Shown in pieces: positions 1-64,000 of a stretch of 64,000 nt of DNA; within the stretch, counting starts at the first letter, position 1, and each line of letters begins with the position of its first letter. The stretch covers positions 6,714,001-6,778,000 of the forward strand of contig NZ_JAPNKC010000001.1 of NCBI RefSeq assembly GCF_026626705.1. The letters run 5' to 3'. The notes beneath the pieces were generated by a model that saw only the letters and a program-made list of their open reading frames with translations, did no database searches and was not told where the DNA came from. The translations under genes were made by a program, and so were the position numbers. Source of the stretch: Pyxidicoccus sp. MSG2. Lineage in GTDB: Bacteria; Myxococcota; Myxococcia; Myxococcales; Myxococcaceae.

Positions 1-50
1 GAAGGGCGCCGCTCGCCGCACCACCAGCCGCAAGAGCTCGCGCCGGTAAC

Positions 51-149
51 GTGCAGGAGCCGGGGGCGGGCTTTGCCCCGTCCATCCGCCGCGACCCGTT
101 CGCACCGCTCGCGTGCAGGCGCCGGGGCCGGAGGCGGGCTTTGCCCCGT
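51..149. repeat. Two-copy imperfect direct repeat near the window edge
   Basis: Two copies of a 17-bp string (GGCGGGCTTTGCCCCGT) lie at 65-81 and 133-149. Each is preceded by GTGCAGG (51-57 and 113-119), so the repeat unit is about 62-68 bp with a small length difference. The string contains GGGC-TTT-GCCC, a short hairpin. Nothing coding is convincing in 1-272; it is probably the intergenic tail between the first complete gene and an unseen neighbour. Confidence 0.5.
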
Positions 150-272
150 TCCGCTCCGCTCGCAGCCCGTCCGCTGGAAACACGAAGGGCCACGGGTCGC
201 GGACACTCGCCGCGCACCGTGGCCCTCGAACGCGCGCGGGCGCCCCAGCGGCGCGCCCGGCGCTTTCAAACG

Positions 273-1814
273 TCAACGCTTGAGGCGCAGGAGGAAGATG
301 TCCGCCCGGGCGGCGGGGCGACGGCCGGGGCCGAAGTCGCTCTCTCGGTCCGTGTGGCCGAAGAGGATGGCATCGCCTCCCGGCAGCACCGCCACGGTGG
401 GCATGGCCTCCAGGCCGGCCAGCTCGCCCCGTGGCCTGGGCGGGTCCGACAGGAAGAGTCGGGTGGCCACCACCGCGCCGGTGGCGTCGTAGCGCAGGGC
501 CACCGGCTGCGAGGAACCCATGCCGTCCGAGCTGGCGGCGCCGTCCTCGATGCGGTTGTAGGTGAAGCCTCCCACCACCACCTCGCCTGTGGTGTCCACC
601 GCGAGTGAGCCCACCTGGAGCCCGTCACCGAGGTTGCGGCTCCAGCGCTCCTGGCCGCCCGACTGCGTGGAGATGAGGAAGGGGCTGTAGCGGTAGGGGT
701 GGCCCTGGAGCTTCTTGCTCGCCCAGTCCACGGTGCCCAGGAAGGACCCGGTGGCCACCACCGCACCCTGGCCGTCCAGCCCCACCGCCGTCACGGAGCC
801 GCGCGCGTGCTGCAGCGCCTTGGCCCACGTCAGCGCGCCGTCCGAGTAGAGCGCCAGGAAGGGGCTGCCGTCGCGGGTGGACTCCACGCGCTGGTTGCCG
901 ATGCGCACCGCGCCCACGTAGCGGCCGCCCACCGCCATCCGCCCACGGCCGTCCACCGCGAGTGTGGTCAATTCGACGGAGTCCTCCTTGCCCTCGGGCC
1001 TGCCGATGGAGAGGGAGTGCTCCGCCTTCCCGTCCGCCGAGTACGTCACCACCACCGCGCCGGAGTCGTTGAAGGCCACCAGCGCGCGGCCCTGTGCATC
1101 CACCGCGAGGTCCGCCACGGTAAGGCCAGTGCCCGCGGGCGTCGCCCAGACGAGGTTTCCATTCGCGTCCAGCCGGGCCACGAAGGCGCCGTCGCCCAGC
1201 TCGCGCGTCTCGAAGTCCAGCAGGCCCGTCACGTTGCCCGCCAGGAAGAAGCCGCCCGCGGGGTCCACGGCCACATGGGCGCGCACGTCGGCGTGCAGCT
1301 CGGCGGGTGTCTCGGGCGAGCGCACCTCGAAGGTCCGCTGCCAGCGCGTCTCGCCATCCGCCGAGCGCCGCGTCAGCACCAGGGAGACCCGGTCATCCGT
1401 CCGGGTGCGGGTTTCCAGGTCGTCGATGCCGTGGATGGCCACCGTGAAGATGTCGCCGCTGGCGTCCACCGCCGCGTCCAGCGCCAGGTCGTCCTGCGGC
1501 GTGCCCTCGCGCGCCACCCACAGCGTGGCACCCGGGCCCGGCGGGGGCGGCGGTGGCTCCGGCGTGGGTTCCGGGCGGGTGTCCGGAGGCTCCTCTTCCT
1601 GGGGTTGCTCGACAGGCGGCGGGAGGTCGCCACCGTCCTCCGGACCAGGCCCGGGCGCCGCGGAGCAGTCCTCTCCGAGCGTGTCCACGCAGTCTTCCGT
1701 GGCGGGAGGCGTGTCCACCTCACCGCTGCTGCAAGCCGTCACCAGCCCCATCCAACCCAGCACCGTCATCCCGATGACGGTCCGGGCCCAACGCCACCCC
1801 AGCCCCAGTCGCAT
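273..1814 (-). CDS. Lipoprotein with repeat beta-propeller-like domain
   Basis: A 513-residue exported lipoprotein. The signal segment runs from residue 1 to about 27 and ends in a lipobox, LVTAC. An acidic, Pro-rich linker (about 45-95) follows. The rest is repeated 40-50 residue blocks of the type 'AVDASGDIFTVA', 'AVDPAGGFFLAGNVTG', 'AVDGRGRMAVGGRYVG' and 'VDTTGEVVVGGFTYN', typical of SBBP/beta-propeller repeats in myxobacterial cell-surface proteins. The ATG at 1814 was chosen over a longer reading back to 1955 because it gives a proper signal peptide and has GGAGGGGG just upstream. It should be anchored in a membrane with the propeller outside the cytoplasm. No enzymatic motif was seen; the ligand is unknown. 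Confidence 0.8.
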   Translation of the reverse strand: MRLGLGWRWARTVIGMTVLGWMGLVTACSSGEVDTPPATEDCVDTLGEDCSAAPGPGPEDGGDLPPPVEQPQEEEPPDTRPEPTPEPPPPPPGPGATLWVAREGTPQDDLALDAAVDASGDIFTVAIHGIDDLETRTRTDDRVSLVLTRRSADGETRWQRTFEVRSPETPAELHADVRAHVAVDPAGGFFLAGNVTGLLDFETRELGDGAFVARLDANGNLVWATPAGTGLTVADLAVDAQGRALVAFNDSGAVVVTYSADGKAEHSLSIGRPEGKEDSVELTTLAVDGRGRMAVGGRYVGAVRIGNQRVESTRDGSPFLALYSDGALTWAKALQHARGSVTAVGLDGQGAVVATGSFLGTVDWASKKLQGHPYRYSPFLISTQSGGQERWSRNLGDGLQVGSLAVDTTGEVVVGGFTYNRIEDGAASSDGMGSSQPVALRYDATGAVVATRLFLSDPPRPRGELAGLEAMPTVAVLPGGDAILFGHTDRESDFGPGRRPAARADIFLLRLKR

Positions 1815-2030
1815 GATGAAAACCCCCTCCGCCGAGGAGGAGGGTCCGCATGCCACACGGTGCCAGCAACAAGGGGCTCGACGTCTGCCCGCCTGCCCGC
1901 CCCGCTGCGCAACGGCCGCCGCACCCGAGTGGAACGAAGGTTCCTTCCGCCGCACCCCGCCGCGCCACAGGTGGGGCGCGCGGTTTACCCACTCCGGGCG
2001 CGCGCGGGCCGTGGGTGCCCCCGCTCCACC
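1815..2030. other. Intergenic gap between SNF2 gene and lipoprotein, with GGAAC palindrome
   Basis: This 216-bp spacer separates two genes read leftwards. It holds GGAACGAAGGTTCC at 1931-1944 (5-bp arms, 4-bp spacer), one of several similar palindromes in the window. No clear intrinsic terminator for the SNF2 gene was seen. Confidence 0.4.
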
Positions 2031-5000
2031 TCAGTGACGGGTGGGCGGCGGCTCATCCCCCGTCGGGGCCGGAGGAGCGAGCTTCTGGGCGAGGAGGGCG
2101 AGCAGCTCCTTCGTGGTGAGTCGGCCCGCCTGGTCCTTGCCTTCGAGCACGCCGGCCACCAGCGCGCGCTTGTGCTCGTGCAGCGCGAGCATCTGCTCCT
2201 CCAGGGTGCCGCGCGCCACCAGCCGGTAGACGGTGACGGGCCGCTCCTGGCCGATGCGGTGGGCGCGGTCTGACGCCTGGTCCTCCACGGCCGGGTTCCA
2301 CCACGGGTCCAGGTGGATGACGCTGGTGGCGGCGGTGAGGTTGAGGCCGAAGCCGCCGGCCTTGAGGGAGATGAGGAACAGCGGCGCGGTGCCCTCCTGG
2401 AAGGCCCGCACGCGTTCTGCCCGTGCACCCTGCGGCGTCTGGCCGTCCAGGTACTCGTACCGGATGCCCTGCGCGTCCAGCACCTCGCGCACCAGCGCCA
2501 GGTGCGAGGTGAACTGGCTGAAGACGAGCGTCCGCTGCCCTTCCGCCCGCAGCTCCTCCACCAGTTCCATGAAGCGCTTCAGCTTGGAGGACTCCAGCGT
2601 GGAGGTCGGGTCGTAGAGGCGCGGGTGCGAGGCGAGCAGGCGCAGCCGGGTGAGCGCGGCGAGGACTTCGATGCGGCGCTCCTGCTCGCGCAGCTTCGCC
2701 TTGCGCGTCTCCAACTCCGAGAGCGCGGCGAGCCGGGCATCCTCGTAGAGCTGCCACTCCGCGGAGGAGAACACCACGGGCACGCGCACGTCGGTGCGCG
2801 GCGGAAGCTGCGCCTCCACCTGGGCCTTGGTGCGCCGGAGGAGGAAGGGTTGCAGCACGCGGGCCAGCGCGGGCGCGGCCGTGGGGTCGATGCCCTTCTC
2901 GATGGGCGCCGCGAAGCGCTCGCGGAAGGCCTCCCAGCTTCCGAGCAGCTCCGGGAAGACGACGGCGAAGAGGGCCCACAGCTCGCCCAGGTGGTTCTCC
3001 AGCGGCGTGCCGGAGAGGGCGAAGCGGAAGTCCGCCTCGAGCAGCCGCGCGGCGCGGAAGCGGTGCGTCGCCGCGTTCTTCAGCGTCTGGGCCTCGTCGA
3101 AGACGACGGTGGAGAAGCGCAGCGAGGACAGCCGCTCGATGTCGCGCGTGAGCAGGCCATAGCTGAGCACGAGGACGTCTTTCGGCCCCAGGCGCTCCAG
3201 CGTGCCACCCCGGTCCTCCGCGTCCGCGTAGAGGTGCATCCGCAGCGACGGAGCGAAGCGCTTCGCCTCGTCCATCCAGTTGAAGGCCACGGAGGTGGGC
3301 GCCAGCACCAGCGCGGGGCCGAGCCTGCTCCTGTCGAGCAGCACGGCCAGGGCCTGCACCGTCTTGCCCAGGCCCATGTCGTCCGCGAGCACGCCGCCCG
3401 CGTTCCACGAGGCCAGCCGCGTGAGCCAGCGGAAGCCGTCGAGCTGGTAGTCGCGCAGCTCCGTCTTCAGCGTCGCGGGGACACGGGGGCGCAATTCCTT
3501 CGCGGCGAAGATGCGCTCCACGAGCTTCTGCCACGCGACGTCCGACTCCACCTTCGCGCCCGCGGCGCCGAGCGCGCTCAGGGCCTCGGCGGCGGACGGG
3601 CCGACCTCCAGGCCGTGGCGCGAGAGGTACGCGTGGTCCGACAGCCGCTCCAGGTGCTGGCGCAGGGCGTCTTCAATCTCCACGTAGGACTGCGCGGAGA
3701 CGTGGACGAAGCGCTCCTTGCGGCGGGCCGCGTCCAGCAGTCGTGCCAGCTCCACGCGCTCTCCGTCCACGGACAGCGCGCCGAGCACGCCGAACCAGTG
3801 GCGCTTGCGCTCGACGGTGACCTTGAGGGCGGCGGGCCCGCGCCCGGCGAGCAGCCGCAGGGGCGCGCCAGTCCATTCCAGCTCGGGCTTCGGCTCCAGC
3901 GCGGCGCAGACCTTGAGCAGCGTCAGCGCGCCGTGGGCGCTGGTGTAGAGGAAGGTATAGGGGAAGACCTCATCCGGACTGGCGGTGTCGAGCGGGAGCC
4001 GGGCCAGGAGCGCCTCGGCGGCCTCGCGCTCCTGGACGAAGTCGCGCACCGCATGGAAGGGCGTGGTGCCCCGCCGCACGTGGACATCGCGGGAGCCCTC
4101 ACCCGGGACGAACGCTCCACTGTCGGGAAGCGGACGCGTGCGGACCTCCAGGCGCACGCCGCCGCCGTGCTGGGCCTCGAGCCGCAACACGATGAGGTTG
4201 CGCGTGGGGAGCGCCTCGCCCATGACGCTGCGGGGCATGGCCACCGGCAGGCGCTGGGAGAACCTGGACAGGCGCTCCAGGAGCGCGCCGTGGCTCTCCG
4301 GAGGGAAGGCGTTGCCGTGGCGCTGGAGCACGGAGAGGACGGCGCGGGCCTCCGCGCTGACGTCGAGCACGGTGAGCCGGCGCGAGCCCTCGTCCCACAG
4401 GAAGAGGGCTTCGTCGGGCTTCGACCTACGGACGCGCTCCAGCAGCGTGGGGGGAAGTGTCGCTCCGTCCACACCCGCGGCGACGATGACGGTGCCGTCG
4501 CGGTCCTCGGCGACGAGCCCCACCCGGGCGCGTTCGACTCGCACCAGCTCCGGGGTGTCCTCCAGGAAGATGCGCGGGTGGTTGGCGAGCTCGAAGAGCA
4601 GCTCTCGCGAGGCGGGGGCCGCGGTCTCCGGCAGCAGCGCGGCGAGGCGCGCGTCGGTGGGGGACAGCAGCGAGCCGTACTCCTGGAGGAGCCGTCGCCG
4701 GGTGAGTCGCGAGCCGGTGCTGAGCTGGCCCTTCTTGTTGCGGCGGTGGACGTAGGGGGCGAGCTCCACGCCGTAGCTCGGGATGACCTCCAGGCGCCAG
4801 GAGAGCTCCGAGCCCGCCGCCGCGCTCGGGCTCTCCTCGACGGCGCGCTCCAGGGCGCGCAGCGTGCGCTCCCAGGCGGGGCGGACCAGTTCCTCGAGCA
4901 GCTCACCGAGCTCGTCCGTCCAGGGCTGGCGCAGCCAGAGCAGGGCGGTGTCGATGGCGGCGAGCATGTGGACGCACGCCGTGGCGCCGCAGGAGCAGTC

Positions 5001-5606
5001 CGCCTTCACCTCCGTGGGCGAGAAGGTGAGGCGTGCCTCGGGGAGGATGAAGCCGGCCACGGCGCCGAGCGGCAGTTCCGAGCAGCGGATCTCCTTGAGC
5101 TTGAAGCCGGGCAGGACGGCGTCGTGCTGGAGGGTCTCCGGGGACAGCCAGCGCCGCGGCCGGGCGGCGACCGTGTCCGGGATGCGGGCGCGCAGCTCCA
5201 CGAGGAGGCGGTGGACGGGGTGCGTGCGGGCTTCCTCGGGAGGACGCAGGCGCTCGGGGATGGAGGCGCGGGCGTCCTCGGCGGCGGCGCGCTCGTCCTC
5301 CAGGAAGCGGCAGGCGAGGCGGGGGAGCAGCTCCCGCATCTTCGGGGACGGCTGGACCTCGGAGGTCCAGCGCGCCACGGACTCCGAGCTGGCCAGCTCC
5401 ACCAGCCTGCGACCGGCGATGGCCATGCGGAACTGCGGCACCAGCGGGGCCTCCACGCGCGGGCCGAGCATGACGAGGCTGAGGCGGGTGACGTGCTCGA
5501 TGCCGTGCGCCCGGAGCCACGTGAGCAGTGCGCCATCCGTGTCGAAGGGAGGGCCTCCGGCCTCCTGCGAGGAGCGAGGGGAGGACGGCGCGGGCTCGGG
5601 AGGCAT
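2031..5606 (-). CDS. SWIM zinc-finger SNF2-family DEAD/DEAH helicase
   Basis: A 1191-residue cytoplasmic SNF2-type ATPase. A SWIM-type zinc motif (DCSCGATACVH) sits near residue 205. The C-terminal half holds the motor: Walker A DDMGLGKT near residue 740, DEAQ box (VFDEAQTLKN), SGTPLENHLGELW, and in the second RecA lobe FSQFTSHL and DPWWNPAVEDQASDRAHRIGQ. This SWIM-plus-SNF2 layout is common in large bacterial SNF2 proteins, presumed to translocate on double-stranded DNA and remodel protein-DNA complexes; its substrate is unknown. It stands alone, divergent from the kinase operon across about 208 bp. It is unrelated in layout to the second SNF2 gene at 29705-32566, which lacks the SWIM motif. 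The exact start is uncertain, but the ATG at 5606 is reasonable. Confidence 0.88.
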   Translation of the reverse strand: MPPEPAPSSPRSSQEAGGPPFDTDGALLTWLRAHGIEHVTRLSLVMLGPRVEAPLVPQFRMAIAGRRLVELASSESVARWTSEVQPSPKMRELLPRLACRFLEDERAAAEDARASIPERLRPPEEARTHPVHRLLVELRARIPDTVAARPRRWLSPETLQHDAVLPGFKLKEIRCSELPLGAVAGFILPEARLTFSPTEVKADCSCGATACVHMLAAIDTALLWLRQPWTDELGELLEELVRPAWERTLRALERAVEESPSAAAGSELSWRLEVIPSYGVELAPYVHRRNKKGQLSTGSRLTRRRLLQEYGSLLSPTDARLAALLPETAAPASRELLFELANHPRIFLEDTPELVRVERARVGLVAEDRDGTVIVAAGVDGATLPPTLLERVRRSKPDEALFLWDEGSRRLTVLDVSAEARAVLSVLQRHGNAFPPESHGALLERLSRFSQRLPVAMPRSVMGEALPTRNLIVLRLEAQHGGGVRLEVRTRPLPDSGAFVPGEGSRDVHVRRGTTPFHAVRDFVQEREAAEALLARLPLDTASPDEVFPYTFLYTSAHGALTLLKVCAALEPKPELEWTGAPLRLLAGRGPAALKVTVERKRHWFGVLGALSVDGERVELARLLDAARRKERFVHVSAQSYVEIEDALRQHLERLSDHAYLSRHGLEVGPSAAEALSALGAAGAKVESDVAWQKLVERIFAAKELRPRVPATLKTELRDYQLDGFRWLTRLASWNAGGVLADDMGLGKTVQALAVLLDRSRLGPALVLAPTSVAFNWMDEAKRFAPSLRMHLYADAEDRGGTLERLGPKDVLVLSYGLLTRDIERLSSLRFSTVVFDEAQTLKNAATHRFRAARLLEADFRFALSGTPLENHLGELWALFAVVFPELLGSWEAFRERFAAPIEKGIDPTAAPALARVLQPFLLRRTKAQVEAQLPPRTDVRVPVVFSSAEWQLYEDARLAALSELETRKAKLREQERRIEVLAALTRLRLLASHPRLYDPTSTLESSKLKRFMELVEELRAEGQRTLVFSQFTSHLALVREVLDAQGIRYEYLDGQTPQGARAERVRAFQEGTAPLFLISLKAGGFGLNLTAATSVIHLDPWWNPAVEDQASDRAHRIGQERPVTVYRLVARGTLEEQMLALHEHKRALVAGVLEGKDQAGRLTTKELLALLAQKLAPPAPTGDEPPPTRH

Positions 5607-5780
5607 GCGGTGGCTGTTTCTTCAGGATGCGCCGGGGAAAGGCAAGCATCCGGGGCTGAGTGTCACGACCATGCAACGGCGACGGCTGTGAAGCTACCTC
5701 GGTAACGAGGAGGTAACGATCATGTAAACACAGCGGTCACGTACTGGCCCCCATGTGCCACGGCTCTGTAGAAGCAGCCT

Positions 5781-5797
5781 ATTCGCGGTCTGCGAAT
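5781..5797 (+). promoter_or_regulatory. Perfect dyad in leader of the kinase operon
   Basis: ATTCGC, a 5-base spacer, then GCGAAT: a perfect 6-bp inverted repeat followed by TTTT, ending 4-5 bases before the Shine-Dalgarno region (GGAGAGG) of the kinase. It could be an operator or a leader hairpin affecting translation or transcription. The direct repeat GGTAACGA at 5701-5708 and 5712-5719 lies further upstream in the same gap. Confidence 0.4.
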
Positions 5798-5814
5798 TTT
5801 ACGGAGAGGTAACA

Positions 5815-7659
5815 GTGTCGGCCCCGCGTGATGCATCCACCCGCGCCAATCTGCTGGGCAGATACGAGCTCGTCACCGAGCTGGGTCAAGGCGGGATGGC
5901 AAAGGTGTACCGGGCGCGTGCCGCGGGCCCGGGAGGCTTCGAGAAGACGCTGGTGGTGAAGTGCATCCTGCCGCACCTGGCGCAGGACCCCCAGTTCGTC
6001 GAGATGTTCCTGGCCGAGGCCCGGCTGGCGGCGCGGCTCAACCACCCCAACCTCGTGCAGATTTTCGACTTCGGCGAGGCGGCGGGCGCGTACTTCCTGG
6101 CGATGGAGTACATCGACGGGCCGACGCTGCGTGCGCTGCTGCGGCGGCTGGCCGCGCAGGGCCAGGCGATACCCTATCCCCTTTGTGCGCGCATCGCGTC
6201 AGCGGTGTGCGAGGGGCTCACGTTCGCGCACGAGTTCTGTGATCCGGACACGGGCGAGGCGCTGCGGATGATTCACCGCGACGTCAGCCCCGACAACATC
6301 CTGCTGTCACGCAGCGGCAACGTGAAGCTGGTGGACTTCGGCATCGCCAAGGCCACCAGCCAGGCGCCGCAGACGCAGGTGGGCACGCTCAAGGGCAAGG
6401 TGCCGTACATGGCGCCCGAGCAGCTGCGCAACGAGCCGCTGGACCCACGCACGGACGTGTACTCGCTGGGGGTGGTGCTCTACGAGATGGTGGCGGGTGC
6501 CAAGCCCTTCGAGGCCAGCAACGAAGCGGCGCTGATGCGTGCCATCCTCTTCGAGCCCTTCATTCCCGTGGACGCGCGGCGAGAAGGCGCACCCGAGGCC
6601 CTGCTGCGCATCATCCAGCGCGCCCTCGCGAAGGACCGCGAGACGCGGTACGCGGACTGCCGGCAGATGCAGGCGGACCTGGACCGGTACCTGCTGAGCT
6701 GCGGGCACCCGGTGGGCGCGCAGCACATGGCCCAGCTCATCAGCCGCGCGGGCGTGCCCGTCGGTGGGAGCCCCGTCGTGGGCACCCCTGTCTCCGGCGG
6801 GGTCAGCGTGCCCTGGGATGCGCCGCCGGGCTCCGGCCCTCCGCGGCCCGCCACCGGCCCGTCCATGCGCGCTCCGACGGAGGTCACCCCGCCGCAGCCC
6901 ACCGGCCCCACCCGCCCCCTGTTCCTGACGCGAGGCCGGGGCGTGCTCCTGCTCGCCGTGGGCGTCGGCGCGCTGCTGGCGGGCGCCGTCGCCGTGGTCC
7001 TGCGCCCCAGCGGTGGGGGTGGCCCGCCCTCCGCCCCCGTGGCCGCCAACACGCCGCCCTCCACGGGCGTCCCCGCCGCGCCCGGGGCCAACGGCGCGGT
7101 GCCCTCCACGACAGGGGTGCCGGGCACGGCCCCCGCGGGCACGAACGCGGAAGGAACCGTCGTTCCGCCCACCGGCGTCGCCACGGCCGTGCAGGGCGCC
7201 ACCGTGGAAGGAACCGTCGTTCCGCCCGCCGGGGCCACGGCGCAGGCCCCCGCCGAGCCGGCGGAGGTGGAACTGCAGGTGACGGTGACGCCGCGCAAGG
7301 CCCAGCTTCGCCTGGACGACCAGCCGCTGGAGGGCAACCCCTTCTCGGACACCTTCCCCCGGGATGGCCGCGTGCGCACGCTGCGCGTCTCCGCCTCCGG
7401 CTACACGACGGTGGTGAAGGAGGTGCGCCTCGACCGCGACCTGGCGCTCGACATCACCCTCTCCCGGCGCGGCCAGGAGTCGCGCCGTCCCGCCGTCGTG
7501 GAGAGCCCACCGCGCGAGCCGGCCCAGGTGCAGCCCCAGTCGCCGGACTTCGCCGAGCTGCCCGCGAAGCCGGCCCGGCGCAAGCCGCCCCGGCGCACCC
7601 TCGACCCGGACGACCCCTGGGCCGAGCAGGGCGCTACCCCTTCCTCGGAAACCCCATGA
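5815..7659 (+). CDS. Transmembrane Ser/Thr protein kinase with C-terminal PEGA domain
   Basis: A 614-residue Hanks-type kinase. The catalytic domain spans about residues 15-300: Gly loop GQGGMAKVY near 23, VVK lysine, HRDVSPDN catalytic loop near 153, DFGIAK, and MAPEQ in the activation segment. A Pro/Gly/Thr-rich linker leads to one membrane helix (about 375-395), then a second low-complexity stretch with two EGTVVPP units. An extracytoplasmic PEGA-like domain (about 485-565) and a basic tail follow. The GTG start at 5815 was preferred to the longer reading from 5755 because GGAGAGG precedes it and the kinase fold begins right after. It is first in an operon and overlaps the next gene by 4 bp (ATGA), so the two are probably translationally coupled. 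It likely phosphorylates cytoplasmic partners in response to an envelope signal; no substrate can be inferred. Confidence 0.92.
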
Positions 7660-8681
7660 CCCCCATCTCGATGTGTCATCCGAAGCGGCTCGCCCTCGTG
7701 CTCCTGGTGGCGATGGCCGCGGGCAGCGCCAGCGCCGCCCCCGCTCGCAAGGCCCCCACCCCGCGCAACCAGCAGATGGAGGAGGCGCAGCGGCGCTACG
7801 AGCGCGGCAAGGAGTTCTACGAGGAGAGCGACTTCCGCGCGGCGCTGGTGGAGTTCGAGCGCGCCTACGAGCTGGCGCCCAGCTACCGGCTCCTCTACAG
7901 CATCGCCCAGGTCCAGTATCAGCTTCAGGACTACGCGGGCGCGCTGAGCAGCTTCCAGCAGTACCTGCAGGAGGGGCAGGCGGACATCACCGCCCAGCGC
8001 CGCGAGGAGGTGCAGCGCGAGGTGGAGCGCCTGCGCTCGCGCGTGGCCTCGCTGGACATCGTCACCCAGCCGGTGGGCGCGCAGGTGTCCGTGGATGACC
8101 AGCCGGTGGGGCGCACCCCGCTGTCCGAGCCGGTGGTGGTGAGCGCCGGCCGGCGCAAGGTGACGGCCGAGCTGCCCGGTGAGCCGCCCGTCACGCGCAT
8201 GGTGGACGTGGCCGGCATGGACAGCGTGCGGGTGCAGCTCGACTTCGCGCCTCCGCCCGTGCCGAAGCCCGCCCCCGTGGCGGCGCCCGTGGCCTCCGCC
8301 CCCGTGTCGGCGGCTCCCGGCCTCTCGGCCCGGGCCGAGCCGCGCGGCTTCCCCTGGAAGATGTGGACCGCCACCGGCGCGCTGGCGGTGGGCGCGGGCG
8401 TCACCGCCCTGCTCGCCAACGGTGCGGCCAGTGACTTGAAGACGCAGCGGGACACCTTCGGCGTGACGCGCGCCCAGTTGGACGACGCCAGCAGCAAGGC
8501 GAAGACGATGGCCCTCACCAGCGACATCCTCACCGGAGCCACGGTGGTGGCCGCCGGCATCTCCGCCTTCATGACCTTCTCCGGCGGCGGCTCCTCCTCC
8601 AACGCCTCTTCCGAGGCCTCCGCCCCGTCGGTGACGGTGGGCGTGGGTCCCGGCAGCGTGGGTGTTGCCGGTGCCTTCTAG
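7656..8681 (+). CDS. Secreted TPR protein with PEGA domain
   Basis: A 341-residue exported protein with signal peptide 1-28 (cleavage near SASAAP). TPR-like helices (about 40-125) include [38 protein letters not shown] and [17 protein letters not shown] domain follows (about 130-190; [27 protein letters not shown]). A Pro/Ala linker and two hydrophobic segments (about 230-250 and 285-308) close the protein. TPR plus PEGA in the periplasm is typical of myxobacterial companions of membrane kinases. The ATG overlaps the kinase stop, so the two are coupled, and the shared PEGA domain suggests they act on the same envelope surface. Exact role unknown. Confidence 0.85.
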
Positions 8682-8706
8682 CCTTCAGACTTCCAGAGCC
8701 ACACCC

Positions 8707-9051
8707 ATGCCTTTGCCTTCCTTCTCCTTCTTCCGCCGGGCGCGCCGCGTCCTGCTCGCCCCGGTGCTGCTGGCGGCCACCGGCTGCTCGCTGGCCCTGG
8801 ATACCGAATCCGCGCAGTGCTCCACGGACGTGGACTGCGAGCGCTTCGGCACCTACCCCGTCTGCCAGGAGGGGGTGTGCATGCCGTCCGGGCTCGGCCC
8901 GCAGGGCTGCTTCCGCGGTGATGCGACTCGCGACGAGCAGTTCCTCAACCAGTGCACCCGCGCGGAGTGCATCCCCTTCGACAACTGCGCGCGCCTGGGG
9001 CGGTGCAATCCCGACGAGGCGCTGCCCGACCTCGTTCCCCGGCCTCCCTGA
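8707..9051 (+). CDS. Small cysteine-rich lipoprotein
   Basis: A 114-residue lipoprotein with lipobox LAATGC at about residue 25. The mature part has ten or so cysteines in spaced pairs (CSTDVDCERF, VCQEGVCMPSG, CTRAECIPFDNCARLGRC), suggesting a disulfide-stabilised extracellular module. The ATG at 8707 was chosen because it places the signal peptide at the N-terminus; a longer frame reaches back to 8662 inside the preceding gene. It is third in the kinase operon, 25 bp after the TPR/PEGA gene. Function unknown. The C-D-x-D-C pattern resembles Cys-rich linkers of myxobacterial surface proteins. Confidence 0.75.
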   Translation: MPLPSFSFFRRARRVLLAPVLLAATGCSLALDTESAQCSTDVDCERFGTYPVCQEGVCMPSGLGPQGCFRGDATRDEQFLNQCTRAECIPFDNCARLGRCNPDEALPDLVPRPP

Positions 9052-9096
9052 GCCGCTCCGTCCTCTTCCCGCTCCTCTTTCGAAGAACCGCCACCC

Positions 9097-10338
9097 ATGA
9101 GACCTTCCGCCTTTTTCGGCGGCCCGGCGCGCGCGCTGGCCCTGCTCCTCGCCGCGCTCGCCGTCCCGGCCGCCCACGCGCAGACGAACACGCCCACCAT
9201 CTCCTGCCCCGCCACCCAGGTGGTCTACGTGGCGGGCTCGTCGGCCGTCCGCTCCTTCCTCACGGTGGTGGCGCCGCTGCTCGCCCAGGACACGCCCGCC
9301 TACAGCATCGTCTACCAGTCCCAGGGCTCGTGCACGGGCGTCACCGCCATCTACAGCACGGACCCGACGAAGCGGGTGATGAAGGACATTCCCGCCGCGG
9401 GGACGCGGGCCGCCAACTACGCCATCCTGCTCAAGGCGGACGGCTCGGCGCAGGAGTGCTCGCTGCCGCCGGAGGGCGTGCTGGTGGACGTCGGCGTGTC
9501 GGACGTCTTCGCCTCCACGTGCAGCGTCGAGGCGCCTGCCGGCGTGCAGATTGCCGACTACGAGGGCCCCATCCAGCCGATGACCTTCGTGGTGCCGGTG
9601 AACTCCACGCAGAAGAGCGTCAGCGCGGAGGCGGCGTACATGGCCTTCGGGATGGGCGGCAACCAGGGCAAGGCCACGCCGTGGCTGGACCCCACGCTGT
9701 TCTTCGTGCGCAACGCCAGCTCCGGCACGCAGCAGATGATTGCCCGGGCCATCAGCGTGCCGGCCGACAAGTGGTGGGGCGTGGACCGCGGCGGCAGCGA
9801 CGGCGTGCGCAAGAACATGAAGCTGCTGCTGGACGCGAGCTCCTCGGAGAAGGCCATTGGCATCCTGTCCACGGACGTGGCGGACGAGGAGCGCTCCAAC
9901 CTGCGCATCCTCGCCTTCCAGGCCCGGGGACAGAAGTGCGGCTTCCTGCCGGACTCCACCCCGTTCGCCAAGGACAAGGCGAACGTGCGCGACGGCCACT
10001 ACCCCATCTGGGGGCCGGTGCACTTCTACACGCGGGTGGAGAACGGGTTGCCCACGGCCGCCGCGGGCGCGCTGGTGAGCCGCTTCGCCGCCCCGCAGCT
10101 CGAGCAGGCGTTGCTGGAGGCCATCATCAACAAGCACCTGGTGCCCAAGTGCGCCATGAAGGTGAAGCGCACCGCGGAGATGGGCCCGCTGTCGCCCGTC
10201 ACCACCGGCCTGCGCTGCGGGTGCTTCTTCGACAAGGTGGCCAACGGTGCCTCCTCCTGCACGCCGTGCGGTGGCCCCGGGGACTGCCCGTCCTCGGCAC
10301 CTTCCTGCAACTACGGCTATTGCGAGCAGGGCGGCTGA
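9097..10338 (+). CDS. PstS-like periplasmic substrate-binding protein
   Basis: A 413-residue exported protein with signal peptide 1-28 (AHA-Q cleavage). The N-terminal motif VVYVAGSSAVRSFL followed by YQSQGSCTGVTAIYS resembles the anion-binding segment of PstS/PBP-like phosphate-binding proteins (GSS at the helix start, then QGSGxG; here the Gly is replaced by Cys). FFVRNASSGTQQMIARAI matches the second anion-site motif SGTQ. The C-terminus carries a Cys-rich tail (CGCFFDK, CTPCGG, CNYGYCEQGG) not found in ordinary PstS and similar to the preceding lipoprotein. It is last in the kinase operon. No pst permease lies nearby, so a sensing or scavenging role beside the kinase is more likely than classic transport. 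The ligand is inferred from fold only. Confidence 0.75.
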   Translation: MRPSAFFGGPARALALLLAALAVPAAHAQTNTPTISCPATQVVYVAGSSAVRSFLTVVAPLLAQDTPAYSIVYQSQGSCTGVTAIYSTDPTKRVMKDIPAAGTRAANYAILLKADGSAQECSLPPEGVLVDVGVSDVFASTCSVEAPAGVQIADYEGPIQPMTFVVPVNSTQKSVSAEAAYMAFGMGGNQGKATPWLDPTLFFVRNASSGTQQMIARAISVPADKWWGVDRGGSDGVRKNMKLLLDASSSEKAIGILSTDVADEERSNLRILAFQARGQKCGFLPDSTPFAKDKANVRDGHYPIWGPVHFYTRVENGLPTAAAGALVSRFAAPQLEQALLEAIINKHLVPKCAMKVKRTAEMGPLSPVTTGLRCGCFFDKVANGASSCTPCGGPGDCPSSAPSCNYGYCEQGG

Positions 10339-10345
10339 GGCCGCC
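10330..10345. terminator. Short hairpin at convergent gene ends
   Basis: GGCGGC-TGAG-GCCGCC, a perfect 6-bp stem with a 4-base loop that includes the stop codon of the PstS-like gene, lying in the 25-bp junction with the convergent hydrolase gene. It could act in both directions, but there is no T-run, so this is a weak call. Confidence 0.3.
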
Positions 10346-10363
10346 GGGGCAGGGGCCTTCGGG

Positions 10364-11254
10364 TCAGCCCCGGGCGCCGCGCGTGGCGGAGCGGGAGTCC
10401 TGCTCCGCGTGCTCCAGGTGTTCCACCAGGAGGGCGTTGACCTCCGTGGCCCGTGTCACCGTCATCGCGTGGGCGGTACCGCTCAGCTCGACGTAGCGCG
10501 CGCCGGGAATCCCCTGCGCGAGCTCGCGGCCGGAGGCGGGCGTGGCGATGCGGTCATGCTCCGCGCTCGCGACCAGCGTGGGGATGCCGGCCAGGTCGGA
10601 GAGGAACGGCCGTGCATCCGCGCGGGCCATGGTCTTCACCTGCTGCATCAGGATGGGCGGGGACTCCGCGAGGTCTCGGTCGAAGAGTGTGCCCAGCTTC
10701 TTCGCCATGGCGTCGGGGTCGACGGCCGCCAGCTCATCATGGGTGAGCACCATCTCCATGAAGGCGCGCTGACGCATGCGCCGGGTGCCGATGCGGGTCC
10801 GCAGGCCGACGCGCACCAGCCACGGTGTCAGCTTGGAGGGGGCCCTGCCATTCGCGAATGTGCAGAGGAGCGCGAGGCTCCGCACCCGTGTCTTCGCGCG
10901 CCGGGCCACGTACTGAGCGATGAGCCCGCCCATTGAGTGCCCGACGAGGTGCGCGCTCTGCCAGCCCTGGGCGTCCATCAGCGCGAGGACGTCCTCGGCC
11001 ATGAGCTCGAGGGAGAGCGGTTCGGCGGAAGGAACGCTCCTTCCATATGCGCGGTTGTCGAAGCACAGGCACTGGAAGCGTGACGTCAGTGCGTCCAACT
11101 GTGGCCTCCAGCCGTTCGCTCCGACGCCCGAGCCCTGGATGAGCACGACGGGAGCTCCCTGGCCCTCCACGAACCAGCTCAGGTTGCAGCCCCGGTGCGT
11201 CGTTGCGCGTCGTTCCACGAGCCCTCCAGCGGGAGATGGAAATGACGCTGACAT
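10364..11254 (-). CDS. Alpha/beta-fold hydrolase
   Basis: A 296-residue cytoplasmic hydrolase of the epoxide hydrolase / 3-oxoadipate enol-lactonase type. Seen: oxyanion region VVLIQGSGVGANGW, nucleophile elbow GHSMGG with Ser about 95 residues in, acid in SAEHDRIATP, and base His in SGTAHAMTVT, so the triad looks complete. The ATG at 11254 is preferred; the same frame can also open at a TTG at 11269. Natural substrate not predictable. A fragment of this gene's 5' end was copied along with the neighbouring Uma2 gene (see 12028-12130). The site GGAAGGA-ACGC-TCCTTCC lies inside the gene at 11025-11042. Confidence 0.85.
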   Translation of the reverse strand: MSASFPSPAGGLVERRATTHRGCNLSWFVEGQGAPVVLIQGSGVGANGWRPQLDALTSRFQCLCFDNRAYGRSVPSAEPLSLELMAEDVLALMDAQGWQSAHLVGHSMGGLIAQYVARRAKTRVRSLALLCTFANGRAPSKLTPWLVRVGLRTRIGTRRMRQRAFMEMVLTHDELAAVDPDAMAKKLGTLFDRDLAESPPILMQQVKTMARADARPFLSDLAGIPTLVASAEHDRIATPASGRELAQGIPGARYVELSGTAHAMTVTRATEVNALLVEHLEHAEQDSRSATRGARG

Positions 11255-12026
11255 GGCCCGAACGAGCAAGGCGAACCCGTGGCAACGGGCACGTCATGGC
11301 AGCCAGTAGGCGACGTGAGAAGGAGGACGGGCCGGAAGTGATGTCAGACCCCTGGGGTAGGAAGTAGTGGACACGCAGTAGAGGGTGGGGTTCCACTCCA
11401 GGGAGGCAGGGTCGATGATGGAAGGGTGGGGAGTTGGCGGCCTGGGGAGTTCTGAGATGAGCAAGGAGACGAAGCGCCCGGCGACGTATGCCGACCTGGA
11501 GGCGCTGCCCGAGCACATGGTCGGGCAGATAATCGACGGCGAGCTCATCGCCATGCCGCGGCCCATGAGCCCGCACGTCATGGCGCACTCCGTGCTGCTC
11601 ATGGACCTGGGCAGCGCCTTCCAGCGTGGGCGGGGCGGGCCCGGTGGCTGGTGGATCATGGATGAGCCTGAGCTGCACTTTGGCCGGGATGTCCTGGTGC
11701 CGGATATCGCGGGCTGGCGTCGTGAGCGCATGCCCTTGATGCCCCGAGTCCCATATTTCACCCAGGCGCCGGACTGGGTCTGCGAGGTGCTCTCTCCTTC
11801 CACAGCGGGCTTGGACCGCAAGCGCAAGAGGGAAATCTACGCACGCGAGGGCATCTCGCATGTGTGGCTGGTGGACCCGGGCACGCGGACGCTGGAGGTG
11901 TTCCAGTTGCAAGGCGGACGGTGGGTGGAGCGGGGCACCTGGGCGGGTGATGCTCGCGTGCGTGCCGAGCCGTTCGAAGTGCTGGAACTGGAGCTCGGGG
12001 CCTTGTGGAAAATGGAAGCGCCCTGA
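11133..12026. repeat. Tandem duplication, unit 1 (hydrolase 5' end plus Uma2 gene)
   Basis: This segment contains the 5' part of the hydrolase gene, the divergent spacer and the first Uma2 gene. It recurs directly next to itself at 12028-12938, offset about 895-897 bp. The match is closest from about 11300 through the first 90 bases of the Uma2 gene, including the shared non-coding leader before the ATG. Confidence 0.85.
11457..12026 (+). CDS. Uma2-family (DUF820) putative endonuclease, copy 1
   Basis: A 189-residue protein of the Uma2 family, which has a PD-(D/E)XK nuclease-like fold. Seen: GQIIDGELIAMPRP near residue 25, acidic strand VLVPDIAGW, the E-x-K-like core WVCEVLSPSTAGLDRKRKREIYAREGI, and the ending HVWLVDPGTRTLEVFQL. 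Start at MSKETKRP, because both copies align from this ATG with GGGGAG upstream. Uma2 proteins are abundant and often duplicated in myxobacteria, cyanobacteria and Deinococcus; their cellular role is not established. It is divergent from the hydrolase gene. Confidence 0.85.
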   Translation: MSKETKRPATYADLEALPEHMVGQIIDGELIAMPRPMSPHVMAHSVLLMDLGSAFQRGRGGPGGWWIMDEPELHFGRDVLVPDIAGWRRERMPLMPRVPYFTQAPDWVCEVLSPSTAGLDRKRKREIYAREGISHVWLVDPGTRTLEVFQLQGGRWVERGTWAGDARVRAEPFEVLELELGALWKMEAP

Positions 12027-12027
12027 G

Positions 12028-12130
12028 CCCCGGATGAGCATGACGGGAGTTCACTGGCCCGCGACGAACCAGCTCAGGTTGCGAGCCCGGTGCATCGTCG
12101 CGCGTCGTTCCACGAGCCCCTCCTTGGGGA
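12028..12130 (-). pseudogene. Duplicated 5' fragment of the alpha/beta hydrolase gene
   Basis: Read on the minus strand this encodes GLVERRATMHRARNLSWFVAGQ, a stop (TGA), then TPVMLIRG. It aligns with residues near the hydrolase N-terminus (GLVERRATTHRGCNLSWFVEGQ, GAPVVLIQG). It is a truncated copy with a nonsense codon, carried in by the tandem duplication that also made the second Uma2 gene. It has no continuation to the left, where the first Uma2 gene ends. Confidence 0.8.
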
Positions 12131-12353
12131 GATGGGGCGTGATGGCGACAAGGCTTCATCCAGCAACGCGACGCACCAGAAACAGACACGTCGTCGCAGC
12201 CAGTAGGCGACGTGAAGAGGAGGGTGGGCTGGAAGTGATGTCAGACCCCTGGGGTAGGAAGTAGTGGACACGCAGTAGAGGGTGGGGTTCCACTCCAGGG
12301 AGACAGGGTCGATGATGGAAGGGTGGGGAGTTGGCGGCCTGGGGAGTTCCGAG

Positions 12354-12938
12354 ATGAGCAAGGAGACGAAGCGCCCGGCGACGTATGCCGACCTGGAGGC
12401 TTTGCCCGAGAACGTGGTCGGGCAGATCATCGACGGCGAGCTCATCGTCATGCCGCGTCCGGCAGGTCAGCATGGGGCGGCGCACACAGCGCTGATTGGT
12501 GAGCTGTACACACCCTTCCAGCGAGGAAATGGCGGCCCCGGAGGGTGGTGGTTCATGACCGAGCCGGAGTTGCATTTTGGCGACGACGTCCTCGTTCCAG
12601 ACATCGCGGGTTGGCGCATCGACCGAATGCCGGAGGACCTGTCGGCCCCCTTTTTCACCCTTGCCCCAGCCTGGGTCTGCGAGGTGCTGTCTCCGTCCAC
12701 CGCGAAGCTGGACCGCCATCGCAAGAGTGAGATCTACGCGCGCGAAGGCGTAGGGCACGTGTGGCTGTTGGACCCAGTCTCTCGGACGCTGGAAGTGTTC
12801 CAGTTGAGGGACGCACAGTGGGTGCGGCGCGGAACCTGGTCAGGCGAGGTCAGTGTCCGGGCCGAGCCCTTCGAGGCGCTCGAACTGGAGCTGGCGAGAC
12901 TGTGGCCGCGAATGCCTCAGCCTCCTCGGCCTCCGTGA
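12354..12938 (+). CDS. Uma2-family (DUF820) putative endonuclease, copy 2
   Basis: A 194-residue paralogue of the gene at 11457. The first 30 codons are almost identical (MSKETKRPATYADLEALPE). The middle has diverged (RPAGQHGAAHTALIGELYTPFQ against RPMSPHVMAHSVLLMDLG), while the nuclease core CEVLSPSTAKLDRHRKSEIYAREGVGHVWLLDP is kept. The conserved Asp, Glu and Lys positions remain, so both copies look functional. It ends one base before the convergent DMT transporter gene. Divergence concentrated in the middle could reflect relaxed or diversifying selection after duplication; that is inference. Confidence 0.85.
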   Translation: MSKETKRPATYADLEALPENVVGQIIDGELIVMPRPAGQHGAAHTALIGELYTPFQRGNGGPGGWWFMTEPELHFGDDVLVPDIAGWRIDRMPEDLSAPFFTLAPAWVCEVLSPSTAKLDRHRKSEIYAREGVGHVWLLDPVSRTLEVFQLRDAQWVRRGTWSGEVSVRAEPFEALELELARLWPRMPQPPRPP

Positions 12939-12939
12939 C

Positions 12940-13806
12940 TCACGCCCTCGCCACGGGCGCACGGGGCGCCGCCTTCGCGGAGAGCGCCAGCAGCACGCCC
13001 ACCAGCAGCGCTGCTCCCGCCACCACCAGGCGCGGTGTCACTGTCTCACCGAGCAGCAACACGCCACCCACCGCCGCCAGCACCGGCACACAGAGCTGCA
13101 CGATGGCGGCCCGTGTCGCCGTCAGGTGTGGCAGCGCCGCGTACCACAGGCTGTAGCCCACGCCCGACGCCAGCGCTCCCGAGGCCACCGCCAGTGCGAC
13201 GCCGTGCCCCGTCGCATGTGGCGTCCCCTGCACCAGCAGCCCCACGCCCGACAGGGCCACCGTCAGGGGCACGGAGCGCAGGAAGTTGTCCGCCGTCGCG
13301 GCCAGCGGATTGCGGTTGCCCCGCCCTCGCAGCGAGTACACGCCCCACGCCATCCCCGCGCCCGCCATCAGCGCCGCGCCCACCGGGTCCGGCGCGGACA
13401 CTCCGGGCGCCGTCAGCCCCACCAGCCCGCCCAGCGCCAGCACCAACCCCGCCACCTCGCGCCCCTTCGGACGCTCACCGCGCGCCAGCCCCGTGCCCAG
13501 CATCGTCGCCTGCACACAGCCGAACAGCAGCAGCGCCCCCACGCCCGCCGGAATGCGCACGTACGCCAGCGAGAAGCCCGCCGCGTACACGAAGAGCGCC
13601 AGCGCCGAGGGCCACGAGCCGCCCGTGTGCCGCCCACCCCTCGCCCACAGCAGCACCGCCAGCACCACCGCGCCGGACACCAGCCGCACCCCGGTGAAGG
13701 ACGCCGCGTCGATGAGCCGGCCGCCTCCCGCCAGCGCCGCGCGGCACAGCAGCGAGTTGGCCGCGAAGCCCAGCAGCGCCAGCACCGTGAGCAGTCCCGT
13801 CCGCAT
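12940..13806 (-). CDS. EamA/DMT-family transporter
   Basis: A 288-residue polytopic inner-membrane protein with about ten hydrophobic helices in two EamA-like halves (for example LLTVLALLGFAANSLLCRAAL, then VALAVASGALASGVGYSLWYAALPHL in the second half, a recognisable EamA signature). It probably exports a metabolite or amino acid; the substrate cannot be inferred. The ATG at 13806 overlaps the stop of the upstream outer-membrane gene by one base (TGATG), so it is coupled to it; a GTG at 13809 is an alternative. It is last in a three-gene operon with the pterin dehydratase and barrel protein. Confidence 0.87.
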   Translation of the reverse strand: MRTGLLTVLALLGFAANSLLCRAALAGGGRLIDAASFTGVRLVSGAVVLAVLLWARGGRHTGGSWPSALALFVYAAGFSLAYVRIPAGVGALLLFGCVQATMLGTGLARGERPKGREVAGLVLALGGLVGLTAPGVSAPDPVGAALMAGAGMAWGVYSLRGRGNRNPLAATADNFLRSVPLTVALSGVGLLVQGTPHATGHGVALAVASGALASGVGYSLWYAALPHLTATRAAIVQLCVPVLAAVGGVLLLGETVTPRLVVAGAALLVGVLLALSAKAAPRAPVARA

Positions 13807-15068
13807 CACCGCCAGAATCCCACGGACAGGCCCACGTTGGTGTACCGGCGCGCCAGGTCGAAGGACGCGGTGAGCGCCCAGTCCTCCCAGTAGCGCAGGA
13901 CGAACACCTCGAAGCCGCCCGTGAAGTGCGGCCGCGCCGGCCTGCCGTCAAAGGGCGAGGGCTCCGCATAGACGCCCGCGCGCAGGCGAATCATGCCCGG
14001 CACCGTGTCGTGCTCCACGCCAATGCGGGGCGCGAACTCGGAGGCGTGGCCCACCGGCTGCTCCTCCCCCGTGGAGGCGAACGAGCGCAGCGGCACCGCG
14101 TTGTCCACGCCGGAGAAGAGGTCCACCTGCGCGCTGAGGAGCCACCGCCCCGCGGGCGCACCCTTCGGCTCCTCCTCCGGCACCGGCAGCGCGTCGCCCT
14201 CCACAATCAGTTGCCGCCGCGCCGCTGGAGACAGGCGGTTGTAGCGCTCGGAGCCCTCTCCGAAGCGCCAGCTCGCCCCGAGTGACAGCACCGCGGGCGC
14301 CACCACCGCGCCGAAGAGCGTGCGCCCCGCCAGCACCGGCGCCTGCCCGTCCTCCTCGCGCAGGTCCGCCACCACCTCCGGCCTCACCGTCACGCCCAGT
14401 CGCCACGCGCGCCCGTGGGGCCGGTACAGCATGTCCACCTCCACGCCCGTGTCGCCGTAGCGAATCTCGTCACCACCCGAGGAGAGGCGGAAGGACGCCT
14501 GCACCGCGAAGAGCCCCAGCGCGAGGATGAAGTCGTCCTGCCCGAAGGCCACCGCCCCCGCCAGCACCGACTGCGTCAGTGAAACGCGGATGCGCTCGCT
14601 GTCCCCGTTGCACGCGGCCGTGGCGCAGTAGGACACCGCGCTGTTGCGCAGCGCGAAGCCGATGCCGAAGCGCTTGTATTGCAGCAGCAGCCCGCCCAGC
14701 AGTTGCCGGCTGTCCTCGGACTCGTCCGGCCGCCCGTCGTTGTCCAAATCCCGCTTGCGCCCGCCCACGAAGGGCAGGTCCAGCCAGGTCAGCGTGACGC
14801 CCAGGTCCCAGTCCTTCTCCAGCGAGGCGCTCCGGTGCGCCAGCGCCGCCAGGTTGCTGGGGAAGCCCGCGGCGCCCTCGGCGATGCCCACGTACGCGCC
14901 GCCCAGCGCCACCACGCGCGCCGAGCCCAGCAGCGCGCCGGGGTTGAAGTACAGCCGCTCCGGGCGCGGCGCCTGGGGCTCTTCGTCCTGCGCCCACGCC
15001 GCCGGAGCCCCGCACAGCACCGCGGCGCAGAGCAGGACCCACCCATACGTGCGTGCCCCGGTGCTCAC
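13806..15068 (-). CDS. Outer-membrane beta-barrel protein (UPF0164/PorV-like)
   Basis: A 420-residue exported protein with signal peptide 1-28 (AWA-Q). The N-terminal pattern LYFNPGALLGSARVVALGGAYVGIAEGAAGFPSNLAAL resembles the 'ALGGAYVA..D...NPAGLA' start of FadL/UPF0164/PorV-type barrels. The remainder alternates amphipathic strands and ends in a strand with a terminal aromatic (SVGFWR). The GTG at 15068 overlaps the stop of the pterin dehydratase gene (GTGA), which defines the start; the long N-terminal extension readable in this frame is the neighbour's sequence out of frame. Likely an outer-membrane channel or export accessory. Why it sits between a pterin enzyme and a DMT transporter is unclear. 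Confidence 0.75.
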   Translation of the reverse strand: MSTGARTYGWVLLCAAVLCGAPAAWAQDEEPQAPRPERLYFNPGALLGSARVVALGGAYVGIAEGAAGFPSNLAALAHRSASLEKDWDLGVTLTWLDLPFVGGRKRDLDNDGRPDESEDSRQLLGGLLLQYKRFGIGFALRNSAVSYCATAACNGDSERIRVSLTQSVLAGAVAFGQDDFILALGLFAVQASFRLSSGGDEIRYGDTGVEVDMLYRPHGRAWRLGVTVRPEVVADLREEDGQAPVLAGRTLFGAVVAPAVLSLGASWRFGEGSERYNRLSPAARRQLIVEGDALPVPEEEPKGAPAGRWLLSAQVDLFSGVDNAVPLRSFASTGEEQPVGHASEFAPRIGVEHDTVPGMIRLRAGVYAEPSPFDGRPARPHFTGGFEVFVLRYWEDWALTASFDLARRYTNVGLSVGFWR

Positions 15069-15376
15069 TTCGCCCGCACCACCTCCGCGAAGAGGCGGTC
15101 GGCCTCGGCGGCCAGGCCGGTGTCGCGGAAGGTGAGGCCCCCGGCGTCGTGGGTGACGAGCGCCAGCGTCACCTTCCTCCAGCGGATGTCGATGTCCGGG
15201 TGGTGGTTCTCCTTCTCCGCCGCCTGCGCCACCTTCTCCACGAAGGCGATGCCGGCGAGGAAGGAGGGCGCCTCGTACGTGCGGCGAATCATCCCGCCCT
15301 CGTGCTTCCACTCGGGATGCTGGGAGAGGAAGGACTGGAGCGCCTCGGGAGCGAGCAGCGTGCGGTCATAGGCCAT
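15065..15376 (-). CDS. Pterin-4a-carbinolamine dehydratase family protein
   Basis: A 103-residue protein matching the PCD/DCoH family in length and sequence. The signature AEKENHHPDIDIRWRKVTLALVTHDAGGLT contains the catalytic His pair (HHPD) and the later His (THDAGGLT). The family recycles tetrahydrobiopterin by dehydrating 4a-hydroxytetrahydrobiopterin (EC 4.2.1.96), usually beside phenylalanine hydroxylase; no hydroxylase gene is seen here. It is first in an operon with the barrel protein and DMT transporter, with GTGA overlap. It may serve another pterin cofactor, such as molybdopterin, as proposed for family members outside aromatic amino-acid operons. Confidence 0.9.
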   Translation of the reverse strand: MAYDRTLLAPEALQSFLSQHPEWKHEGGMIRRTYEAPSFLAGIAFVEKVAQAAEKENHHPDIDIRWRKVTLALVTHDAGGLTFRDTGLAAEADRLFAEVVRAK

Positions 15377-15428
15377 GACCGCTTTCTACCCGCTCCCGCG
15401 CCCGAGGGAAGCCGTCAGTGCCGCGCCG

Positions 15429-15955
15429 TCAGCGGGTGGACGACCGCGGGTACACCACCAGACCCGCCCCATCAGAAGCCTTCACCCAGATGAAGTGTTC
15501 ATGGATGTGGGGCTGCTCGCTCCCTGTCGGCGAGGGCGTCATCTCCAGCACCACCCGCCCGGTTTCAGTGTTCCAGCGCGGTGCCACGTAGGCTCCGGAG
15601 TTGCCCAGCGCTGCCATCTGCGGCAGAGAGGGGCCCGGGCGCAGCGGGGGCGGGATGCTGGGGAACTGTCCTTCCAGCGACAACGAGCCGGTCTCCGCCA
15701 GCCGGTCGCCGGTGACGGCGAAGCGGCGGAGTATCTCCAGCAGCAGCGGCGACGAGGTGTCGAAGGTCCGGGTCCACACCACGCCTTCCTCGTACCCCAC
15801 GGGCTCGCCCGACACGTCCTGGCAGGGCTCGCCCGGCACGGAGACGTAGCCTCCCGCGGTGCCGGGCTGGAACGGACAGGCCTGGGTCCGCGGCTCGAAG
15901 GTCCTCGGGTCCTGAATCATGCTCACCACGAGCAGCCGGGGGCCCGCGCGCACCA
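15429..15955 (-). pseudogene. C-terminal part of frameshifted lipoprotein (fragment, or part of one gene)
   Basis: This frame has no good start of its own but reads on naturally from the upstream lipoprotein: VRAGPRLLVVSMIQDPRTFEPR, then about 170 residues ending YPRSSTR. Adding one G in the TGGTGC at about 15951-15956 would join it to the upstream frame as GGFW-VRAGPRLLVVSMIQ. The amino-acid composition looks like a genuine secreted domain. Either the gene is frameshifted in this strain or one base was missed in sequencing; a programmed frameshift is less likely because there is no obvious slippery run. The joined product would be about 461 residues. Confidence 0.6.
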
Positions 15956-16813
15956 GAACCCGCCCACGGAGTCGTTGCCGAAGTAGCGCGTGCCTCCCCC
16001 CGAACGCACCCACGCCGCCGTGGGCCCGGTGGCGATGCCCCCGGCCTCGGTGAAGGTGTAGCGGTGCAGCAGCGAATCGCTCAGCAGCACCAGCTCATCC
16101 GGAGTGGCGAGCCGAGCGTGGGGACCCGGGTACTGGGAGTTGGTCGGGCTCGCGCCGGCAGGGTAGGGCGCGGTGCCGGCGGGCTCGAGCGCACCGGTGC
16201 CCGTGTCGACGTAGCGGCGCACCGTGTCCCCGTCCACCGTCCACACCACGTCTCCCGCCACCGCCGCGGTGACCGGCCGGGTGCTGAGGGACTGGGGCTC
16301 CGTGTCCGACTCCCGCCAGGCCTGGTTGCCACACACCCAGGTGCCCTTCGTGGTGCGGTCCAGGTTCAGGCACGACGCGGAGAAGGGGACGCGCGCCAGC
16401 TCGGGTTCGCCACGGCGGTCCTTCACGATGAAGACGCCGAACTGGTGGAGGCTGCCCACCGGCGCGAAGGAGACGATGACGTGGTGGCGCCCCTCCACCG
16501 TGCCCGCGAAGCGGATGGTGGCCAACCTTCCACCCGGGTCCAGCACCGCCGTGGCGGGCACGGGCCGGTTCTCCGGGTCCTTGACCTCCACGGTGACGGA
16601 CTCCGGCGCCCGCACCACCCCGTCCGCGTTGCAGGCCTTGACCAGGTCGGCGAGGACGTCGAAGGCCACCTCCTCGCCCACGCCGAAGACGCGCGTAGCC
16701 GTCCGCGGCGGTGCAGTGCCTCCCAAGCACTGCACGGGCTCACCCGGGCAGCCGGTGCCACCGCCCAGCGCGAGCAGGGCGGCCAGAAGGCCCATCCAGC
16801 GCGGGGCCTTCAT
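15923..16813 (-). CDS. Lipoprotein, N-terminal part of a frameshifted gene
   Basis: A lipoprotein with signal MKAPRWMGLLAALLALGGGTGC (lipobox GGTGC). It reads about 296 residues as sequenced, with an Ig-like stretch (EEVAFDVLADLVKACNADGVVRAPESVTVEV, GRHHVIVSFAPVG) followed by a repeat-rich, propeller-like region. The reading frame ends GCSW-stop shortly after GGFWCARAPG, where the alternative frame continues the protein to 15429. It begins one base inside the stop of glpK (TGATG), so it is co-transcribed with glycerol kinase. Function unknown. The N-terminal start was fixed by the lipobox; a longer reading to 16906 is glpK sequence. Confidence 0.65.
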   Translation of the reverse strand: MKAPRWMGLLAALLALGGGTGCPGEPVQCLGGTAPPRTATRVFGVGEEVAFDVLADLVKACNADGVVRAPESVTVEVKDPENRPVPATAVLDPGGRLATIRFAGTVEGRHHVIVSFAPVGSLHQFGVFIVKDRRGEPELARVPFSASCLNLDRTTKGTWVCGNQAWRESDTEPQSLSTRPVTAAVAGDVVWTVDGDTVRRYVDTGTGALEPAGTAPYPAGASPTNSQYPGPHARLATPDELVLLSDSLLHRYTFTEAGGIATGPTAAWVRSGGGTRYFGNDSVGGFWCARAPGCSW

Positions 16814-18303
16814 CACGCCCGCTCCACCGCTCGCTTCCACTTGGCCAGGTGCCGCTCGCGCACGTCGCCCTTCATCTTCGGCTTGAACACCTTGTCCGCC
16901 TTCCACGCGCGGCGGATGGCGTCCGGGCTGTCCCAGACGCCCGCGCCCAGGCCGCCGAGGAACGCGGCGCCCAGGCTGGTCGTCTCCAGATTGCGCGGCC
17001 GCACCACCGGCACGCCGAGGATGTCCGCCTGGTACTGCATGAGGAGGTTGTTGGCCGCCGCGCCGCCGTCCACCTTGAAGACGGGGATGTCCCGCCCGCT
17101 GTCGCGGCGCATGGCGTCCGCGAGGTCATGCAGCTGCAGGGCGATGCCCTCCAGCAGCGCGCGTGCGAGGTGGGCCACGGTGGTGGAGCGGTCGATGCCG
17201 GCGAAGAGGCCGCGCGCCTCGGGACGCCAGTGCGGCGCGCCCAGGCCCGCCAGCGCGGGGACGAACACCACGTCCCCGGAGTCCTTCACCGTGGCTGCGA
17301 GCGCCTCGATGTCCGGCGCGCGCTTGATGACCTTGAGCCCGTCGCGCATCCACTGCACCGCGGCGCCGGCGATGAAGCTGCTGCCCTCCAGCGCGTACGT
17401 GGTGGTGCCGGTGCCGCCCAGCCGCCACGCCACCGTGGTGAGCAGCCCGGAGTTGGAGCGCACCGGCGTGGTGCCGGTGTTCATCAAGAGGAAGGCGCCG
17501 GTGCCGTACGTGCACTTGGACTCACCGGGCTCGAAGCAGGCCTGCCCGAAGAGGGCCGCCTGCTGGTCTCCGGCCATGCCCGCCACGGGCACGCCGTCCG
17601 GCAGGCTGCGCATGCCGCGCGTGGTGCCATACACCTCCGCGGAGCCGCGAATCTGCGGCAGGCACGCGGCCGGCACCGACAGCAGCGAGCGCATGTCGTC
17701 GCTCCACTGCAGCGTGGTGAGGTCCATCAGCAGCGTGCGGCTGGCGTTGGACACGTCGGTGACGTGCGCGGAGCCGCCGGTGAGCTTGTAGACGAGCCAC
17801 GTGTCGATGGTGCCGAAGCACACGTCGCCCTTCTCCGCGCGGGCGCGCGCGCCCTTCAGGTGCTCGAAGAACCAGGTGAGCTTCGTGCCGGAGAAGTACG
17901 GGTCCACGACGAGCCCCGTCACCTCGCGCACGCGCGGCTCCACGCCCTTCTCCTTGAACCGCCGGCACATCTCCGACGTGCGTCGGTCCTGCCAGACAAT
18001 CGCCTTCGCCAGCGGCTTGCCGGTGCCGCGCATCCACAGGCCGGTCGTCTCACGCTGGTTGGTGATGCCCACCGCGGAGATGTCACGGCCGTTGAGGCCC
18101 GCGTCCTTCAGCGCGCGGGCGATGCACCACTCGCTGGTGGCCCAGATTTCGTCCAGGTCGTGCTCCACCCAAGAGGGCTTGGGGAAGTGCTGGGTGAACT
18201 CCTTGTAGGAGCGGCCCACCACCTGGAGCTTCGAGTCGAGGATGGAGACGTGGGTTCCGGTGGTGCCCTGGTCCAGGGCCAGCACGTACTTCGCCTTCGG
18301 CAT
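16813..18303 (-). CDS. glpK: Glycerol kinase
   Basis: A 496-residue FGGY-family kinase, full length for GlpK. It phosphorylates glycerol to sn-glycerol 3-phosphate with ATP (EC 2.7.1.30). Seen: N-terminal phosphate loop LALDQGTTGTHVSI, substrate region GITNQRETTGLW, VEHD near residue 46, the segment GTIDTWLVYKLTGG, MAGDQQAALFGQ, YGTGAFLLMNTG, and the C-terminal FGGY signature region FKVDGGAAANNLLMQ. GGGAGGA lies just before the ATG. The frameshifted lipoprotein follows with one-base overlap. No glpF or glpD is adjacent, so it probably salvages glycerol from lipid breakdown. Confidence 0.97.
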   Translation of the reverse strand: MPKAKYVLALDQGTTGTHVSILDSKLQVVGRSYKEFTQHFPKPSWVEHDLDEIWATSEWCIARALKDAGLNGRDISAVGITNQRETTGLWMRGTGKPLAKAIVWQDRRTSEMCRRFKEKGVEPRVREVTGLVVDPYFSGTKLTWFFEHLKGARARAEKGDVCFGTIDTWLVYKLTGGSAHVTDVSNASRTLLMDLTTLQWSDDMRSLLSVPAACLPQIRGSAEVYGTTRGMRSLPDGVPVAGMAGDQQAALFGQACFEPGESKCTYGTGAFLLMNTGTTPVRSNSGLLTTVAWRLGGTGTTTYALEGSSFIAGAAVQWMRDGLKVIKRAPDIEALAATVKDSGDVVFVPALAGLGAPHWRPEARGLFAGIDRSTTVAHLARALLEGIALQLHDLADAMRRDSGRDIPVFKVDGGAAANNLLMQYQADILGVPVVRPRNLETTSLGAAFLGGLGAGVWDSPDAIRRAWKADKVFKPKMKGDVRERHLAKWKRAVERA

Positions 18304-18361
18304 GGGGTGAGTCCTCCCAACGGCAGACGGCCAGATGGGAGGAACCTACTCCAGCCTGGGG

Positions 18362-18388
18362 GCCGGACAGGCGAGGTTCCTGTCCGGC
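18362..18388 (-). terminator. 10-bp stem hairpin upstream of glpK
   Basis: GCCGGACAGG, a 7-base loop, then CCTGTCCGGC: perfect 10-bp arms. It lies between the propeller lipoprotein gene and glpK on the minus strand, about 60 bp before the glpK ATG. It may be a second terminator for the upstream gene or a leader element of glpK. Confidence 0.5.
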
Positions 18389-18435
18389 GGTGGCGGGTAG
18401 CCGACGGGGCGACGGTTGCCGAAGAAGCGGCGCAC

Positions 18436-18464
18436 CCTCCAGGGCCTGCTGGCGGCCCTGGAGG
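18436..18464 (-). terminator. Intrinsic-type terminator of the propeller lipoprotein gene
   Basis: CCTCCAGGGCC, a 7-base loop, then GGCCCTGGAGG: a perfect 11-bp stem starting 9 bp after the stop codon of the gene at 18474. On the minus strand it is followed by a weak pyrimidine stretch rather than a clean T-run, as is usual at this GC content. Confidence 0.7.
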
Positions 18465-18473
18465 CAGGCCCCC

Positions 18474-20192
18474 TCACTTGCCGGTGTAGATGCCGATGGC
18501 GCCCCGGCGGACGATGTTGCCCGCCGAGTCCCGGGAGGCGCTGAAGGCCACCAGCACCTTGCGGGTGTTCCCGCTGCCCGCAATCCGGATGTCCCAGACG
18601 GGCAGGCCGGAGAGGCTGCCCAGTACGCTGTTGTGGCTGACGAAGCTGCCCTCGGCGTGCATCCGCATCAGGCCGCGGCCCCAGCGGTGGCCAATCCACA
18701 GGCTGCCGTCGCGCGGGTCCCGTTCGATGGAGGAGATGAAGTGGTCCTGCGCGCCGTCCAGGTAGTACGCCGTCACCTGTCCCGCGTCGTTCATCTTCGC
18801 CAGGCCCCACGCGAAGCTGGAGAACCACACCGTGCCATCCGGCATGAGCACCAGGTCGCTGACGAGGTCGTCCTTGCGCTGCTCGCGGGTGGGAATCTGC
18901 GGCTCGGCCACCGCGTCCGGCCAGAGGTCGATGCGGTTGGCCTTGTACTTCTTCTCCTCTGACTGCTTGCGCGCCATCTCGAAGTTCCACGGCGCGCCGG
19001 TGCCGACGTGGCCCACCGCGTTGGTCATGATTTTGAAGCGCGAGCTGCGGATGTGCGTGCCCATCCAGACGTCGCCGTCGGGCCGCACCGCCACGCCCCA
19101 CACGTCCCCCGCGAGCCGGTGGTCCTCGCTGGTGTTGTCGTCGCTCATGGCGATGGCCGGGTGGACGTGCTCCATGACGCCGAACTTGCAGCGCTGGCGC
19201 GTCTCGCGGCCCGTCTCGTTCCCCTGCGCGTCCTTGTAGATGTAGACCCACTCGTTGGCGGCGCGAACCGCCGGGTCCTGGCACTCCGTGCCGCCCTCGT
19301 AGTTCGGCTCACCCCAGGCCAGGCCGTGGTTGGAGGCGAACCAGAGGCTGTTGCGCTGCTTGTCCCAGAGGATGCGATTCACGGAGCAGAGCTTCTCGCG
19401 GTGGCCGTAGCCGGGCACCGTGTGCTCCACCGAGTGGATGTCGTAGTGCACCACGCGCAGCGTGCCGTCGTCCTGGAGCAGCACGCGGTCCGCGTCGCCG
19501 CTCTTGTAGATGGCGGGGTCTTCGTACTCACCGGGGACCTTGTAGAACTCGCTCTCGCAGTTGGGGCGGCCCTCGTAGCCGACCCAGACGGTGCCCGCGG
19601 GGCCGCCCGTCACCGCCGTCACCTTGAGGTAGCGCTTCTCCGGCGCGGGGTCCTTGCCCTTCCACGGCGCCCACGGCTTCAGGCCGTCCGCCATGGTGTA
19701 GCAGCGGAAGGTGGCCGCGCCCGGACGCAGCAGGCACAGGCCGTCCTCGCCGCCGGCCACCCAGAGGTTGCCGCCCTCGTCCTCGGTGACGCCGAGCACC
19801 TCGCGCGGCGCGCCCTCGGCGGCGCCGTAGAAGCGCCAGTCCTTCGCGCTCGGCGGCACGTTTTCGCCGCCGTTCGGATTGCCCGTGCCGCCATCCGGCG
19901 TGCCGGAGTCGGGTGTGCCGGAGTCCGGCGTGCCCGAGTCGGGCGTCCCCGCATCGGGCTCCTCCTTCGGAGGCGGGTCCTCTTCTTCCTTCGGAGGCGG
20001 GTCTTCCTCGTCGGGAGGCGGGTCCTCCTCGTCGGGAGGCGGAGTCGAGTCGTCCCCGGGACTCTCGTCGGGATTCCCCGAAGGGTCCTCCACGGCGGGA
20101 CGGGTCTCCGGTGTGCCGCCTCCGTCGCACGCCACCCACAACGCTGCTCCCAGCAACCCCGCCCACCACCTGCTTCGTCCAAGCCAGCGCAT
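18474..20192 (-). CDS. Lipoprotein with two-component-regulator-type propeller
   Basis: A 572-residue lipoprotein: signal 1-21 with lipobox LWVAC, then a low-complexity spacer with PPPDEED/PPPKEEED repeats and four TPDSG/TPDGG units. A large domain follows, built of Reg_prop-like strands: GVTEDEGGNLWVAGGEDGL, PAGTVWVGYEGR, QRNSLWFASNHGLAWG, PDGDVWMGTHIRSS, PDGTVWFSSFAWGLAKM and DGSLWIGHRWGRGLMRM. Each has the 'G-x-(L/V)-W-x-(G/A)' core seen in the extracellular propellers of hybrid two-component sensors. No kinase is fused or adjacent, so this is a free-standing surface propeller. The ATG at 20192 gives the lipobox at the correct distance. It is divergent from the MBL-fold gene and followed by two strong hairpins. 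Confidence 0.82.
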   Translation of the reverse strand: MRWLGRSRWWAGLLGAALWVACDGGGTPETRPAVEDPSGNPDESPGDDSTPPPDEEDPPPDEEDPPPKEEEDPPPKEEPDAGTPDSGTPDSGTPDSGTPDGGTGNPNGGENVPPSAKDWRFYGAAEGAPREVLGVTEDEGGNLWVAGGEDGLCLLRPGAATFRCYTMADGLKPWAPWKGKDPAPEKRYLKVTAVTGGPAGTVWVGYEGRPNCESEFYKVPGEYEDPAIYKSGDADRVLLQDDGTLRVVHYDIHSVEHTVPGYGHREKLCSVNRILWDKQRNSLWFASNHGLAWGEPNYEGGTECQDPAVRAANEWVYIYKDAQGNETGRETRQRCKFGVMEHVHPAIAMSDDNTSEDHRLAGDVWGVAVRPDGDVWMGTHIRSSRFKIMTNAVGHVGTGAPWNFEMARKQSEEKKYKANRIDLWPDAVAEPQIPTREQRKDDLVSDLVLMPDGTVWFSSFAWGLAKMNDAGQVTAYYLDGAQDHFISSIERDPRDGSLWIGHRWGRGLMRMHAEGSFVSHNSVLGSLSGLPVWDIRIAGSGNTRKVLVAFSASRDSAGNIVRRGAIGIYTGK

Positions 20193-20529
20193 ACCCGGGT
20201 CTGCCTCCAACGTCCGACGGCGGACGTTCCACTCATAGCCACTGAGCCCAGAGGCAAGCGGGGTGCCAGGGCTTGACGCGGGGTGAAGGGCGCTACACGC
20301 CGCAGCGAGAGAAGCGCGCGGGGTGGAGTAGGGCGCCGCGTTTCCCACGCGAGGAAGTCCCGCGCCTGACCCGGCGGGGCTGGAGGTCCGTCCACCGGGC
20401 GCGCGGCCGTTGGCGGATGGGAACAAATCCACGGCGGATGCGCGCAAGCGCGCCATGAGCCCGGAAGGCATCTTCCGCCTCGCTCGCCGGGACATGTGGT
20501 CCCGGCACTTCGACACGAGGACTGGGAAC
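20193..20529. other. 337-bp divergent intergenic region, no gene seen
   Basis: It separates the propeller lipoprotein (minus) and the MBL-fold lipoprotein (plus) and must hold promoters for both. No convincing promoter hexamers, dyad or small gene was recognised. The in-frame extensions of both neighbours through this stretch have no signal-peptide logic and were not accepted. Confidence 0.5.
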
Positions 20530-21495
20530 ATGGCCTTCACGATGAAGCAGGTGGTGCTGTCGCTGGGTGCGGTGCTGGTGGTGGGGTGCGCGGGCTCGAG
20601 GGCAAACCTCGCGGACGCGGACGTGGCCCGGTACACGAGCGACGCGAGCGCGTTCGACACGCACTCGTTCTTCTATGACACGGGCGCGGAGGTGGTGGTC
20701 TTCGACGCGCAGTTCACCGAGGCACAGGCGGAGAAGGTGCTCGCCGCCATCCGGGCGAAGACGGGCAACCCCATCCGCTACGTGGTGGTGACGCATCCGA
20801 ATCCGGACAAGTTCAACGGCGTGGGCGTCTTCCAGCGCGAGGGCGCGAAGGTGGTGGCGAGCGAGGCCACCGCCGCGGCCATCCCCGCCGTCCACGCGTA
20901 CAAGAAGTACTTCTGGGTGAACGTGGTGAAGGCCTTCACGGAGGAGACGTACCCCGCGCAGGCGAAGGTGGACGTCACCTTCAGCGGCACGTACGCGCTG
21001 CCGCTGGAGGGCGGGGCGAAGGTGGAGCTGTCCGAGCTGAAGCACGCGGGCGTCACCACGACGCAGACGGTGGCGTACGTACCGGGCCGCAAGGCGCTCA
21101 TCGTCGGGGACCTGGTGCACCACAAGGCGCACGCGTGGCTGGAGGGCGGCCTGCGCGACGGCAAGGCGGTGCCGGACGTGGACGCGTGGAAGGCGGCGCT
21201 GGACGAGCTGGCCGCGTGGCCCGACGCCACGGTGTACGGCGGACGTGGCGAGGCCGCGCCGGTGGCGGAAGCCATCGCCGCTGAGAAGCGCTACCTGGAC
21301 GGCATGGTGACGCTGGTGAATGCGTACGCGGCGGAGCTGGGGGGCCGCAAGGCGGAGCTGTGTGGTGACGCGGCGGCTCCGCACTACGCGGAGCTGGAGC
21401 AGCGCGCGGCGGCGGCCTTCCCCGAGTACACGCTGAAGTACATGGTGGGCTACGGCGTGTACGGGCTGGTCAACCGCCTCGCCTGCGGCGGGTAG
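20530..21495 (+). CDS. MBL-fold lipoprotein with altered metal-binding motif
   Basis: About 321 residues with lipobox VLVVGC after MAFTMKQVVLSLG. The fold follows metallo-beta-lactamase hydrolases: strand VVVFDAQFT, helix, RYVVVTHPNPDKFNGVGVF in place of THxHxDHxxG, then KALIVGDLVHHKAHAW with the later Asp and His. In the key motif the second His is Asn and the third His is Lys, while the first His and the Asp remain, so a normal two-zinc centre seems unlikely. The ATG at 20530 is used; MKQ at 20542 is an alternative. Its 3' end overlaps the convergent AraC gene by 26 bp. It could be a one-metal hydrolase or a binding protein. Confidence 0.8.
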   Translation: MAFTMKQVVLSLGAVLVVGCAGSRANLADADVARYTSDASAFDTHSFFYDTGAEVVVFDAQFTEAQAEKVLAAIRAKTGNPIRYVVVTHPNPDKFNGVGVFQREGAKVVASEATAAAIPAVHAYKKYFWVNVVKAFTEETYPAQAKVDVTFSGTYALPLEGGAKVELSELKHAGVTTTQTVAYVPGRKALIVGDLVHHKAHAWLEGGLRDGKAVPDVDAWKAALDELAAWPDATVYGGRGEAAPVAEAIAAEKRYLDGMVTLVNAYAAELGGRKAELCGDAAAPHYAELEQRAAAAFPEYTLKYMVGYGVYGLVNRLACGG

Positions 21496-22309
21496 CGGGG
21501 GCGGCCCGGGGCGGCAGCGTCACGCCCCGGGCGACGCGCTGGCGGAAGTCGCGGGGACGCTCGCCGGTGAAGGCTGTGAAGGCGTGGGTGAAGGCGGCGA
21601 GGCTCTCGAAGCCCACCGCGTAGGCCGTCTGGGTGACGCGGGCGCCGTCCTCGGCCAGCAGCTCCATGGCGCGCAGCATGCGGGCGTCGTGGAGGAAGCG
21701 GCGCCACGAGGTGCCGGCCTCGTCCTCGAAGCGGCGCGCGAGGGTGCGCTGGGACAATCCCGCCGCCTTCGCCGCGCCCGCGAGGGTGGCGGGGCCGGTG
21801 AGCCGGGACAGCGTGTATGTCATTGCCTTCTCAAGCTCCGGCGTGCGGGCGCGAGGCAGCCTCCACTCGCGAGGTTCCGCGGCCCACTCGGCGAGCAGGT
21901 GGGCGAGCGCGGAGAAGAAGCTCTCCGCCACCGCGTCGCGGGGTGGGCGCTCCGGTCCCCAGCGGGTGGAGTAGTGCAGCATCTCCCGCGCGAGCGGCGG
22001 CAGGACGAAGACGCGGCACTCCCCCTCCGGCGCGGCGGGCACGCGCGAGGGCTCCAGGTACACGGTGCACAGCGTGGCGGGCTGTGTGGCGCGCACGCGG
22101 TGGCGGGTGCCTCCCGCGAGCCAGGCGGCGCGCTGCGGCGGCAGCAGCCACTGCGCGTGCGCCACCTCCAGGTGGAGCGCGCCCCGTGCCGCATAGAGGA
22201 GCTGGTGCCGGCGATGCGCGTGCCAGCCAGATGCGAAGGGCGTCAGCTCATCGGTGAGGCAAAAGGCGGACGCGGGCACCGCATCCACGTCCACCAGGGG
22301 CTTGGGCAA
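21470..22309 (-). CDS. AraC-family transcriptional regulator
   Basis: A 279-residue regulator with an N-terminal cupin-like sensor (FASGWHAHRRHQLLYAARGALHLEV, a histidine cluster typical of AraC cupins). The C-terminal AraC domain (about 165-265) has two helix-turn-helix units: LAGAAKAAGLSQRTLARRFEDEAGTS and VTQTAYAVGFESLAAFTHAFTAFTGERPRDF. It binds DNA as an activator or repressor; the effector is unknown. A 12-bp perfect palindrome lies about 26 bp upstream of its start (22335-22346) and could be an autoregulatory site. Its end overlaps the MBL-fold gene on the opposite strand. Confidence 0.92.
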   Translation of the reverse strand: MPKPLVDVDAVPASAFCLTDELTPFASGWHAHRRHQLLYAARGALHLEVAHAQWLLPPQRAAWLAGGTRHRVRATQPATLCTVYLEPSRVPAAPEGECRVFVLPPLAREMLHYSTRWGPERPPRDAVAESFFSALAHLLAEWAAEPREWRLPRARTPELEKAMTYTLSRLTGPATLAGAAKAAGLSQRTLARRFEDEAGTSWRRFLHDARMLRAMELLAEDGARVTQTAYAVGFESLAAFTHAFTAFTGERPRDFRQRVARGVTLPPRAAPATRRRRGG

Positions 22310-22334
22310 CCGGTCCTCCCTCCTCGCGCGTCGA

Positions 22335-22346
22335 GTCCCGCGGGAC
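22335..22346. promoter_or_regulatory. 12-bp perfect palindrome upstream of the AraC gene
   Basis: GTCCCGCGGGAC, a gapless perfect palindrome 26 bp before the AraC start codon, in the gap to the protease gene. A candidate binding site, though AraC proteins usually bind direct repeats. Confidence 0.3.
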
Positions 22347-22402
22347 GCACGCGGCCGAACAGGCCGGGAGTATATGTGGCCCCGCTCGTGCTCGGACGGT
22401 GA

Positions 22403-22441
22403 GCACCCCCGGCCTTCATCGCCATCGAAGGCCAGGGGTGC
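22403..22441 (-). terminator. Strong terminator hairpin of the protease gene
   Basis: A long stem of eight pairs, one C-A mismatch and seven pairs around a 9-base loop (GCACCCC-c-GGCCTTC ... GAAGGCC-a-GGGGTGC). It starts 20 bp after the protease stop codon on the minus strand and separates it from the AraC gene. Confidence 0.75.
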
Positions 22442-22460
22442 AGCGGCAACCGGCCGCCGC

Positions 22461-24152
22461 TCAACGCCTGCGGTAGTAGCTGTTCTCGCAGCCGTTGGCC
22501 CGGGTGGCGAAGACCGTCCTGCTGGCGGCGCCAGAGCTCCACTTCGACTGGAACGCCTGGCAGCGGGCCTCCGGGTACTGGTAGCAGGTCAGCGGGAAGA
22601 TGCAGTCCATGATGTCCCGGATGTGGTTCTCCATGGCCGTGGTGAAGCCGACCGCCGCCGCCGGGTTGCGCCCCGCCGCGCCCATGATGTCGCCGCCGGG
22701 CTGCGCCACGTTGACGGAGATGCGCCCGCCGTTGGTGTGGCCGAGGTAGCACCCCGTGTTGCCCGTGCAGCCCAGGCCGATGTTGTACTTCGTCACCGAC
22801 GCGGGGATGCACGTGCGCCCGCCGTAGTACGCCAGGTCCGGGCTGCTCAGCCCTCCCAACCAGAGGCACTGCGGGCTGCTCCCGCTCGCCTCGTGGGCCT
22901 GGCACGTCGCCGTGTCGTAGGTCCAGCAGGCCGCGTTCGGGTCCGCCGCCATCGCGGTGATGAGCTGGGTCACCGTCAGCGACGAGCTGCACCATGACGA
23001 GCAGCCGGGCGCGTCCGTGTTGGGAGGCCGCGTCGTGAGCAGCGTCGCCCTCGCGTCCCACGGCACGATGTATTCCTCGGTGAGCTGGCCGATGCCGTGG
23101 CCCAGGAGCTCGTGCTGGAGGATGCCGCGGGAGAAGTCGTAATCCCACGCGCCGGAGGATGGACGCGGCAGCTCGCCGCTGAAGCTCGTGGCGCCGTAGG
23201 AGCCATACGAGCCCGTCTTGACGGAAATCTGCGCGTCGATGTTCGCGCAGTACAGGAAGCCCTTGGCCGCGCGCGGGTCCGTCGCCGGGTTCTCCACCGC
23301 GACGTAGAAGTTCATCTGTCCGTAGTACGCGTCGTACGGCACCGTCTGGTCGAGCGGCGCCGTCGGCCGACCCCCGGGCGCGGGCGGGCCACTCGGGTCC
23401 TCGAGGACGCGGCGGAGGTTGTCCTTGAGCGCGGTGAGCGACGCGTCTGCCGTGTAGTCCGTCCAGAAGGAGCCCGTCGGTCCGGCGGCCCCCGTCTCCT
23501 GGACGATGACGTTGAAGTAGTTGCGCGGGTTCCACGCCGTCTTCTCGGTGCCCACCACCTTGCAGCGGTCGGGGCAGAGGACGTTCGTCGTCGGGGACGG
23601 GTACCACTCCTTCGTCTCCTCCACCGTGCCGTTCAGCATGAACATCACGTCGTCCTTCTTGCCGGGGAAGGCGAGCGACTGAATCGAGTCGGCGGTGAAC
23701 ATCCGGCCGTGCTCGTAGCGGGAGTTGTTGACGACGAGCTGCGCGCTCCCGCTCCAGCCGCCGTACTTCGAGGTCAGCTCCAGGTAGTAATAGCGCCCGT
23801 GCTGGAGCGGCGCGCCGAGCGCGAAGTTGAACCAGTCCTGCTGGAAGCTGCCCAGCGTGAGGGCGAGCGGGTGGGTGCGCGAGAAGACCTCATTGAGGCA
23901 GCCGTCGAGGACGCGGATGCGCAGCCAGTCGTCCTGCTTCGTCGCGTACACGGGGCCGGCGAAGCGCAGCCAGACGTCGTCCAGGCGGTCCACGTGGTTC
24001 ATGAAGAGCTGCAGGACGGGCCGGTCCGGAGTGAAGCCGACATAGGTCCGCGAGTTGTCGGGGCTGGCGTTGTAGTTGGTCCGGCTCACCGGCGCGGCCA
24101 CGCTCAGCATCGGCATCATCAGGACACATGCCACCGCGAGGAAACGACGCAT
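22461..24152 (-). CDS. Secreted M64-like zinc metalloprotease
   Basis: A 563-residue exported protein with signal peptide 1-20 (SVAAP). The protease domain has GILQHELLGHGIGQLTEEY near residue 350, which aligns with the HExGH..G.L.DEY motif of M64 IgA-peptidase-like enzymes. The two His are separated by four residues after the first His (H-E-L-L-G-H), one more than the classical HExxH. The downstream Glu/Tyr (TEEY) and a cysteine-rich C-terminal half are present (CSSWCSS, CWTYDTATC, GCTGNTGCYLG, GGDIMGAAGRNP). The N-terminal 200 residues resemble a jelly-roll or adhesion module. It is monocistronic between a long spacer and a strong terminator. Probable extracellular protein degradation, fitting a predatory lifestyle; the substrate is not known. 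Confidence 0.75.
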   Translation of the reverse strand: MRRFLAVACVLMMPMLSVAAPVSRTNYNASPDNSRTYVGFTPDRPVLQLFMNHVDRLDDVWLRFAGPVYATKQDDWLRIRVLDGCLNEVFSRTHPLALTLGSFQQDWFNFALGAPLQHGRYYYLELTSKYGGWSGSAQLVVNNSRYEHGRMFTADSIQSLAFPGKKDDVMFMLNGTVEETKEWYPSPTTNVLCPDRCKVVGTEKTAWNPRNYFNVIVQETGAAGPTGSFWTDYTADASLTALKDNLRRVLEDPSGPPAPGGRPTAPLDQTVPYDAYYGQMNFYVAVENPATDPRAAKGFLYCANIDAQISVKTGSYGSYGATSFSGELPRPSSGAWDYDFSRGILQHELLGHGIGQLTEEYIVPWDARATLLTTRPPNTDAPGCSSWCSSSLTVTQLITAMAADPNAACWTYDTATCQAHEASGSSPQCLWLGGLSSPDLAYYGGRTCIPASVTKYNIGLGCTGNTGCYLGHTNGGRISVNVAQPGGDIMGAAGRNPAAAVGFTTAMENHIRDIMDCIFPLTCYQYPEARCQAFQSKWSSGAASRTVFATRANGCENSYYRRR

Positions 24153-24251
24153 GGAATGACTCCTCCTTCAGGGGTGCCCACCCTGAACGAGTCCCCCGGA
24201 TTTCCTTCAGCGCGATTCACTCGGTGAAACAGCGCGCTCCAGCTCGGCCAG

Positions 24252-24267
24252 GAGTCAGCCATGACTC
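24252..24267. promoter_or_regulatory. Perfect 6-bp-arm dyad in divergent promoter region
   Basis: GAGTCA-GCCA-TGACTC in the 253-bp gap between the divergent protease and Sel1-like genes. Its position, 100 bp from the protease start and 139 bp from the Sel1-like start, suits an operator for either gene. Confidence 0.35.
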
Positions 24268-24405
24268 GGAGGCGGCAACAACACTCCGGGGACGTGCGGC
24301 ACCTGGCGGCCCGTGGATGGGCACGGACCGCGCTCGTGGCTAGAGTGTCGGCCCATTTTGTCGGCGCGTGCTCGCACCCGCATTCCAACACCCGGAATCT
24401 TCTCC

Positions 24406-26778
24406 ATGCGCTTGCTTCACACCCTCCTGCTCCTGTTGGCCGTGCCCGCCTGTGTGACGGGCCGTGCCGCCCGCGACTTCGTGAATCCGTGCGACGGCTT
24501 CGATGCCGCCGCCTGCGCCCGCTTCGTCGCGGCCGTGCGCGGCGCCGACACGGCGCAGCTCTCCGTCGAGCAGCAGGTGGTCCGCGCCTGTCTGGCCGGT
24601 GATGTCGAGGCCTGCCACCTCCACGCGAACACCCTCATGCGGAAGGACCGGACGGAGCACGAGGAGGAGGCTCGCAGCGGCTTCATGCTCGCGAGCCGCC
24701 TCTGCGAGGAGGGCCATGCGCCTGCCTGCCTCAGCGCGGGCAGCTCGCCGCTGTGCGACGTCGCCGCGGACTGCGCCGCGCTGCTCGGACGCGCGTGCGA
24801 CGCGGGCGAGGGCCGGGCCTGTACCTTCATGGCCCACCAAGGCGTGGAGGAGGCGCGGCAGGTGGCGCTGCTCGGCCAGGCCTGCTCCGCGACCCGCCCG
24901 GATGCGCTCGCGTGCTACTCGCTCGGGAGCTGGTACCGGAGCCGCGAGCCCTCGGCCCCGGAGCGCGCGAAGGCCGCACCCCTGCTCGAGCAGGCCTGCA
25001 GCCTCGGAGTGCCCTCCGCCTGCCACGAGCTCGCGAAGCTGCTGCTCGAGTCGCCCGAGGGCGCCGGGCGGGCCGCGTCGCTCCTGGCGCGCGCGTGCGC
25101 GGCGGGCGAGGAGGCCGCGTGTGGCGAGGCCTTCCTCGAGCCCTGCCGCCGGGGAGAGGCGGTGGCGTGCCGCCGTCTCGGCGCGGTCCAGGTGAAGGAC
25201 GAGGAGTCGATGAACAGTCGCACCCAGGTGCTCGAAGCGGCCTGCTCCCGCGACGTGGCCGAGGCGTGTGCCGCGCTGGCCCGGCAGGGACGCGGAGGGT
25301 GGGACCGCGCCTGCGAGCTGGGGGATGCGAGGGCCTGCATCGAGGCGGCGCGGAAGCTCCGCGTGGAGGGACCCAGAGCCTCGACGGAGTGGGAGCAGCC
25401 CGGCCTCGCGCTCCTCGAGAAGGGCTGTGCCTCCGAGCACCCGTCGCGGGCCGACGCCTGCGTGGAGCTCTCGGGCCTGCTCCTCGAGGGGGAACGGACC
25501 GCCGACCCGAAGCGCGCCGTGGAGTTGCTCACGCGCGGCTGCCAGGCGGGACACGCGCGCTCGTGCGAGGCGCTCGGAAGCGCCTGGTGGTCCGCCCGAG
25601 GTGTCGAGCGCGACCGGATGAAGGGGCTCGAGTACCTCGCACGGCACTGCGAGCTCCAGCCCGCCAGCTGCGATGACGCCCTCGTGGACTTCCGCACCCA
25701 CTCCCAGTCGTGCGAGGAGGGCTCCGCGCGCGGGTGCTTCGAGCTGGGCCGGCTCCTCGATGCGCATGACGAGGTGCTGAAGGCGGAGGATTGGGCGGCG
25801 GTCAGCAAGGCCTTCCAGCGGGCGTGTGAGCTGGGCGAGGCCGAGGGGTGCATGGCGCTGGCCCAGGCCTCCGTCGAGGGGCGCGGGCAGGACCGCTCGC
25901 TGGCCGGCGTCATCCAGGCCCATGCGCGCGCGTGCAGGCTCGGCGACGTGGAGGGGTGCGCCGAGGAGAAGGCGCTCGCGACCATCCAGGCGGGGTGCGC
26001 GGCGAACACGCCCGCCGGGTGCCGGAAGCTCGCCGATTTCCTGCTCGACACGCCGGCGAGTCCCGCCGACCAGGAGCGCGGGCTGAAGCTCCTGGAGCGC
26101 TTCTGCCAACAGGGTGAGTCCCAGGCGTGCCTGCGCCTGGCGGAGTTGTTCGAGTCGGACACGCAGGGCTTCGAACCCGACCTCCACCGCTCCCTGGGAT
26201 ACAGGGACCAGGCTCTGAAGAAGGGCGCCGGGCCCTCCTTCAAGTCCATGCTGAAGGACCTGCAGGCCCGGCGCACCCGCTGTGACGCAGGGGATGCGGA
26301 GGCGTGCGGCACGCTGGCCGAGGACTACCTCAAGTCGTTGTTCTGGGTGAGCAATCCGGCCACGTCCACGTCTCCCGACTGGGCGCATGCGAAGGCGGTG
26401 CTCGAGAAGTCCTGCACCCCGGGCCGCGCGGAGTCCTGCCTGACGCTGGCCCGCGTGCTGCTCACCGGCGCGCGCTCTGTCCGCGAGCCCACCCGGGGCG
26501 TGGCGTTGCTGGAGGCCCACTGCACGCAGGCTCCGGGTGCCTGCGAGCCCATGCTCGAGGCGCTCACGCGTGGGGAGCTGCCCGGCGCCTCTCCCCAGCA
26601 GACGCTCGGTCTGTTGCGCAAGGCGTGCGACGCCGGAGGAGGCAAGGCCTGCTTCCTGCTCGGTACCGCCCAGGAGGAAGGGCGGCTCGGCCTGAAGCCA
26701 GACGCGCCCTCCGCGACGGAGTCGTTCCGGAAGGGCTGCGACGCGCGCGAGACCAGCGCCTGCGCGCGCGTGCGGTAG
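24406..26778 (+). CDS. Cysteine-rich Sel1-like repeat lipoprotein
   Basis: A 790-residue lipoprotein with lipobox AVPAC at residue 16. The mature protein consists of about twenty degenerate Sel1-like helical repeats, each with paired cysteines in the pattern 'C..G...AC..L': for example SRLCEEGHAPACLSAG, RACDAGEGRACTFMA, QACSLGVPSACHELAKLL, RGCQAGHARSCEALGSAWW and RACRLGDVEGCAEEK. This matches Hcp/Sel1 proteins whose repeats are tied by disulfides, so it should fold outside the cytoplasm as a protein-interaction solenoid. The ATG at 24406 gives the signal peptide. Its last 510 bp recur in decayed form at 37150-37664, on the far side of the inserted island. Convergent with the truncated AttH-like gene. 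Confidence 0.85.
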   Translation: MRLLHTLLLLLAVPACVTGRAARDFVNPCDGFDAAACARFVAAVRGADTAQLSVEQQVVRACLAGDVEACHLHANTLMRKDRTEHEEEARSGFMLASRLCEEGHAPACLSAGSSPLCDVAADCAALLGRACDAGEGRACTFMAHQGVEEARQVALLGQACSATRPDALACYSLGSWYRSREPSAPERAKAAPLLEQACSLGVPSACHELAKLLLESPEGAGRAASLLARACAAGEEAACGEAFLEPCRRGEAVACRRLGAVQVKDEESMNSRTQVLEAACSRDVAEACAALARQGRGGWDRACELGDARACIEAARKLRVEGPRASTEWEQPGLALLEKGCASEHPSRADACVELSGLLLEGERTADPKRAVELLTRGCQAGHARSCEALGSAWWSARGVERDRMKGLEYLARHCELQPASCDDALVDFRTHSQSCEEGSARGCFELGRLLDAHDEVLKAEDWAAVSKAFQRACELGEAEGCMALAQASVEGRGQDRSLAGVIQAHARACRLGDVEGCAEEKALATIQAGCAANTPAGCRKLADFLLDTPASPADQERGLKLLERFCQQGESQACLRLAELFESDTQGFEPDLHRSLGYRDQALKKGAGPSFKSMLKDLQARRTRCDAGDAEACGTLAEDYLKSLFWVSNPATSTSPDWAHAKAVLEKSCTPGRAESCLTLARVLLTGARSVREPTRGVALLEAHCTQAPGACEPMLEALTRGELPGASPQQTLGLLRKACDAGGGKACFLLGTAQEEGRLGLKPDAPSATESFRKGCDARETSACARVR

Positions 26779-27724
26779 CAGCTCGCGCGCGGCGCACCGC
26801 TTCCAGCGGGACGCCGGTTACTTCACCGGGCTGCCCGTGGCGGCCTCGGCTTCCGGTGTCCCGCGCGCGTGTGTCCCAGCGCGCCGCGGGGCATGCGTGT
26901 CCGCGTACCCCGTCAGCTCCACGTAGCCACGGCCCGTGAGCGGCTTCCCTTCACGCGTGCCCTCCAGGCTCACGGCGCCTTCCCAATACAGCACGCTGAC
27001 GGGCAGCTCCTGGTCCGCCAGCTTCGGCGTCACCGTGACATCCAGCCCCAACTTCTCCACACGCAGCCGCCAGCGTGACGGGTACTGGCCTCCGCTGCGC
27101 GGGCTCTTCCACGTGTCCAGCACTTCGATTCGCACGTCCTCGCGAGACACCCGTGCCGGCTCGCTCGACGCCGCGCCCGGCGGAGGCACCCACGTGCCCG
27201 AGCTGAACCGGTCCGACGTGCCGTCCTTGCGGCGGAGCTGGTAGTACATCAGCTCGCTGCCGTCGGAGAGCTGCAGCGAGAACCAGTCCCAGCCCACCTG
27301 GTCCGCGCCGAGCGCGCTGGTGCTCCACTCGCGGTCCATCCAGCTCTCGCCCTTCACCTCGTACGTCCGCCCGTCCACCCGCACCGTGCCCCGCGAGGGC
27401 ATCCGCGTCATCGAGTAGTAGTAGGACGCGTTGCCCCGCTCCGGCCCCTTCTGGCTCAGGCCCCTGTCTCCCTGGAGCACCGGCGGCTTGCCCGGCTCCA
27501 GCAGCAGCTCCAGCGCGACTTCATCCGTCTCCGCGTGCAGTCGCACAGGCCACGTGGCCTCGCCCACGCTGGCGGCCTCCCAGTCTTCCAGCCACACCTT
27601 GAAGGGCTTTGCGCTCGCCCCGGCCAGTTCCAGCGCGGAGCGGCTGAAGCGCTCCGAGGCATGGAACCGCCCGCCCGCCACGTCCGAGACGGTGAAGTGC
27701 CCCAGGTACACCTGCCGCGCGCCC
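26266..27724. repeat. Left arm of the long direct repeat flanking the Zorya island
   Basis: It contains the 3' end of the Sel1-like gene (26266-26778), the short convergent junction, and the AttH-like coding sequence from its stop codon up to codon 119 (ending near 27724). The same order and orientation recur at 37150-38643. The AttH part is nearly identical between arms: four residue differences in about 301 by my reading. The Sel1 part has clearly diverged. Homology stops sharply near 27724, where the AttH gene is cut. Confidence 0.88.
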
Positions 27725-27771
27725 TGAGCCGCAACGGGAGACGCGCGCTCAGATGATGCGTGAACACGCAT
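26818..27771 (-). pseudogene. 5'-truncated copy of the AttH/CrtC-like gene
   Basis: The 301 residues from GARQVYLGHFTVSD to the C-terminus match the intact gene at 37739-38998. The first 118 residues, including the membrane anchor and the hallmark EWWYWTGNL motif, are missing and replaced by a short unrelated reading (MRVHASSERASPVAAQ). Without the anchor and N-terminal strand set it is unlikely to work, although the frame remains open. The cut coincides with the left border of the accessory island. Confidence 0.85.
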
Positions 27772-27946
27772 CTAATGAGCTTCAGGGAGTGAGGTGAAGG
27801 CTCGGGACGGTTGAAGCCATGGGGCGGATGCGGAAGTCGCACCTCGGGCGGAGCGAATCGGGCAATCGTGGTCCGTCCCTTGTCACTTCGGCAGAGCGCA
27901 GGTGGCTCACTTCTGGCGAGCGTTCAAGTGACGCTGGGATAGGGCC

Positions 27947-28477
27947 CTAACGAACAATGTAGGCAGATGCTCGCTGAGGCGTTTCTTTATAGTTGTAGCT
28001 GCCATACTCGGAATAGGCCCTGCTCGCGACGACGTTTGGAAAATCCGCCTCGAACTGGCGCCGCGATATCGCATAGGTGGCTTGGCCAGACACCTCAACC
28101 ACGAAGATGTCATCGGGCGCGAGCGGCTCGATGAGCCTCCTAATGAAGGTCAAGCGCGTTGATGACCAGCGCGCGCCGATGCGCCCGCTCGTCAGGGCTG
28201 CGCTCACCGGGGGCCCCTGCTGGCCAGACAGGGGCCTGGTCTCAGCCATTTGCAGTTCGTGGTAGAGTCGAAGCTGCTCCGCCGTGAAGCGCTCCTCGGC
28301 AATGGCGTCATCGACCTCGAAGGGGTCTCCAAGAATCTGCAACTCAAGTGCATGAGGCACGTTTCGTTGCGGATGGATGACGAAGGCCATGCCCTCGGGC
28401 GCTTCCCGGAAATCGAGATGCAGCAGGTCTTTCCCCGTTCGCTCAATCACGCGAGCGATTCGGAATGCTTCGTACAT
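27947..28477 (-). CDS. Orphan hypothetical protein in the island
   Basis: A 176-residue soluble protein, not recognised. It starts MYEAFRIARVIERTGKDLLHLDF and ends SYNYKETPQRASAYIVR, with mixed alpha/beta-looking composition and no signal peptide or membrane helix. Codon and base use are less GC-biased than in flanking core genes (for example the A/T-rich 3' end at 27950-28010), which points to acquired DNA. Upstream is a 7+1+7 palindrome at 28604-28618. Its position next to a defence locus makes an accessory role possible but unproven. Start chosen at the ATG giving a compact globular protein; the frame opens further to 28750 without support. Confidence 0.6.
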   Translation of the reverse strand: MYEAFRIARVIERTGKDLLHLDFREAPEGMAFVIHPQRNVPHALELQILGDPFEVDDAIAEERFTAEQLRLYHELQMAETRPLSGQQGPPVSAALTSGRIGARWSSTRLTFIRRLIEPLAPDDIFVVEVSGQATYAISRRQFEADFPNVVASRAYSEYGSYNYKETPQRASAYIVR

Positions 28478-28864
28478 GAACGCTCTCCGAGTTCTTGGTC
28501 GTGAGCCCCGAAGATAGCGCGGGCAACCCTTCATAGCTCTTCGACGCGTGGACACCCTCCCCATGAGCCTGAGGCGACCGCTCGCCCGCGCACGGGAGAA
28601 GAGGTGCTCCCGGAGCACGACAGCCAAGCTTCCATGAGGGACTCTGCACCCTTCAGGGCGTGTCGTGCCCCCGCCGGCCTTGCCACCTGCCTTGTCCCTT
28701 GCACACAACAGGGCTCCCCGCTGTGCACCGCTAGATGACGAGACTGCCATGCCGTCGGCGCTACCTCTTCCACGGGCCCAAGCTTTAACCTCACTTCCTG
28801 ACGCTCATTAGACCACGCAGCGAATGGAGAAGATTCGCAGCCCTCAAGGCAACGACGCGGAGGC
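28478..28864. other. 387-bp gap in the island, one palindrome, no gene seen
   Basis: No reading frame here looks real. The only marked structure is GTGCTCC-C-GGAGCAC at 28604-28618, a near-perfect 15-bp palindrome 127 bp upstream of the orphan gene start. The sequence is probably border debris between that gene and the transposase remnant. Confidence 0.45.
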
Positions 28865-29510
28865 ATGAAGCAAGAAGCAACGGAGGTGCCGGTGCACCTC
28901 TTGGAAGAAACGCATCTGCTCAAGGAGATGGAGGCGAAGCTGCGGCGGGAGGCCGAGGTGGGCAAGAGCTTCGGGAAGGTGGACCCAGACAGCGCGCAGG
29001 CCGTGCCCACGCCCGGGTCGGCCGGTACACGGCGACCTACAAGACGCGGCAATGCCCCGTCGAAATTGAGCGCAGCCTGTAGCGGCAGGTGGGGGTGAGG
29101 GGCGGCCCCTCGGTGGACACCGTCAGCAGGCGTGCCGGGTGCGTGGCCGACGGCTGGTTTCCCGAGGCCGCGGTGCCCATGGAAGCGGCCAATGGGCCTG
29201 CCTCGCAGGGACGCCCCCACGCGGCCGGTGGACGTCGTCTGGCGCATGGCCACCGCCTGCCTCACCCCCCTGACGCGCAGGGCGAAGCGCTGGGCGCCAT
29301 CCGCTATGGACGGATGCATCAGGGCAGCAGCAACGTGGATGCCACCTGCAAGTCGCTGGTCGCCCTGCGCATGAAGCGCCCGGGGGCGCGATGGAAGGAG
29401 GAGCCCGGTCAGCGCATCCTGGACCTGCGTGCGCTGGTGCTCTCGGACAGTTTGCCGCGATGAACACCACGCTCGCGCCGCTGCATGCCGAGGTGCAGCG
29501 CGCCGCGTGC
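28865..29510 (+). mobile_element. Decayed insertion-sequence transposase remnant
   Basis: Fragments of one transposase are spread over shifting frames. The N-terminal part reads TYKTRQCPVEIERSL, a TAG stop at 29080-29082, then RQVGVRGGPSVDTVSRRAGCVADGWFPEAA. After an internal gap the C-terminal part reads RMHQGSSNVDATCKSLVALRMKRPGARW and then LDLRALVLSD, followed in another frame by MNTTLAPLHAEVQRAA. The 'GS..V.A.CK.LV..R.KR.G.RW' block resembles the C-terminal catalytic region of ISKra4-like transposases. With a nonsense codon, frameshifts and a deletion it cannot be active. Terminal inverted repeats were not found. It marks the left flank of the Zorya-like operon as former mobile DNA. Confidence 0.6.
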
Positions 29511-29704
29511 TCTGAATGAGCGCCAGACCCGCTTCACCACGCACACCAGCTTGTCCATGTTCTGAGTAGCGGCGTCCGTGCCGCCGGCCCGTGGGCAGCT
29601 CAGACACCGTCGAAAAGGAACGTTCATTCCAGGCATGCCACGTCTTGCCATCAGGGTCGATACCACCCCAGGGGTATGGGCAGGTTTGTGGTGAAAGGGT
29701 TCAT

Positions 29705-32566
29705 TTGAAATGCTGGTGCCCAGTGAATCCTGACCCTCGTTTGCCTCCCCGTCGCTGGTTCATCGATTCGGATGAGCTGCGCATCGACCTGAGCAACCTT
29801 CCGCGCGAGCTCGCCTCACGTGTCGCGCTCCGCGAGGATGAGTGGAAGTCCCGAGGGTGGCGCGATGAGCGCCACGCGCGCTTCTCTATGAGCCAGTGGG
29901 TAGCGCTTGGCCGGCCCGTGGAGGGCGGCGCGGACGAAGATGAGCGCACCAGCCTCCAAGAGGAGTGGGTCACCCTCCAGCACCTGTTGATGGACCTGCT
30001 GGACCTGGACCGCCAGGACGTGCGTTGCGAGGTGGTGGGCAGTCCCGGTGGTGCGGGCGCCAGGTACCGCATCCGGGTGGAGGGCGAACCGATTCCCGAG
30101 GCCCCGTCAGCCCTGCCCTGGTTCATCGCCCCGGAGGAGGGCGTCGCGCATCCGCTGACCCCGACGGCGGCCTGGGCATGCACCGAGGCTCGCCTCGCAA
30201 CGCATGCCTCACGGTACGAGCAGCTTGCCCGGGTAGCGAAGCTGAGGAATGGGCTGGACGAGACCTGCCGGTTGCTCACGGGGAGGCTGCACTTCAAGCC
30301 CGAGGGCTACCTCCAGCGGTTCGAGCCGCAACCTGTCGCCCGGGTAGGGCTGCGCTGGGCGCGTGACGAAAACAACGCGAGGGCTGTCTCCCTCCAGCCT
30401 TACGCCGTCAGACCGGATGGAACGCACCTGCCGCTGCCGCTTGAGAGCGTCCAGCCCAGTGGAATCGCTGGCAATGACCCCAACCGCCCCCTGGTGCTCC
30501 CTGAGGGGGCCACCGAGGTGCTGGAGCGCCTGCGTCCCTTGCAGCACAGGCTCTCTGGGGATGTCGCGCGGGAGTTCGCCGACCCGTCGCGCCTCATTCC
30601 CGAAGGTCGGAACGCGGACCAGTTCCTGGACCTCTCGGAGTACTCGGAGCGTGTGGTCGGCTTCGAGGTGCTGCGGGGGCGACAGCCCGCCGAGCGTTCG
30701 GAGGGCTCGGGGCTGGATTGGTTCGTCTCAGTGGACGACAAGAGCGGCGCATTCTCGCTGGAGCTCCAGGTGGAGCCCGCGGATGGGAGTGGCGCGAACA
30801 CCCTCCGGGTGTCCTCAAGGGACGACGCCCTGGATTTGCTGAAGCGCAATGACGCCGCGCTCAAGCTGGGCGACGGGGCCCCTGTTTCCTTCAAGGGCGT
30901 TCAGTTCCCTGCGAGCGAGGCACTGGCCAACCAGCTCCGTACCGCGCTCAAATTGCCCGAGGCGCCGACAGACGAGGCCCCAGGGAGCGGCCAGGGCCCC
31001 AAGAAGGGTGGCCGGATAGGCGCCATCGTTGGGGAGCCTGGTGCCGCGGTACCTGCTTCCGTGGATGCTTTCGAGGAGCAGCGAGTCCCCCTGTCGCGCC
31101 TTGCAGAGGTCTTGCGCCCGGGAGTGGCGCTCAAGCCGCACCAGGATGAGGGGCTCGGGTGGCTGTGGCGCCATGCCGCGTCCGGTTCTCCTGGTGTCCT
31201 CCTCGCCGACGACATGGGCCTGGGCAAGACGTTGCAGGTCGCATGCTTCCTGACGCTGCGGATGCTGGAGACGCAGGGCCCCCGTCGCCCCCACCTCGTC
31301 GTCTGCCCGACCATCCTGCTCGACAACTGGCGGGTGGAACTGGAGCGCTTCTTCAAGGATGACATCTGGCCGGAGACCTACATCCTCCACGGCGCTGGCG
31401 TGCAGGCGGTGTCTCGCGACGGAGCGCTGAACACCGCCTTCCTGGAGCGGCAGGACCTCATCCTGACGAACTACGAGACACTGGGGGCCAACCAGCGCTC
31501 GCTCCTGAAGATGGACTTCGACGTCGTCGTATTCGACGAGGCCCACAACCTCAAGAACCCCGACACGCTGCGCTCGCGCGCGGCTCGCGCACTCAAGCGC
31601 TCCTTCGCCATTGCGTTGACGGGCACCCCCGTGGAGAACGAGCTGGCCGACCTCTGGGCCATCTACGACGCCATCCAGAGCCGTGCGCCCCGTGTCTTCG
31701 ACACCCGGAAAGACTTCCGTGAGAAGTGCCAGGGGGAAGGCGGGATTCGGTCGCTCCGCGAGACGCTGGGCTACCCCGGCTCGCGCTGCACGCTGCTCCG
31801 CCGGGAGAAGGCGGAGGCGCTCAAGGACCTGCCTCCCAAGGTGGCGCGGCAGGACTCCGTGGAGATGACACCCTTCCAGGCCGAGCAGGAGCGGCTCATC
31901 TCCGCGCAGGTGCCGAAGCGCGGCGCGCTGTGGGCTCTGGCCGCGCTCCAGAAGCTCTACCAGCACCCGGCGCTCCTCGACGACTCACGGAGCCTGGGCT
32001 CCAGGACCGCGCTGGAGGAGAGCCCCAAGACACGGCTGTGCCTGACGCTGCTCGAACAGATTGCGCAGCGTGGCTCAGGGACTGGCGCCGAGAAAGCCCT
32101 GGTGTTCGTCCTCTCCCGCGCCATGCAGGACCTGCTCGCCCAGCTCATCGGTGAGCGCTTCGGCCTCCGGCGGGTTCCCATCATCAACGGGGATCCGGAG
32201 AACCGCAGGTTGGCGCTGACGCACATCGGCGAGTTCTCCCGTGCCAGTGGCTTCCAGGTCCTCCTGCTGAGTCCGCTGGCAGCGGGGGCGGGGCTCAACA
32301 TCGTGGCGGCCAACCACGTCATCCACTACGGGCGCTGGTGGAATCCGGCGAAGGAGGACCAAGCCACGGACCGGGCGCACCGCATCGGTCAGACGCGTCC
32401 CGTCCACGTCTACTACCCGTTGCTGCACCGCCCGGGGGAACCAGACGCGGGCTTCGACATGCGGCTGCACGAACTCGTGGAAGGGAAGCGCTCCGTGGCC
32501 CGGGAGTTCCTGTCGCCGCTTCCGGATGACGCCAGCCAGTATTCAACCGTGTTCCAGAAAGCTTGA
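29705..32566 (+). CDS. zorD: SNF2-family helicase, ZorD-like
   Basis: About 953 residues. The N-terminal 440 residues are a family-specific domain without a recognised motif. The C-terminal half is a SNF2 motor: RPGVALKPHQDEGLGWLW, Walker A ADDMGLGKT near 500, DEAH box VVVFDEAHNLKN near 610, ALTGTPVENELADLW, and in lobe 2 LSPLAAGAGLNIV and GRWWNPAKEDQATDRAHRIGQ near 889. In Zorya type I systems ZorD is a cytosolic SNF2-like effector acting on phage DNA. Its place next to ZorA-, ZorB- and ZorC-like genes supports that role. It comes first here, whereas zorD is usually last. The start is uncertain: TTG at 29705 has AAAGGG about 8 bases upstream; GTG at 29723 or 29591 are alternatives. The next gene begins 22 bp after the stop. 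Confidence 0.85.
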   Translation: MKCWCPVNPDPRLPPRRWFIDSDELRIDLSNLPRELASRVALREDEWKSRGWRDERHARFSMSQWVALGRPVEGGADEDERTSLQEEWVTLQHLLMDLLDLDRQDVRCEVVGSPGGAGARYRIRVEGEPIPEAPSALPWFIAPEEGVAHPLTPTAAWACTEARLATHASRYEQLARVAKLRNGLDETCRLLTGRLHFKPEGYLQRFEPQPVARVGLRWARDENNARAVSLQPYAVRPDGTHLPLPLESVQPSGIAGNDPNRPLVLPEGATEVLERLRPLQHRLSGDVAREFADPSRLIPEGRNADQFLDLSEYSERVVGFEVLRGRQPAERSEGSGLDWFVSVDDKSGAFSLELQVEPADGSGANTLRVSSRDDALDLLKRNDAALKLGDGAPVSFKGVQFPASEALANQLRTALKLPEAPTDEAPGSGQGPKKGGRIGAIVGEPGAAVPASVDAFEEQRVPLSRLAEVLRPGVALKPHQDEGLGWLWRHAASGSPGVLLADDMGLGKTLQVACFLTLRMLETQGPRRPHLVVCPTILLDNWRVELERFFKDDIWPETYILHGAGVQAVSRDGALNTAFLERQDLILTNYETLGANQRSLLKMDFDVVVFDEAHNLKNPDTLRSRAARALKRSFAIALTGTPVENELADLWAIYDAIQSRAPRVFDTRKDFREKCQGEGGIRSLRETLGYPGSRCTLLRREKAEALKDLPPKVARQDSVEMTPFQAEQERLISAQVPKRGALWALAALQKLYQHPALLDDSRSLGSRTALEESPKTRLCLTLLEQIAQRGSGTGAEKALVFVLSRAMQDLLAQLIGERFGLRRVPIINGDPENRRLALTHIGEFSRASGFQVLLLSPLAAGAGLNIVAANHVIHYGRWWNPAKEDQATDRAHRIGQTRPVHVYYPLLHRPGEPDAGFDMRLHELVEGKRSVAREFLSPLPDDASQYSTVFQKA

Positions 32567-32588
32567 GCTGTAAGGGGGGAAGTGAGGC

Positions 32589-34616
32589 ATGCCGTTCTTG
32601 TCTACGCTGCTGCAGGACAAAAACCTTCTCTTCGCGCTCCTGGTGATGGTCGGGCTGATACTCATGGCCTGGGGGTTCGCGTGGAGGAGGAAGGCCACGC
32701 TCGCGAAGGCGGTCCAATCTCTGGACGACGGACTGGAAGCCCTGCTCTCGGGGGTCAAGCATGAGCCTGCGCTGAGCGGCCAGGGGAGGGCGTTGTGGCG
32801 TGCCATCCGTGAGCAGCTCGTCTTCCCGCCAGGACACCCGAGCGCTCCCGTCCCCGTCCTCATCCGCACGTCACCCTCACAGGAGCTGCGGGAGACCTGC
32901 CGCGCCCTCTTCCGCCATTCCTGGGGACATGGGCTCGGCAGGAACCTGACCGGCACTGCCCTGGTGATGACCTTCGGCCTCCTGGGCTACGTCCTCGTCG
33001 GGCCGGTCCAGGAGGCGCTGCGCGCTTCCCAGGCGACGGGCACGGCCTCCCAATCGGACCTGCTCTCCCAGGCCATCGGCAGCATGGGCGCGAAGTTCTT
33101 CGTCTCCGCGTTGGGCCTGATTGGCTCGTTCATCTTCCAGGCGCTCTCGTCCGGGATGGAGGCAAAGTTGCTCGCCCGGCTGGACGCGATGCGCCCCCGC
33201 TTCGAGAGCCTGACGCGAACCCTCGACGCGCACGAGGTCCTCCTAGCCTCCGCACGCGGTGACGCCCTGGGGTCGCTGCGGACCGAGTTGGTCCAGACGC
33301 GCAAGTCGCTGGCCGACAAGCTCGAGAAGCTCGAGAGCGTCAACGTCAGCCTCCAGGACATCGGTACGCATGTGCAGACGCACCTGGGGAACATGATGAA
33401 GGAGCATGTCGGCGACGTGCTCACGCGCCAGCTCAGCGCCGTCGAGCAGGCGGCGCGCGACATCGCCGAGGACGTGAAGAGCGCCATCGCCACCGGCCTT
33501 GCCACCACGCTCCAGCAGGAGATGTCCACCGTCCGCGAGAGCCTGCACAGCATCGAGAAGGCGCTGTCCGGGCGGCAGGAGCACGACCTGGGTCGCATCC
33601 TCGAACAGCTCCGGGACACGGTCTCCGGTGGCTTCCATTCCCAGTCCCAGGACATGTCCCGTCAGCTGGAGAGGCTGGCCGACGTGTTCCCCAGGCTCGA
33701 GGAGCAGTTCGCGAGCCTGGCCCGGACTCTGGGCGAGAATGCCCGCCAGTGGGGCAGCGAGAACCAGCGGGCCGTTGACACGCTGGCGGAGCGGGTGACG
33801 GTGCTGGTGGAGAGCTTCGACCGCGTTCGCGACGACCTGGAGACCGCCGCGGCGCGGGTGCTCAAGAACTCCACGGAGTCGTCGCACCGGATGAGCGAGG
33901 GGAACCAGCAGGTGCTCGGGCAGTTGAACAGCGCGGTGTCCGCCGTGTTGGACAACTTCAAGCAGGTGCTGGCCGGGATGAATGGCAGTACCGATGCGTT
34001 GATACGGGCTGCGTCCGCCTCCGCGAAAGACCTCCAGGCCCACACGGCGCGTCAGGCGGGAGCCCTCGACCGGCAGGTGGCCGCGTTGCAGGTCGCTGCG
34101 GACGCGGGCATGCAGGACCTGCACGCGCGCTCCGAGATGTTCTCCAAGCGCATGGAGGAGACGCAGGCGGGATTGATCGACCTCACGAAGCAGCTCCAGG
34201 CGGCGGCGGCCGGGCTCGTCACCGCCAGTCGGGGGGTCAGCGAAACGCAGGAGAGAACGAAGAGCACCTCCAGCCAGATGGCGGATGTCGCCAGCCAGCT
34301 GAGCGACGCGGCGAAGGCGCTCCAGCGTCAGGCCTCCGAGCGCCAGACCTTTATCGAGAATGAAGTGAAGCTGCTCCGCGCCCAGGCCGAGGCCCTCAAC
34401 CGCGTCGACCCGGTCTTCGCGGGGCTGGCTTCCGCCTATGAGGAGTCCGTCAAGAAGCAGGTTCAGTACCTGAGCAGCAAGTGGAACGAGGTCATGCGCG
34501 ACATGCAATCCGTGGTGACCCAGAGCTCGGGTGAGCTCGCGCAGGGCGTTGATGACCTCGCCGACGCGGTGAGGGAACTCAAGGACGTGATGCGGCCCCA
34601 GCCGAGGCGTACATGA
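32589..34616 (+). CDS. zorA: MotA/TolQ-like motor protein with long coiled-coil tail, ZorA
   Basis: A 675-residue inner-membrane protein. Three helices are visible: about 12-31 (LLFALLVMVGLILMAWGF), 120-140 (TGTALVMTFGLLGYVLVGPV) and 165-187 (GAKFFVSALGLIGSFIFQAL), the MotA/TolQ/ExbB-like core. The last two contain Thr and Ser residues in positions suitable for the ion path. From about 190 to the end the protein is almost entirely heptad-type, Gln/Ser/Ala/Leu-rich coiled coil, matching the long intracellular tail of ZorA. Length is close to known ZorA proteins (around 700 residues). A strong Shine-Dalgarno (AGGGGGGA) precedes the ATG. It overlaps zorB by 4 bp (ATGA). With ZorB it should form the proton-driven stator-like sensor of the Zorya defence system. 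Confidence 0.88.
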   Translation: MPFLSTLLQDKNLLFALLVMVGLILMAWGFAWRRKATLAKAVQSLDDGLEALLSGVKHEPALSGQGRALWRAIREQLVFPPGHPSAPVPVLIRTSPSQELRETCRALFRHSWGHGLGRNLTGTALVMTFGLLGYVLVGPVQEALRASQATGTASQSDLLSQAIGSMGAKFFVSALGLIGSFIFQALSSGMEAKLLARLDAMRPRFESLTRTLDAHEVLLASARGDALGSLRTELVQTRKSLADKLEKLESVNVSLQDIGTHVQTHLGNMMKEHVGDVLTRQLSAVEQAARDIAEDVKSAIATGLATTLQQEMSTVRESLHSIEKALSGRQEHDLGRILEQLRDTVSGGFHSQSQDMSRQLERLADVFPRLEEQFASLARTLGENARQWGSENQRAVDTLAERVTVLVESFDRVRDDLETAAARVLKNSTESSHRMSEGNQQVLGQLNSAVSAVLDNFKQVLAGMNGSTDALIRAASASAKDLQAHTARQAGALDRQVAALQVAADAGMQDLHARSEMFSKRMEETQAGLIDLTKQLQAAAAGLVTASRGVSETQERTKSTSSQMADVASQLSDAAKALQRQASERQTFIENEVKLLRAQAEALNRVDPVFAGLASAYEESVKKQVQYLSSKWNEVMRDMQSVVTQSSGELAQGVDDLADAVRELKDVMRPQPRRT

Positions 34617-35347
34617 GTGGTTCGGGTGATGGAAGCGAGCGCTCGCTCGCGGACCTCATGGCGGGCGTGGCGGTGGTCTTCCTGATGCTGGCGGTCATCT
34701 TCATCCTGGAGGCACGCAAACAGCAGGAGGCCGCCATCCAGGAGAAGGAGGCCGCCCTGGGGCGGGTGGACTCGCAAAAGGAGGGCGTCCAGGCATCGCT
34801 GCTCGCGTTGCGGGAGGACCTCGTCACGCTGGACGCCACGCTCGACGGAGGATTCATCTCGCTGAGCGGCCTGGACGGCGGGGTGAATTCGCTGGAAATC
34901 GAGTTCAAGAACCTCCAGTTCGGCCTGGGCCAGTGCCGTACGCCCTCGGCCTACGTGGAGCAGTTCGAGCGGGGCGCGGTTCCTCTCATCCGCCGCGTGT
35001 GCGAGGCCGTAGACGCCATGCGGGACGCGGGGGCGGAGCCCACCATCATCCTCGAAGGCCATACGGATGACCGGCCCTTTCTCGGGACCAGCGGGGAGTG
35101 CGGCGTCCGCAATGGCATCACTGCTGTCAGCTTCGAGAACAACGTGCGCGCCAGCGCCGCGCGGGCGCAAGAGGTGTTCTTCACCGTGCGCTCGCAGCTC
35201 ACGGATGCGGGCTACGAAAGGGAGTGCCTGGACGCGAACTTCGTCGTGTCGGGCCGGGGGCAGACCGCGCCACGCACTGGCGTGGAGGCCAATGACCCCA
35301 CCAACCGGCGGCTGGTGATTCGGGTCCGAGGGGACCTGCGACTGTAG
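34613..35347 (+). CDS. zorB: MotB/OmpA-like stator partner, ZorB
   Basis: A 244-residue protein with a short cytoplasmic N-terminus, one membrane helix (about 14-33; LADLMAGVAVVFLMLAVIFIL) carrying an Asp near its start, as in the proton-binding Asp of MotB/ZorB. A short helical linker and a periplasmic OmpA-like peptidoglycan-binding domain follow (about 120-244), with ILEGHTDDRP, AARAQEVF, SGRGQT and NDPTNRRLVIRV. Size and layout match ZorB. Coupled to zorA by an ATGA overlap and followed 8 bp later by the ZorC-like gene. Two cysteine pairs in the periplasmic domain (for example SGECG and RECLD) could form disulfides. Confidence 0.9.
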   Translation: MSGSGDGSERSLADLMAGVAVVFLMLAVIFILEARKQQEAAIQEKEAALGRVDSQKEGVQASLLALREDLVTLDATLDGGFISLSGLDGGVNSLEIEFKNLQFGLGQCRTPSAYVEQFERGAVPLIRRVCEAVDAMRDAGAEPTIILEGHTDDRPFLGTSGECGVRNGITAVSFENNVRASAARAQEVFFTVRSQLTDAGYERECLDANFVVSGRGQTAPRTGVEANDPTNRRLVIRVRGDLRL

Positions 35348-35355
35348 GGGGCGCC

Positions 35356-36765
35356 ATGGGATTGGACTCGCTGTTGGACAAGCTCATTGAGCGTCAGCGC
35401 GTCTTCGCGGCCGGGCTCGGGACGTTCCAGGATGAAACGGAGCGCGGGATGCATGCGCTGTCGCGGAGCCTGGAGGAGGCCCAGCGCCACCTGGACGAGC
35501 GTGAGCCGCTGCGTCTCCAGCGCGCCAGGGAGTCCATCGACGTGACCTCCCTGATGAGCCGGGTGAAGAGTCGCGACTTCGCCAGCCTGTCCCGCCGTGA
35601 GCGGCGCGCGGTCCCCTCGCTCTGGAGGGAGGTGGGGCTGGAGGGGATGCGCTGGTTCCTGAAGGAGAGCCCGGAGAGCGCGCTCCGCCTGGTGAGACAG
35701 CGCCTCCGTGATTGGAGCCTCGCCGAGGACGAGCGGATGCAGCTCGAATGGGCGCGGTTGGCGGCGGGGTCCCTGTCCGCCGCGCGGACGTCGCGATGGG
35801 TGCTGCCCCTGCCCGTGGAGAGCGTGCTCGGACGGCGCGGCCCGGAGCTTCTGGCCACACGCTGGGCGGAGGACTCGCTGCTTCAGGTTGTCGAGAAGCT
35901 CAGGGCCGCCGGGATGCGTGCGGGGATGGCCTACGTCGGCCACGTCGTGGCGGCGCACCTGCGACAGGGCCGGGAGGCCCAGCAGGAAGGCACGGTCAGC
36001 TTGGCGTTCCTCCTGGACGATGCACGGGGGCGGCCCTGGCTCCCGCTGTCATCCTCGGCGGGCGACACGCTTCAGGCTCCGCTGGAGGCCCGGGTCGAGG
36101 TGGTTGCCGCAGCCCTGGAATACCGGGCCCAAGGGGCATGCAGCGAGGAGGTCCGAGCCCGACTCTCGGACAGGCTCGTTTCGGGCGATTCTGATTTTGG
36201 AGACCCGCGACTCACCACGCTGACGCAAGCCTGGGCCAAAGTGCAGGAGCACTCACCCGACGCCTTCCGCGCCTTCCTCTCCGGGCTCATCCAGCAGGAC
36301 CTCCAGTTCTTCTTCGAGCGGGCCATGGACGAGGAGGACCGGAGGGACTTCTGGCTGCGCTATCTCGGCTCCATCCGCTCGACGACGTGCTGGCTGGAGC
36401 CTGACGCCTACGACGAGCTGCGCCGACGTCTGGATGCGCTGCCCCCCGAGCAGCAGGCGGCCTTCAAGCGGGCGAAGAAGTTCGCCAGGGAGCGGGTCAG
36501 TGCCTTCTGTCTCTATTTCGAGCACTACGTGGTGGTCGAGTTCTCCACCGTCGGCCACGCGTCCTTCGTGTACGGCCATGCGGACTTCGAGCGAAAGCTG
36601 AAGGGCCATCGGGTGGTGTGTGCCAGGGACCTGAGTGATGGCCTTGATGGCAGGTTCCACACCCGCCGACTGGTGCACGGCCAGAATTGGGAGAGGCGGT
36701 TTGCCCAGACACTCCTGGAGCTCCGCATCGAAGCGGACCGGCGTGGAAGAAGCCCTCGGCGCTGA
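35356..36765 (+). CDS. zorC: EH-signature protein, ZorC-like
   Basis: A 469-residue cytoplasmic protein. The C-terminal region (about 330-460) shows the EH-signature pattern: WLRYLGSIRSTTCWLEPDAY, then VVVEFSTVGHASFVY with Glu at about 395, and RRLVHGQNWERRF with His at about 441. These fit the conserved Glu and His that give the domain its name and that are important in ZorC. The N-terminal 300 residues are helical and rich in Arg/Glu. In Zorya type I ZorC is a DNA-binding cytosolic effector working with ZorD. It starts 8 bp after zorB and is followed by a strong hairpin at 36788-36822, so it closes the operon. The name rests on motif and context, not on an overall alignment. Confidence 0.82.
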   Translation: MGLDSLLDKLIERQRVFAAGLGTFQDETERGMHALSRSLEEAQRHLDEREPLRLQRARESIDVTSLMSRVKSRDFASLSRRERRAVPSLWREVGLEGMRWFLKESPESALRLVRQRLRDWSLAEDERMQLEWARLAAGSLSAARTSRWVLPLPVESVLGRRGPELLATRWAEDSLLQVVEKLRAAGMRAGMAYVGHVVAAHLRQGREAQQEGTVSLAFLLDDARGRPWLPLSSSAGDTLQAPLEARVEVVAAALEYRAQGACSEEVRARLSDRLVSGDSDFGDPRLTTLTQAWAKVQEHSPDAFRAFLSGLIQQDLQFFFERAMDEEDRRDFWLRYLGSIRSTTCWLEPDAYDELRRRLDALPPEQQAAFKRAKKFARERVSAFCLYFEHYVVVEFSTVGHASFVYGHADFERKLKGHRVVCARDLSDGLDGRFHTRRLVHGQNWERRFAQTLLELRIEADRRGRSPRR

Positions 36766-36787
36766 AGTGGCGCGGAGGCTTGGCCTG

Positions 36788-36822
36788 ACGGCGCGCGAGA
36801 GAGGCATTCTCCCGCGCGCCGT
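36788..36822 (+). terminator. Terminator of the Zorya-like operon
   Basis: ACGGCGCGCG pairs with CGCGCGCCGT (10 bp). After one A-C mismatch, GAGA pairs with TTCTC-side bases around a 5-base loop (GGCAT). It begins 23 bp after the zorC stop. This is the strongest hairpin in the accessory region and also marks the end of the inserted operon. Confidence 0.8.
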
Positions 36823-36842
36823 CGTCACTTCCGGCTTCTGAC

Positions 36843-37070
36843 TCAGGCCGGCCGCGACGGGTACGGGCAGAAGAAGTGCGGTGTGACGTCGCCACGGTGG
36901 CGGATGAACAGGAAGCCCCAGGAGGGGTTCTGGTCGTGCATCTGCTTCAGCAGGCGGAGCATCCGGTCGAAGACCCTCCGCACGTTCTCCTGCTTGGCGA
37001 GGGCGGCGTGGACGCCCCCGATGACGCGCTCGGGGAGCGTTCCAATGCCGGTGACGAGCAGGCGCCGCAT
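36843..37070 (-). pseudogene. C-terminal fragment of an unidentified gene cut at the island border
   Basis: The last 60 or so codons read like real protein: GVHAALAKQENVRRVFDRMLRLLKQMHDQNPSWGFLFIRHRGDVTPHFFCPYPSRPA. The frame runs rightwards into the Sel1-like pseudogene region at about 37100-37150, where any upstream part of this gene would have to be. It is most likely the tail of a gene severed when the island was joined to the right arm of the direct repeat. A small 75-residue gene starting at 37070 (MRRLLVTG) is possible but has no good ribosome-binding site. Not recognised as any family. Confidence 0.4.
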
Positions 37071-37149
37071 CTGCGCCGTATTCGATACACGTGCCCCGTC
37101 TCCCGTGCGCCGGACAGCCGGGTCCTCAGCCAAGTCCCAGTGGCAGGAC

Positions 37150-37664
37150 GTGCAGGCCCGGCGCGCCCGCTGTGATGGAGGGGCTGCGGTGGTGTGCGGC
37201 ACGCTGGCCGGGGATTACCTGGAGCCGCTGTGGTTCGTGAATAATCCGGCAACCTCCACGTCCCCCAACTGGCGCGTGCGAAGGCGGCGCTCGGCAGGGC
37301 CTGCGCCCTGGGCCGCGCGGAGTCCTGCGTGACGCTGGCCTGCGTGCTGTTCTCCGGCGCGCGCTCCGTCCTCGATCCCACCTGCGGATTCGCGCTGCTG
37401 GAGGCCCATTGCACGCAGGCCCCCAAGGCCTGCCAGCCCCGGCTCGAGGAACTCGCGGGCGGGAGCTGCCCGGCGCCTCTCCCCAATGGACGCTGGGGCT
37501 GGTGTGCAAGGTGTGACGCCAAGGTGGGCAGGGCCTGCTTCCTGCTCGGTAACGCCCATGAGGAAGGGCGGCTGGGGCAGAAGCCAGAATCGCCCTCCGC
37601 GACAGAGTCATACCGGAAGGGCTACGACGCGGGCGACACCCGAGCCTGCGAGCGCGTGCGGTAG
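37150..37664 (+). pseudogene. Decayed 3' fragment of the Sel1-like lipoprotein gene
   Basis: This aligns with 26266-26778. After an early frame disruption it reads MTLACVLFSGARSVLDPTCGFALLEAHC to ATESYRKGYDAGDTRACERVR, matching LTLARVLLTGARSVREPTRGVALLEAHC to ATESFRKGCDARETSACARVR in the intact gene. It has no signal peptide or start region, contains indels, and has lost some conserved cysteines. It is the right-hand partner of the intact gene in the flanking direct repeats. Confidence 0.85.
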
Positions 37665-38643
37665 CCGTCCACGGGCCCCACCGGGGTCGCACGATCGGGA
37701 GCGGCTCGCGCGGCGCACCGCTTCCAGCGGGATGCCGGTTACTTCACCGGGCTGCTCGCGGCGGCCTCTGCTTCCGGTGTCCCGCGCGCGTGTGTCCCAG
37801 CGCGCCGCGGGGCATGCGTGTCCGCGTACCCCGTCAGCTCCACGTAGCCACGGCCCGTGAGTGGCTTCCCTTCACGCGTGCCCTCCAGGCCCACCGCGCC
37901 TTCCCAATACAGCACGCTGACGGGCAGCTCCTGGTCCGCCAGCTTCGGCGTCACCGTGACATCCAGCCCCAACTTCTCCACACGCAGCCGCCAGCGTGAC
38001 GGGTACTGGCCTCCGCTGCGCGGGCTCTTCCACGTGTCCAGCACTTCGATTCGCACGTCCTCGCGCGACACCCGTACCGGCTCGCTCGACGCCGCGCCCG
38101 GCGGAGGCACCCACGTGCCCGAGCTGAACCGGTCCGATGTGCCGTCCTTGCGGCGGAGCTGGTAGTACATCAGCTCGCTTCCGTCGGAGAGCTGCAGCGA
38201 GAACCAGTCCCAGCCCACCTGGTCCGCGCCGAGCGCGCTGGTGCTCCACTCGCGGTCCATCCAGCTCTCGCCCTTCACCTCGTACGTCCGCCCGTCCACC
38301 CGCACCGTGCCCCGCGAGGGCATGCGCGTCATCGAGTAGTAGTAGGACGCGTTGCCCCGCTCCGGCCCCTTCTGGCTCAGGCCCCTGTCTCCCTGGAGCA
38401 CCGGCGGCTTGCCCGGCTCCAGCAGCAGCTCCAGCGCGACTTCATCCGTCTCCGCGTGCAGTCGCACGGGCCACGTGGCCTCGCCCACGCTGGCGGCCTC
38501 CCAGTCTTCCAGCCACACCTTGAAGGGCTTTGCGCTCGCTCCAGCGAGTTCCAGCGCGGAGCGGCTGAAGCGCTCCGAGGCATGGAACCGCCCGCCCGCC
38601 ACGTCCGAGACGGTGAAGTGCCCCAGGTACACCTGCCGCGCGC
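37150..38643. repeat. Right arm of the long direct repeat flanking the Zorya island
   Basis: It holds the Sel1-like pseudogene and the 3' part of the intact AttH-like gene, in the same order and orientation as 26266-27724. Homology ends near 38643, inside the intact AttH gene (codon 119). The two arms therefore bracket about 9.4 kb (27725-37149). Confidence 0.88.
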
Positions 38644-38998
38644 CCCACGCGGACGCGCGCTGTGGGACCTCAGGGGCCAGCGCGCTGCGGAACAAAGTGA
38701 ACTGGTAGCCGAAGGCGCGCCCGTCCTCCGTCTCCAGGTTGCCCGTCCAGTACCACCACTCGGTGCGGAACTCCGGGTGCGGGCCGTGGTCCTCGGGGAA
38801 CTGGAACGCGCGGGGCTCCACCGCGCGTGCGTAGCCCGCCACGCTCGTGTCGCTCCCGCCCAGTGCTCCGCTCACCGTGAGCGTCCCACTGCCCGGCAGC
38901 GGTGGCGGTGCCGACTCGCGCGTGACGATGACCACGGCCACCGCCAGTCCCACCAGCACCACCGCCGTCCCGATGACGAGCCCTCGGCCGCCGCTCAT
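37739..38998 (-). CDS. AttH/CrtC-like lipocalin-type protein, intact copy
   Basis: A 419-residue protein anchored by an N-terminal helix (about 5-27; GLVIGTAVVLVGLAVAVVIV). The family hallmark RTEWWYWTGNLETEDGRAFGYQFTLFRSAL lies near residue 80, followed by YLGHFTVSDVAGGRFHASERFSR, NASYYYSMTRMPSRGTV, and GESWMDREWSTSALGADQVGWDWFSLQLSDGSELMYYQLR. These are typical of the AttH / carotenoid 1,2-hydratase (CrtC)-like two-lipocalin fold. Its neighbours are an FtsX-type permease and a LolD-type ATPase, the arrangement of the attEFGH cluster, so it is probably an envelope component of that transporter rather than a carotenoid enzyme. It is last in the operon, 3 bp after the permease gene. Confidence 0.87.
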   Translation of the reverse strand: MSGGRGLVIGTAVVLVGLAVAVVIVTRESAPPPLPGSGTLTVSGALGGSDTSVAGYARAVEPRAFQFPEDHGPHPEFRTEWWYWTGNLETEDGRAFGYQFTLFRSALAPEVPQRASAWGARQVYLGHFTVSDVAGGRFHASERFSRSALELAGASAKPFKVWLEDWEAASVGEATWPVRLHAETDEVALELLLEPGKPPVLQGDRGLSQKGPERGNASYYYSMTRMPSRGTVRVDGRTYEVKGESWMDREWSTSALGADQVGWDWFSLQLSDGSELMYYQLRRKDGTSDRFSSGTWVPPPGAASSEPVRVSREDVRIEVLDTWKSPRSGGQYPSRWRLRVEKLGLDVTVTPKLADQELPVSVLYWEGAVGLEGTREGKPLTGRGYVELTGYADTHAPRRAGTHARGTPEAEAAASSPVK

Positions 38999-39001
38999 GC
39001 C

Positions 39002-41542
39002 TCACTCCTCCCGCAGCGCGAGCGCGGGGTTGGCGCGCGCCATCTTCCACGCCGGGTACAGCCCGGCCAGTGCCGACGCCACCAGCGCCAGCAGCACCGC
39101 CTGCACCAACGTCACCGGCGTCACCGCGAGCTGTAGCGTCCACCCGAAGGAGCGCTGGTTGATGACATGCACCAGCACGTACGCCAGCGCCACGCCGAGC
39201 GGCACGGAGAACAGCCCCGCGAGCAGCCCCAGGAGGCCCGTCTGCAGGGACACCAGGCCCCAGAGTTGTCCCGGCGTCAGCCCGGTGGCGCGCAGCACCG
39301 CCAGCTCCCGGGCCCGCTCCAGTTGCAGCGACATCAGCGCGCTCAGCACGCCCACGAAGGCCACGCCGATGGCCAGCAGCCGGAGCACCTGCGTAATCGT
39401 GAAGGTGCGGTCGAACACCTCCATGGAAGCCTGTCGCAGCGAGCGGTTGGCGCGCACCAGCAGCGCCTGCGTGTCCCCGGCCCGCTCGCGCACCGAGGCC
39501 ACCAGTGCATCCACGTCCTGTCCTGGCGCGGCGTACAGCGCGACGCCGCTCACGCCCCGGTCGTCGTACCAGCGCTCGTACGTGGTGCGCGGCATCAGCA
39601 TCGTCCCCACGTCCGAGCCGTAGTCGAAGTACACGCCCACCACGGTGAAGTCGTGCGGCCCTTTATCGGTGGCCAGTTGCACCGTGCTGCCCACGTCCAC
39701 GTGGCGGTGGAAGCTGAAGGGCTCGGAGACGAGGATGGCGTCCGGTGTCGCCTCCAGCTCGCGCCACACCGAGGCCGCGTCTCCCTGCTTGAAGCGATAG
39801 GGCCGGGTCTGCGTCCGCGAGAAGTCGATGGCCACCAGGTCCGTGGGCACGCCGTCCGCGCGCGTCGTCGTCACGCGAATGGTGCTGCTCGCGGCGACGC
39901 CCGGCGTGGAGCGCAGACGCTCGTCCAGCCCCGGCACCAGCGTGGCGGTTCCACGCCGTGCCACCAGCGACGGTGGGGAGATGAACACGTCCGCCTGCAG
40001 CGACGTGTCCAGCCACGACACCACCGTGCCACGGAAGCTGGACACCATGAGGCCCACGCCCACCGTGGTGGCCACCGCCACCATCAGCGCCGCCAGCGCC
40101 ACCGCCGTGCGACTGAGGCTGGTGCGCACGCTGCGCGCCGCCATGCGTCCCATCAACCCGAAGGCCAGGCCCAGCGGCGCCGCGGCGGCCACCGACAGCC
40201 GCTCCGTCACCCACGGCACCAGCAGCGCCGCGCCCAGCAGCACGGAGAAGAGGCCCCCATACGCCGGCAGCAGCGCCTGCGTGGGCCACGCCAGCAGCGC
40301 CGTGCCCGCGGCCAAAACCCCCAGGCCCAGCAGTGCCAGCCTGGGCGCGCGGCCGCGCGACACGTCCTCCACCGTGGAGCGCCGCATCGTCGTCACCGGC
40401 GGGGAGCGCGCCGCCTCCCACGCGGGCACCAGCGCCGCCAGCACCGTGGCGCCCAGGCCCAGCAGCAGGCCCTTGGCCAGCGTGAAGGGCTCCAGCGCCA
40501 GCCCGCGCACGCTCACCACGAAGTACAGGTCATTGAACGTCTGCGTGACGAGCCCCACCAGCCCGCGCGCCAGCAGCACGCCGAGCAGCAGGCCCGCCAC
40601 CGTGCCCACGGCGCCGAGCACCGCCGCCTCGCCCAGCACCAGCGCGAAGAGCTCGCTCCGGGTGATGCCAATCGCGCGCAGCCGTCCCAGCAGCCCGCGC
40701 CGCTGCACCACGGAGAAGGTCATCGTGTTGTAGATGAGGAACATCCCCACCACGAGCGCCAGAAGCGACAGCGCGGTGAGGTTGGTGCGGAAGGCCCGCG
40801 TCATCTGCTCCACCGTGCCCGCCCGCGCGGAGGCGCGCACCAACTCCGTGCCCGTGGGGAGCGTCGCCTCCAGCCGCTTCGCCTCCGCGTCGTCCCGCAT
40901 CCGCAGGTCCACGCGCGTCAGCCGCCCCACCTTCCCGAGCACTTCCTGCGCGGTGGACACGTCCGTGAGCACCAGCGCCTCCAGCGCCCGCGCGGTGTCC
41001 GGGTCCGACGGCTCCAGCAGCGCCGACACGCGCAGCCGCTTGTCCTGGCCTTCCACGCGTACCGGCAATTCGCCGCCGGCGGGGACGCCCAGCGCCCGCG
41101 CGGCCCGGGCGCTCAGCAGCACCGTGCCCGGCTCGGTGAGCAGCACGCCCACGTCGCCCACGGCCTCGCCCTTCGCGTACTCGCGGAAGGGGCTTTCCGC
41201 GAACGGGTCCACGCCCAACACGGTGAGCGTGCGCTTGTCGCCCACCGCCGCCTGCACGTGGCCCTCCACCACCGGCGCGGACACTGGCGCGTCGCGGCGC
41301 AGGCGCAGGTCCCGGTACACGCGCTCGTCCACGCCCTGGGAGCCGGCGCCCACGAGCTGGTGCGTGGCCCGGCCGGCCACCGCGTCCGTGGAGCGCTCGA
41401 AGGCGCGCAGTGCGCTGTCGCTCGCCAGGTCGATGGACACCACCACCGCCACGCCCAACGCAATCCCCAGGAGCGACAGTGCCGTCAGCCACGGGTGGCC
41501 GCCCAGGTGGCGCAGGCTGGAGCGGACCAGCAGCCCCTTCAT
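39002..41542 (-). CDS. FtsX/LolC-type ABC transporter permease
   Basis: An 846-residue permease with a duplicated MacB/FtsX layout. The N-terminal helix (about 15-38; LTALSLLGIALGVAVVVSI) leads into a large extracytoplasmic domain. Three-helix FtsX blocks follow at about 255-385 (LSLLALVVGMFLIYNTMTFSV, AVLGAVGTVAGLLLGVLLARGLVGLV) and 735-840 (LLAIGVAFVGVLSALMSLQLERARELAVLRATGLTPGQLWGLV). Central helices and a second periplasmic domain lie between. The layout suggests mechanotransmission or lipoprotein/lipid handling rather than solute import. It overlaps the ATPase gene by 4 bp (ATGA) and precedes the AttH-like gene. Confidence 0.9.
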   Translation of the reverse strand: MKGLLVRSSLRHLGGHPWLTALSLLGIALGVAVVVSIDLASDSALRAFERSTDAVAGRATHQLVGAGSQGVDERVYRDLRLRRDAPVSAPVVEGHVQAAVGDKRTLTVLGVDPFAESPFREYAKGEAVGDVGVLLTEPGTVLLSARAARALGVPAGGELPVRVEGQDKRLRVSALLEPSDPDTARALEALVLTDVSTAQEVLGKVGRLTRVDLRMRDDAEAKRLEATLPTGTELVRASARAGTVEQMTRAFRTNLTALSLLALVVGMFLIYNTMTFSVVQRRGLLGRLRAIGITRSELFALVLGEAAVLGAVGTVAGLLLGVLLARGLVGLVTQTFNDLYFVVSVRGLALEPFTLAKGLLLGLGATVLAALVPAWEAARSPPVTTMRRSTVEDVSRGRAPRLALLGLGVLAAGTALLAWPTQALLPAYGGLFSVLLGAALLVPWVTERLSVAAAAPLGLAFGLMGRMAARSVRTSLSRTAVALAALMVAVATTVGVGLMVSSFRGTVVSWLDTSLQADVFISPPSLVARRGTATLVPGLDERLRSTPGVAASSTIRVTTTRADGVPTDLVAIDFSRTQTRPYRFKQGDAASVWRELEATPDAILVSEPFSFHRHVDVGSTVQLATDKGPHDFTVVGVYFDYGSDVGTMLMPRTTYERWYDDRGVSGVALYAAPGQDVDALVASVRERAGDTQALLVRANRSLRQASMEVFDRTFTITQVLRLLAIGVAFVGVLSALMSLQLERARELAVLRATGLTPGQLWGLVSLQTGLLGLLAGLFSVPLGVALAYVLVHVINQRSFGWTLQLAVTPVTLVQAVLLALVASALAGLYPAWKMARANPALALREE

Positions 41543-42255
41543 CGCGCATCCCTCCGCGTGTGCTCGCGCTCCACCAGCCGTCCGCCCTCCATCTGCAGCA
41601 CGCGGTCCGCGCGAGCCACCAGCCCCGGCTCATGCGTCACCATGAGCGCGCACGCGTGGCCCTGCCGCGTGAGTCCCTCCAGCAAATCCAGCACCTGCCG
41701 CGCCGTCGTCTCGTCGAGGTTGCCGGTGGGCTCGTCCGCGAGCAGCAGCGGTGGCGAGTGCGCCAGCGCGCGCGCCACCGCCACGCGTTGTTGCTCGCCG
41801 CCGGACAGCCGGTCCGGGAAGCTGCTCGCGCGCGCCGCCAGCCCCACCCGCTCCAGCAGTGCCCGCGCCTTCGCGCTGGACTCCGCGGCGCCGTGCCCGT
41901 TCAGCTCCAGGGGCAGCCGCACGTTCTCCTCCACCGTCAGCGTGGGCAGCAGATTGAAGGCCTGGAAGATGAAGCCGATGCGCTCGCGCCGCAGCAGCGT
42001 GCGCTCACGCTCGCTCAGCCGGCCCAGGTCCCTGCCGTCCACGCGCACCTCGCCCTGGCTGGGCACATCAATGCCGCTGATGAGGTTGAGCAGCGTGGAT
42101 TTGCCCGAGCCGCTGCGGCCCAGCAGCACCACGAACTCGCCCCGGTGCAGGGAGAGGCGGACGCCGGAGAGCACCTCTCGCACGGTGTCGCCTTCGGCAT
42201 AGGCCTTCGTTACATCGCGCAGCTCGACGAGGGGCGGAGTGTCGGACGCAGGCAT
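41539..42255 (-). CDS. LolD/MacB-type ABC transporter ATP-binding protein
   Basis: A 238-residue ABC ATPase: Walker A GRSGSGKST near residue 46, Q-loop FIFQAFNLLPTLTVEENV, signature LSGGEQQRVAVARAL near 150, Walker B LLLADEPTGNLD, and switch His in MVTHEP. The 'ADEPTGNLD' and 'NLLPTLTV.ENV' patterns are typical of the LolD/MacB/FtsE group that works with FtsX-type permeases. It is the first gene of the three-gene operon with the permease and the AttH-like protein, together resembling AttE-F/G-H. Confidence 0.95.
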   Translation of the reverse strand: MPASDTPPLVELRDVTKAYAEGDTVREVLSGVRLSLHRGEFVVLLGRSGSGKSTLLNLISGIDVPSQGEVRVDGRDLGRLSERERTLLRRERIGFIFQAFNLLPTLTVEENVRLPLELNGHGAAESSAKARALLERVGLAARASSFPDRLSGGEQQRVAVARALAHSPPLLLADEPTGNLDETTARQVLDLLEGLTRQGHACALMVTHEPGLVARADRVLQMEGGRLVEREHTRRDAR

Positions 42256-42322
42256 GGACGCGTCTCAAATACACGCATGCTCGCCGTGCCGCCGTGTTTT
42301 GTGTCCGCCCGTGCCGTGGAGC

Positions 42323-43147
42323 TCAGGCGCCCGCGTGCCGGGTGTCCCATGACTCCGAGTAGCGCCACTGCTCCAGGAAGCCCGCGACTTCGGACGCCAG
42401 CAGCGGACCCGCCGTGTCCCGGGGGATGATGTGGAAGCCGTCGCGCAGGGAGAGGAAGCGCACCGCCGGGCTCGCGGTGAGCCTGCGGGCGAGCCACCGC
42501 CCGCCCTCCGGGTCCACCACGTGGTCCTGCTCCGCCACCGCCACCAGCGTGGGACAGCGCACGTGCGCCACGTCCCGCACCGCCAGGTTCTGCAGGGTGC
42601 AGAGGTCTCTCAGCCGCGCCACCGGGAAGGCCGGGAGGACGGGCGCCTGGGCCAGCGCCTCCGGGTCCGACAGGTCCGTGCCCGTCTTCTCCACCCAGGG
42701 GTGCGCCCACTCCAGCACCGGGGTGCGAGCGAGCTGCTTGATGAGGAACATGCGCGGCCCCCGGAAGCGCACCGCCGGGGCCACCAGCGCCAGGGCCTTC
42801 ACCGTTTCCGGGTGCCGGGCCGCCAGCCCCAGCGCCAGCAGCGCGCCCATGGAGAGGCCCGCGACGAAGATGTTCCGGTGGCCGTGCAGCGCGAGCAGCG
42901 CGCTGTCCGCCGCGGCCTGCCAGTCGCGCCAGTTGACGTGCAGCAGCGCCTGGGGCGTGGTGCCGTGCCCCGGCAGCCGGGGGGCCACCACGCGCATTCC
43001 GCGCGCGGCCAGGGCCTCTCCCAGCGGGCGCACGTCCCACGGGCTGCCGGTGAAGCCGTGCAGCAGCAGGCACACGTCCTCGCCCCGGCCCAGGTCGAAG
43101 GGCGCTGTCTTCCGCGGGTCCATGGGCTCGGGAGTTGGCTCTGGCAT
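42323..43147 (-). CDS. Alpha/beta hydrolase, carboxylesterase/monoacylglycerol lipase-like
   Basis: A 274-residue hydrolase: oxyanion strand VCLLLHGFTGSPWDVRPL, PRLPGHGTTP, nucleophile elbow GLSMGALLALGLAA (Ser near 106), acid in VAEQDHVVDPEGG and His in LRDGFHIIPRD. The set resembles Est30-type carboxylesterases and bacterial monoacylglycerol lipases. The ATG at 43147 was chosen; longer readings run into the divergent DUF3467 gene. It could act on lipid breakdown products. It lies 67 bp upstream of the ABC operon, in the same direction, possibly with its own promoter in the 57-bp gap to the divergent gene. Confidence 0.88.
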   Translation of the reverse strand: MPEPTPEPMDPRKTAPFDLGRGEDVCLLLHGFTGSPWDVRPLGEALAARGMRVVAPRLPGHGTTPQALLHVNWRDWQAAADSALLALHGHRNIFVAGLSMGALLALGLAARHPETVKALALVAPAVRFRGPRMFLIKQLARTPVLEWAHPWVEKTGTDLSDPEALAQAPVLPAFPVARLRDLCTLQNLAVRDVAHVRCPTLVAVAEQDHVVDPEGGRWLARRLTASPAVRFLSLRDGFHIIPRDTAGPLLASEVAGFLEQWRYSESWDTRHAGA

Positions 43148-43204
43148 CGCGCTCACCCCGTGACGCTGGCCACGAGCAGGCGCAGGCGCTATGCCCTCTG
43201 CCTC

Positions 43205-43495
43205 ATGGCGGACACTCCGAAGCCCCCGGACATGCAGTTGCAGATACAGATAGACGAGGACGTGGCCAATGGTCAGTACGTGAACATGGCCCTTGTGAAC
43301 CACTCGGACACCGAGTTCACCCTGGACTTCATCTACGTCCAGCCCCAGGTCGCCAAGGCCCGGGTCCGCTCCCGCATCATCACCAACCCCAAGCACATGA
43401 AGCGCCTGCTGGCGGCCATGCAGGACAACATCGCCCGCTACGAGGCGAAGTACGGCGCCATCGTCCTGCGCGACGACGACAGCGGCATGCACTGA
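43205..43495 (+). CDS. DUF3467 family protein
   Basis: A 96-residue small soluble protein with the DUF3467 pattern: QIDEDVANGQYVNMALVNHSDTEFTLDFIYVQPQVAKARVRSRIITNPKHMKRLLAAMQDNIARYEAKYG. This is the full length for the family, which is widespread and uncharacterised. Start at MADTPKPPD with a short spacer to the divergent hydrolase gene. It ends 14 bp from the convergent lipoprotein gene. Confidence 0.92.
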   Translation: MADTPKPPDMQLQIQIDEDVANGQYVNMALVNHSDTEFTLDFIYVQPQVAKARVRSRIITNPKHMKRLLAAMQDNIARYEAKYGAIVLRDDDSGMH

Positions 43496-43509
43496 CGCCC
43501 GCGGGCGCC

Positions 43510-44253
43510 CTACGAGTGCTGAGCGGTCGGCTGCTGGGGCGCGGGCGAGCCTTCCGGCGGCTGCTGCGAGGGCAGCGGCGGGGCTTCGGGCACGTCCTGC
43601 GGGGGCAGCTCATGCACCCCTTCCTGTGCCTCCGTCTGCTCGGAAGGGTGCTGGCGCTCGGCGAGGTATGCGTCGACGCGCTGCTCCAGGTAGGTGGCCA
43701 TCTGCGGGGACACCCGGGCCAGCAGGGCCCACTCGATGTCGCCGGCGCGGTAGAGGTGGGGCTTCGTCGGAGACATGGGCTCGCCCATCACGTACGAGCC
43801 AGCCTGTCCCGAGGTGCCGCCGGCGTTGCTCTTGCTGCCGCCCCCCTCGGACCCGGCCTCCGCGCCCTCCCGCGTGCCGGCGAAGCTGCCCGGGTGCGAG
43901 GGCGCCAGGCCGTTGGTGGTGTAGGTCATGCGGTACGCGCGCACCATGGTGCGGCCGTCCTCCAGGCGGACCGCCTGCACCAGCACGCGCGACCAGTTCG
44001 CTCCCACCTCGATGTTGCCTGCAATCTTCCACGAGGTGTGCACGTAGAGCGGGTCCGAGCTGGGGAGCGTCCGATACCCCTGCTCGGTGAGCAGCTCCCG
44101 CATCTGCGTCAGCAGGGCCTCCGGAGGGAGCTTGTAGACGGCGTGGCTGCCAGTCCCCTCCAGCAACTCCTTGCGAGGGTCTCGGGTCGTGGCGCAGCCC
44201 GAGGCTCCCAGCGCGAGCCCGACGGCCACCAGCAGTGCGAGACGCCGCGTCAT
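43510..44253 (-). CDS. Lipoprotein, unknown function
   Basis: A 247-residue lipoprotein with lipobox GASGC at about residue 20 after MTRRLALLVAVGLAL. The mature domain has an alpha/beta stretch (LLTQMRELLTEQGYRTLPSSDPLYVHTSWKI, then GANWSRVLVQAVRLEDGRTMVRAYRMTYTTNG), recalling BamC/NlpE-like small envelope folds. A Gly/Ser-rich loop and a Pro/Gln-rich tail (about 210-247) that probably extends into the periplasm or outside follow. Start fixed by the lipobox. Not recognised as a named family. Confidence 0.78.
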   Translation of the reverse strand: MTRRLALLVAVGLALGASGCATTRDPRKELLEGTGSHAVYKLPPEALLTQMRELLTEQGYRTLPSSDPLYVHTSWKIAGNIEVGANWSRVLVQAVRLEDGRTMVRAYRMTYTTNGLAPSHPGSFAGTREGAEAGSEGGGSKSNAGGTSGQAGSYVMGEPMSPTKPHLYRAGDIEWALLARVSPQMATYLEQRVDAYLAERQHPSEQTEAQEGVHELPPQDVPEAPPLPSQQPPEGSPAPQQPTAQHS

Positions 44254-44384
44254 GACACGACCACCTTGTTCCCCCGGCCCGGGTTGGAAAGGCATCCGGC
44301 GGCCCGGGGAGTCATGAAGGCCGGATGGCCTCGGGTAGAACGCTCGGCCGACACAAACATATCGTACAAGCCGCGCCCGGCTCC

Positions 44385-46175
44385 TCAGTCACAGCGATGG
44401 CAGAGGGTGCGTCGTCCCCCCGCCATCCATGGGGCGGCATATTCCCTACACACCCGGTCGGGTCGCTCCTGGAGCTGCCGGACGCGGGCCTCCAGACGGG
44501 GGACGCCGTCCGCGCCGAGGCGCCGGTAGGCCTCCAGGTCCGTCTCGGCGGCTTCCCAGAAGACGCAGGTGTCCGGCCCCTCCCGCACCGCGCCGTTCTC
44601 GAACACGGGCCAGTGCCCGTTCCGGGCCTGCCAGTCGTCCGGCACCCAGCCCAGTTCCACGTTGGCGAAGTTCACCTGGGGCCAGGACGGGCTCAGCAAT
44701 CCGCCGAAGCGCTTGCCGGTGTCGCGCAGCACCTCGCGGACGATGGCGGTGGCACCCCGGTCCTCCAGGGGCTCCAGGAACTGGAAGGGCGGCTGGCCCC
44801 GCACGCGCTCCTCGTAGCTCGCGTCGTACACCCGGAAGGCCCGGCCCCACCCGCGCGTCACCTCCACCAGCATGACGGCGACCAGCACGGCGAGCGCCAC
44901 GCTCCAGGCCCTCGCGCGAGGGGCCCGGGCCGGGAGCAGCAGGGCCCCGACGCGGCTGCTGGTGACGAGCATGAGCGCGCTCAGCAGCAACAGCACGGCG
45001 TGGAGCCCGTACTTGAGGAAGTAGTAGTCGATGGGCAGCCGCGCCGACAGGTACGCCCCCTGGATGGCCGCATTGACGCCGGCGAAGAGCAGGGCGAAGT
45101 CGAGCAGCCGCCGCTCCACGGCCTCTTCCCCGCGCGGGGGCAGGAAGCGCACGACGAGCAGCCCCACCACCGTCCAGCACTGCACCCGCAGCGCGCGCTC
45201 GTACCCGTGGGGGATGAAGCCGCCGCTGATGTGCGCCAGGGGCAGCAGCCGCCAGTACGCGTACGCGGCCGCGCCCAGGAACGCGAGCCCCACGGGCCAG
45301 ACTCCCAGGCGGAGCTTCGACGGAAGCCCGCGTCCCTCCAGCAGCAGGAGCACGCCGCAGGTGAAGAGGAAGTCCCCGAGGTTCAGCCCGTACGTGTACC
45401 GGTAGAACACGGTGAACAGCACGAGCGCGGCGCACCGCGCCCACGCCGCCCGGGGCAGCCCGTACGCGAGCCACGCCAGCACCAGCGGCACCAGCCCGAA
45501 GAGGTGCGCGTAGAAGCCCTCGGCCTGGTGGTAGTGCAACAGCCGCAGGAGCAGCAGGGGCCAGGCGACGGCGGTGGCCGCCAGCAGCGCCACCTGCGCC
45601 GCCACCGCCGCGCGGGCGGTGCCCCACCGCCGCACGGTGACGACCTCCAGGCCCGAGACGAGCGCCAGCGCCAGCACGGCGGGCACGAGGTAGAAGCCGG
45701 CGCGGAAGCTGGTGAAGGCATCCAGCCCGAAGAGCTGCTCCAGCCCATACGTCACCGTATGGAAGACGGTGAAGCCCTGGTAGGTGCCGGGCGCGTGCGT
45801 GACGAAGTCGGCCCGCAGCGCGGCGTGGTTGCCGGCGTCGCCGCCTCCGGTGCTGACCAGCCCTCCCATGACGGGGATGCCCAGCAGGCGCCACGTCAGC
45901 CCCAGCATGGCCGCGAGGCAGAGTCCCTGGACCCCGGCGAGCAGCGCGTGGTCGGGCCACGGGCGCAGGGCCGACAGCACCGTCCACGTGAGGAAGGCGG
46001 CCAGCAGGACACCGGCGGCGGCGCCCACCCACAGGGGCAGTCCCAGGGTCGCCCGGAGCACGCTCGCCAGGACGAAGGGCAGGAGCCACGAGAGCAGCAG
46101 GAAGCCGAGCGCGCCGAGCCCGCGAGGGCGCGCCGCGAGGGATGGAGAGGGCTGTGGGTCGTGGGTGTCCGGCAC
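44385..46175 (-). CDS. Polytopic membrane protein, glycosyltransferase-like topology
   Basis: About 596 residues with some twelve hydrophobic helices between residues 20 and 450, then a soluble C-terminal domain (about 460-596; QFLEPLEDRGATAIVREVL, PQVNFANVELGWVPDDW). The first loop after helix 3 contains GGDAGNHAALRADFV, with an acidic pair (D, then D/H) in the position typical of GT-C-type glycosyltransferases and related lipid-linked sugar transferases. No firm family match could be made by eye. GTG at 46175 chosen, with GGAGGG upstream; the frame opens to 46220. Divergent from the secreted protein at 46292. Confidence 0.7.
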   Translation of the reverse strand: MPDTHDPQPSPSLAARPRGLGALGFLLLSWLLPFVLASVLRATLGLPLWVGAAAGVLLAAFLTWTVLSALRPWPDHALLAGVQGLCLAAMLGLTWRLLGIPVMGGLVSTGGGDAGNHAALRADFVTHAPGTYQGFTVFHTVTYGLEQLFGLDAFTSFRAGFYLVPAVLALALVSGLEVVTVRRWGTARAAVAAQVALLAATAVAWPLLLLRLLHYHQAEGFYAHLFGLVPLVLAWLAYGLPRAAWARCAALVLFTVFYRYTYGLNLGDFLFTCGVLLLLEGRGLPSKLRLGVWPVGLAFLGAAAYAYWRLLPLAHISGGFIPHGYERALRVQCWTVVGLLVVRFLPPRGEEAVERRLLDFALLFAGVNAAIQGAYLSARLPIDYYFLKYGLHAVLLLLSALMLVTSSRVGALLLPARAPRARAWSVALAVLVAVMLVEVTRGWGRAFRVYDASYEERVRGQPPFQFLEPLEDRGATAIVREVLRDTGKRFGGLLSPSWPQVNFANVELGWVPDDWQARNGHWPVFENGAVREGPDTCVFWEAAETDLEAYRRLGADGVPRLEARVRQLQERPDRVCREYAAPWMAGGRRTLCHRCD

Positions 46176-46291
46176 GGGGCGGGGCCCTCCTACCCCATGT
46201 CCCAGGGCCGGCCAAGCCAAGGGGAGTCGGGGAGACTCCCGGCCGCTGCCCCCTGGCCACGGGGCCCGGGCCGGCGCAGACTCGGGGCACC

Positions 46292-47032
46292 GTGCTCCGA
46301 ATCCTCGTGCCGCTTTTCGTGCTGCTGTGCGCCTCTTCCGCGTCCGCCCAATGCCTGGGAGACGGCGTGCAGCTCTTCCCCACGCCGGGCGCCATCGTCC
46401 CCACCAACACGCGCTTCCTCCTGGAGGGCGTGGGCACCGCGCGCCCGCAGGTGACGGCGCTGGTGGGCAAGAAGCTGCGGTTGGTGGCCGACAAACACGT
46501 GGTGGAGGTGAAGGCGCAGCGCGGCTGGGAGAGCAGCCTCGGCCGGGCCACTGTCATCCTCAAGGTGAGCGGGAAGCTGGAGCCGGACACGCGCTACACG
46601 CTGCGCGTGGACGAGGTGATTCCCAACGTCATGGTGCTCAACGGCCCCAGCACGGTGCTGCCCGAGTGGCGCACGGGCAAGGGCCCCGACAACTTCGCCC
46701 CGAAGTGGCTGAAGCGGCCCGCCGTCTCCGAGGGCATCCTCCGCCGCACGCCGCAGGGCACCGCCCGCTTCGTCCGGCTCAACCTGTCGCTGCGCGAGGA
46801 CAGCCCCGCCTACCTCGTGGTGAAGCTGGAGCCCCGGCGTCCGGGCCCCGGCGTCCAGCAGTACGTGGTGCCGGTGCACAACAACACCGCCTTCATCGGT
46901 CACGAGGCGTGCAGCGGCACCTTCGCCATGGAGGACGGGCGCAGCTACCGCGCCCGCATCGAGGCCTTCGACTCCGCGGGCCAGATGGCCCCACCCGTAC
47001 CGCCCGTGGACTTCGAGGCTCCCGCGGATTGA
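46292..47032 (+). CDS. Secreted protein, unknown function
   Basis: A 246-residue exported protein with GTG start and signal peptide VLRILVPLFVLLCASSASAQ. The mature part looks like two Ig/FnIII-type beta domains: VQLFPTPGAIVPTNTRFLLEGV, GKLEPDTRYTLRVDEV (a typical FnIII-like 'L.P.T.Y.LRV' strand) and GRSYRARIEAFDSAGQ near the end. Only a few cysteines. Myxobacteria have many such proteins; role unknown. The reading in this frame upstream of 46292 belongs to the divergent gene's leader. Confidence 0.75.
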   Translation: MLRILVPLFVLLCASSASAQCLGDGVQLFPTPGAIVPTNTRFLLEGVGTARPQVTALVGKKLRLVADKHVVEVKAQRGWESSLGRATVILKVSGKLEPDTRYTLRVDEVIPNVMVLNGPSTVLPEWRTGKGPDNFAPKWLKRPAVSEGILRRTPQGTARFVRLNLSLREDSPAYLVVKLEPRRPGPGVQQYVVPVHNNTAFIGHEACSGTFAMEDGRSYRARIEAFDSAGQMAPPVPPVDFEAPAD

Positions 47033-47115
47033 GGCGGGAAGGGGGAGGTGACTCCTTCCACCGGACGGGTGCGAAGATGCGGCGCTCCCTCTTCACACCC
47101 CGAGGCCCCTTGTTC

Positions 47116-47964
47116 ATGTCGCAGCGTCCCTTCCGCTTCCTCGCCGCCCTGTCCACCGCGTTCCTGCTCGCCGCCTGCGGCGGGGATGACGACGACGGGG
47201 ACTCCGGCGGGCTCACCCGCACCACGCTGAAGGCCGCGGCCGACCAGTACTGGGGCGCGCCGCGCTTCTCGCCGGACAGCTCCCGCATCGCCTTCGTGCG
47301 CGCGCTCGAGCAGGGCGACACGTACGAGGTGGCGGTGATGAAGGCGGATGGCACCGACGTCCGCATGCTGGCCAACGACGGCACCTACCTGACGGGCATC
47401 GCATGGAGCCCGGACGGCACCCGTCTCTACTACTCCGGCGACGAGGGCATCTTCAGCATCCCCGCCGCGGGCGGCACGGCGGTGCGGGAGTACGACGCCT
47501 TCGCCGCCTCGGCGCTGGACGTGTCGCCGGACGGCAAGAAGCTCGTCTATGGCGTCAATGGCAGCGGGCTGTCCATCCTCGACCTGACGACGCACACGGT
47601 GCAGCCGCTGAAGGACGACGGCTCGGCGCCAGCCTTCTCGCCGGACGGCAAGCGGCTGGCGTACGTCGACAGCCCGGAGTTCGACGTGCATGAGATTCGC
47701 GTCCTCACGCTCGCCACGGGGGAGAGCTCCCTGGTGACGGCCGACGCCAGCTACCTGTCCACGGCGGACTGGCTGCCCGACGGCCGGCTCGCCGCCCTCG
47801 CCGGGGACGGCATCTCCCTCTTCGACCTGTCGGGCGCGACGCCGAAGGGCACGCTGGTGCGCGACCAGTTCGCGGCGAAGGAGCTGGATGTCTCCCCGGA
47901 CGGCAAGAAGATGGTGTACGCCATCAACGGGCAGGCCGACCTCTACGTGCTGACGGGCTTCTGA
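47116..47964 (+). CDS. WD40-like (PD40/TolB-type) propeller lipoprotein
   Basis: A 282-residue lipoprotein with lipobox LLAAC, then an acidic linker GGDDDDGDSGG. Five or six PD40/TolB-like repeats follow, each with the 'SPDG(K/T)(K/R)(L/I)' core: APRFSPDSSRIAFVRA, IAWSPDGTRLYYSG, LDVSPDGKKLVYGV, PAFSPDGKRLAYVD and LDVSPDGKKMVYAI. Such propellers mediate protein interactions in the periplasm. MSQRPF at 47116 was preferred over an upstream ATG at 47077 because it gives the normal signal length. It precedes hemF by 23 bp in the same direction; co-transcription is possible. Confidence 0.85.
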   Translation: MSQRPFRFLAALSTAFLLAACGGDDDDGDSGGLTRTTLKAAADQYWGAPRFSPDSSRIAFVRALEQGDTYEVAVMKADGTDVRMLANDGTYLTGIAWSPDGTRLYYSGDEGIFSIPAAGGTAVREYDAFAASALDVSPDGKKLVYGVNGSGLSILDLTTHTVQPLKDDGSAPAFSPDGKRLAYVDSPEFDVHEIRVLTLATGESSLVTADASYLSTADWLPDGRLAALAGDGISLFDLSGATPKGTLVRDQFAAKELDVSPDGKKMVYAINGQADLYVLTGF

Positions 47965-47987
47965 GCGGCGAGCCTTCCGGAGGGTGC

Positions 47988-48890
47988 ATGACGACGGTGG
48001 ACGTGGAGAGCCTCAAGCAGCGGATGGCCGCCTTCACGCTGACGCTGCAGGACGAAATCTGCGGCGCGCTGGAGCGGCTGGACGGCACGGCGCGCTTTCG
48101 CGAGGACCCGTGGACCCGTCCCGGCGGCGGCGGCGGGCGCAGCCGCGTGCTGGAGGACGGCGCCGTGCTGGAGAAGGCCGGCGTCAACACGTCCATCGTG
48201 TACGGCGAACTGGAGGAGCAGTTCGCCCAGAAGCTCCAGGGAGAGGGCCGCACCTTCTGGGCGGGCGGCATCTCCCTGGTGCTGCACCCGCGCAACCCGC
48301 ACGTGCCCACCGTGCACGCCAACTACCGCTTCATCCACCAGGGCGGGAAGGCGTGGTTCGGCGGCGGCGCGGACCTGACGCCGTATTACCTCTATGAAGA
48401 GGACGCGGCGCACTTCCACCGCACGCACCAGGCCGCGTGTGACAGGCACGACGCGGCGTACTACCCGCGCTTCAAGGCCGCGTGTGACAAGTACTTCCAC
48501 CTGCGCCACCGCGAGGAGTCGCGCGGCGTGGGCGGCATCTTCTTCGAGAACATGGGCGGTGAATTGGAGAAGGAGTTCGCCTTCGTGCAGGACTGCGGCC
48601 GGGCCTTCCTCGCCGCGTACCTGCCCATCGCCGAGCGGCGCAAGGACACGCCCGTCACCGAGGCCCAGCGCTTCTGGCAGGAGGTGCGGCGCGGGCGCTA
48701 CGTGGAGTTCAACCTCGTCTATGACCGGGGCACCGTCTTCGGCCTGGAGACGCGCGGACGCACGGAGTCCATCCTCATGTCGCTGCCGCCGCAGGTGCGC
48801 TGGCGCTATGACCACCATCCCGAGCCCGGCTCCTGGGAGGCGCGGCTGGTGGAGGTGCTCCGCCACCCGCGCGACTGGGCGGGGGGCTGA
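47988..48890 (+). CDS. hemF: Aerobic coproporphyrinogen III oxidase
   Basis: A 300-residue HemF, full length. It converts coproporphyrinogen III to protoporphyrinogen IX with O2 (EC 1.3.3.3) in haem synthesis. Seen: GGGGRSRVLEDGAVLEKAGVN, GISLVLHPRNPHVPTVHANYR, WFGGGADLTPYYLYEEDA (the conserved GGGADLTP), HREESRGVGGIFFE, GRYVEFNLVYDRGTVFGLETRGRTESILMSLPP, the signature block of the family, and W.Y...PEPGSWE. Catalytic His and Asp residues are retained. Starts 23 bp after the propeller lipoprotein. Confidence 0.97.
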   Translation: MTTVDVESLKQRMAAFTLTLQDEICGALERLDGTARFREDPWTRPGGGGGRSRVLEDGAVLEKAGVNTSIVYGELEEQFAQKLQGEGRTFWAGGISLVLHPRNPHVPTVHANYRFIHQGGKAWFGGGADLTPYYLYEEDAAHFHRTHQAACDRHDAAYYPRFKAACDKYFHLRHREESRGVGGIFFENMGGELEKEFAFVQDCGRAFLAAYLPIAERRKDTPVTEAQRFWQEVRRGRYVEFNLVYDRGTVFGLETRGRTESILMSLPPQVRWRYDHHPEPGSWEARLVEVLRHPRDWAGG

Positions 48891-48896
48891 GGACGC

Positions 48897-49406
48897 ATGC
48901 GCTCGCGCAAGAAGCTGATGGCCATTGTCGCCGGGCTGGTGGTGCTGGGCCTCGCCGTCTGGGGCTGGCTCTACTACCGGGGCCTGCGCGCGCTGGGCGA
49001 GGGCCTGGCCCATGACGGCCGGGGTGGCGGTCTCTTCAAGGCCGACCCGCCCACCGACACGGAGGCGCGCGTCAACGTGCTCGCGCTGTGTGACGCGGTG
49101 CAGAGCTACCGTGACGAGCACGGCACGTACGTCGTCGCGGGCCCCACGCCGAAGGAGGTGCCGCGCGGCGGCACGCCGGTGCCCTTCCCCAAGGAGGAGG
49201 CCTTCCAGCACCTCGGCTTCGAGCCGGGCGAGGAGGTGCGCTTCCAGTATGAGGTGGTGGTGCAGGAGAGCCCGGTGGGCGAGCCCGAGGTGTCCTGCCT
49301 CGCGCGCGGCGACTTCGATGGGGACGGGCAGAATTCCGTCTACCGCGTTCGTCTGGATCCGAACGGAATGACGACGCCCATCGAAGTCGAGCACGAGGGC
49401 GAGTAG
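48897..49406 (+). CDS. Pseudopilin-like membrane protein
   Basis: A 169-residue protein with an N-terminal membrane helix (about 6-27; LMAIVAGLVVLGLAVWGWLYY). A mature region follows with ARVNVLALCDAVQSYRDEHGTYV, resembling the alpha-helix/'Y....G.YP' start of type II secretion pseudopilins and PilA-like proteins, then an Asp-rich loop near FDGDGQNSVYRV typical of a calcium-like or hydration turn in pseudopilins. A prepilin cleavage motif (G-F-x-x-x-E) is absent, so it is not processed like a pilin. It begins 6 bp after hemF and may be in the same transcript. Confidence 0.68.
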   Translation: MRSRKKLMAIVAGLVVLGLAVWGWLYYRGLRALGEGLAHDGRGGGLFKADPPTDTEARVNVLALCDAVQSYRDEHGTYVVAGPTPKEVPRGGTPVPFPKEEAFQHLGFEPGEEVRFQYEVVVQESPVGEPEVSCLARGDFDGDGQNSVYRVRLDPNGMTTPIEVEHEGE

Positions 49407-49572
49407 CCCGCTTCCGCAACCCCGGAGGCGCTCCGCCCGAGAATCCGGGCACCCTCTCGAAATGTCCGGAAACGGCACGGCGCTTCCGCGTGCGTTAGGC
49501 TCGGAAGCACCAGGGACGGACACCGAACCCTTCCTGGAGCTTCCTCTCCCCACGGCTGGTGAGGCATTCCCC

Positions 49573-50481
49573 ATGTCCTCCTTCCGAATCCCCTCCGCCC
49601 TCGCGCGCCTCCTTCCGACGTCCGTGGGCGGCGGTGGCGCCTCCCCGCGCACCCCCCCGCCGAAAGAGGCCGGGCCCCTCCCGCGCCAGGGCGACATCTT
49701 CCGCAACCCGCCGCCCCCGCCCGCGGGCCGTCCCCCGCTGGCCGGCGACGAGCGCCCCCCGGTGAAGTCCGTGGAGGAACTGGTGCCGCCCGGCCTGGAG
49801 GAGACGGCCGGCCAGGAGGAATTGGGCCACCGCTTCGGCTCGGATGCCGCGCTGCTCGCCGCGCACCTCAAGCCCGCGCAGGTGTCCGGCTCCGAGCGCG
49901 CCACGCGCCTGTGGGCCTTCTTCGCCGCCTACGCCGAGACGGCCGCGGCAAAGCCGCCCCAGGAGGAGGCGAAGGCCGCCTTCAAGGAGTCGCTCGAGAG
50001 CCAGGGCTTCGCCGAGCTGCGCGACGCGCACACCCAGGAGAATGGCGTGGACCGGGGGCTGTGGGTGCTCAATGCCCGCTCTCCGGACGAGGCCCGCGAG
50101 CGCGCCGCCAGCGTCCGCCTGGAGCCCCCTCCGGACGTCCGTCACTCGGAGGTGGCTTCCCGGCAGGACAGCCCGGCGACCGACCAGGCGAGCGCCCTCC
50201 CGTCCGGCGCCCGCACCTCCGAGGCCCTGAGGGGCATGCACGTCCCCATCGCCCTGGAGGCGCGCGAGGCGAACGTGGACGCGGAGGACCCCGAGGACGT
50301 CCGCAAGCGGAAGACGAACCGCCGGCTGGGGAAGAAGATGCTGTGGAACGTGCTCCACCGCTTCCGCTCGGACCCGGAGGACGGCGCCGTGGCCGACGCG
50401 AACTGGGACCGGGCGACCTTTGGAGCCATGCTCGCCCTGGCCGCCATCGCCCTCATGGTCGCCGCGCTCGTGAGCCTCTAG
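49573..50481 (+). CDS. Hypothetical protein with C-terminal membrane helix
   Basis: About 302 residues, not recognised. Residues 1-85 are Pro/Gly-rich and disordered. A helical domain (about 85-170; ELGHRFGSDAALLAAHLK, RLWAFFAAYAETAAAKPP, GLWVLNARSPDEARERAAS) is followed by an acidic linker, a basic patch (RKRKTNRRLGKKML) and one terminal membrane helix (about 282-302; FGAMLALAAIALMVAALVSL), so it is probably tail-anchored with its bulk in the cytoplasm. ATG at 49573 preferred; the frame opens at 49462. It precedes the ECF sigma operon by 64 bp. Confidence 0.65.
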   Translation: MSSFRIPSALARLLPTSVGGGGASPRTPPPKEAGPLPRQGDIFRNPPPPPAGRPPLAGDERPPVKSVEELVPPGLEETAGQEELGHRFGSDAALLAAHLKPAQVSGSERATRLWAFFAAYAETAAAKPPQEEAKAAFKESLESQGFAELRDAHTQENGVDRGLWVLNARSPDEARERAASVRLEPPPDVRHSEVASRQDSPATDQASALPSGARTSEALRGMHVPIALEAREANVDAEDPEDVRKRKTNRRLGKKMLWNVLHRFRSDPEDGAVADANWDRATFGAMLALAAIALMVAALVSL

Positions 50482-50545
50482 GGCCGCCCACCGGCGAACC
50501 CCCCGCTCGCGCGAATCACTATGGCGGACGCCGGCTTGTGGTACG

Positions 50546-51172
50546 TTGCCGCACCCATTGGCTACCGACGACCTTACACTCGTCAAGCGCGTCCGGAGCG
50601 GCGACCAACGCGCATTCAAGCTCCTCGTCGAGCGTTACCAGCGCAAGGTGTACGCCGTTGCCCTGGGCATGCTGAAGGACAAGGAAGAAGCGATGGACGT
50701 CTCCCAGGAGGCGTTCGTCAAGGTCTACAAGTACCTGGACCACTTCAAGGGCGACTCGTCCTTCTACACCTGGCTCTACCGCATCACCGTCAACATCTGC
50801 ATCGACGTGATTCGCAAGCGCGGCGGAGGCGGTGAGCACGTCGAGTTCGACGAGACGCAGGACATGGACCTGTCCGAGGCCCGCATCGGCGCGCTCGGCA
50901 GCCGCCTGGGCACCAACCCCCAGAAGAGCGCCCTGCGCCGCGAGCTGGCGGAGAAAATCCAGGAGGCCCTGGCCACCGTGCCGGAGAAGCACCGCGCCAT
51001 CCTCCTGCTCCGGGAGATCGAGGGAATGTCCTACGAGGACCTGGCCCGGACGTTGGATATCCCCAAGGGCACGGTGATGAGCCGCCTGTTCCATGCCCGG
51101 GCCAAGGTTCAGAAAATCCTGAGTGAATACCTGGAGTTGGACGAGGCGAAGAGCGGAGTGGGGAACGAGTGA
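50546..51172 (+). CDS. rpoE1: ECF sigma factor, RpoE type
   Basis: A 208-residue ECF sigma. Region 2 (about 20-95): LLVERYQRKVYAVALGML, DVSQEAFVKVYKYL, FYTWLYRITVNICID. Region 4 (about 145-200): VPEKHRAILLLREIEGMSYEDLARTLDIPKGTVMSRLFHARAKVQKIL. These are the standard motifs for core binding, -10 and -35 recognition. Sequence and the following anti-sigma gene resemble myxobacterial RpoE1, an ECF factor linked to motility and envelope; the symbol is a best guess. The start is TTG, either here or at 50558 (MATDDLTL); neither has a clear Shine-Dalgarno. It is first in an operon with its anti-sigma factor. Confidence 0.85.
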   Translation: MPHPLATDDLTLVKRVRSGDQRAFKLLVERYQRKVYAVALGMLKDKEEAMDVSQEAFVKVYKYLDHFKGDSSFYTWLYRITVNICIDVIRKRGGGGEHVEFDETQDMDLSEARIGALGSRLGTNPQKSALRRELAEKIQEALATVPEKHRAILLLREIEGMSYEDLARTLDIPKGTVMSRLFHARAKVQKILSEYLELDEAKSGVGNE

Positions 51173-51236
51173 GCGGGCCTCGAATATCTGAGGGAGCCCT
51201 GCGTCCCAATTTTCGCACTCCCCACCAGGAAGCAGG

Positions 51237-51902
51237 GTGAAGGTCATGGCCGGAAATCCCGCGTGTGAGCGTTTCGTCCCAATGCTCTCCCCGTACGTCG
51301 ACGGGGAGTTGACGCCCGCCGAGCGCATCAACGTGGAGCGTCACCTGGGCGCGTGTCGCGACTGCACCGGGCGCACGGCGGACCTGCGGGCCGAGTCGGG
51401 ACTGCTCCGGGTGGGCCTGGACATGGCCGTGGACGACGTCGACTTCAAGGACTTCGCCCAGAAGGTCATGGCGCGGGTGACGCCGGAGAAGCCGCCCCTC
51501 ATCGAGCGGATGAAGCTGGCGCTGTCGGAGATGTTCCTCTACCAGCGCACGGCGATGATTTCGTCGCTCGCCACCGCCGCCGTGCTGGTGCTGGTGGCGC
51601 TGCCGCTGCTCATGAGTGACAGGGCCCCGGTGGGCTACGCGGCCGAGCGCATGACGGTGAAGTCCATCCAGCCCTACCAGAACGCGAACGCCCGGGTCGC
51701 CCCGGTGGTGATGGAGACGGACAACGGCGGTACCATCATCTGGCTGGTGGATGAGGAGTCGGGTGACACCTCGTCTTCCGGCAAGGACGACGAGGAGCTG
51801 GAGGAGGAGATTGGCGGCGGCATGTCTCCGGACGGTGACGGGCTCAAGCGGCCCGCGCGCCCGGGGACGGACGCCCCACGGCCGTCGGGAGGTCCCCTGT
51901 GA
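51237..51902 (+). CDS. Membrane anti-sigma factor with ZAS zinc finger
   Basis: A 221-residue protein. The N-terminal zinc-binding anti-sigma motif reads PACERF...VERHLGACRDCTG (Cys, then His-x3-Cys-x2-Cys). A cytoplasmic helix follows, then one membrane helix (about 105-125; ISSLATAAVLVLVALPLLM) and an extracytoplasmic tail rich in Asp/Glu/Ser. Such proteins hold the cognate ECF sigma inactive until an envelope signal leads to their cleavage or release. It follows the sigma gene by 64 bp and overlaps the next gene by 4 bp (GTGA). GTG at 51237 or ATG at 51246 are both possible starts. Confidence 0.88.
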   Translation: MKVMAGNPACERFVPMLSPYVDGELTPAERINVERHLGACRDCTGRTADLRAESGLLRVGLDMAVDDVDFKDFAQKVMARVTPEKPPLIERMKLALSEMFLYQRTAMISSLATAAVLVLVALPLLMSDRAPVGYAAERMTVKSIQPYQNANARVAPVVMETDNGGTIIWLVDEESGDTSSSGKDDEELEEEIGGGMSPDGDGLKRPARPGTDAPRPSGGPL

Positions 51903-52354
51903 GAATGCACGCTGTGTCGAGTCGCCTGGTGCTGGCCCTGCTGGGAGTCGGGTTGCTGCTGCCCGTGGCGGCCCGCGCCCAGGACGAGAAGGTCCAGGTC
52001 CAGGCGGAGGTGGTGCTCGCCTCGAAGAAGGGCTCCGAGGTGGAGCCCCCCGAGCTGGCGAAGATGAAGGAGCAGTTCCAGAAGCAGAACCTGAACTTCA
52101 CGTCCTTCAAGCGCCTGTCGCTGCAGGTGCTCGAGGTGTCGGCGAAGCAGCCCACCGAGCTGAAGCTGCCCAACGGCACCAACGCGACGCTGCAGCTCTT
52201 GGGCATGAAGGACGGCACCGCCACGGTGCGCATGTCCATCCCCCGCAAGGCCACGCTGGACGTGGAGCTGGGGCGGCAGGGCACCGTCTACCAGATGGCC
52301 GGCAAGTACGTGGGCGGCGAGCTCATCCTCGTCCTGTCCCCGCCGGCGAAGTAG
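51899..52354 (+). CDS. Small secreted protein of the sigma/anti-sigma operon
   Basis: A 151-residue exported protein with signal peptide ending PVAARAQ. The mature part is a compact alpha/beta domain of repeated short strands (LKRLSLQVLEV, TELKLPNGTNATLQLLGM, GTATVRMSIPRKATLDVELGRQGTVYQMAGKYVGGELILVLSPP). Not recognised as a named family. GTG at 51899 overlaps the anti-sigma stop; ATG at 51905 is also possible. Its cotranscription suggests it senses or responds to the same envelope stress. A strong bidirectional hairpin follows. Confidence 0.78.
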   Translation: MRMHAVSSRLVLALLGVGLLLPVAARAQDEKVQVQAEVVLASKKGSEVEPPELAKMKEQFQKQNLNFTSFKRLSLQVLEVSAKQPTELKLPNGTNATLQLLGMKDGTATVRMSIPRKATLDVELGRQGTVYQMAGKYVGGELILVLSPPAK

Positions 52355-52365
52355 TCGTCTTCCCC

Positions 52366-52400
52366 GCGCCGCGTCCCTTCATTTGAAGATGACGCGGCGC
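52366..52400. terminator. Bidirectional terminator between convergent genes
   Basis: GCGCCGCGTC pairs perfectly with GACGCGGCGC (10 bp). An inner CTTCA-TT-TGAAG stem sits in the loop. It lies 11 bp after the sigma-operon stop (52354) and 18 bp after the stop of the convergent diiron-enzyme gene (52419), so it can serve both. Confidence 0.8.
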
Positions 52401-52418
52401 CCGTGCGAGGGGAGCCCT

Positions 52419-53237
52419 TCAGGCGGCGCGGTGGACGGAGACGTCCAGCACCCGGGGGCTCGGCGTCTCGTCCTCGTCCGTCAGGTCCACGTCGAGGTCC
52501 TCGGCGTCGTCCTCCGCCTCCAGCGTCACCGGAGGAGGCAGCGGGACCTGGCGCGCGGCCACCGGCTCCTCGGCGCGCTCGCGCTCCAGGTGGATGCGCA
52601 GCCCGTCGAACATCAAATCGAACGCGCCGTAGATGCGCTCCACCATGGCCAGCGCGTCGGCGCGGATGGCGGGCGCCAGCTCCATGGACTCCAGCTCCGC
52701 CGCCAGCTCCTCCTCGAACATGGCGTGCTGCGCCTCCGCCTTCATGTGGTGGTCGGAGAAGTACTTCAGCCGGTCGTCCGCGCCCTGCACCGCGGAGATG
52801 GTGGCGGTGCGGCCGAAGAAGACGTGGCTGGTGGACTCCAGCGCCCACAGCAGGACGATGCGCAGCCGGTCATCCACCTGGCGGTACACCTCGCTGATGA
52901 TGGCGTAGGCCGCGTCACGCGTCTTCACGTGCGCCTTGCCGTACATGGTGCCGATGCTGAGCGAGCCGCCGGTGAGCGCGGCGATGTCCTCCTCGAACCA
53001 CTGGTCATGGCCGCTCTCCTCCGCGTGGTGCCGCGTGGCGAGCGCCTTGAGGTGCGCGTCCTGGATGAAGTGCGCGTTGAGCCGCAGCACGTCCTGGAAC
53101 GTCATCACCCAGAAGGTCAGGCGAGGGGCGAATGCCATCACCTGCTCAATGGGGCGGTCCATCTTCAAGTCGGAGAAGAACGGGTGTGAGGCGAACCGCG
53201 CCTCGCAGACGGCGATGTGTTGGAGCACGGCCTTCAT
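52419..53237 (-). CDS. Haem-oxygenase-like diiron (iron-containing redox) protein
   Basis: A 272-residue helical protein. Likely metal ligands lie in two histidine/acid clusters: LATRHHAEESGHDQWFEED (about 65-83) and FSDHHMKAEAQHAMFEEELAAEL (about 160-182), the repeated H-x2-3-E/H pattern of haem-oxygenase-like diiron oxidases (HDOs) and PF14518-type proteins. The C-terminus (about 225-272) is a highly acidic, disordered tail. HDO enzymes oxidise or fragment amino acids and lipids, often in natural-product pathways, but no such gene cluster is seen here. The next gene in the same direction is a V4R-like protein, separated by a hairpin. Confidence 0.72.
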   Translation of the reverse strand: MKAVLQHIAVCEARFASHPFFSDLKMDRPIEQVMAFAPRLTFWVMTFQDVLRLNAHFIQDAHLKALATRHHAEESGHDQWFEEDIAALTGGSLSIGTMYGKAHVKTRDAAYAIISEVYRQVDDRLRIVLLWALESTSHVFFGRTATISAVQGADDRLKYFSDHHMKAEAQHAMFEEELAAELESMELAPAIRADALAMVERIYGAFDLMFDGLRIHLERERAEEPVAARQVPLPPPVTLEAEDDAEDLDVDLTDEDETPSPRVLDVSVHRAA

Positions 53238-53297
53238 GGTGATTCCTCACGGTGTTGGGTCCCCGCCCCGGCCAGGCGGAGATGTCGGGAGCACTCA

Positions 53298-53320
53298 CCC
53301 GCCGCGGGGAGCACGGCGGG
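53298..53320 (-). terminator. Hairpin after the V4R-like gene
   Basis: CCCGCCG, a 9-base loop, then CGGCGGG: a perfect 7-bp stem 21 bp downstream of the stop at 53342 on the minus strand, and upstream of the diiron gene. It suggests separate transcription of the two. Confidence 0.6.
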
Positions 53321-53341
53321 CGTCAAGGCGTGCGGCTTGCG

Positions 53342-53914
53342 CTACCAGTTGACGGTGTACGTGCAGGAACCGTCTCCCCTGCGCCGGCAGCTCTTGGGGT
53401 CATGTTCAATACGCACCCAGAGCGAATCCTTGGGGCGGAACCTGTCACCGATGGCTTCGATGAGGCCCAGGTCCAAATCACATGGATAGGGATTGTCACA
53501 CACCATGCGCGCGTTGCGCTTGTCGACGGGCTCGAAGCGGTAGCCGCCGATGGCGCCCTTGCCGCGGTGGTTCATCCGGTACGCCACGTCGACGGCGCGC
53601 AGCCCCTTCTCCAGCGTGTCGATGTCGGGAGGGAAGTGCGCGCTGTCCGGAATCTTCCGGCCAATCGTTCTCACGGTGCTCGGTCCAATCTTCTCGAAGA
53701 CGAGCTGGAAGGACTTCAGCAGTGCCGGCATCGGGTACCAGGCGTCCGCCTTCAGCGGGCTGATGCCGTTCTCCGCCAGGATTTTCAGCGCACGAGATTG
53801 TGCGAGCTCCATTCCATTAACGATGGCCAGGATGGACTGCCCGATGACTTCCACGCCCTGGTAGGCCATGGGCTGGAGCGTTGTTGCGGTGACGGGGGGG
53901 GTCTTCAAATCCAT
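53342..53914 (-). CDS. V4R/heme-NO-binding-like domain protein
   Basis: About 190 residues. A helical N-terminal half leads to a compact C-terminal domain ending in cysteines: GGYRFEPVDKRNARMVCDNPYPCDLDLGLIEAIGDRF and IEHDPKSCRRRGDGSCTYTVNW. The 'C.NPYPC.....GL......F ... HDP..CR..G...CTY.V.W' spacing is like V4R/4-vinyl-reductase small-molecule-binding domains and related HNOB-like proteins, where the cysteines may bind metal. ATG at 53914 chosen; ATG at 53947 is an alternative. The promoter side (about 53950-54005) is conspicuously AT-rich for this genome. Identity is based on the Cys pattern and is moderate. Confidence 0.55.
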   Translation of the reverse strand: MDLKTPPVTATTLQPMAYQGVEVIGQSILAIVNGMELAQSRALKILAENGISPLKADAWYPMPALLKSFQLVFEKIGPSTVRTIGRKIPDSAHFPPDIDTLEKGLRAVDVAYRMNHRGKGAIGGYRFEPVDKRNARMVCDNPYPCDLDLGLIEAIGDRFRPKDSLWVRIEHDPKSCRRRGDGSCTYTVNW

Positions 53915-54282
53915 ACGGTGTACGCCCTCGCATTGAGTGCGAGACATTGAACCGGCTTTTTCCAATATTTTCAAATTGCCTGAGTTGTCTGTAATTTTCC
54001 GGCAGAGAGACTAAGGGGAATCCCGCAGGTGTGGATTTGACTCGCGCGCGCTGTGCAGTCGCGCTCGTGCGAGTCACGCTGGAGGTATGGGCGGGCGGGC
54101 AGGTGAAGCATGTCTGGGTATGTCGGTGAGCTGCGCTTCGGTGTGTGTCGAATGCAGTGACGGTCGCTCGCGTGCAGTGGTGCTGTGCTGGCGGGAGGGA
54201 TGTCGGTGGCGCGCGCAGATGTCACCGGGTTGCGTGTGGCGGTGTCGGTGGTGCGCGCGGTTCACGCGGCGGCTCGGGTGGC

Positions 54283-54360
54283 CCGTGCGGCCGGTGTTGG
54301 ACGTCCGTGTGGTGCGCGCGGCGGCGCAGGGGGTCCGTGCAGCCGGTGTCGGAAGTCCGT
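54283..54360. repeat. Degenerate 51-bp direct repeat
   Basis: CCGTGCGGCCGGTGTTGGACGTCCGTG begins at 54283 and is matched by CCGTGCAGCCGGTGTCGGAAGTCCGTG at 54334, offset 51 bp. Partial further copies are visible around this pair, within the G/T-biased non-coding stretch. Confidence 0.6.
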
Positions 54361-54622
54361 GCACGTGGGTGCCGGAACTCCAGGCACCCGGTGACGGGTG
54401 GCCATCATGGGGTGCGGCCATGCACGAAGTGCCGGGAGGCCGTGCATGCGGGTTTCGCAGCCCGGGCGTGCGGTTCTGGCAGTCGCGTGTGCGGTGAGGC
54501 GCCTGGGGCCCGTGGTGCGGCGTGCGTGTTCCGCGCGTGGGAGTGGGTGCGCGGGCCTGGGACGCCCGGGCCCGGCGCGTTCCGGGCGGGTCGGAGACGT
54601 TTCGTCCGGCTTTCCGGGCAGG

Positions 54623-54697
54623 GGCTGAAAAAAGGTCAGCCTTTCCGTCCCCGACAGGGGGGAGGCAGGCGGGCGACCCTCGTAATCCCGAGGGTTT
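54623..54697 (+). promoter_or_regulatory. Cluster of three hairpins: candidate structured leader or small RNA end
   Basis: GGCTGA-AAAAAGG-TCAGCC (54623-54641), CCCC-GACA-GGGG (54649-54660), and ACCCTCG-TAATCC-CGAGGGT (54676-54695) followed by TT. The last looks like a terminator or attenuator hairpin. The cluster lies about 100 bp upstream of the small basic protein gene. No known riboswitch class was recognised; it may be a small RNA 3' end or a leader. Confidence 0.4.
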
Positions 54698-54798
54698 AGT
54701 GCTCGGCATGGGCGTTGCTCTGAGGGAGGGGCGTGCAGGGCGGCGGCGGCGGGCAGATCGCAGGACAGGCAGACACCCTCAACCTTGGAGATGAAATC

Positions 54799-55038
54799 AT
54801 GGCGAAGACGACTCAGCGTGGGCAGGTCATCCGTCGTAAGGCCCGGCAGGTGAAGGTGACGACGGCGCGTGCGGTGAAGGGTGCGAGCCGGAGCGCGCGT
54901 CAGGTGCAGGTGACGCTGGGCGACCTCATCGCGGCCGCGTTCGACACGGTGGGCGGCGAGGTGAAGAAGGTGGCCCAGGTGGTGTCCTCCACCGACATGA
55001 CGCTGGCCACCGGCAAGCACATCGTCTTCGTCGGCTGA
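54799..55038 (+). CDS. Small basic protein, unknown function
   Basis: A 79-residue protein, strongly basic in its first half (MAKTTQRGQVIRRKARQVKV, then AVKGASRSARQVQV) and with an amphipathic C-terminal half (LGDLIAAAFDTVGGEVKKV, ending TGKHIVFVG). GGAG precedes the ATG at a proper distance. The Lys/Arg-rich N-terminus resembles small nucleoid or RNA-binding proteins, but no family was recognised. It lies 71 bp upstream of the phospholipase D gene in the same direction and downstream of the structured non-coding stretch. Confidence 0.72.
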   Translation: MAKTTQRGQVIRRKARQVKVTTARAVKGASRSARQVQVTLGDLIAAAFDTVGGEVKKVAQVVSSTDMTLATGKHIVFVG

Positions 55039-55109
55039 CACGCGGGCTTCGTGATGTGCGCCACCCCGTGGCGCCAGGGCGTTGGTGGCGACGGCAAGGG
55101 GTTGCACGG

Positions 55110-56711
55110 GTGAGACGCGTCATCATTCCCGGACGGAATTGCTGGACGGTAGAGGAGGCGAGCGACGCGGGTGTACTGGTGGACGCGCGCGCCTATTACC
55201 GGGAGCTGTACCGGGCCGCTCAGAAGGCCCGACGCTACATCGCGATTACGGGCTGGCAGTTCGACAGCGACGTGGCGCTCTTGCGAGGCGACGACCTCGG
55301 CGAGGCGCGCGGCGAGGTGCGGCTGCTACCGATGCTGGACGAGCTGTGTCGTGCCAACCCGGAGCTGCACGTCTACGTGCTGGCCTGGGACTTCAGTCTG
55401 CTGCTCGCGATGGAACGCGAGTGGATGCAGCACCTCATCTTCAACTGGACGACGAACGAGCGTGTGCGCTTCCGCTTCGATGCGTCCAGCCCGCTGTACG
55501 GCGCGCACCACCAGAAGCTGGTGGTCATCGACGGACAGGTGGCCTTTACCGGCGGCATGGATGTCTGTGATTGCCGCTGGGACGACAGGGATCATCCGGT
55601 GCGCTCGCCGCTGCGCTGTGACAGCGGGAGGGACCCGCACGGTCCCTACCACGACGTGCAGTCCGTGCTCACCGGGCCGGTGGTGGACAAGCTCACGGAG
55701 CTGTTCGAGGCGCGCTGGGCGCACTCGGGCGGCGGCGAGCTGAAGCTGCCGAAGGTGGCGCGTGACGACGTGGGCTTCACCCCGAGCATTCCGGCGCCGC
55801 CGGGGCCGGTGGCCATCAGCCGCACCTTCGGCAAGACGCTGCTGCCTCCGCAGGAAGCCGTGCAGGAGGTGCGCGCGCTGTTCCTGGACGCCATCGACTC
55901 GGCCGAGCGCTTCATCTACATCGAGAACCAGTACTTCTCCTCGCGCGCCATCTACCAGGCCCTGGTGAAGCGCATGCGCGAGCCGGGGCGCGGCCGTCTC
56001 CAGGTCATGCTGGTGCTGCCGCAGCAGCCCGAGGCGCTGCGCGAGCAACTGGCCATGGGCATCGCCCAGGTGCGCCTCCTGCGCGCGCTGGAGCGCGTGG
56101 CGCGGGAGATGGGCCATGACTTCGGCGTGTACTGCTCCGCGGGGCGTGACGCGCAGAGCGGCGCGGACGTCTACACGTACATCCACTCGAAGGTGATGGT
56201 GGTGGATGACCGGTTCCTCACGCTGGGCTCGGCCAACACCACCAACCGCAGCCTGGGGCTGGACTCGGAGCTGAACCTGAGCTGGGAGGCGGAGGAGGAC
56301 GGTGACGCGGTGTCGCGCGCCATCCGCCGCATCCGCGTGTCACTGATGGCGGAGCACGCGGGCCTGGAGGGCGTGGAGTCCGTGCGCGTGCTGGCGCGCG
56401 CCGACGGAGACCTCGTGGACTGGCTGGACGGCATGGCGGCCGCGGGCCTGTACCGGCTGCGCCCGCACCCGATGCAGACGGTGTTCGACCAGAGCCCGCT
56501 GCTCAAGTCGCTGGAGCCGGAGGAGCTCATCATCGACCCGGAGGACTCCGTGCTGGACGAGTCCCTCTTCGAGGCGCTCCACCGCGCGGAGGACGGCCTC
56601 TTCTCCTCCGGCATCCGCCTGCTGTCCCGCTGGCTGGTGGGCGCGGGCACCGAGCGACCGCATCGCGCCATCTGCCCGACGAATACGGAGGACGGGCGCT
56701 CCAGCGGCTGA
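55110..56711 (+). CDS. Phospholipase D-family protein (two HKD motifs)
   Basis: A 533-residue PLD-superfamily enzyme. Two catalytic HxKx4D motifs: YGAHHQKLVVIDGQVAFTGGMD near residue 140 and YIHSKVMVVDDRFLTLGSANTTNRS near 360, each followed by the usual GG/GS turn. Supporting motifs IENQYFSSRAIYQAL and LTGPVVDKLTELFEARW are typical of bacterial and plant-like PLD/cardiolipin-synthase enzymes. No signal peptide is evident, so it may be cytoplasmic or released otherwise. GTG at 55110 was chosen with AAGGGG upstream. Substrate (phosphatidylcholine hydrolysis or transphosphatidylation) is inferred from the family. Confidence 0.92.
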   Translation: MRRVIIPGRNCWTVEEASDAGVLVDARAYYRELYRAAQKARRYIAITGWQFDSDVALLRGDDLGEARGEVRLLPMLDELCRANPELHVYVLAWDFSLLLAMEREWMQHLIFNWTTNERVRFRFDASSPLYGAHHQKLVVIDGQVAFTGGMDVCDCRWDDRDHPVRSPLRCDSGRDPHGPYHDVQSVLTGPVVDKLTELFEARWAHSGGGELKLPKVARDDVGFTPSIPAPPGPVAISRTFGKTLLPPQEAVQEVRALFLDAIDSAERFIYIENQYFSSRAIYQALVKRMREPGRGRLQVMLVLPQQPEALREQLAMGIAQVRLLRALERVAREMGHDFGVYCSAGRDAQSGADVYTYIHSKVMVVDDRFLTLGSANTTNRSLGLDSELNLSWEAEEDGDAVSRAIRRIRVSLMAEHAGLEGVESVRVLARADGDLVDWLDGMAAAGLYRLRPHPMQTVFDQSPLLKSLEPEELIIDPEDSVLDESLFEALHRAEDGLFSSGIRLLSRWLVGAGTERPHRAICPTNTEDGRSSG

Positions 56712-56883
56712 GTCGTCCGTCCGCGGTCGCGGGTGAAGGCACGGGGAGCGTGGTGGACGCGAGCGCCCGCCCGGCCGTCCGCTCTGGAACGGGCCAGGGA
56801 AGGCGGGCCTGTCCGCCGGGTTGCCCGTCCCCCGTGGGTCGCCACCTTGTCGGGAGCACAACTCTCGCCAAGGAGATTCCCAC

Positions 56884-57360
56884 ATGAAGCTTCCGTTGAT
56901 GGCCGCGCTGGCCGCGCTCACCTTCTGGGGCTGTTCGAGCCAGTCCGCGAACACGCGGGCGGATGACAGCGCCAGCGTTCCGGCGAGCGCGACAGGCGGC
57001 GCGGGACAGGCCGGCGCCTCCAGCGAGGACCCCGCGCGCGAGCAGGCCGAGCAACAGCAGGAGGCCCGGGAGAGCCCCGGCGAGGCGGCCGACGTGGTGG
57101 ACAACGAGCGCCGGGACCGCAAGGACGCGCCCACCGTCCATGACGAAGAGGCCACCGGCGGCAGTGGCACCGACACCTCGGTGACGACGGGCGACGGCGA
57201 GAAGTGGGACGTGGTGGACGAGCCGGGCGCGCACCGCGAGTCGCGCCCCGACACCAGCAAGGACGCCGCCCAGTCGGAGGACGCGGCGACGGGTGGCTCC
57301 GGCACCGAGCCCCAGGGCGGCTCCGAGAGTGACACCGGCGGTGGTGGCGACGGCCGCTAG
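56884..57360 (+). CDS. Low-complexity lipoprotein
   Basis: A 158-residue lipoprotein: signal MKLPLMAALAALTFWGC (lipobox TFWGC) with a near-perfect Shine-Dalgarno (AAGGAGATT) upstream. The mature part is almost entirely Ala/Gly/Ser/Thr/Asp/Glu, with repeated ATGGSGT/ATGGAGQ units and no predicted fold, so it is a disordered surface tail. Function unknown; such proteins are common in myxobacteria. Confidence 0.85.
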   Translation: MKLPLMAALAALTFWGCSSQSANTRADDSASVPASATGGAGQAGASSEDPAREQAEQQQEARESPGEAADVVDNERRDRKDAPTVHDEEATGGSGTDTSVTTGDGEKWDVVDEPGAHRESRPDTSKDAAQSEDAATGGSGTEPQGGSESDTGGGGDGR

Positions 57361-57500
57361 CAGATGGCTCCCGGCGCGTTCCACCCGCCAGGTCTCCGGG
57401 CCTGCGCGGGTGCGCGTGTACCGACGCACCGCAGTGTCACCCACACGTTGCGGGGGTCGGTTGCTTCGTCCCATGGCGCGGCCGGGTAGAGTGGGGGGCG

Positions 57501-58913
57501 ATGACTGGCGCCCCCTTCTTCGTCCTTCTCGCCCTCGTTTCCACCCAGCAACCCGAGGCCGGTTCCACCATCGAGGAGGTCCCCAATGAGGAGGCCCCCT
57601 CTTCCGGAGGTGGGGCCTCGTCCGTCACCACGGCCCGGCTGGATGAGCCCGCTCCTCCGGGCGCGCGCACCGGTGGCGAGGGCTTCGGCTTCAGCGCCCA
57701 ACTGGAAGCGGGCGCGCTGAGTTTTCCCTCGGGCACGCCGGGGGGCGAGCAGGACCTGTTCGCGCGGGTGTACCCGGCGCTGGGGCTGACGAAGGGGGAG
57801 ACCTTCGTGCTGCGGCTGGGCGCCAACCTGCGCCTGCGGGTGGTGGACGGGGAGCCGAAGCAGGCGGAGACGGACTACGGCGGATACCTGCGCCGCGAGG
57901 ACTGGGATGAGTTGAGCGACGCCGGGCAGGTGGTGCGCATGCTGCGCATCGGCCAGGAGGGTCGGCCGTTCTTCCTGCGCGTAGAGCCCTTCGTCGACGA
58001 GACGCTGGGGCGCGGCTACCTCGTCAATCGCTACATCAACGTGCTGTCGCCGGACTACCACCCGGCGGGCGGCACGGTGACGTTCGTGAAGGGGGCGGTG
58101 CGCGCGGAGGTGCTGGCCAGCGACGTGCTCGCCGCGCGCATCTTCGCGGCCGAGGCGCTGCTGGACATCGGCCGCATGGCCAGCGAGGACGCGAAGCGGT
58201 TCGACCGCTACCTCGTGCGCCTGTCCGCGGCGCATGACGCGGGCCGCGCGGGCGGAACGACGCCGACGATGACGCTGGCGTCGGTGGGCGGCGACGTGGC
58301 GCTCTACAAGGGCGAGCGCCTGCGCACGTGGGCGCTGCTGGGCGGCGGCGCGCGCTTCTCGGAAGGGCACACGCCGGACTTCGGCGGGCTGCTGGGCATC
58401 GCGATGGAAGGACAGACGTCGAGCGGCACGCAGCTCAGCGTCACCCTGCAGGGACGCAAGCAGGGAGGCACCTTCCGCTTCGGCATGTTCGGCCCCGACT
58501 ACGAGCTGGGGCGCTTCTCCGGCGTGGGCCTGCACGAGGTGCCCCTGGCGGAGGAGGTGCTGCCCTCGGGCTTCGCCGGCTACCTGGAGCTGAGCGTGGC
58601 GAAGGGCGGCCCGGACGAGCTGATGCTGCTCGGCAGCCTGGCGGCGCAGTACTTCGGCTTCGGCCGCACGGACGCGGACGTGTCCGCGGGCTTCGAGCTG
58701 CCGGGCGCCCGGACGCGTGTCCTGGCTCGCGCGGTGCTGACGGCGCTGGGAGACCGGCCCCGTTACTCGTTGGGCCTGGAGGTGCGCCAGCGTGTCCTCA
58801 ACCACTTCTATGCCTGGGGCTCCGGCGGGACGGTGCACTTCCCCCAGCCGGACGGAACGCTGGTGCGCGGCGTCACCGCGGGCCTCGGCGTGGGCGTGGA
58901 CTTCCAGCGCTGA
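57501..58913 (+). CDS. Outer-membrane beta-barrel protein
   Basis: A 470-residue protein starting MTGAPFFVLLALVSTQQPEAG, a short signal-like segment. A disordered acidic linker (to about 58) precedes alternating amphipathic beta strands: GFGFSAQLEAGALSFPSG, FVLRLGANLRLRVVDG, TQLSVTLQGRKQGGTFRFGMFGPDYELG, SGFAGYLELSVAKGG, PRYSLGLEVRQRVLNHFYAWG, and a last strand ending GLGVGVDFQR. This is a barrel-like pattern without TonB, porin or OmpA marks. Probably outer membrane. It is followed 30 bp later by a secreted protein gene on the same strand, and may be in one unit with it. Confidence 0.72.
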   Translation: MTGAPFFVLLALVSTQQPEAGSTIEEVPNEEAPSSGGGASSVTTARLDEPAPPGARTGGEGFGFSAQLEAGALSFPSGTPGGEQDLFARVYPALGLTKGETFVLRLGANLRLRVVDGEPKQAETDYGGYLRREDWDELSDAGQVVRMLRIGQEGRPFFLRVEPFVDETLGRGYLVNRYINVLSPDYHPAGGTVTFVKGAVRAEVLASDVLAARIFAAEALLDIGRMASEDAKRFDRYLVRLSAAHDAGRAGGTTPTMTLASVGGDVALYKGERLRTWALLGGGARFSEGHTPDFGGLLGIAMEGQTSSGTQLSVTLQGRKQGGTFRFGMFGPDYELGRFSGVGLHEVPLAEEVLPSGFAGYLELSVAKGGPDELMLLGSLAAQYFGFGRTDADVSAGFELPGARTRVLARAVLTALGDRPRYSLGLEVRQRVLNHFYAWGSGGTVHFPQPDGTLVRGVTAGLGVGVDFQR

Positions 58914-58943
58914 GGCGCTGGGCCTTCGGAGCGGAGGCGGGGG

Positions 58944-59621
58944 GTGAGGGCTCGCGCGACAGGGCTCCTGGGCGCGGTGCTCCTGGCCGTGGCGGGCCCT
59001 GCGTGGGGGGCGGGCGCGGAGGACGCGCGCGCGGACTACCTGCGCACGCTGGAGCGCTTCGAGCAGGGCGTCGGCTTCTCGCTGGAGCGCGTCTTCGACT
59101 CCGGGCTCGCCGCGGCCCGTGCCCTCCGGGAAGGCCGGGAGGGTCCTCCGGCGCCGCTGCCGGGCTTCCTCGTCAACGATGAGGATGTGCTCGACCTCCG
59201 GCCGGACCCACGCTTCTTCCTCGCGCTGGCGAAGCGGCGGGGCACCGACGTGGACCGGGAGTTCTTCTCGCTGCTGGGCCGCACCTACGCCTACGACGGC
59301 GTGTCGCGGCTGTACCACGCGCCTGGCGGCTGTGACGCCTTCGACCATCCGGAGTTGGAGCCCCTCTACCGGAACTGGACGCGCTTCTGGGCCACGCACC
59401 CGCGCGCGTACACGGAGGCGGTGGACCAGGAGGTGGCGGCGCTGGAGGACACGGTGGCCCGGAGCACCTGCGCCTGCGGCGACCGTGAGTCCGTGGAGGC
59501 CGGGCTGGAGCGCTTCCTGAAATCATTCCCGCGCTCGCCCGTAGCCCCTGACGTCCGCGCCCGCCTGGAGCAGGTGCGCGCGGGGACCAGCGACTTCCGC
59601 TTCCGCTGCCAGCCGGGCTGA
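58944..59621 (+). CDS. Secreted protein, unknown function
   Basis: A 225-residue exported protein: GTG start, signal MRARATGLLGAVLLAVAGPAWGA. The mature part is helical (YLRTLERFEQGVGFSLERVFDSGLAAARALREG, PLYRNWTRFWATHPRAYTEAVDQEVAALEDTV) with a central loop and two Cys pairs (STCACGD, FRCQPG). Not recognised as a known family. 30 bp after the barrel gene, so probably co-transcribed. Confidence 0.75.
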   Translation: MRARATGLLGAVLLAVAGPAWGAGAEDARADYLRTLERFEQGVGFSLERVFDSGLAAARALREGREGPPAPLPGFLVNDEDVLDLRPDPRFFLALAKRRGTDVDREFFSLLGRTYAYDGVSRLYHAPGGCDAFDHPELEPLYRNWTRFWATHPRAYTEAVDQEVAALEDTVARSTCACGDRESVEAGLERFLKSFPRSPVAPDVRARLEQVRAGTSDFRFRCQPG

Positions 59622-59685
59622 AGCCGCTGCTTTGCGGGTGAGCATGTGCCTCCCCGCCTCGCGCGACACTCCCACCGAAGTCGAC

Positions 59686-59714
59686 TTGACTACGACTGTA
59701 GTCACGCGTACCTT
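59686..59714 (+). promoter_or_regulatory. Sigma-70-type promoter of the blaI/blaR1-like operon
   Basis: TTGACT (59686-59691), a 17-bp spacer, then TACCTT (59709-59714) as the -10. The -35 and spacer are embedded in the first operator dyad, as expected for a repressed promoter. Confidence 0.6.
59688..59703. promoter_or_regulatory. Operator dyad 1 for the BlaI-type repressor
   Basis: GACTAC-GACT-GTAGTC, perfect 6-bp arms with a 4-base centre. This contains the ACTAC/GTAGT half-sites resembling BlaI/MecI operators (core TACAnnTGTA). It overlaps the -35 region of the predicted promoter. Confidence 0.7.
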
Positions 59715-59720
59715 GCTTCG

Positions 59721-59738
59721 TGACTACAGTTGTCGTCA
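59721..59738. promoter_or_regulatory. Operator dyad 2 for the BlaI-type repressor
   Basis: TGACTAC-AGTT-GTCGTCA: 7-bp arms with one mismatch, 34 bp downstream of the first dyad centre and 12 bp before the blaI ATG. The pair of dyads spaced about three helical turns fits dimeric BlaI-type binding. Confidence 0.65.
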
Positions 59739-59750
59739 CGGGAAGGTCGC

Positions 59751-60134
59751 ATGAAGAAGCCGGTAGGAGACCAGGAGCTGACGGTGCTGCGGTACCTGGC
59801 GGAGCACGGCCCGGCCACCGTGGGCGAGGTGGCCGAGCGTTTCGGTGAGCCGCAGGGGCTGGCGCGCTCCACCATCCTCACGGTGATGGAGCGGCTGCGG
59901 CTGAAGGGGTACCTGACGCGGCACAAGGTGGAGGGCGTGTTCCAGTACGCCTCGCCGGTGCCGGAGACGGAGCTGCTGCGGGACGTGGTGGGGGACTTCG
60001 TGCAGCGGCAGTTGTCCGGCTCCCTGTCGCCGTTCGCCGCATACCTGTCCGAGGCCGATGACGTCACCGACGAGGAGCTCGCGCAGCTCCAGGACGTGGT
60101 GGCGCGGCTGCGCTCGAAGAAGCGGAAGGAGTAG
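59751..60134 (+). CDS. BlaI/MecI/CopY-family repressor
   Basis: A 127-residue winged-helix repressor: PVGDQELTVLRYLAEHGPATVGEVAERFGEPQGLARSTILTVMERLRLKGYLTRHKVEGVFQYASPV is the N-terminal DNA-binding domain of BlaI/MecI. The C-terminal dimerisation helices (LLRDVVGDFVQRQLSG...DEELAQLQDVVARLRSKK) contain the usual site for cleavage by the partner protease. It should bind the two dyads at 59688 and 59721 and repress its own operon. The M56 protease gene starts 4 bp after its stop. Confidence 0.92.
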   Translation: MKKPVGDQELTVLRYLAEHGPATVGEVAERFGEPQGLARSTILTVMERLRLKGYLTRHKVEGVFQYASPVPETELLRDVVGDFVQRQLSGSLSPFAAYLSEADDVTDEELAQLQDVVARLRSKKRKE

Positions 60135-60138
60135 CCAC

Positions 60139-62550
60139 ATGGATACGGGCTGGCTGTCTCACGTCGGGGAGTGGGCGTCCGCGTGGCCCGCGGGGCTGTG
60201 GCGGGCCTCGTGGCAGGGGGCGCTGTGTGCCGCGCTGGTGTGGGCGCTGACGAGGTCCTGGTCGAAGATGCCGGCCTCGCTGCGCGCCGGGCTGTGGTGG
60301 CTGGTGGCGCTGAAGTTCGTAGTGTCGCTGGGCTGGCTGCGGCCCGTGCCGCTGCCGGTACTGCCGGCGTCGCTCGCCGCGCGGGTGTCCGGCGTGGAGG
60401 CGATGACGTCCACGGTGAGCCCGGAGGGTGCGCTGCCCGCCGTGGCGGATGCGGCGGTGGGTGGGCGCGATGAGGCGGCTGGCGCGGTGACGAGTGGGTC
60501 GAGCGCGCGAAACGACGTCCCCGTCGTGAGCTCAGCGCCGCGAGCCGCGAGCCCGGAGCGGACCTTGGCGGCCCACGGCTCACTGTCACGTGAGGGCGCG
60601 CACGCGAAAGGCTCTGCCTTCAAGGATGGCGCGGGGACTGTTGCCCTGTCCCGTGAGGCCGCGCGCACGGAAGTGCCTGGCCACGAGCGAGCCACCAGCC
60701 TGTCGTCGCGTCCGGCGGGGCTGCCCGTCATCAGCATCGTGACGGATGAGCGCACGGAGTCTCCGGGCAACACCGCCTCCGTTCCCACCACGCGCTCCTT
60801 CATCACCGCGATGCAATCGGTTCTCTGGAGCCGGGTGCTGGCGTGGGTGCTGCTGGCGGCGTGGGCGGCGGGCGTGGCGTGGCAGCTCCGGAGCCACGTG
60901 AGGGGCTGGGCCACCATGCGGCGCCTGCGCCGGAGCGCGCGCCCGCTGGCGCACCCGGTGCTGGAGTCGGAGGTGCGGGAGCTCTCCGCCGTCGCGAAGC
61001 TGTGGCGGGTGCCGAGGCTGCTGGTGTCGGAGTCGGTGGCGAGCCCGCTGGCCACGGGGCTGTTGGACCCGGTGGTGGTGCTGCCGGCGAAGGCGGTGCG
61101 GCGGCTGCCGGTGGAGGCGCTGCGCATGGCGCTGGCGCACGAGCTGGCACACCTGCGGAGGGGAGACCTGTGGCTCGGCTGGGTGCCGGCGCTCGCGGAG
61201 GCACTCCTCTTCTTCCATCCCCTCGCACGGCGCGCCGCGCGGGAGTACGCGCTGGCGCGGGAGGAGGCGTGTGACGCCGAGGCCCTCCGGCTCACCGGCG
61301 CGGAGCCCGCCGACTACGGCGAGCTGCTGATTGCCTTCGGTGTCGCCCGAGGCGCCGGTACCGCCGCCGCCATGGGCGCGTCGGCCCACATTCACGCATT
61401 GCACAGGAGGTTGAGCATGTTGGAGCACGTCGATGCCGTTCCCGCCCGTTCCCGGCGCCTGTTGAAGGTGGCGCTCTCCGCCCTCGGCCTCGCGGCCCTG
61501 GTGCCCTTCCAGGTCGTCGCGCAGGAGCCCGCCGCTCCGGCGTCCAACGACGCGTCGAAGGGGGCGAAGGCCGCCGTGCCTCCCGCGCCGCCCGCCGCTC
61601 GCGTGGCCGCGACGCCTCCCGTGCCTCCGGCGCCCGCGGCTCCTCGCGTGGCCGGCACGCCGCCCGTGCCCCCGGCGCCCGCGGCTCCTCGCGTGGCCGG
61701 CACGCCGCCCGTCCCCCCGACGCCTCGCGTGGCCGGCATTCCGCCCGTGCTCCCGGTGCCGGCGGGGCTGCCCGTCCCGCGTGTGGGCGCGGTGCCGTCG
61801 GTGCTGCCCCTCCCGCGCGTGGCCGCGGTGGCCCCCGTGCCTCCCCCTCCGCCCGCGCCTCCCCGGGGTCGCCATGACGATGATGACGACGACGACAGCA
61901 GCTACGTGCTGCTGGCGGACAACATGGCGATGATGAACGGCAGCTCCGTGGACCTGAACCTCGCCGGCATGTTCAAGCAGCCGGGCAAGGAGCTGCTCTA
62001 CGTGCGCCGCAAGGGCGAGGCGTTCATCATCCGCGACCCGGCCACCCTGAAGGCCGTGCGCACGGCCCTCGAGCCCACGCGCGAGCTGGGCAAGGCCCAG
62101 GGAGACCTGGGCGAGAAGCAGGGCGCGCTGGGTGGGAAGCAGGGCGATCTCGGGCAGAAGCAGGGTGAGCTGGGAATGAAGCAGGGCGAGCTGGGCATCA
62201 AGCAGGCCGAGCTGGCGCACAAGCAGGCCGGGCTCAACCTGGAGGAGATGCGCCTGGAGCGCCTCCCCGAGGCCGAGCGCGACCGCCGCCAGGCGGAGCT
62301 GCGCAAGCAGGAGCAGGCGCTGGAGCAGGAGATGAAGGTCCTGGAGAAGCAGCAGGAGGCCCTCGGGGAGCAGCAGGAGGCGCTGGGCCGCGAGCAGGAG
62401 AAGCTCGGCGAGGAGCAGGAGGCGCTGGGCCGCGAGCAGGAGAAGCTCGGCGAGCAGCAGGAGGCGCAGTCGAACGAGGCCGAGAAGAAGGTGCGCGGCC
62501 TCATCGACGAGGCGCTCCGCAAGGGGCTCGGGCAGCCGTTGCCCACCTGA
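60139..62550 (+). CDS. BlaR1-type M56 membrane protease with heptad-repeat sensor domain
   Basis: An 803-residue protein with membrane helices near 20-65 (two), 230-250 and 430-450. The zinc-protease site MALAHELAHLRRGDLW lies near residue 333 (HExxH), followed by the distal Glu in AREEACDAEAL, as in M56 peptidases such as BlaR1/MecR1. After the last helix there is no penicillin-binding domain. Instead come three Pro-rich copies of PVPPAPAAPRVAGTP-like sequence, a short acidic segment (DDDDDDSS), a beta-like stretch ending DPATLKAVRTALEP, then about seven heptads of the form (E/G/Q/M/I/H)KQGxLG, and a long Glu/Gln coiled coil to the end. It presumably senses an envelope signal other than beta-lactams and cleaves the BlaI-type repressor. 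Confidence 0.85.
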   Translation: MDTGWLSHVGEWASAWPAGLWRASWQGALCAALVWALTRSWSKMPASLRAGLWWLVALKFVVSLGWLRPVPLPVLPASLAARVSGVEAMTSTVSPEGALPAVADAAVGGRDEAAGAVTSGSSARNDVPVVSSAPRAASPERTLAAHGSLSREGAHAKGSAFKDGAGTVALSREAARTEVPGHERATSLSSRPAGLPVISIVTDERTESPGNTASVPTTRSFITAMQSVLWSRVLAWVLLAAWAAGVAWQLRSHVRGWATMRRLRRSARPLAHPVLESEVRELSAVAKLWRVPRLLVSESVASPLATGLLDPVVVLPAKAVRRLPVEALRMALAHELAHLRRGDLWLGWVPALAEALLFFHPLARRAAREYALAREEACDAEALRLTGAEPADYGELLIAFGVARGAGTAAAMGASAHIHALHRRLSMLEHVDAVPARSRRLLKVALSALGLAALVPFQVVAQEPAAPASNDASKGAKAAVPPAPPAARVAATPPVPPAPAAPRVAGTPPVPPAPAAPRVAGTPPVPPTPRVAGIPPVLPVPAGLPVPRVGAVPSVLPLPRVAAVAPVPPPPPAPPRGRHDDDDDDDSSYVLLADNMAMMNGSSVDLNLAGMFKQPGKELLYVRRKGEAFIIRDPATLKAVRTALEPTRELGKAQGDLGEKQGALGGKQGDLGQKQGELGMKQGELGIKQAELAHKQAGLNLEEMRLERLPEAERDRRQAELRKQEQALEQEMKVLEKQQEALGEQQEALGREQEKLGEEQEALGREQEKLGEQQEAQSNEAEKKVRGLIDEALRKGLGQPLPT

Positions 62551-62559
62551 GGACGGTTT

Positions 62560-62582
62560 CCGGCGCGGGCCCGTGACGCCGG
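62560..62582 (+). terminator. Weak terminator hairpin after the BlaR1-like gene
   Basis: CCGGCG, an 11-base loop that itself contains CGGGCCCG, then CGCCGG. It starts 10 bp after the stop codon. No T-run. A plausible separation from the downstream dehydrogenase gene. Confidence 0.4.
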
Positions 62583-62632
62583 AGGCACGGCTCCTCTAAC
62601 TTGAGGAGTCCCTCGCCCCCCGGAGGTCCCGA

Positions 62633-64000
62633 ATGAGCCTCGCCGCCATTCCCCAGGCCACTTCCAGCAGCACGCTCGACTCGGTGGTGCAGCGTGTGAA
62701 GGAGGGCTCGCGCGCCTGGGTGAAGCTGGGCCTGCGTGAGCGAATCGCGCTGCTGGAGACGCTGCGCCGCGCCTTCGCCACCGTCGCCGAGCCGAGCGTC
62801 CGCGCCGCCTGCGAGGCCAAGGGCATCGACCCGGACAGTCCGCTGGCGGGTGAGGAGTGGCTGGGCGGTCCGCTGGTGGTGCTGCGCAACATGCGCCTGC
62901 TGGTGGACTCGCTGAAGGACATCGAGAAGCACGGCGCGCCGTACATCCCCGCCTCCCACCTGCGCACGCTCGAGGATGGGCGGCTGGCGGCGCGCATCTA
63001 CCCGAAGGACGCGCTGGACGGAATGCTCCTTCCGCGCAACGTGGGCGAGGTCTACTTCCTCCCCGGCGTCACCGCGTCCAACCTCCGCGAGCACCAGGCC
63101 TCCTTCTACCGCAAGCCCCACGGCGGGAAGGTCTGCGCGGTGCTGGGCGGTGGCAACGTCAACTCGATTCCGCCCGCGGACTGCCTCTACAAGCTCTTCG
63201 TCGAGGGCACCGCATGCGTGCTCAAGATGAACCCCGTCAATGCCTACCTCGGGCCCTTCCTCGAGCAGGCCTTCGCTCCGCTGGCGAAGCACAACGTCTT
63301 CGCCGTGGTGTACGGCGGCACGGAGGAGGGCTCCTCGCTGGTGAACCACCCGGCGGTGGACGAGGTGCACGTCACCGGCAGCGACAGGACACACGACGCG
63401 CTGGTGTGGGGCCCGCCCGGCCCCGAGTCGGAAGCGCGCCGCGCCCGCAACGCGCCGCTGATGACGAAGCCCTTCTCCAGCGAGCTGGGCAACATCTCCC
63501 CCGTGGTGGTGGTGCCCGGGCCGTACTCGGAAGGCGAGCTGCGCTACCAGGCGGACAACATCGCCGGCATGGTGGCCAACAACGCGTCCTTCAACTGCAA
63601 CTCCGCCAAGCTGCTGGTGCAGCCGAAGGAGTGGGCGCGCCGCTCGCAGGTCATGGACGGAGTGCAGGCCGGCCTGGGCAGGGCCGCCGTGCGCCGAGCT
63701 TACTACCCGGGCGCGGAGCAGCGCTGGAAGCAATTCACGGACGGCCGCGCGCGCCTGCGCCTGGTGGGCAATGCGAGCTCGGGCGAGCTGCCCTACGCGC
63801 TGATTCCGGACGTGGACCCGGCCGAGGCCCAGGACCGCGTCTTCCGCCAGGAGCCCTGGTGCACGGTGCTGTCGGAGACGGGCCTGCCCGGCTCGGATGA
63901 CCCGGTGGCCTTCTTGGACAAAGTGGTGCCCTTCCTCAACGAGAAGGTGTGGGGCACCCTCAACGCCACGCTCATCGTCCACCCGAAGTCGCTCAAGGAC
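62633..64000 (+). CDS. Aldehyde dehydrogenase family protein, cut by window end
   Basis: 456 codons are visible and the gene continues past 64000. GGAGG precedes the ATG. Seen: PHGGKVCAVLGGGNVNSIPPADCLYKLF, matching the NAD(P) fold entry of ALDHs; VLKMNPVNAYLG; DEVHVTGSDRTHD in place of the usual 'F.GS'; SELGNISPVVVVPG matching the ELGGxxPxxV segment with a changed Gly; and NNASFNCNSAKLLV with the catalytic Cys (in NxC). The family oxidises aldehydes to acids, or acyl groups in related members; the substrate is unknown. The first 120 residues have little similarity to common ALDHs, so it is an outlying member. GGAATGCTCCTTCC at 63020-63033 lies inside the gene. Confidence 0.8.
   Translation, partial: MSLAAIPQATSSSTLDSVVQRVKEGSRAWVKLGLRERIALLETLRRAFATVAEPSVRAACEAKGIDPDSPLAGEEWLGGPLVVLRNMRLLVDSLKDIEKHGAPYIPASHLRTLEDGRLAARIYPKDALDGMLLPRNVGEVYFLPGVTASNLREHQASFYRKPHGGKVCAVLGGGNVNSIPPADCLYKLFVEGTACVLKMNPVNAYLGPFLEQAFAPLAKHNVFAVVYGGTEEGSSLVNHPAVDEVHVTGSDRTHDALVWGPPGPESEARRARNAPLMTKPFSSELGNISPVVVVPGPYSEGELRYQADNIAGMVANNASFNCNSAKLLVQPKEWARRSQVMDGVQAGLGRAAVRRAYYPGAEQRWKQFTDGRARLRLVGNASSGELPYALIPDVDPAEAQDRVFRQEPWCTVLSETGLPGSDDPVAFLDKVVPFLNEKVWGTLNATLIVHPKSLKD

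Follow-up and report, generated by a model that had tools for sequence, protein, structure and literature searches.

In the genome of the predatory soil bacterium Pyxidicoccus sp. MSG2, two neighboring Uma2 genes, which encode predicted nucleases, probably form a damage-inducible pair in which each gene has its own PafBC-type promoter, TGTCAGAC-N8-TA, and in which recombination uses the common 5' end as a block of homology. This reading, drawn from comparison of sequences, brings together a tandem repeat, a contrast in age between the 5' ends and the bodies of the two genes, a promoter-like motif with a fixed spacing, the company of genes found behind that motif, and its conservation, all of which we observed directly. 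The window, i.e., the whole stretch of 64,000 nt that was analyzed, corresponds to G000:C1:6714001-6778000 in a genome of 13.3 Mb, and the features of the locus are the following.

10364 to 11269, minus strand: alpha/beta-hydrolase gene, intact neighbor (open reading frame; Pfam Abhydrolase_1, 102.6 bits)
11342 to 11363, plus strand: predicted promoter of the PafBC type in front of copy A, consisting of TGTCAGACC-N7-TA at 11342-11359 with the -10-like element TAGGAA at 11358-11363; predicted transcription start site (TSS) at ~11371
11342 to 11564, plus strand: 5' island (promoter, leader, and first 50 codons), near-identical in copy B (1/73 and 9/150 letters differ)
11415 to 12026, plus strand: Uma2 gene copy A (Pfam PF05685), encoding 203 aa when read from the earlier ATG in ATGATG
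12022 to 12119, minus strand: hydrolase 5'-end fragment within the repeat unit, with a stop after VAGQ (88% to 11127-11224; translation)
12239 to 12260, plus strand: predicted PafBC-type promoter of copy B, with the same letters as in copy A; predicted TSS at ~12268
12312 to 12938, plus strand: Uma2 gene copy B (Pfam PF05685), encoding 208 aa when read from the earlier ATG in ATGATG
12940 to 13809, minus strand: downstream flanking gene (open reading frame; matched beside the Uma2 locus in the related genomes G054, G064, G073, and G079)

The first-pass annotation had described a head-to-tail repeat of about 895 bp containing the hydrolase 5' end and the Uma2 gene, and we indeed found three ungapped blocks of direct repeats with a spacing of 895 to 897 bp: 11127-11224/12022-12119 (88%), 11243-11542/12140-12439 (89%), and 11750-12008/12647-12905 (76%). 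The unit is composed of the 5' end of the alpha/beta-hydrolase gene and of the Uma2 gene, together with a stretch that varies more, and the agreement between copies A and B amounts to 65 letters per 100 alignment columns at 11190-11287, 92 to 98 at 11288-11487, and 68 to 81 at 11488-11987. The minus-strand translation of the copy B hydrolase fragment reads GLVERRATMHRARNLSWFVAGQ followed by a stop, which confirms that a broken piece of the neighbor was captured. An alternative ATG start of the intact hydrolase gene is possible at 11254, and the gene at 12940-13809 is one that we take to be a membrane transporter of the EamA type.

We then analyzed the two Uma2 proteins. For both genes, ATGATG (11415 in copy A, 12312 in copy B) is a better start than the GTG with which the longer open reading frame opens; in 38/40 related modules, a script located an ATG 64 to 75 nt after the start of the motif, and length changes between the ATG and the conserved ETKRPATY/PKRPATY in these modules were, by eye, mostly in threes. 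When started at the second ATG (11418 and 12315), copies A and B scored 93.3 and 96.8 bits with the Pfam Uma2 model PF05685 (cut-off of 27), nearly end to end, and the genome contains 16 Uma2 matches. Inspection by eye showed VPD, CEV, and LDRxxK in both copies, which we take to be putative PD-(D/E)XK nuclease residues. Copy A also matched the Uma2-like chains of PDB entries 9Y1L, 6OKH, and 3OT2 (E values of 1.4e-16 to 9.8e-8), which were deposited as putative or uncharacterized proteins and supply no function.

Homology between Uma2 copies at different genomic sites begins sharply at TGTCAGACC, and the DNA upstream of the motif differs between the sites, as judged by eye on the class-1 modules. 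YGTCRGACC-N7-TA is kept in 37 of the 40 class-1 modules, a set that leaves out L050 and L070, which belong to another Uma2 class. Within the window, the exact pattern is found at copies A and B only, with one single-mismatch match at 6109. Our search patterns fixed the letters GACC, so that the counts cover GACC forms: YGTCAGACCC-N6-TA occurs 23 times in the genome versus 0 for the reversed control, and YGTCAGACC-N7-TA occurs 166 times in eight genomes versus 11 for the control. When the gap was left free from N1 to N14 in four genomes, 76/103 matches had N7, and five of the six matches with N6 were located at Uma2 genes. A stricter form, TGTCAGACCC-N6-TA, was found 321 times in 27 genomes of the genus, 94 times in 12 genomes of family f2, and 23 times in 24 genomes of family f3.

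The strict motif was present less than 400 nt upstream of 14 of the 54 Uma2 genes of six genomes, on the same strand, when 0.023 were expected, and absent from the other 40; this count leaves out G071 and G077, and the paralogues in it are not independent. In a second Uma2 class, the motif lies 28 to 29 nt before the ATG and is followed by a different leader. Since many of the motif-bearing genes are related by descent, the count is best read as showing the motif in no fewer than two Uma2 classes that differ in their leaders. In nine genomes from two other families, most of them motif-rich, none of 14 Uma2 matches had the motif within 700 nt, one of the 14 having only 16 nt of flanking sequence. 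A search for the SOS box CTRHAMRYBYGTTCAGS with up to two mismatches gave no match at the Uma2 genes, the sole match in the window being at 44446.

Evaluation of the other genes located behind the motif in the same genome revealed RecX, a DdiA-like XRE protein of 119 aa, a protein with an ATP-dependent DNA ligase domain, a RadC-like JAB protein, a DNA methylase, and, at site L209, a TIGR03914/TIGR03915 (UdgX-type) protein; in G063, an SbcD gene is found in this position. Genes not related to repair also follow the motif, namely, a TetR-like gene (by eye) and genes for VWA proteins, and several sites of the genome, e.g., L081 and L094, have no convincing gene. A CD-NTase-like gene, with a score below the family cut-off, lies behind a copy of the motif in G063 and would fit defense as well as repair. 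The motif is 28 to 29 nt before the ATG of recX in the genome studied here, and YGTCRGAC-N8-TA precedes recX in 20/27 genomes of the genus, the remaining seven, G063 included, differing by one or two letters as seen by eye.

The DdiA-like protein allowed a comparison with published data on Myxococcus xanthus. Among 80 of 109 DdiA relatives, it is 95 to 100% identical to the proteins of named Myxococcus and Pyxidicoccus strains and 97% identical to the closest of the four relatives from M. xanthus AM003. The identities to the named strains suggest a genome of the Myxococcaceae. The ddiA gene of M. xanthus has 120 codons (PMC12288472), and we take the XRE protein as the DdiA orthologue because its length corresponds to 120 codons including the stop and because of the 97% identity in AM003. 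In the same 80 relatives, the motif is located 119 to 123 nt before the ATG in 21/22 close ddiA orthologues, the 22nd having only 42 nt of flanking sequence, and in 0/58 more distant paralogues; most of the orthologues have TAATCT or TAGTCT as the -10 element. A figure legend of PMC12288472 places the ddiA start codon at +94 from the TSS. In AM003, the motif starts 122 nt before the ATG of ddiA, and the published TSS then places TGTCAGACC from -29 to -21, with the first letter of TA at -13.

These positions recall the promoters recognized by mycobacterial PafBC, whose consensus for RecA-independent DNA damage (RecA-NDp) is given as tTGTCRgtg-8nt-TAnnnT (PMC5656591) and in which PafB is described as engaging a -26 motif (PMC11804915). 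The gtg of that consensus is lacking in copies A and B, which read TGTCAGACC, and we therefore call the motif PafBC-like and not a mycobacterial consensus. Their -10-like element is TAGGAA and not TAnnnT, and the last T of the -10 element was present in 38% of 32 distinct non-Uma2 sites (43 sites reduced by likeness). A candidate activator is encoded by an adjacent pair of PafB/PafC-like WYL genes at about C1:3185.0-3186.9 kb, minus strand. Analysis of the first member revealed WYL and WCX domains (Pfam) and a best PDB match to PafBC (6SJ9; E value of 4.8e-22). Upstream of the pair is a LexA-box-like sequence, GATTACCTGCTTGTCTGTTCAG, which is close to the box of M. xanthus pafBC that is reported as weakly bound by LexA (PMC9705874).

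The motif could be a real promoter that answers to another regulator or sigma factor, for example an ECF sigma factor, and to a signal other than DNA damage. We consider this unlikely, while regarding it as the most serious competitor: some of the downstream genes (TetR-like by eye, VWA) are not repair genes and the binding of PafBC is here only predicted, but the spacing and the position equal those of PafBC promoters as described in the accounts cited above, and ddiA is induced by mitomycin C, with a promoter fusion that responds in the ddiA mutant too (PMC12288472). The tables of that study also list the DdiA, RecX, and SbcD1 proteins as increased with mitomycin C and unchanged in the lexA mutant, and it reports slightly higher ddiA and recX transcripts in the latter, which fits LexA acting on pafBC without being proof of it.

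We then compared the 5' ends and the bodies of the Uma2 genes. Using the NG86 method, we obtained for the bodies of A and B a dS of 1.07 and a dN of 0.25 (dN/dS of 0.23), versus a dS of 0.20 and a dN of 0.03 for the first 50 codons. Only one letter differs over the 73 nt from the motif to the start, and differing sites number 9/150 in the first 50 codons versus 138/459 in the body (Fisher p of 7e-11). The body of B is nearest to a gene of G054 (dS of 0.23) and that of A to a gene of G064 (dS of 0.51), both at the same locus, where each of these genomes has one Uma2 match. As both values are below the dS between A and B, the two bodies were separate before the species of G054 and G064 parted. 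Judged by their sequences, A and B are thus an old tandem duplicate pair; the fresh duplication proposed in the first-pass annotation is ruled out by the dS between the bodies and by their nearest relatives in G054 and G064. The near-identity of start and leader does stand, for the first ~220 bp (promoter, leader, and 50 codons) only. The concentration of divergence in one part of the gene is likewise real and recurs in G073 and G057; a fast change of the middle is less likely, and homogenization or recombination of the 5' end explains the pattern better, because the dN/dS of the bodies is 0.23.

The tandem pairs of two other genomes show the same contrast, with identities in the first 50 codons and in the body of 0.97 and 0.72 in G073 and of 0.95 and 0.74 in G057, versus 0.94 and 0.70 for A and B in the genome studied here (G000). 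Relatives contain single copies as well as tandem pairs with other junctions: a hydrolase match between the copies is absent from the pair of G057, and in G073 the DNA between the copies matches the downstream gene over 54 bp. Of the leader and the hydrolase fragment, relatives share the former and not the latter, which gives a mixed outcome for the condition that the first-pass annotation had set for its own refutation, namely, relatives with independently placed Uma2 genes that lack both. The gene of G054 is a mosaic: of its 176 informative sites, the first 47 agree mostly with A (37 sites) and the last 129 mostly with B (109 sites), a contrast reached in 0/5000 permutations. Among 21 modules of multicopy genomes, comparison of the first 50 codons placed the closest relative within the same genome for 12, and comparison of the body did so for 5. 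The near-identical 5' ends point to recombination or conversion of this part of the gene, and copies seem to have been repeatedly gained and lost at this locus through recombination in the 5' block, because the tandem junctions differ and the 5' ends group within genomes more than the bodies do. The exchange may have been gene conversion or unequal exchange, the data fitting either.

Ordinary family expansion would account for A and B by duplication within a family that is multicopy (16 matches in this genome), the near-identical 5' end being a slowly evolving inheritance without particular significance as a promoter. Duplication did take place, yet synonymous sites should diverge alike under plain inheritance and the dS values of 0.20 and 1.07, obtained on one gene pair, do not; moreover, the presence of TGTCAGACC-N7-TA at fixed spacing before non-homologous repair genes largely contradicts this explanation, which we regard as improbable. 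We give still less credit to the view that TGTCAGACC is the end of a mobile element carrying Uma2 genes. The left edge is sharp and the modules occupy many different sites, as such an element would predict, but the motif precedes non-homologous genes with a fixed N7 gap to TA and, in the same genome, stands 28 to 29 nt upstream of the start codon both of recX and of class-2 Uma2 genes, and its place before unrelated genes makes an element end very unlikely. A structured regulatory RNA in the leader is the least probable reading: by eye, the leader shows good conservation of letters such as GTGGGGTTCCACT, but part of it reads as codons, and folding of the first 90 nt after the predicted TSS of copy A was poorer than that of most shuffled sequences (z of +1.41; 187/200 shuffles fold at least as well).

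For the damage-inducible pair with PafBC-type promoters, we propose the following sequence of events, each step of which is modeled on the mycobacterial case. Weighing against this reading are the TAGGAA element of A and B and the AC that follows their TGTCAG, the 40/54 Uma2 genes lacking the strict motif, the 14 Uma2 matches without it in two other families, the recX variants, the sites with no convincing gene, and the slightly higher ddiA and recX transcripts of the lexA mutant. DNA damage would generate single-stranded DNA, which would be bound by the PafB/PafC-like WYL pair, and the pair would then direct RNA polymerase to the promoters carrying the motif. Lying behind a LexA-box-like site, the WYL pair might be raised further when LexA falls. 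The Uma2 proteins would be made together with RecX, DdiA, SbcD, the ligase, and the UdgX-type protein and would process damaged or foreign DNA; trimming damaged DNA, cutting invading DNA, or restraining growth are possible roles. The shared 5' end would provide a homology block for recombination between copies, such that promoter and leader stay alike while the bodies are kept diverse or swapped. More tentatively, and with slightly more doubt than belief, we suggest that a PafBC-type regulon triggered by single-stranded DNA could be the missing LexA-independent arm of the damage response of myxobacteria, with LexA governing the activator pair and with a fast-diversifying Uma2 repertoire wired in through a recombining promoter-leader block that allows bodies to be swapped and damage control to be kept.

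In its available text, the 2025 study of M. xanthus (PMC12288472) leaves open which regulators act on RecX, DinB, and ImuB independently of both LexA and DdiA, and it states that MXAN_1359/1360, the PafB/PafC homologues, were "not investigated further." For recX and ddiA, the motif and its list of targets offer a testable partial answer on paper. We found no description of a PafBC-type promoter motif in myxobacteria in the open-access literature searched, and a tie of Uma2 to a damage-type promoter is not evident in the accessible literature on Uma2 and DNA damage. A common family to which no function is assigned thereby gains a physiological setting and a possible tie to the damage response, and the locus provides a case in which promoter and first codons are homogenized across paralogues with old and diverse bodies.

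Both copies fit the model of the Uma2 family (PF05685, putative restriction endonuclease, COG4636), and Uma2 paralogy is expanded here as it is in cyanobacteria and Thermus according to the accessible part of PMC1274311. The LexA-independent response of M. xanthus comprises DdiA, RecX, and SbcD1, and the motif precedes ddiA, recX, and sbcD in our genomes, the sbcD gene of G063 being a candidate for SbcD1; the available text of PMC12288472 does not name a promoter motif for this response. The likeness to the mycobacterial PafBC system lies in the TGTC(A/G)G core, in the 8-nt gap to TA in copies A and B, in the place of the motif at about -26 from the published TSS for ddiA of AM003, in the repair genes downstream, and in the presence of a WYL gene pair in the genome. 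The putative promoters described here differ from the mycobacterial ones in that TGTCRG is followed by AC(C) instead of tg and the last T of the -10 element is weak, and they belong to another phylum, with Uma2 among the genes behind them.

The distance between the proposed DNA-damage-type (PafBC-type) promoter motif, YGTCAGACC-N7-TA, and the start codon was examined in Pyxidicoccus sp. MSG2. We found that the ATG lies 28 to 29 nt from the motif start in the genes for recX and for the class-2 Uma2 proteins, which carry a different leader from the window copies (L085, L089, L092, and L093). Given the geometry at ddiA, where the published Myxococcus xanthus transcription start places the motif at -29 to -21 and the TA from -13 (PMC12288472), this spacing predicts from sequence that the transcripts of these genes would have no leader or almost none. 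Elsewhere in the same order, genomes of families f2 and f4 (G114 to G125 and G150; 3.5 to 6.1 Mb) harbor up to 19 copies each of the strict form of the motif.

The 147-kb second contig of MSG2 has motif copies at positions 138619 and 139430 (L083 and L084), with genes for a DUF932 protein and a RadC-like protein behind them, a pattern that might be that of a plasmid or prophage. In three genomes, the motif precedes genes for related proteins of 226 to 227 aa (L075, L087, L189, and L213), which we regard as a candidate new damage-response gene; the L075 protein, the member searched, had no match in Pfam or NCBIfam.

Genes judged by eye to be TetR-like recur behind the motif in MSG2 (L077 and L200) and in comparison genome G063 (L183, L194, and L197). 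Their C-terminal parts are long and odd, and the five loci share a stretch 3' of the motif.

G063 also contains a CD-NTase-like gene downstream of the motif (L195, contig C1, 6936900 to 6939100), suggesting that the damage-type promoter may be common to anti-phage defence as well; against the CBASS cGAMP synthase family, this gene scored 64.8 bits, under the cut-off of 150.
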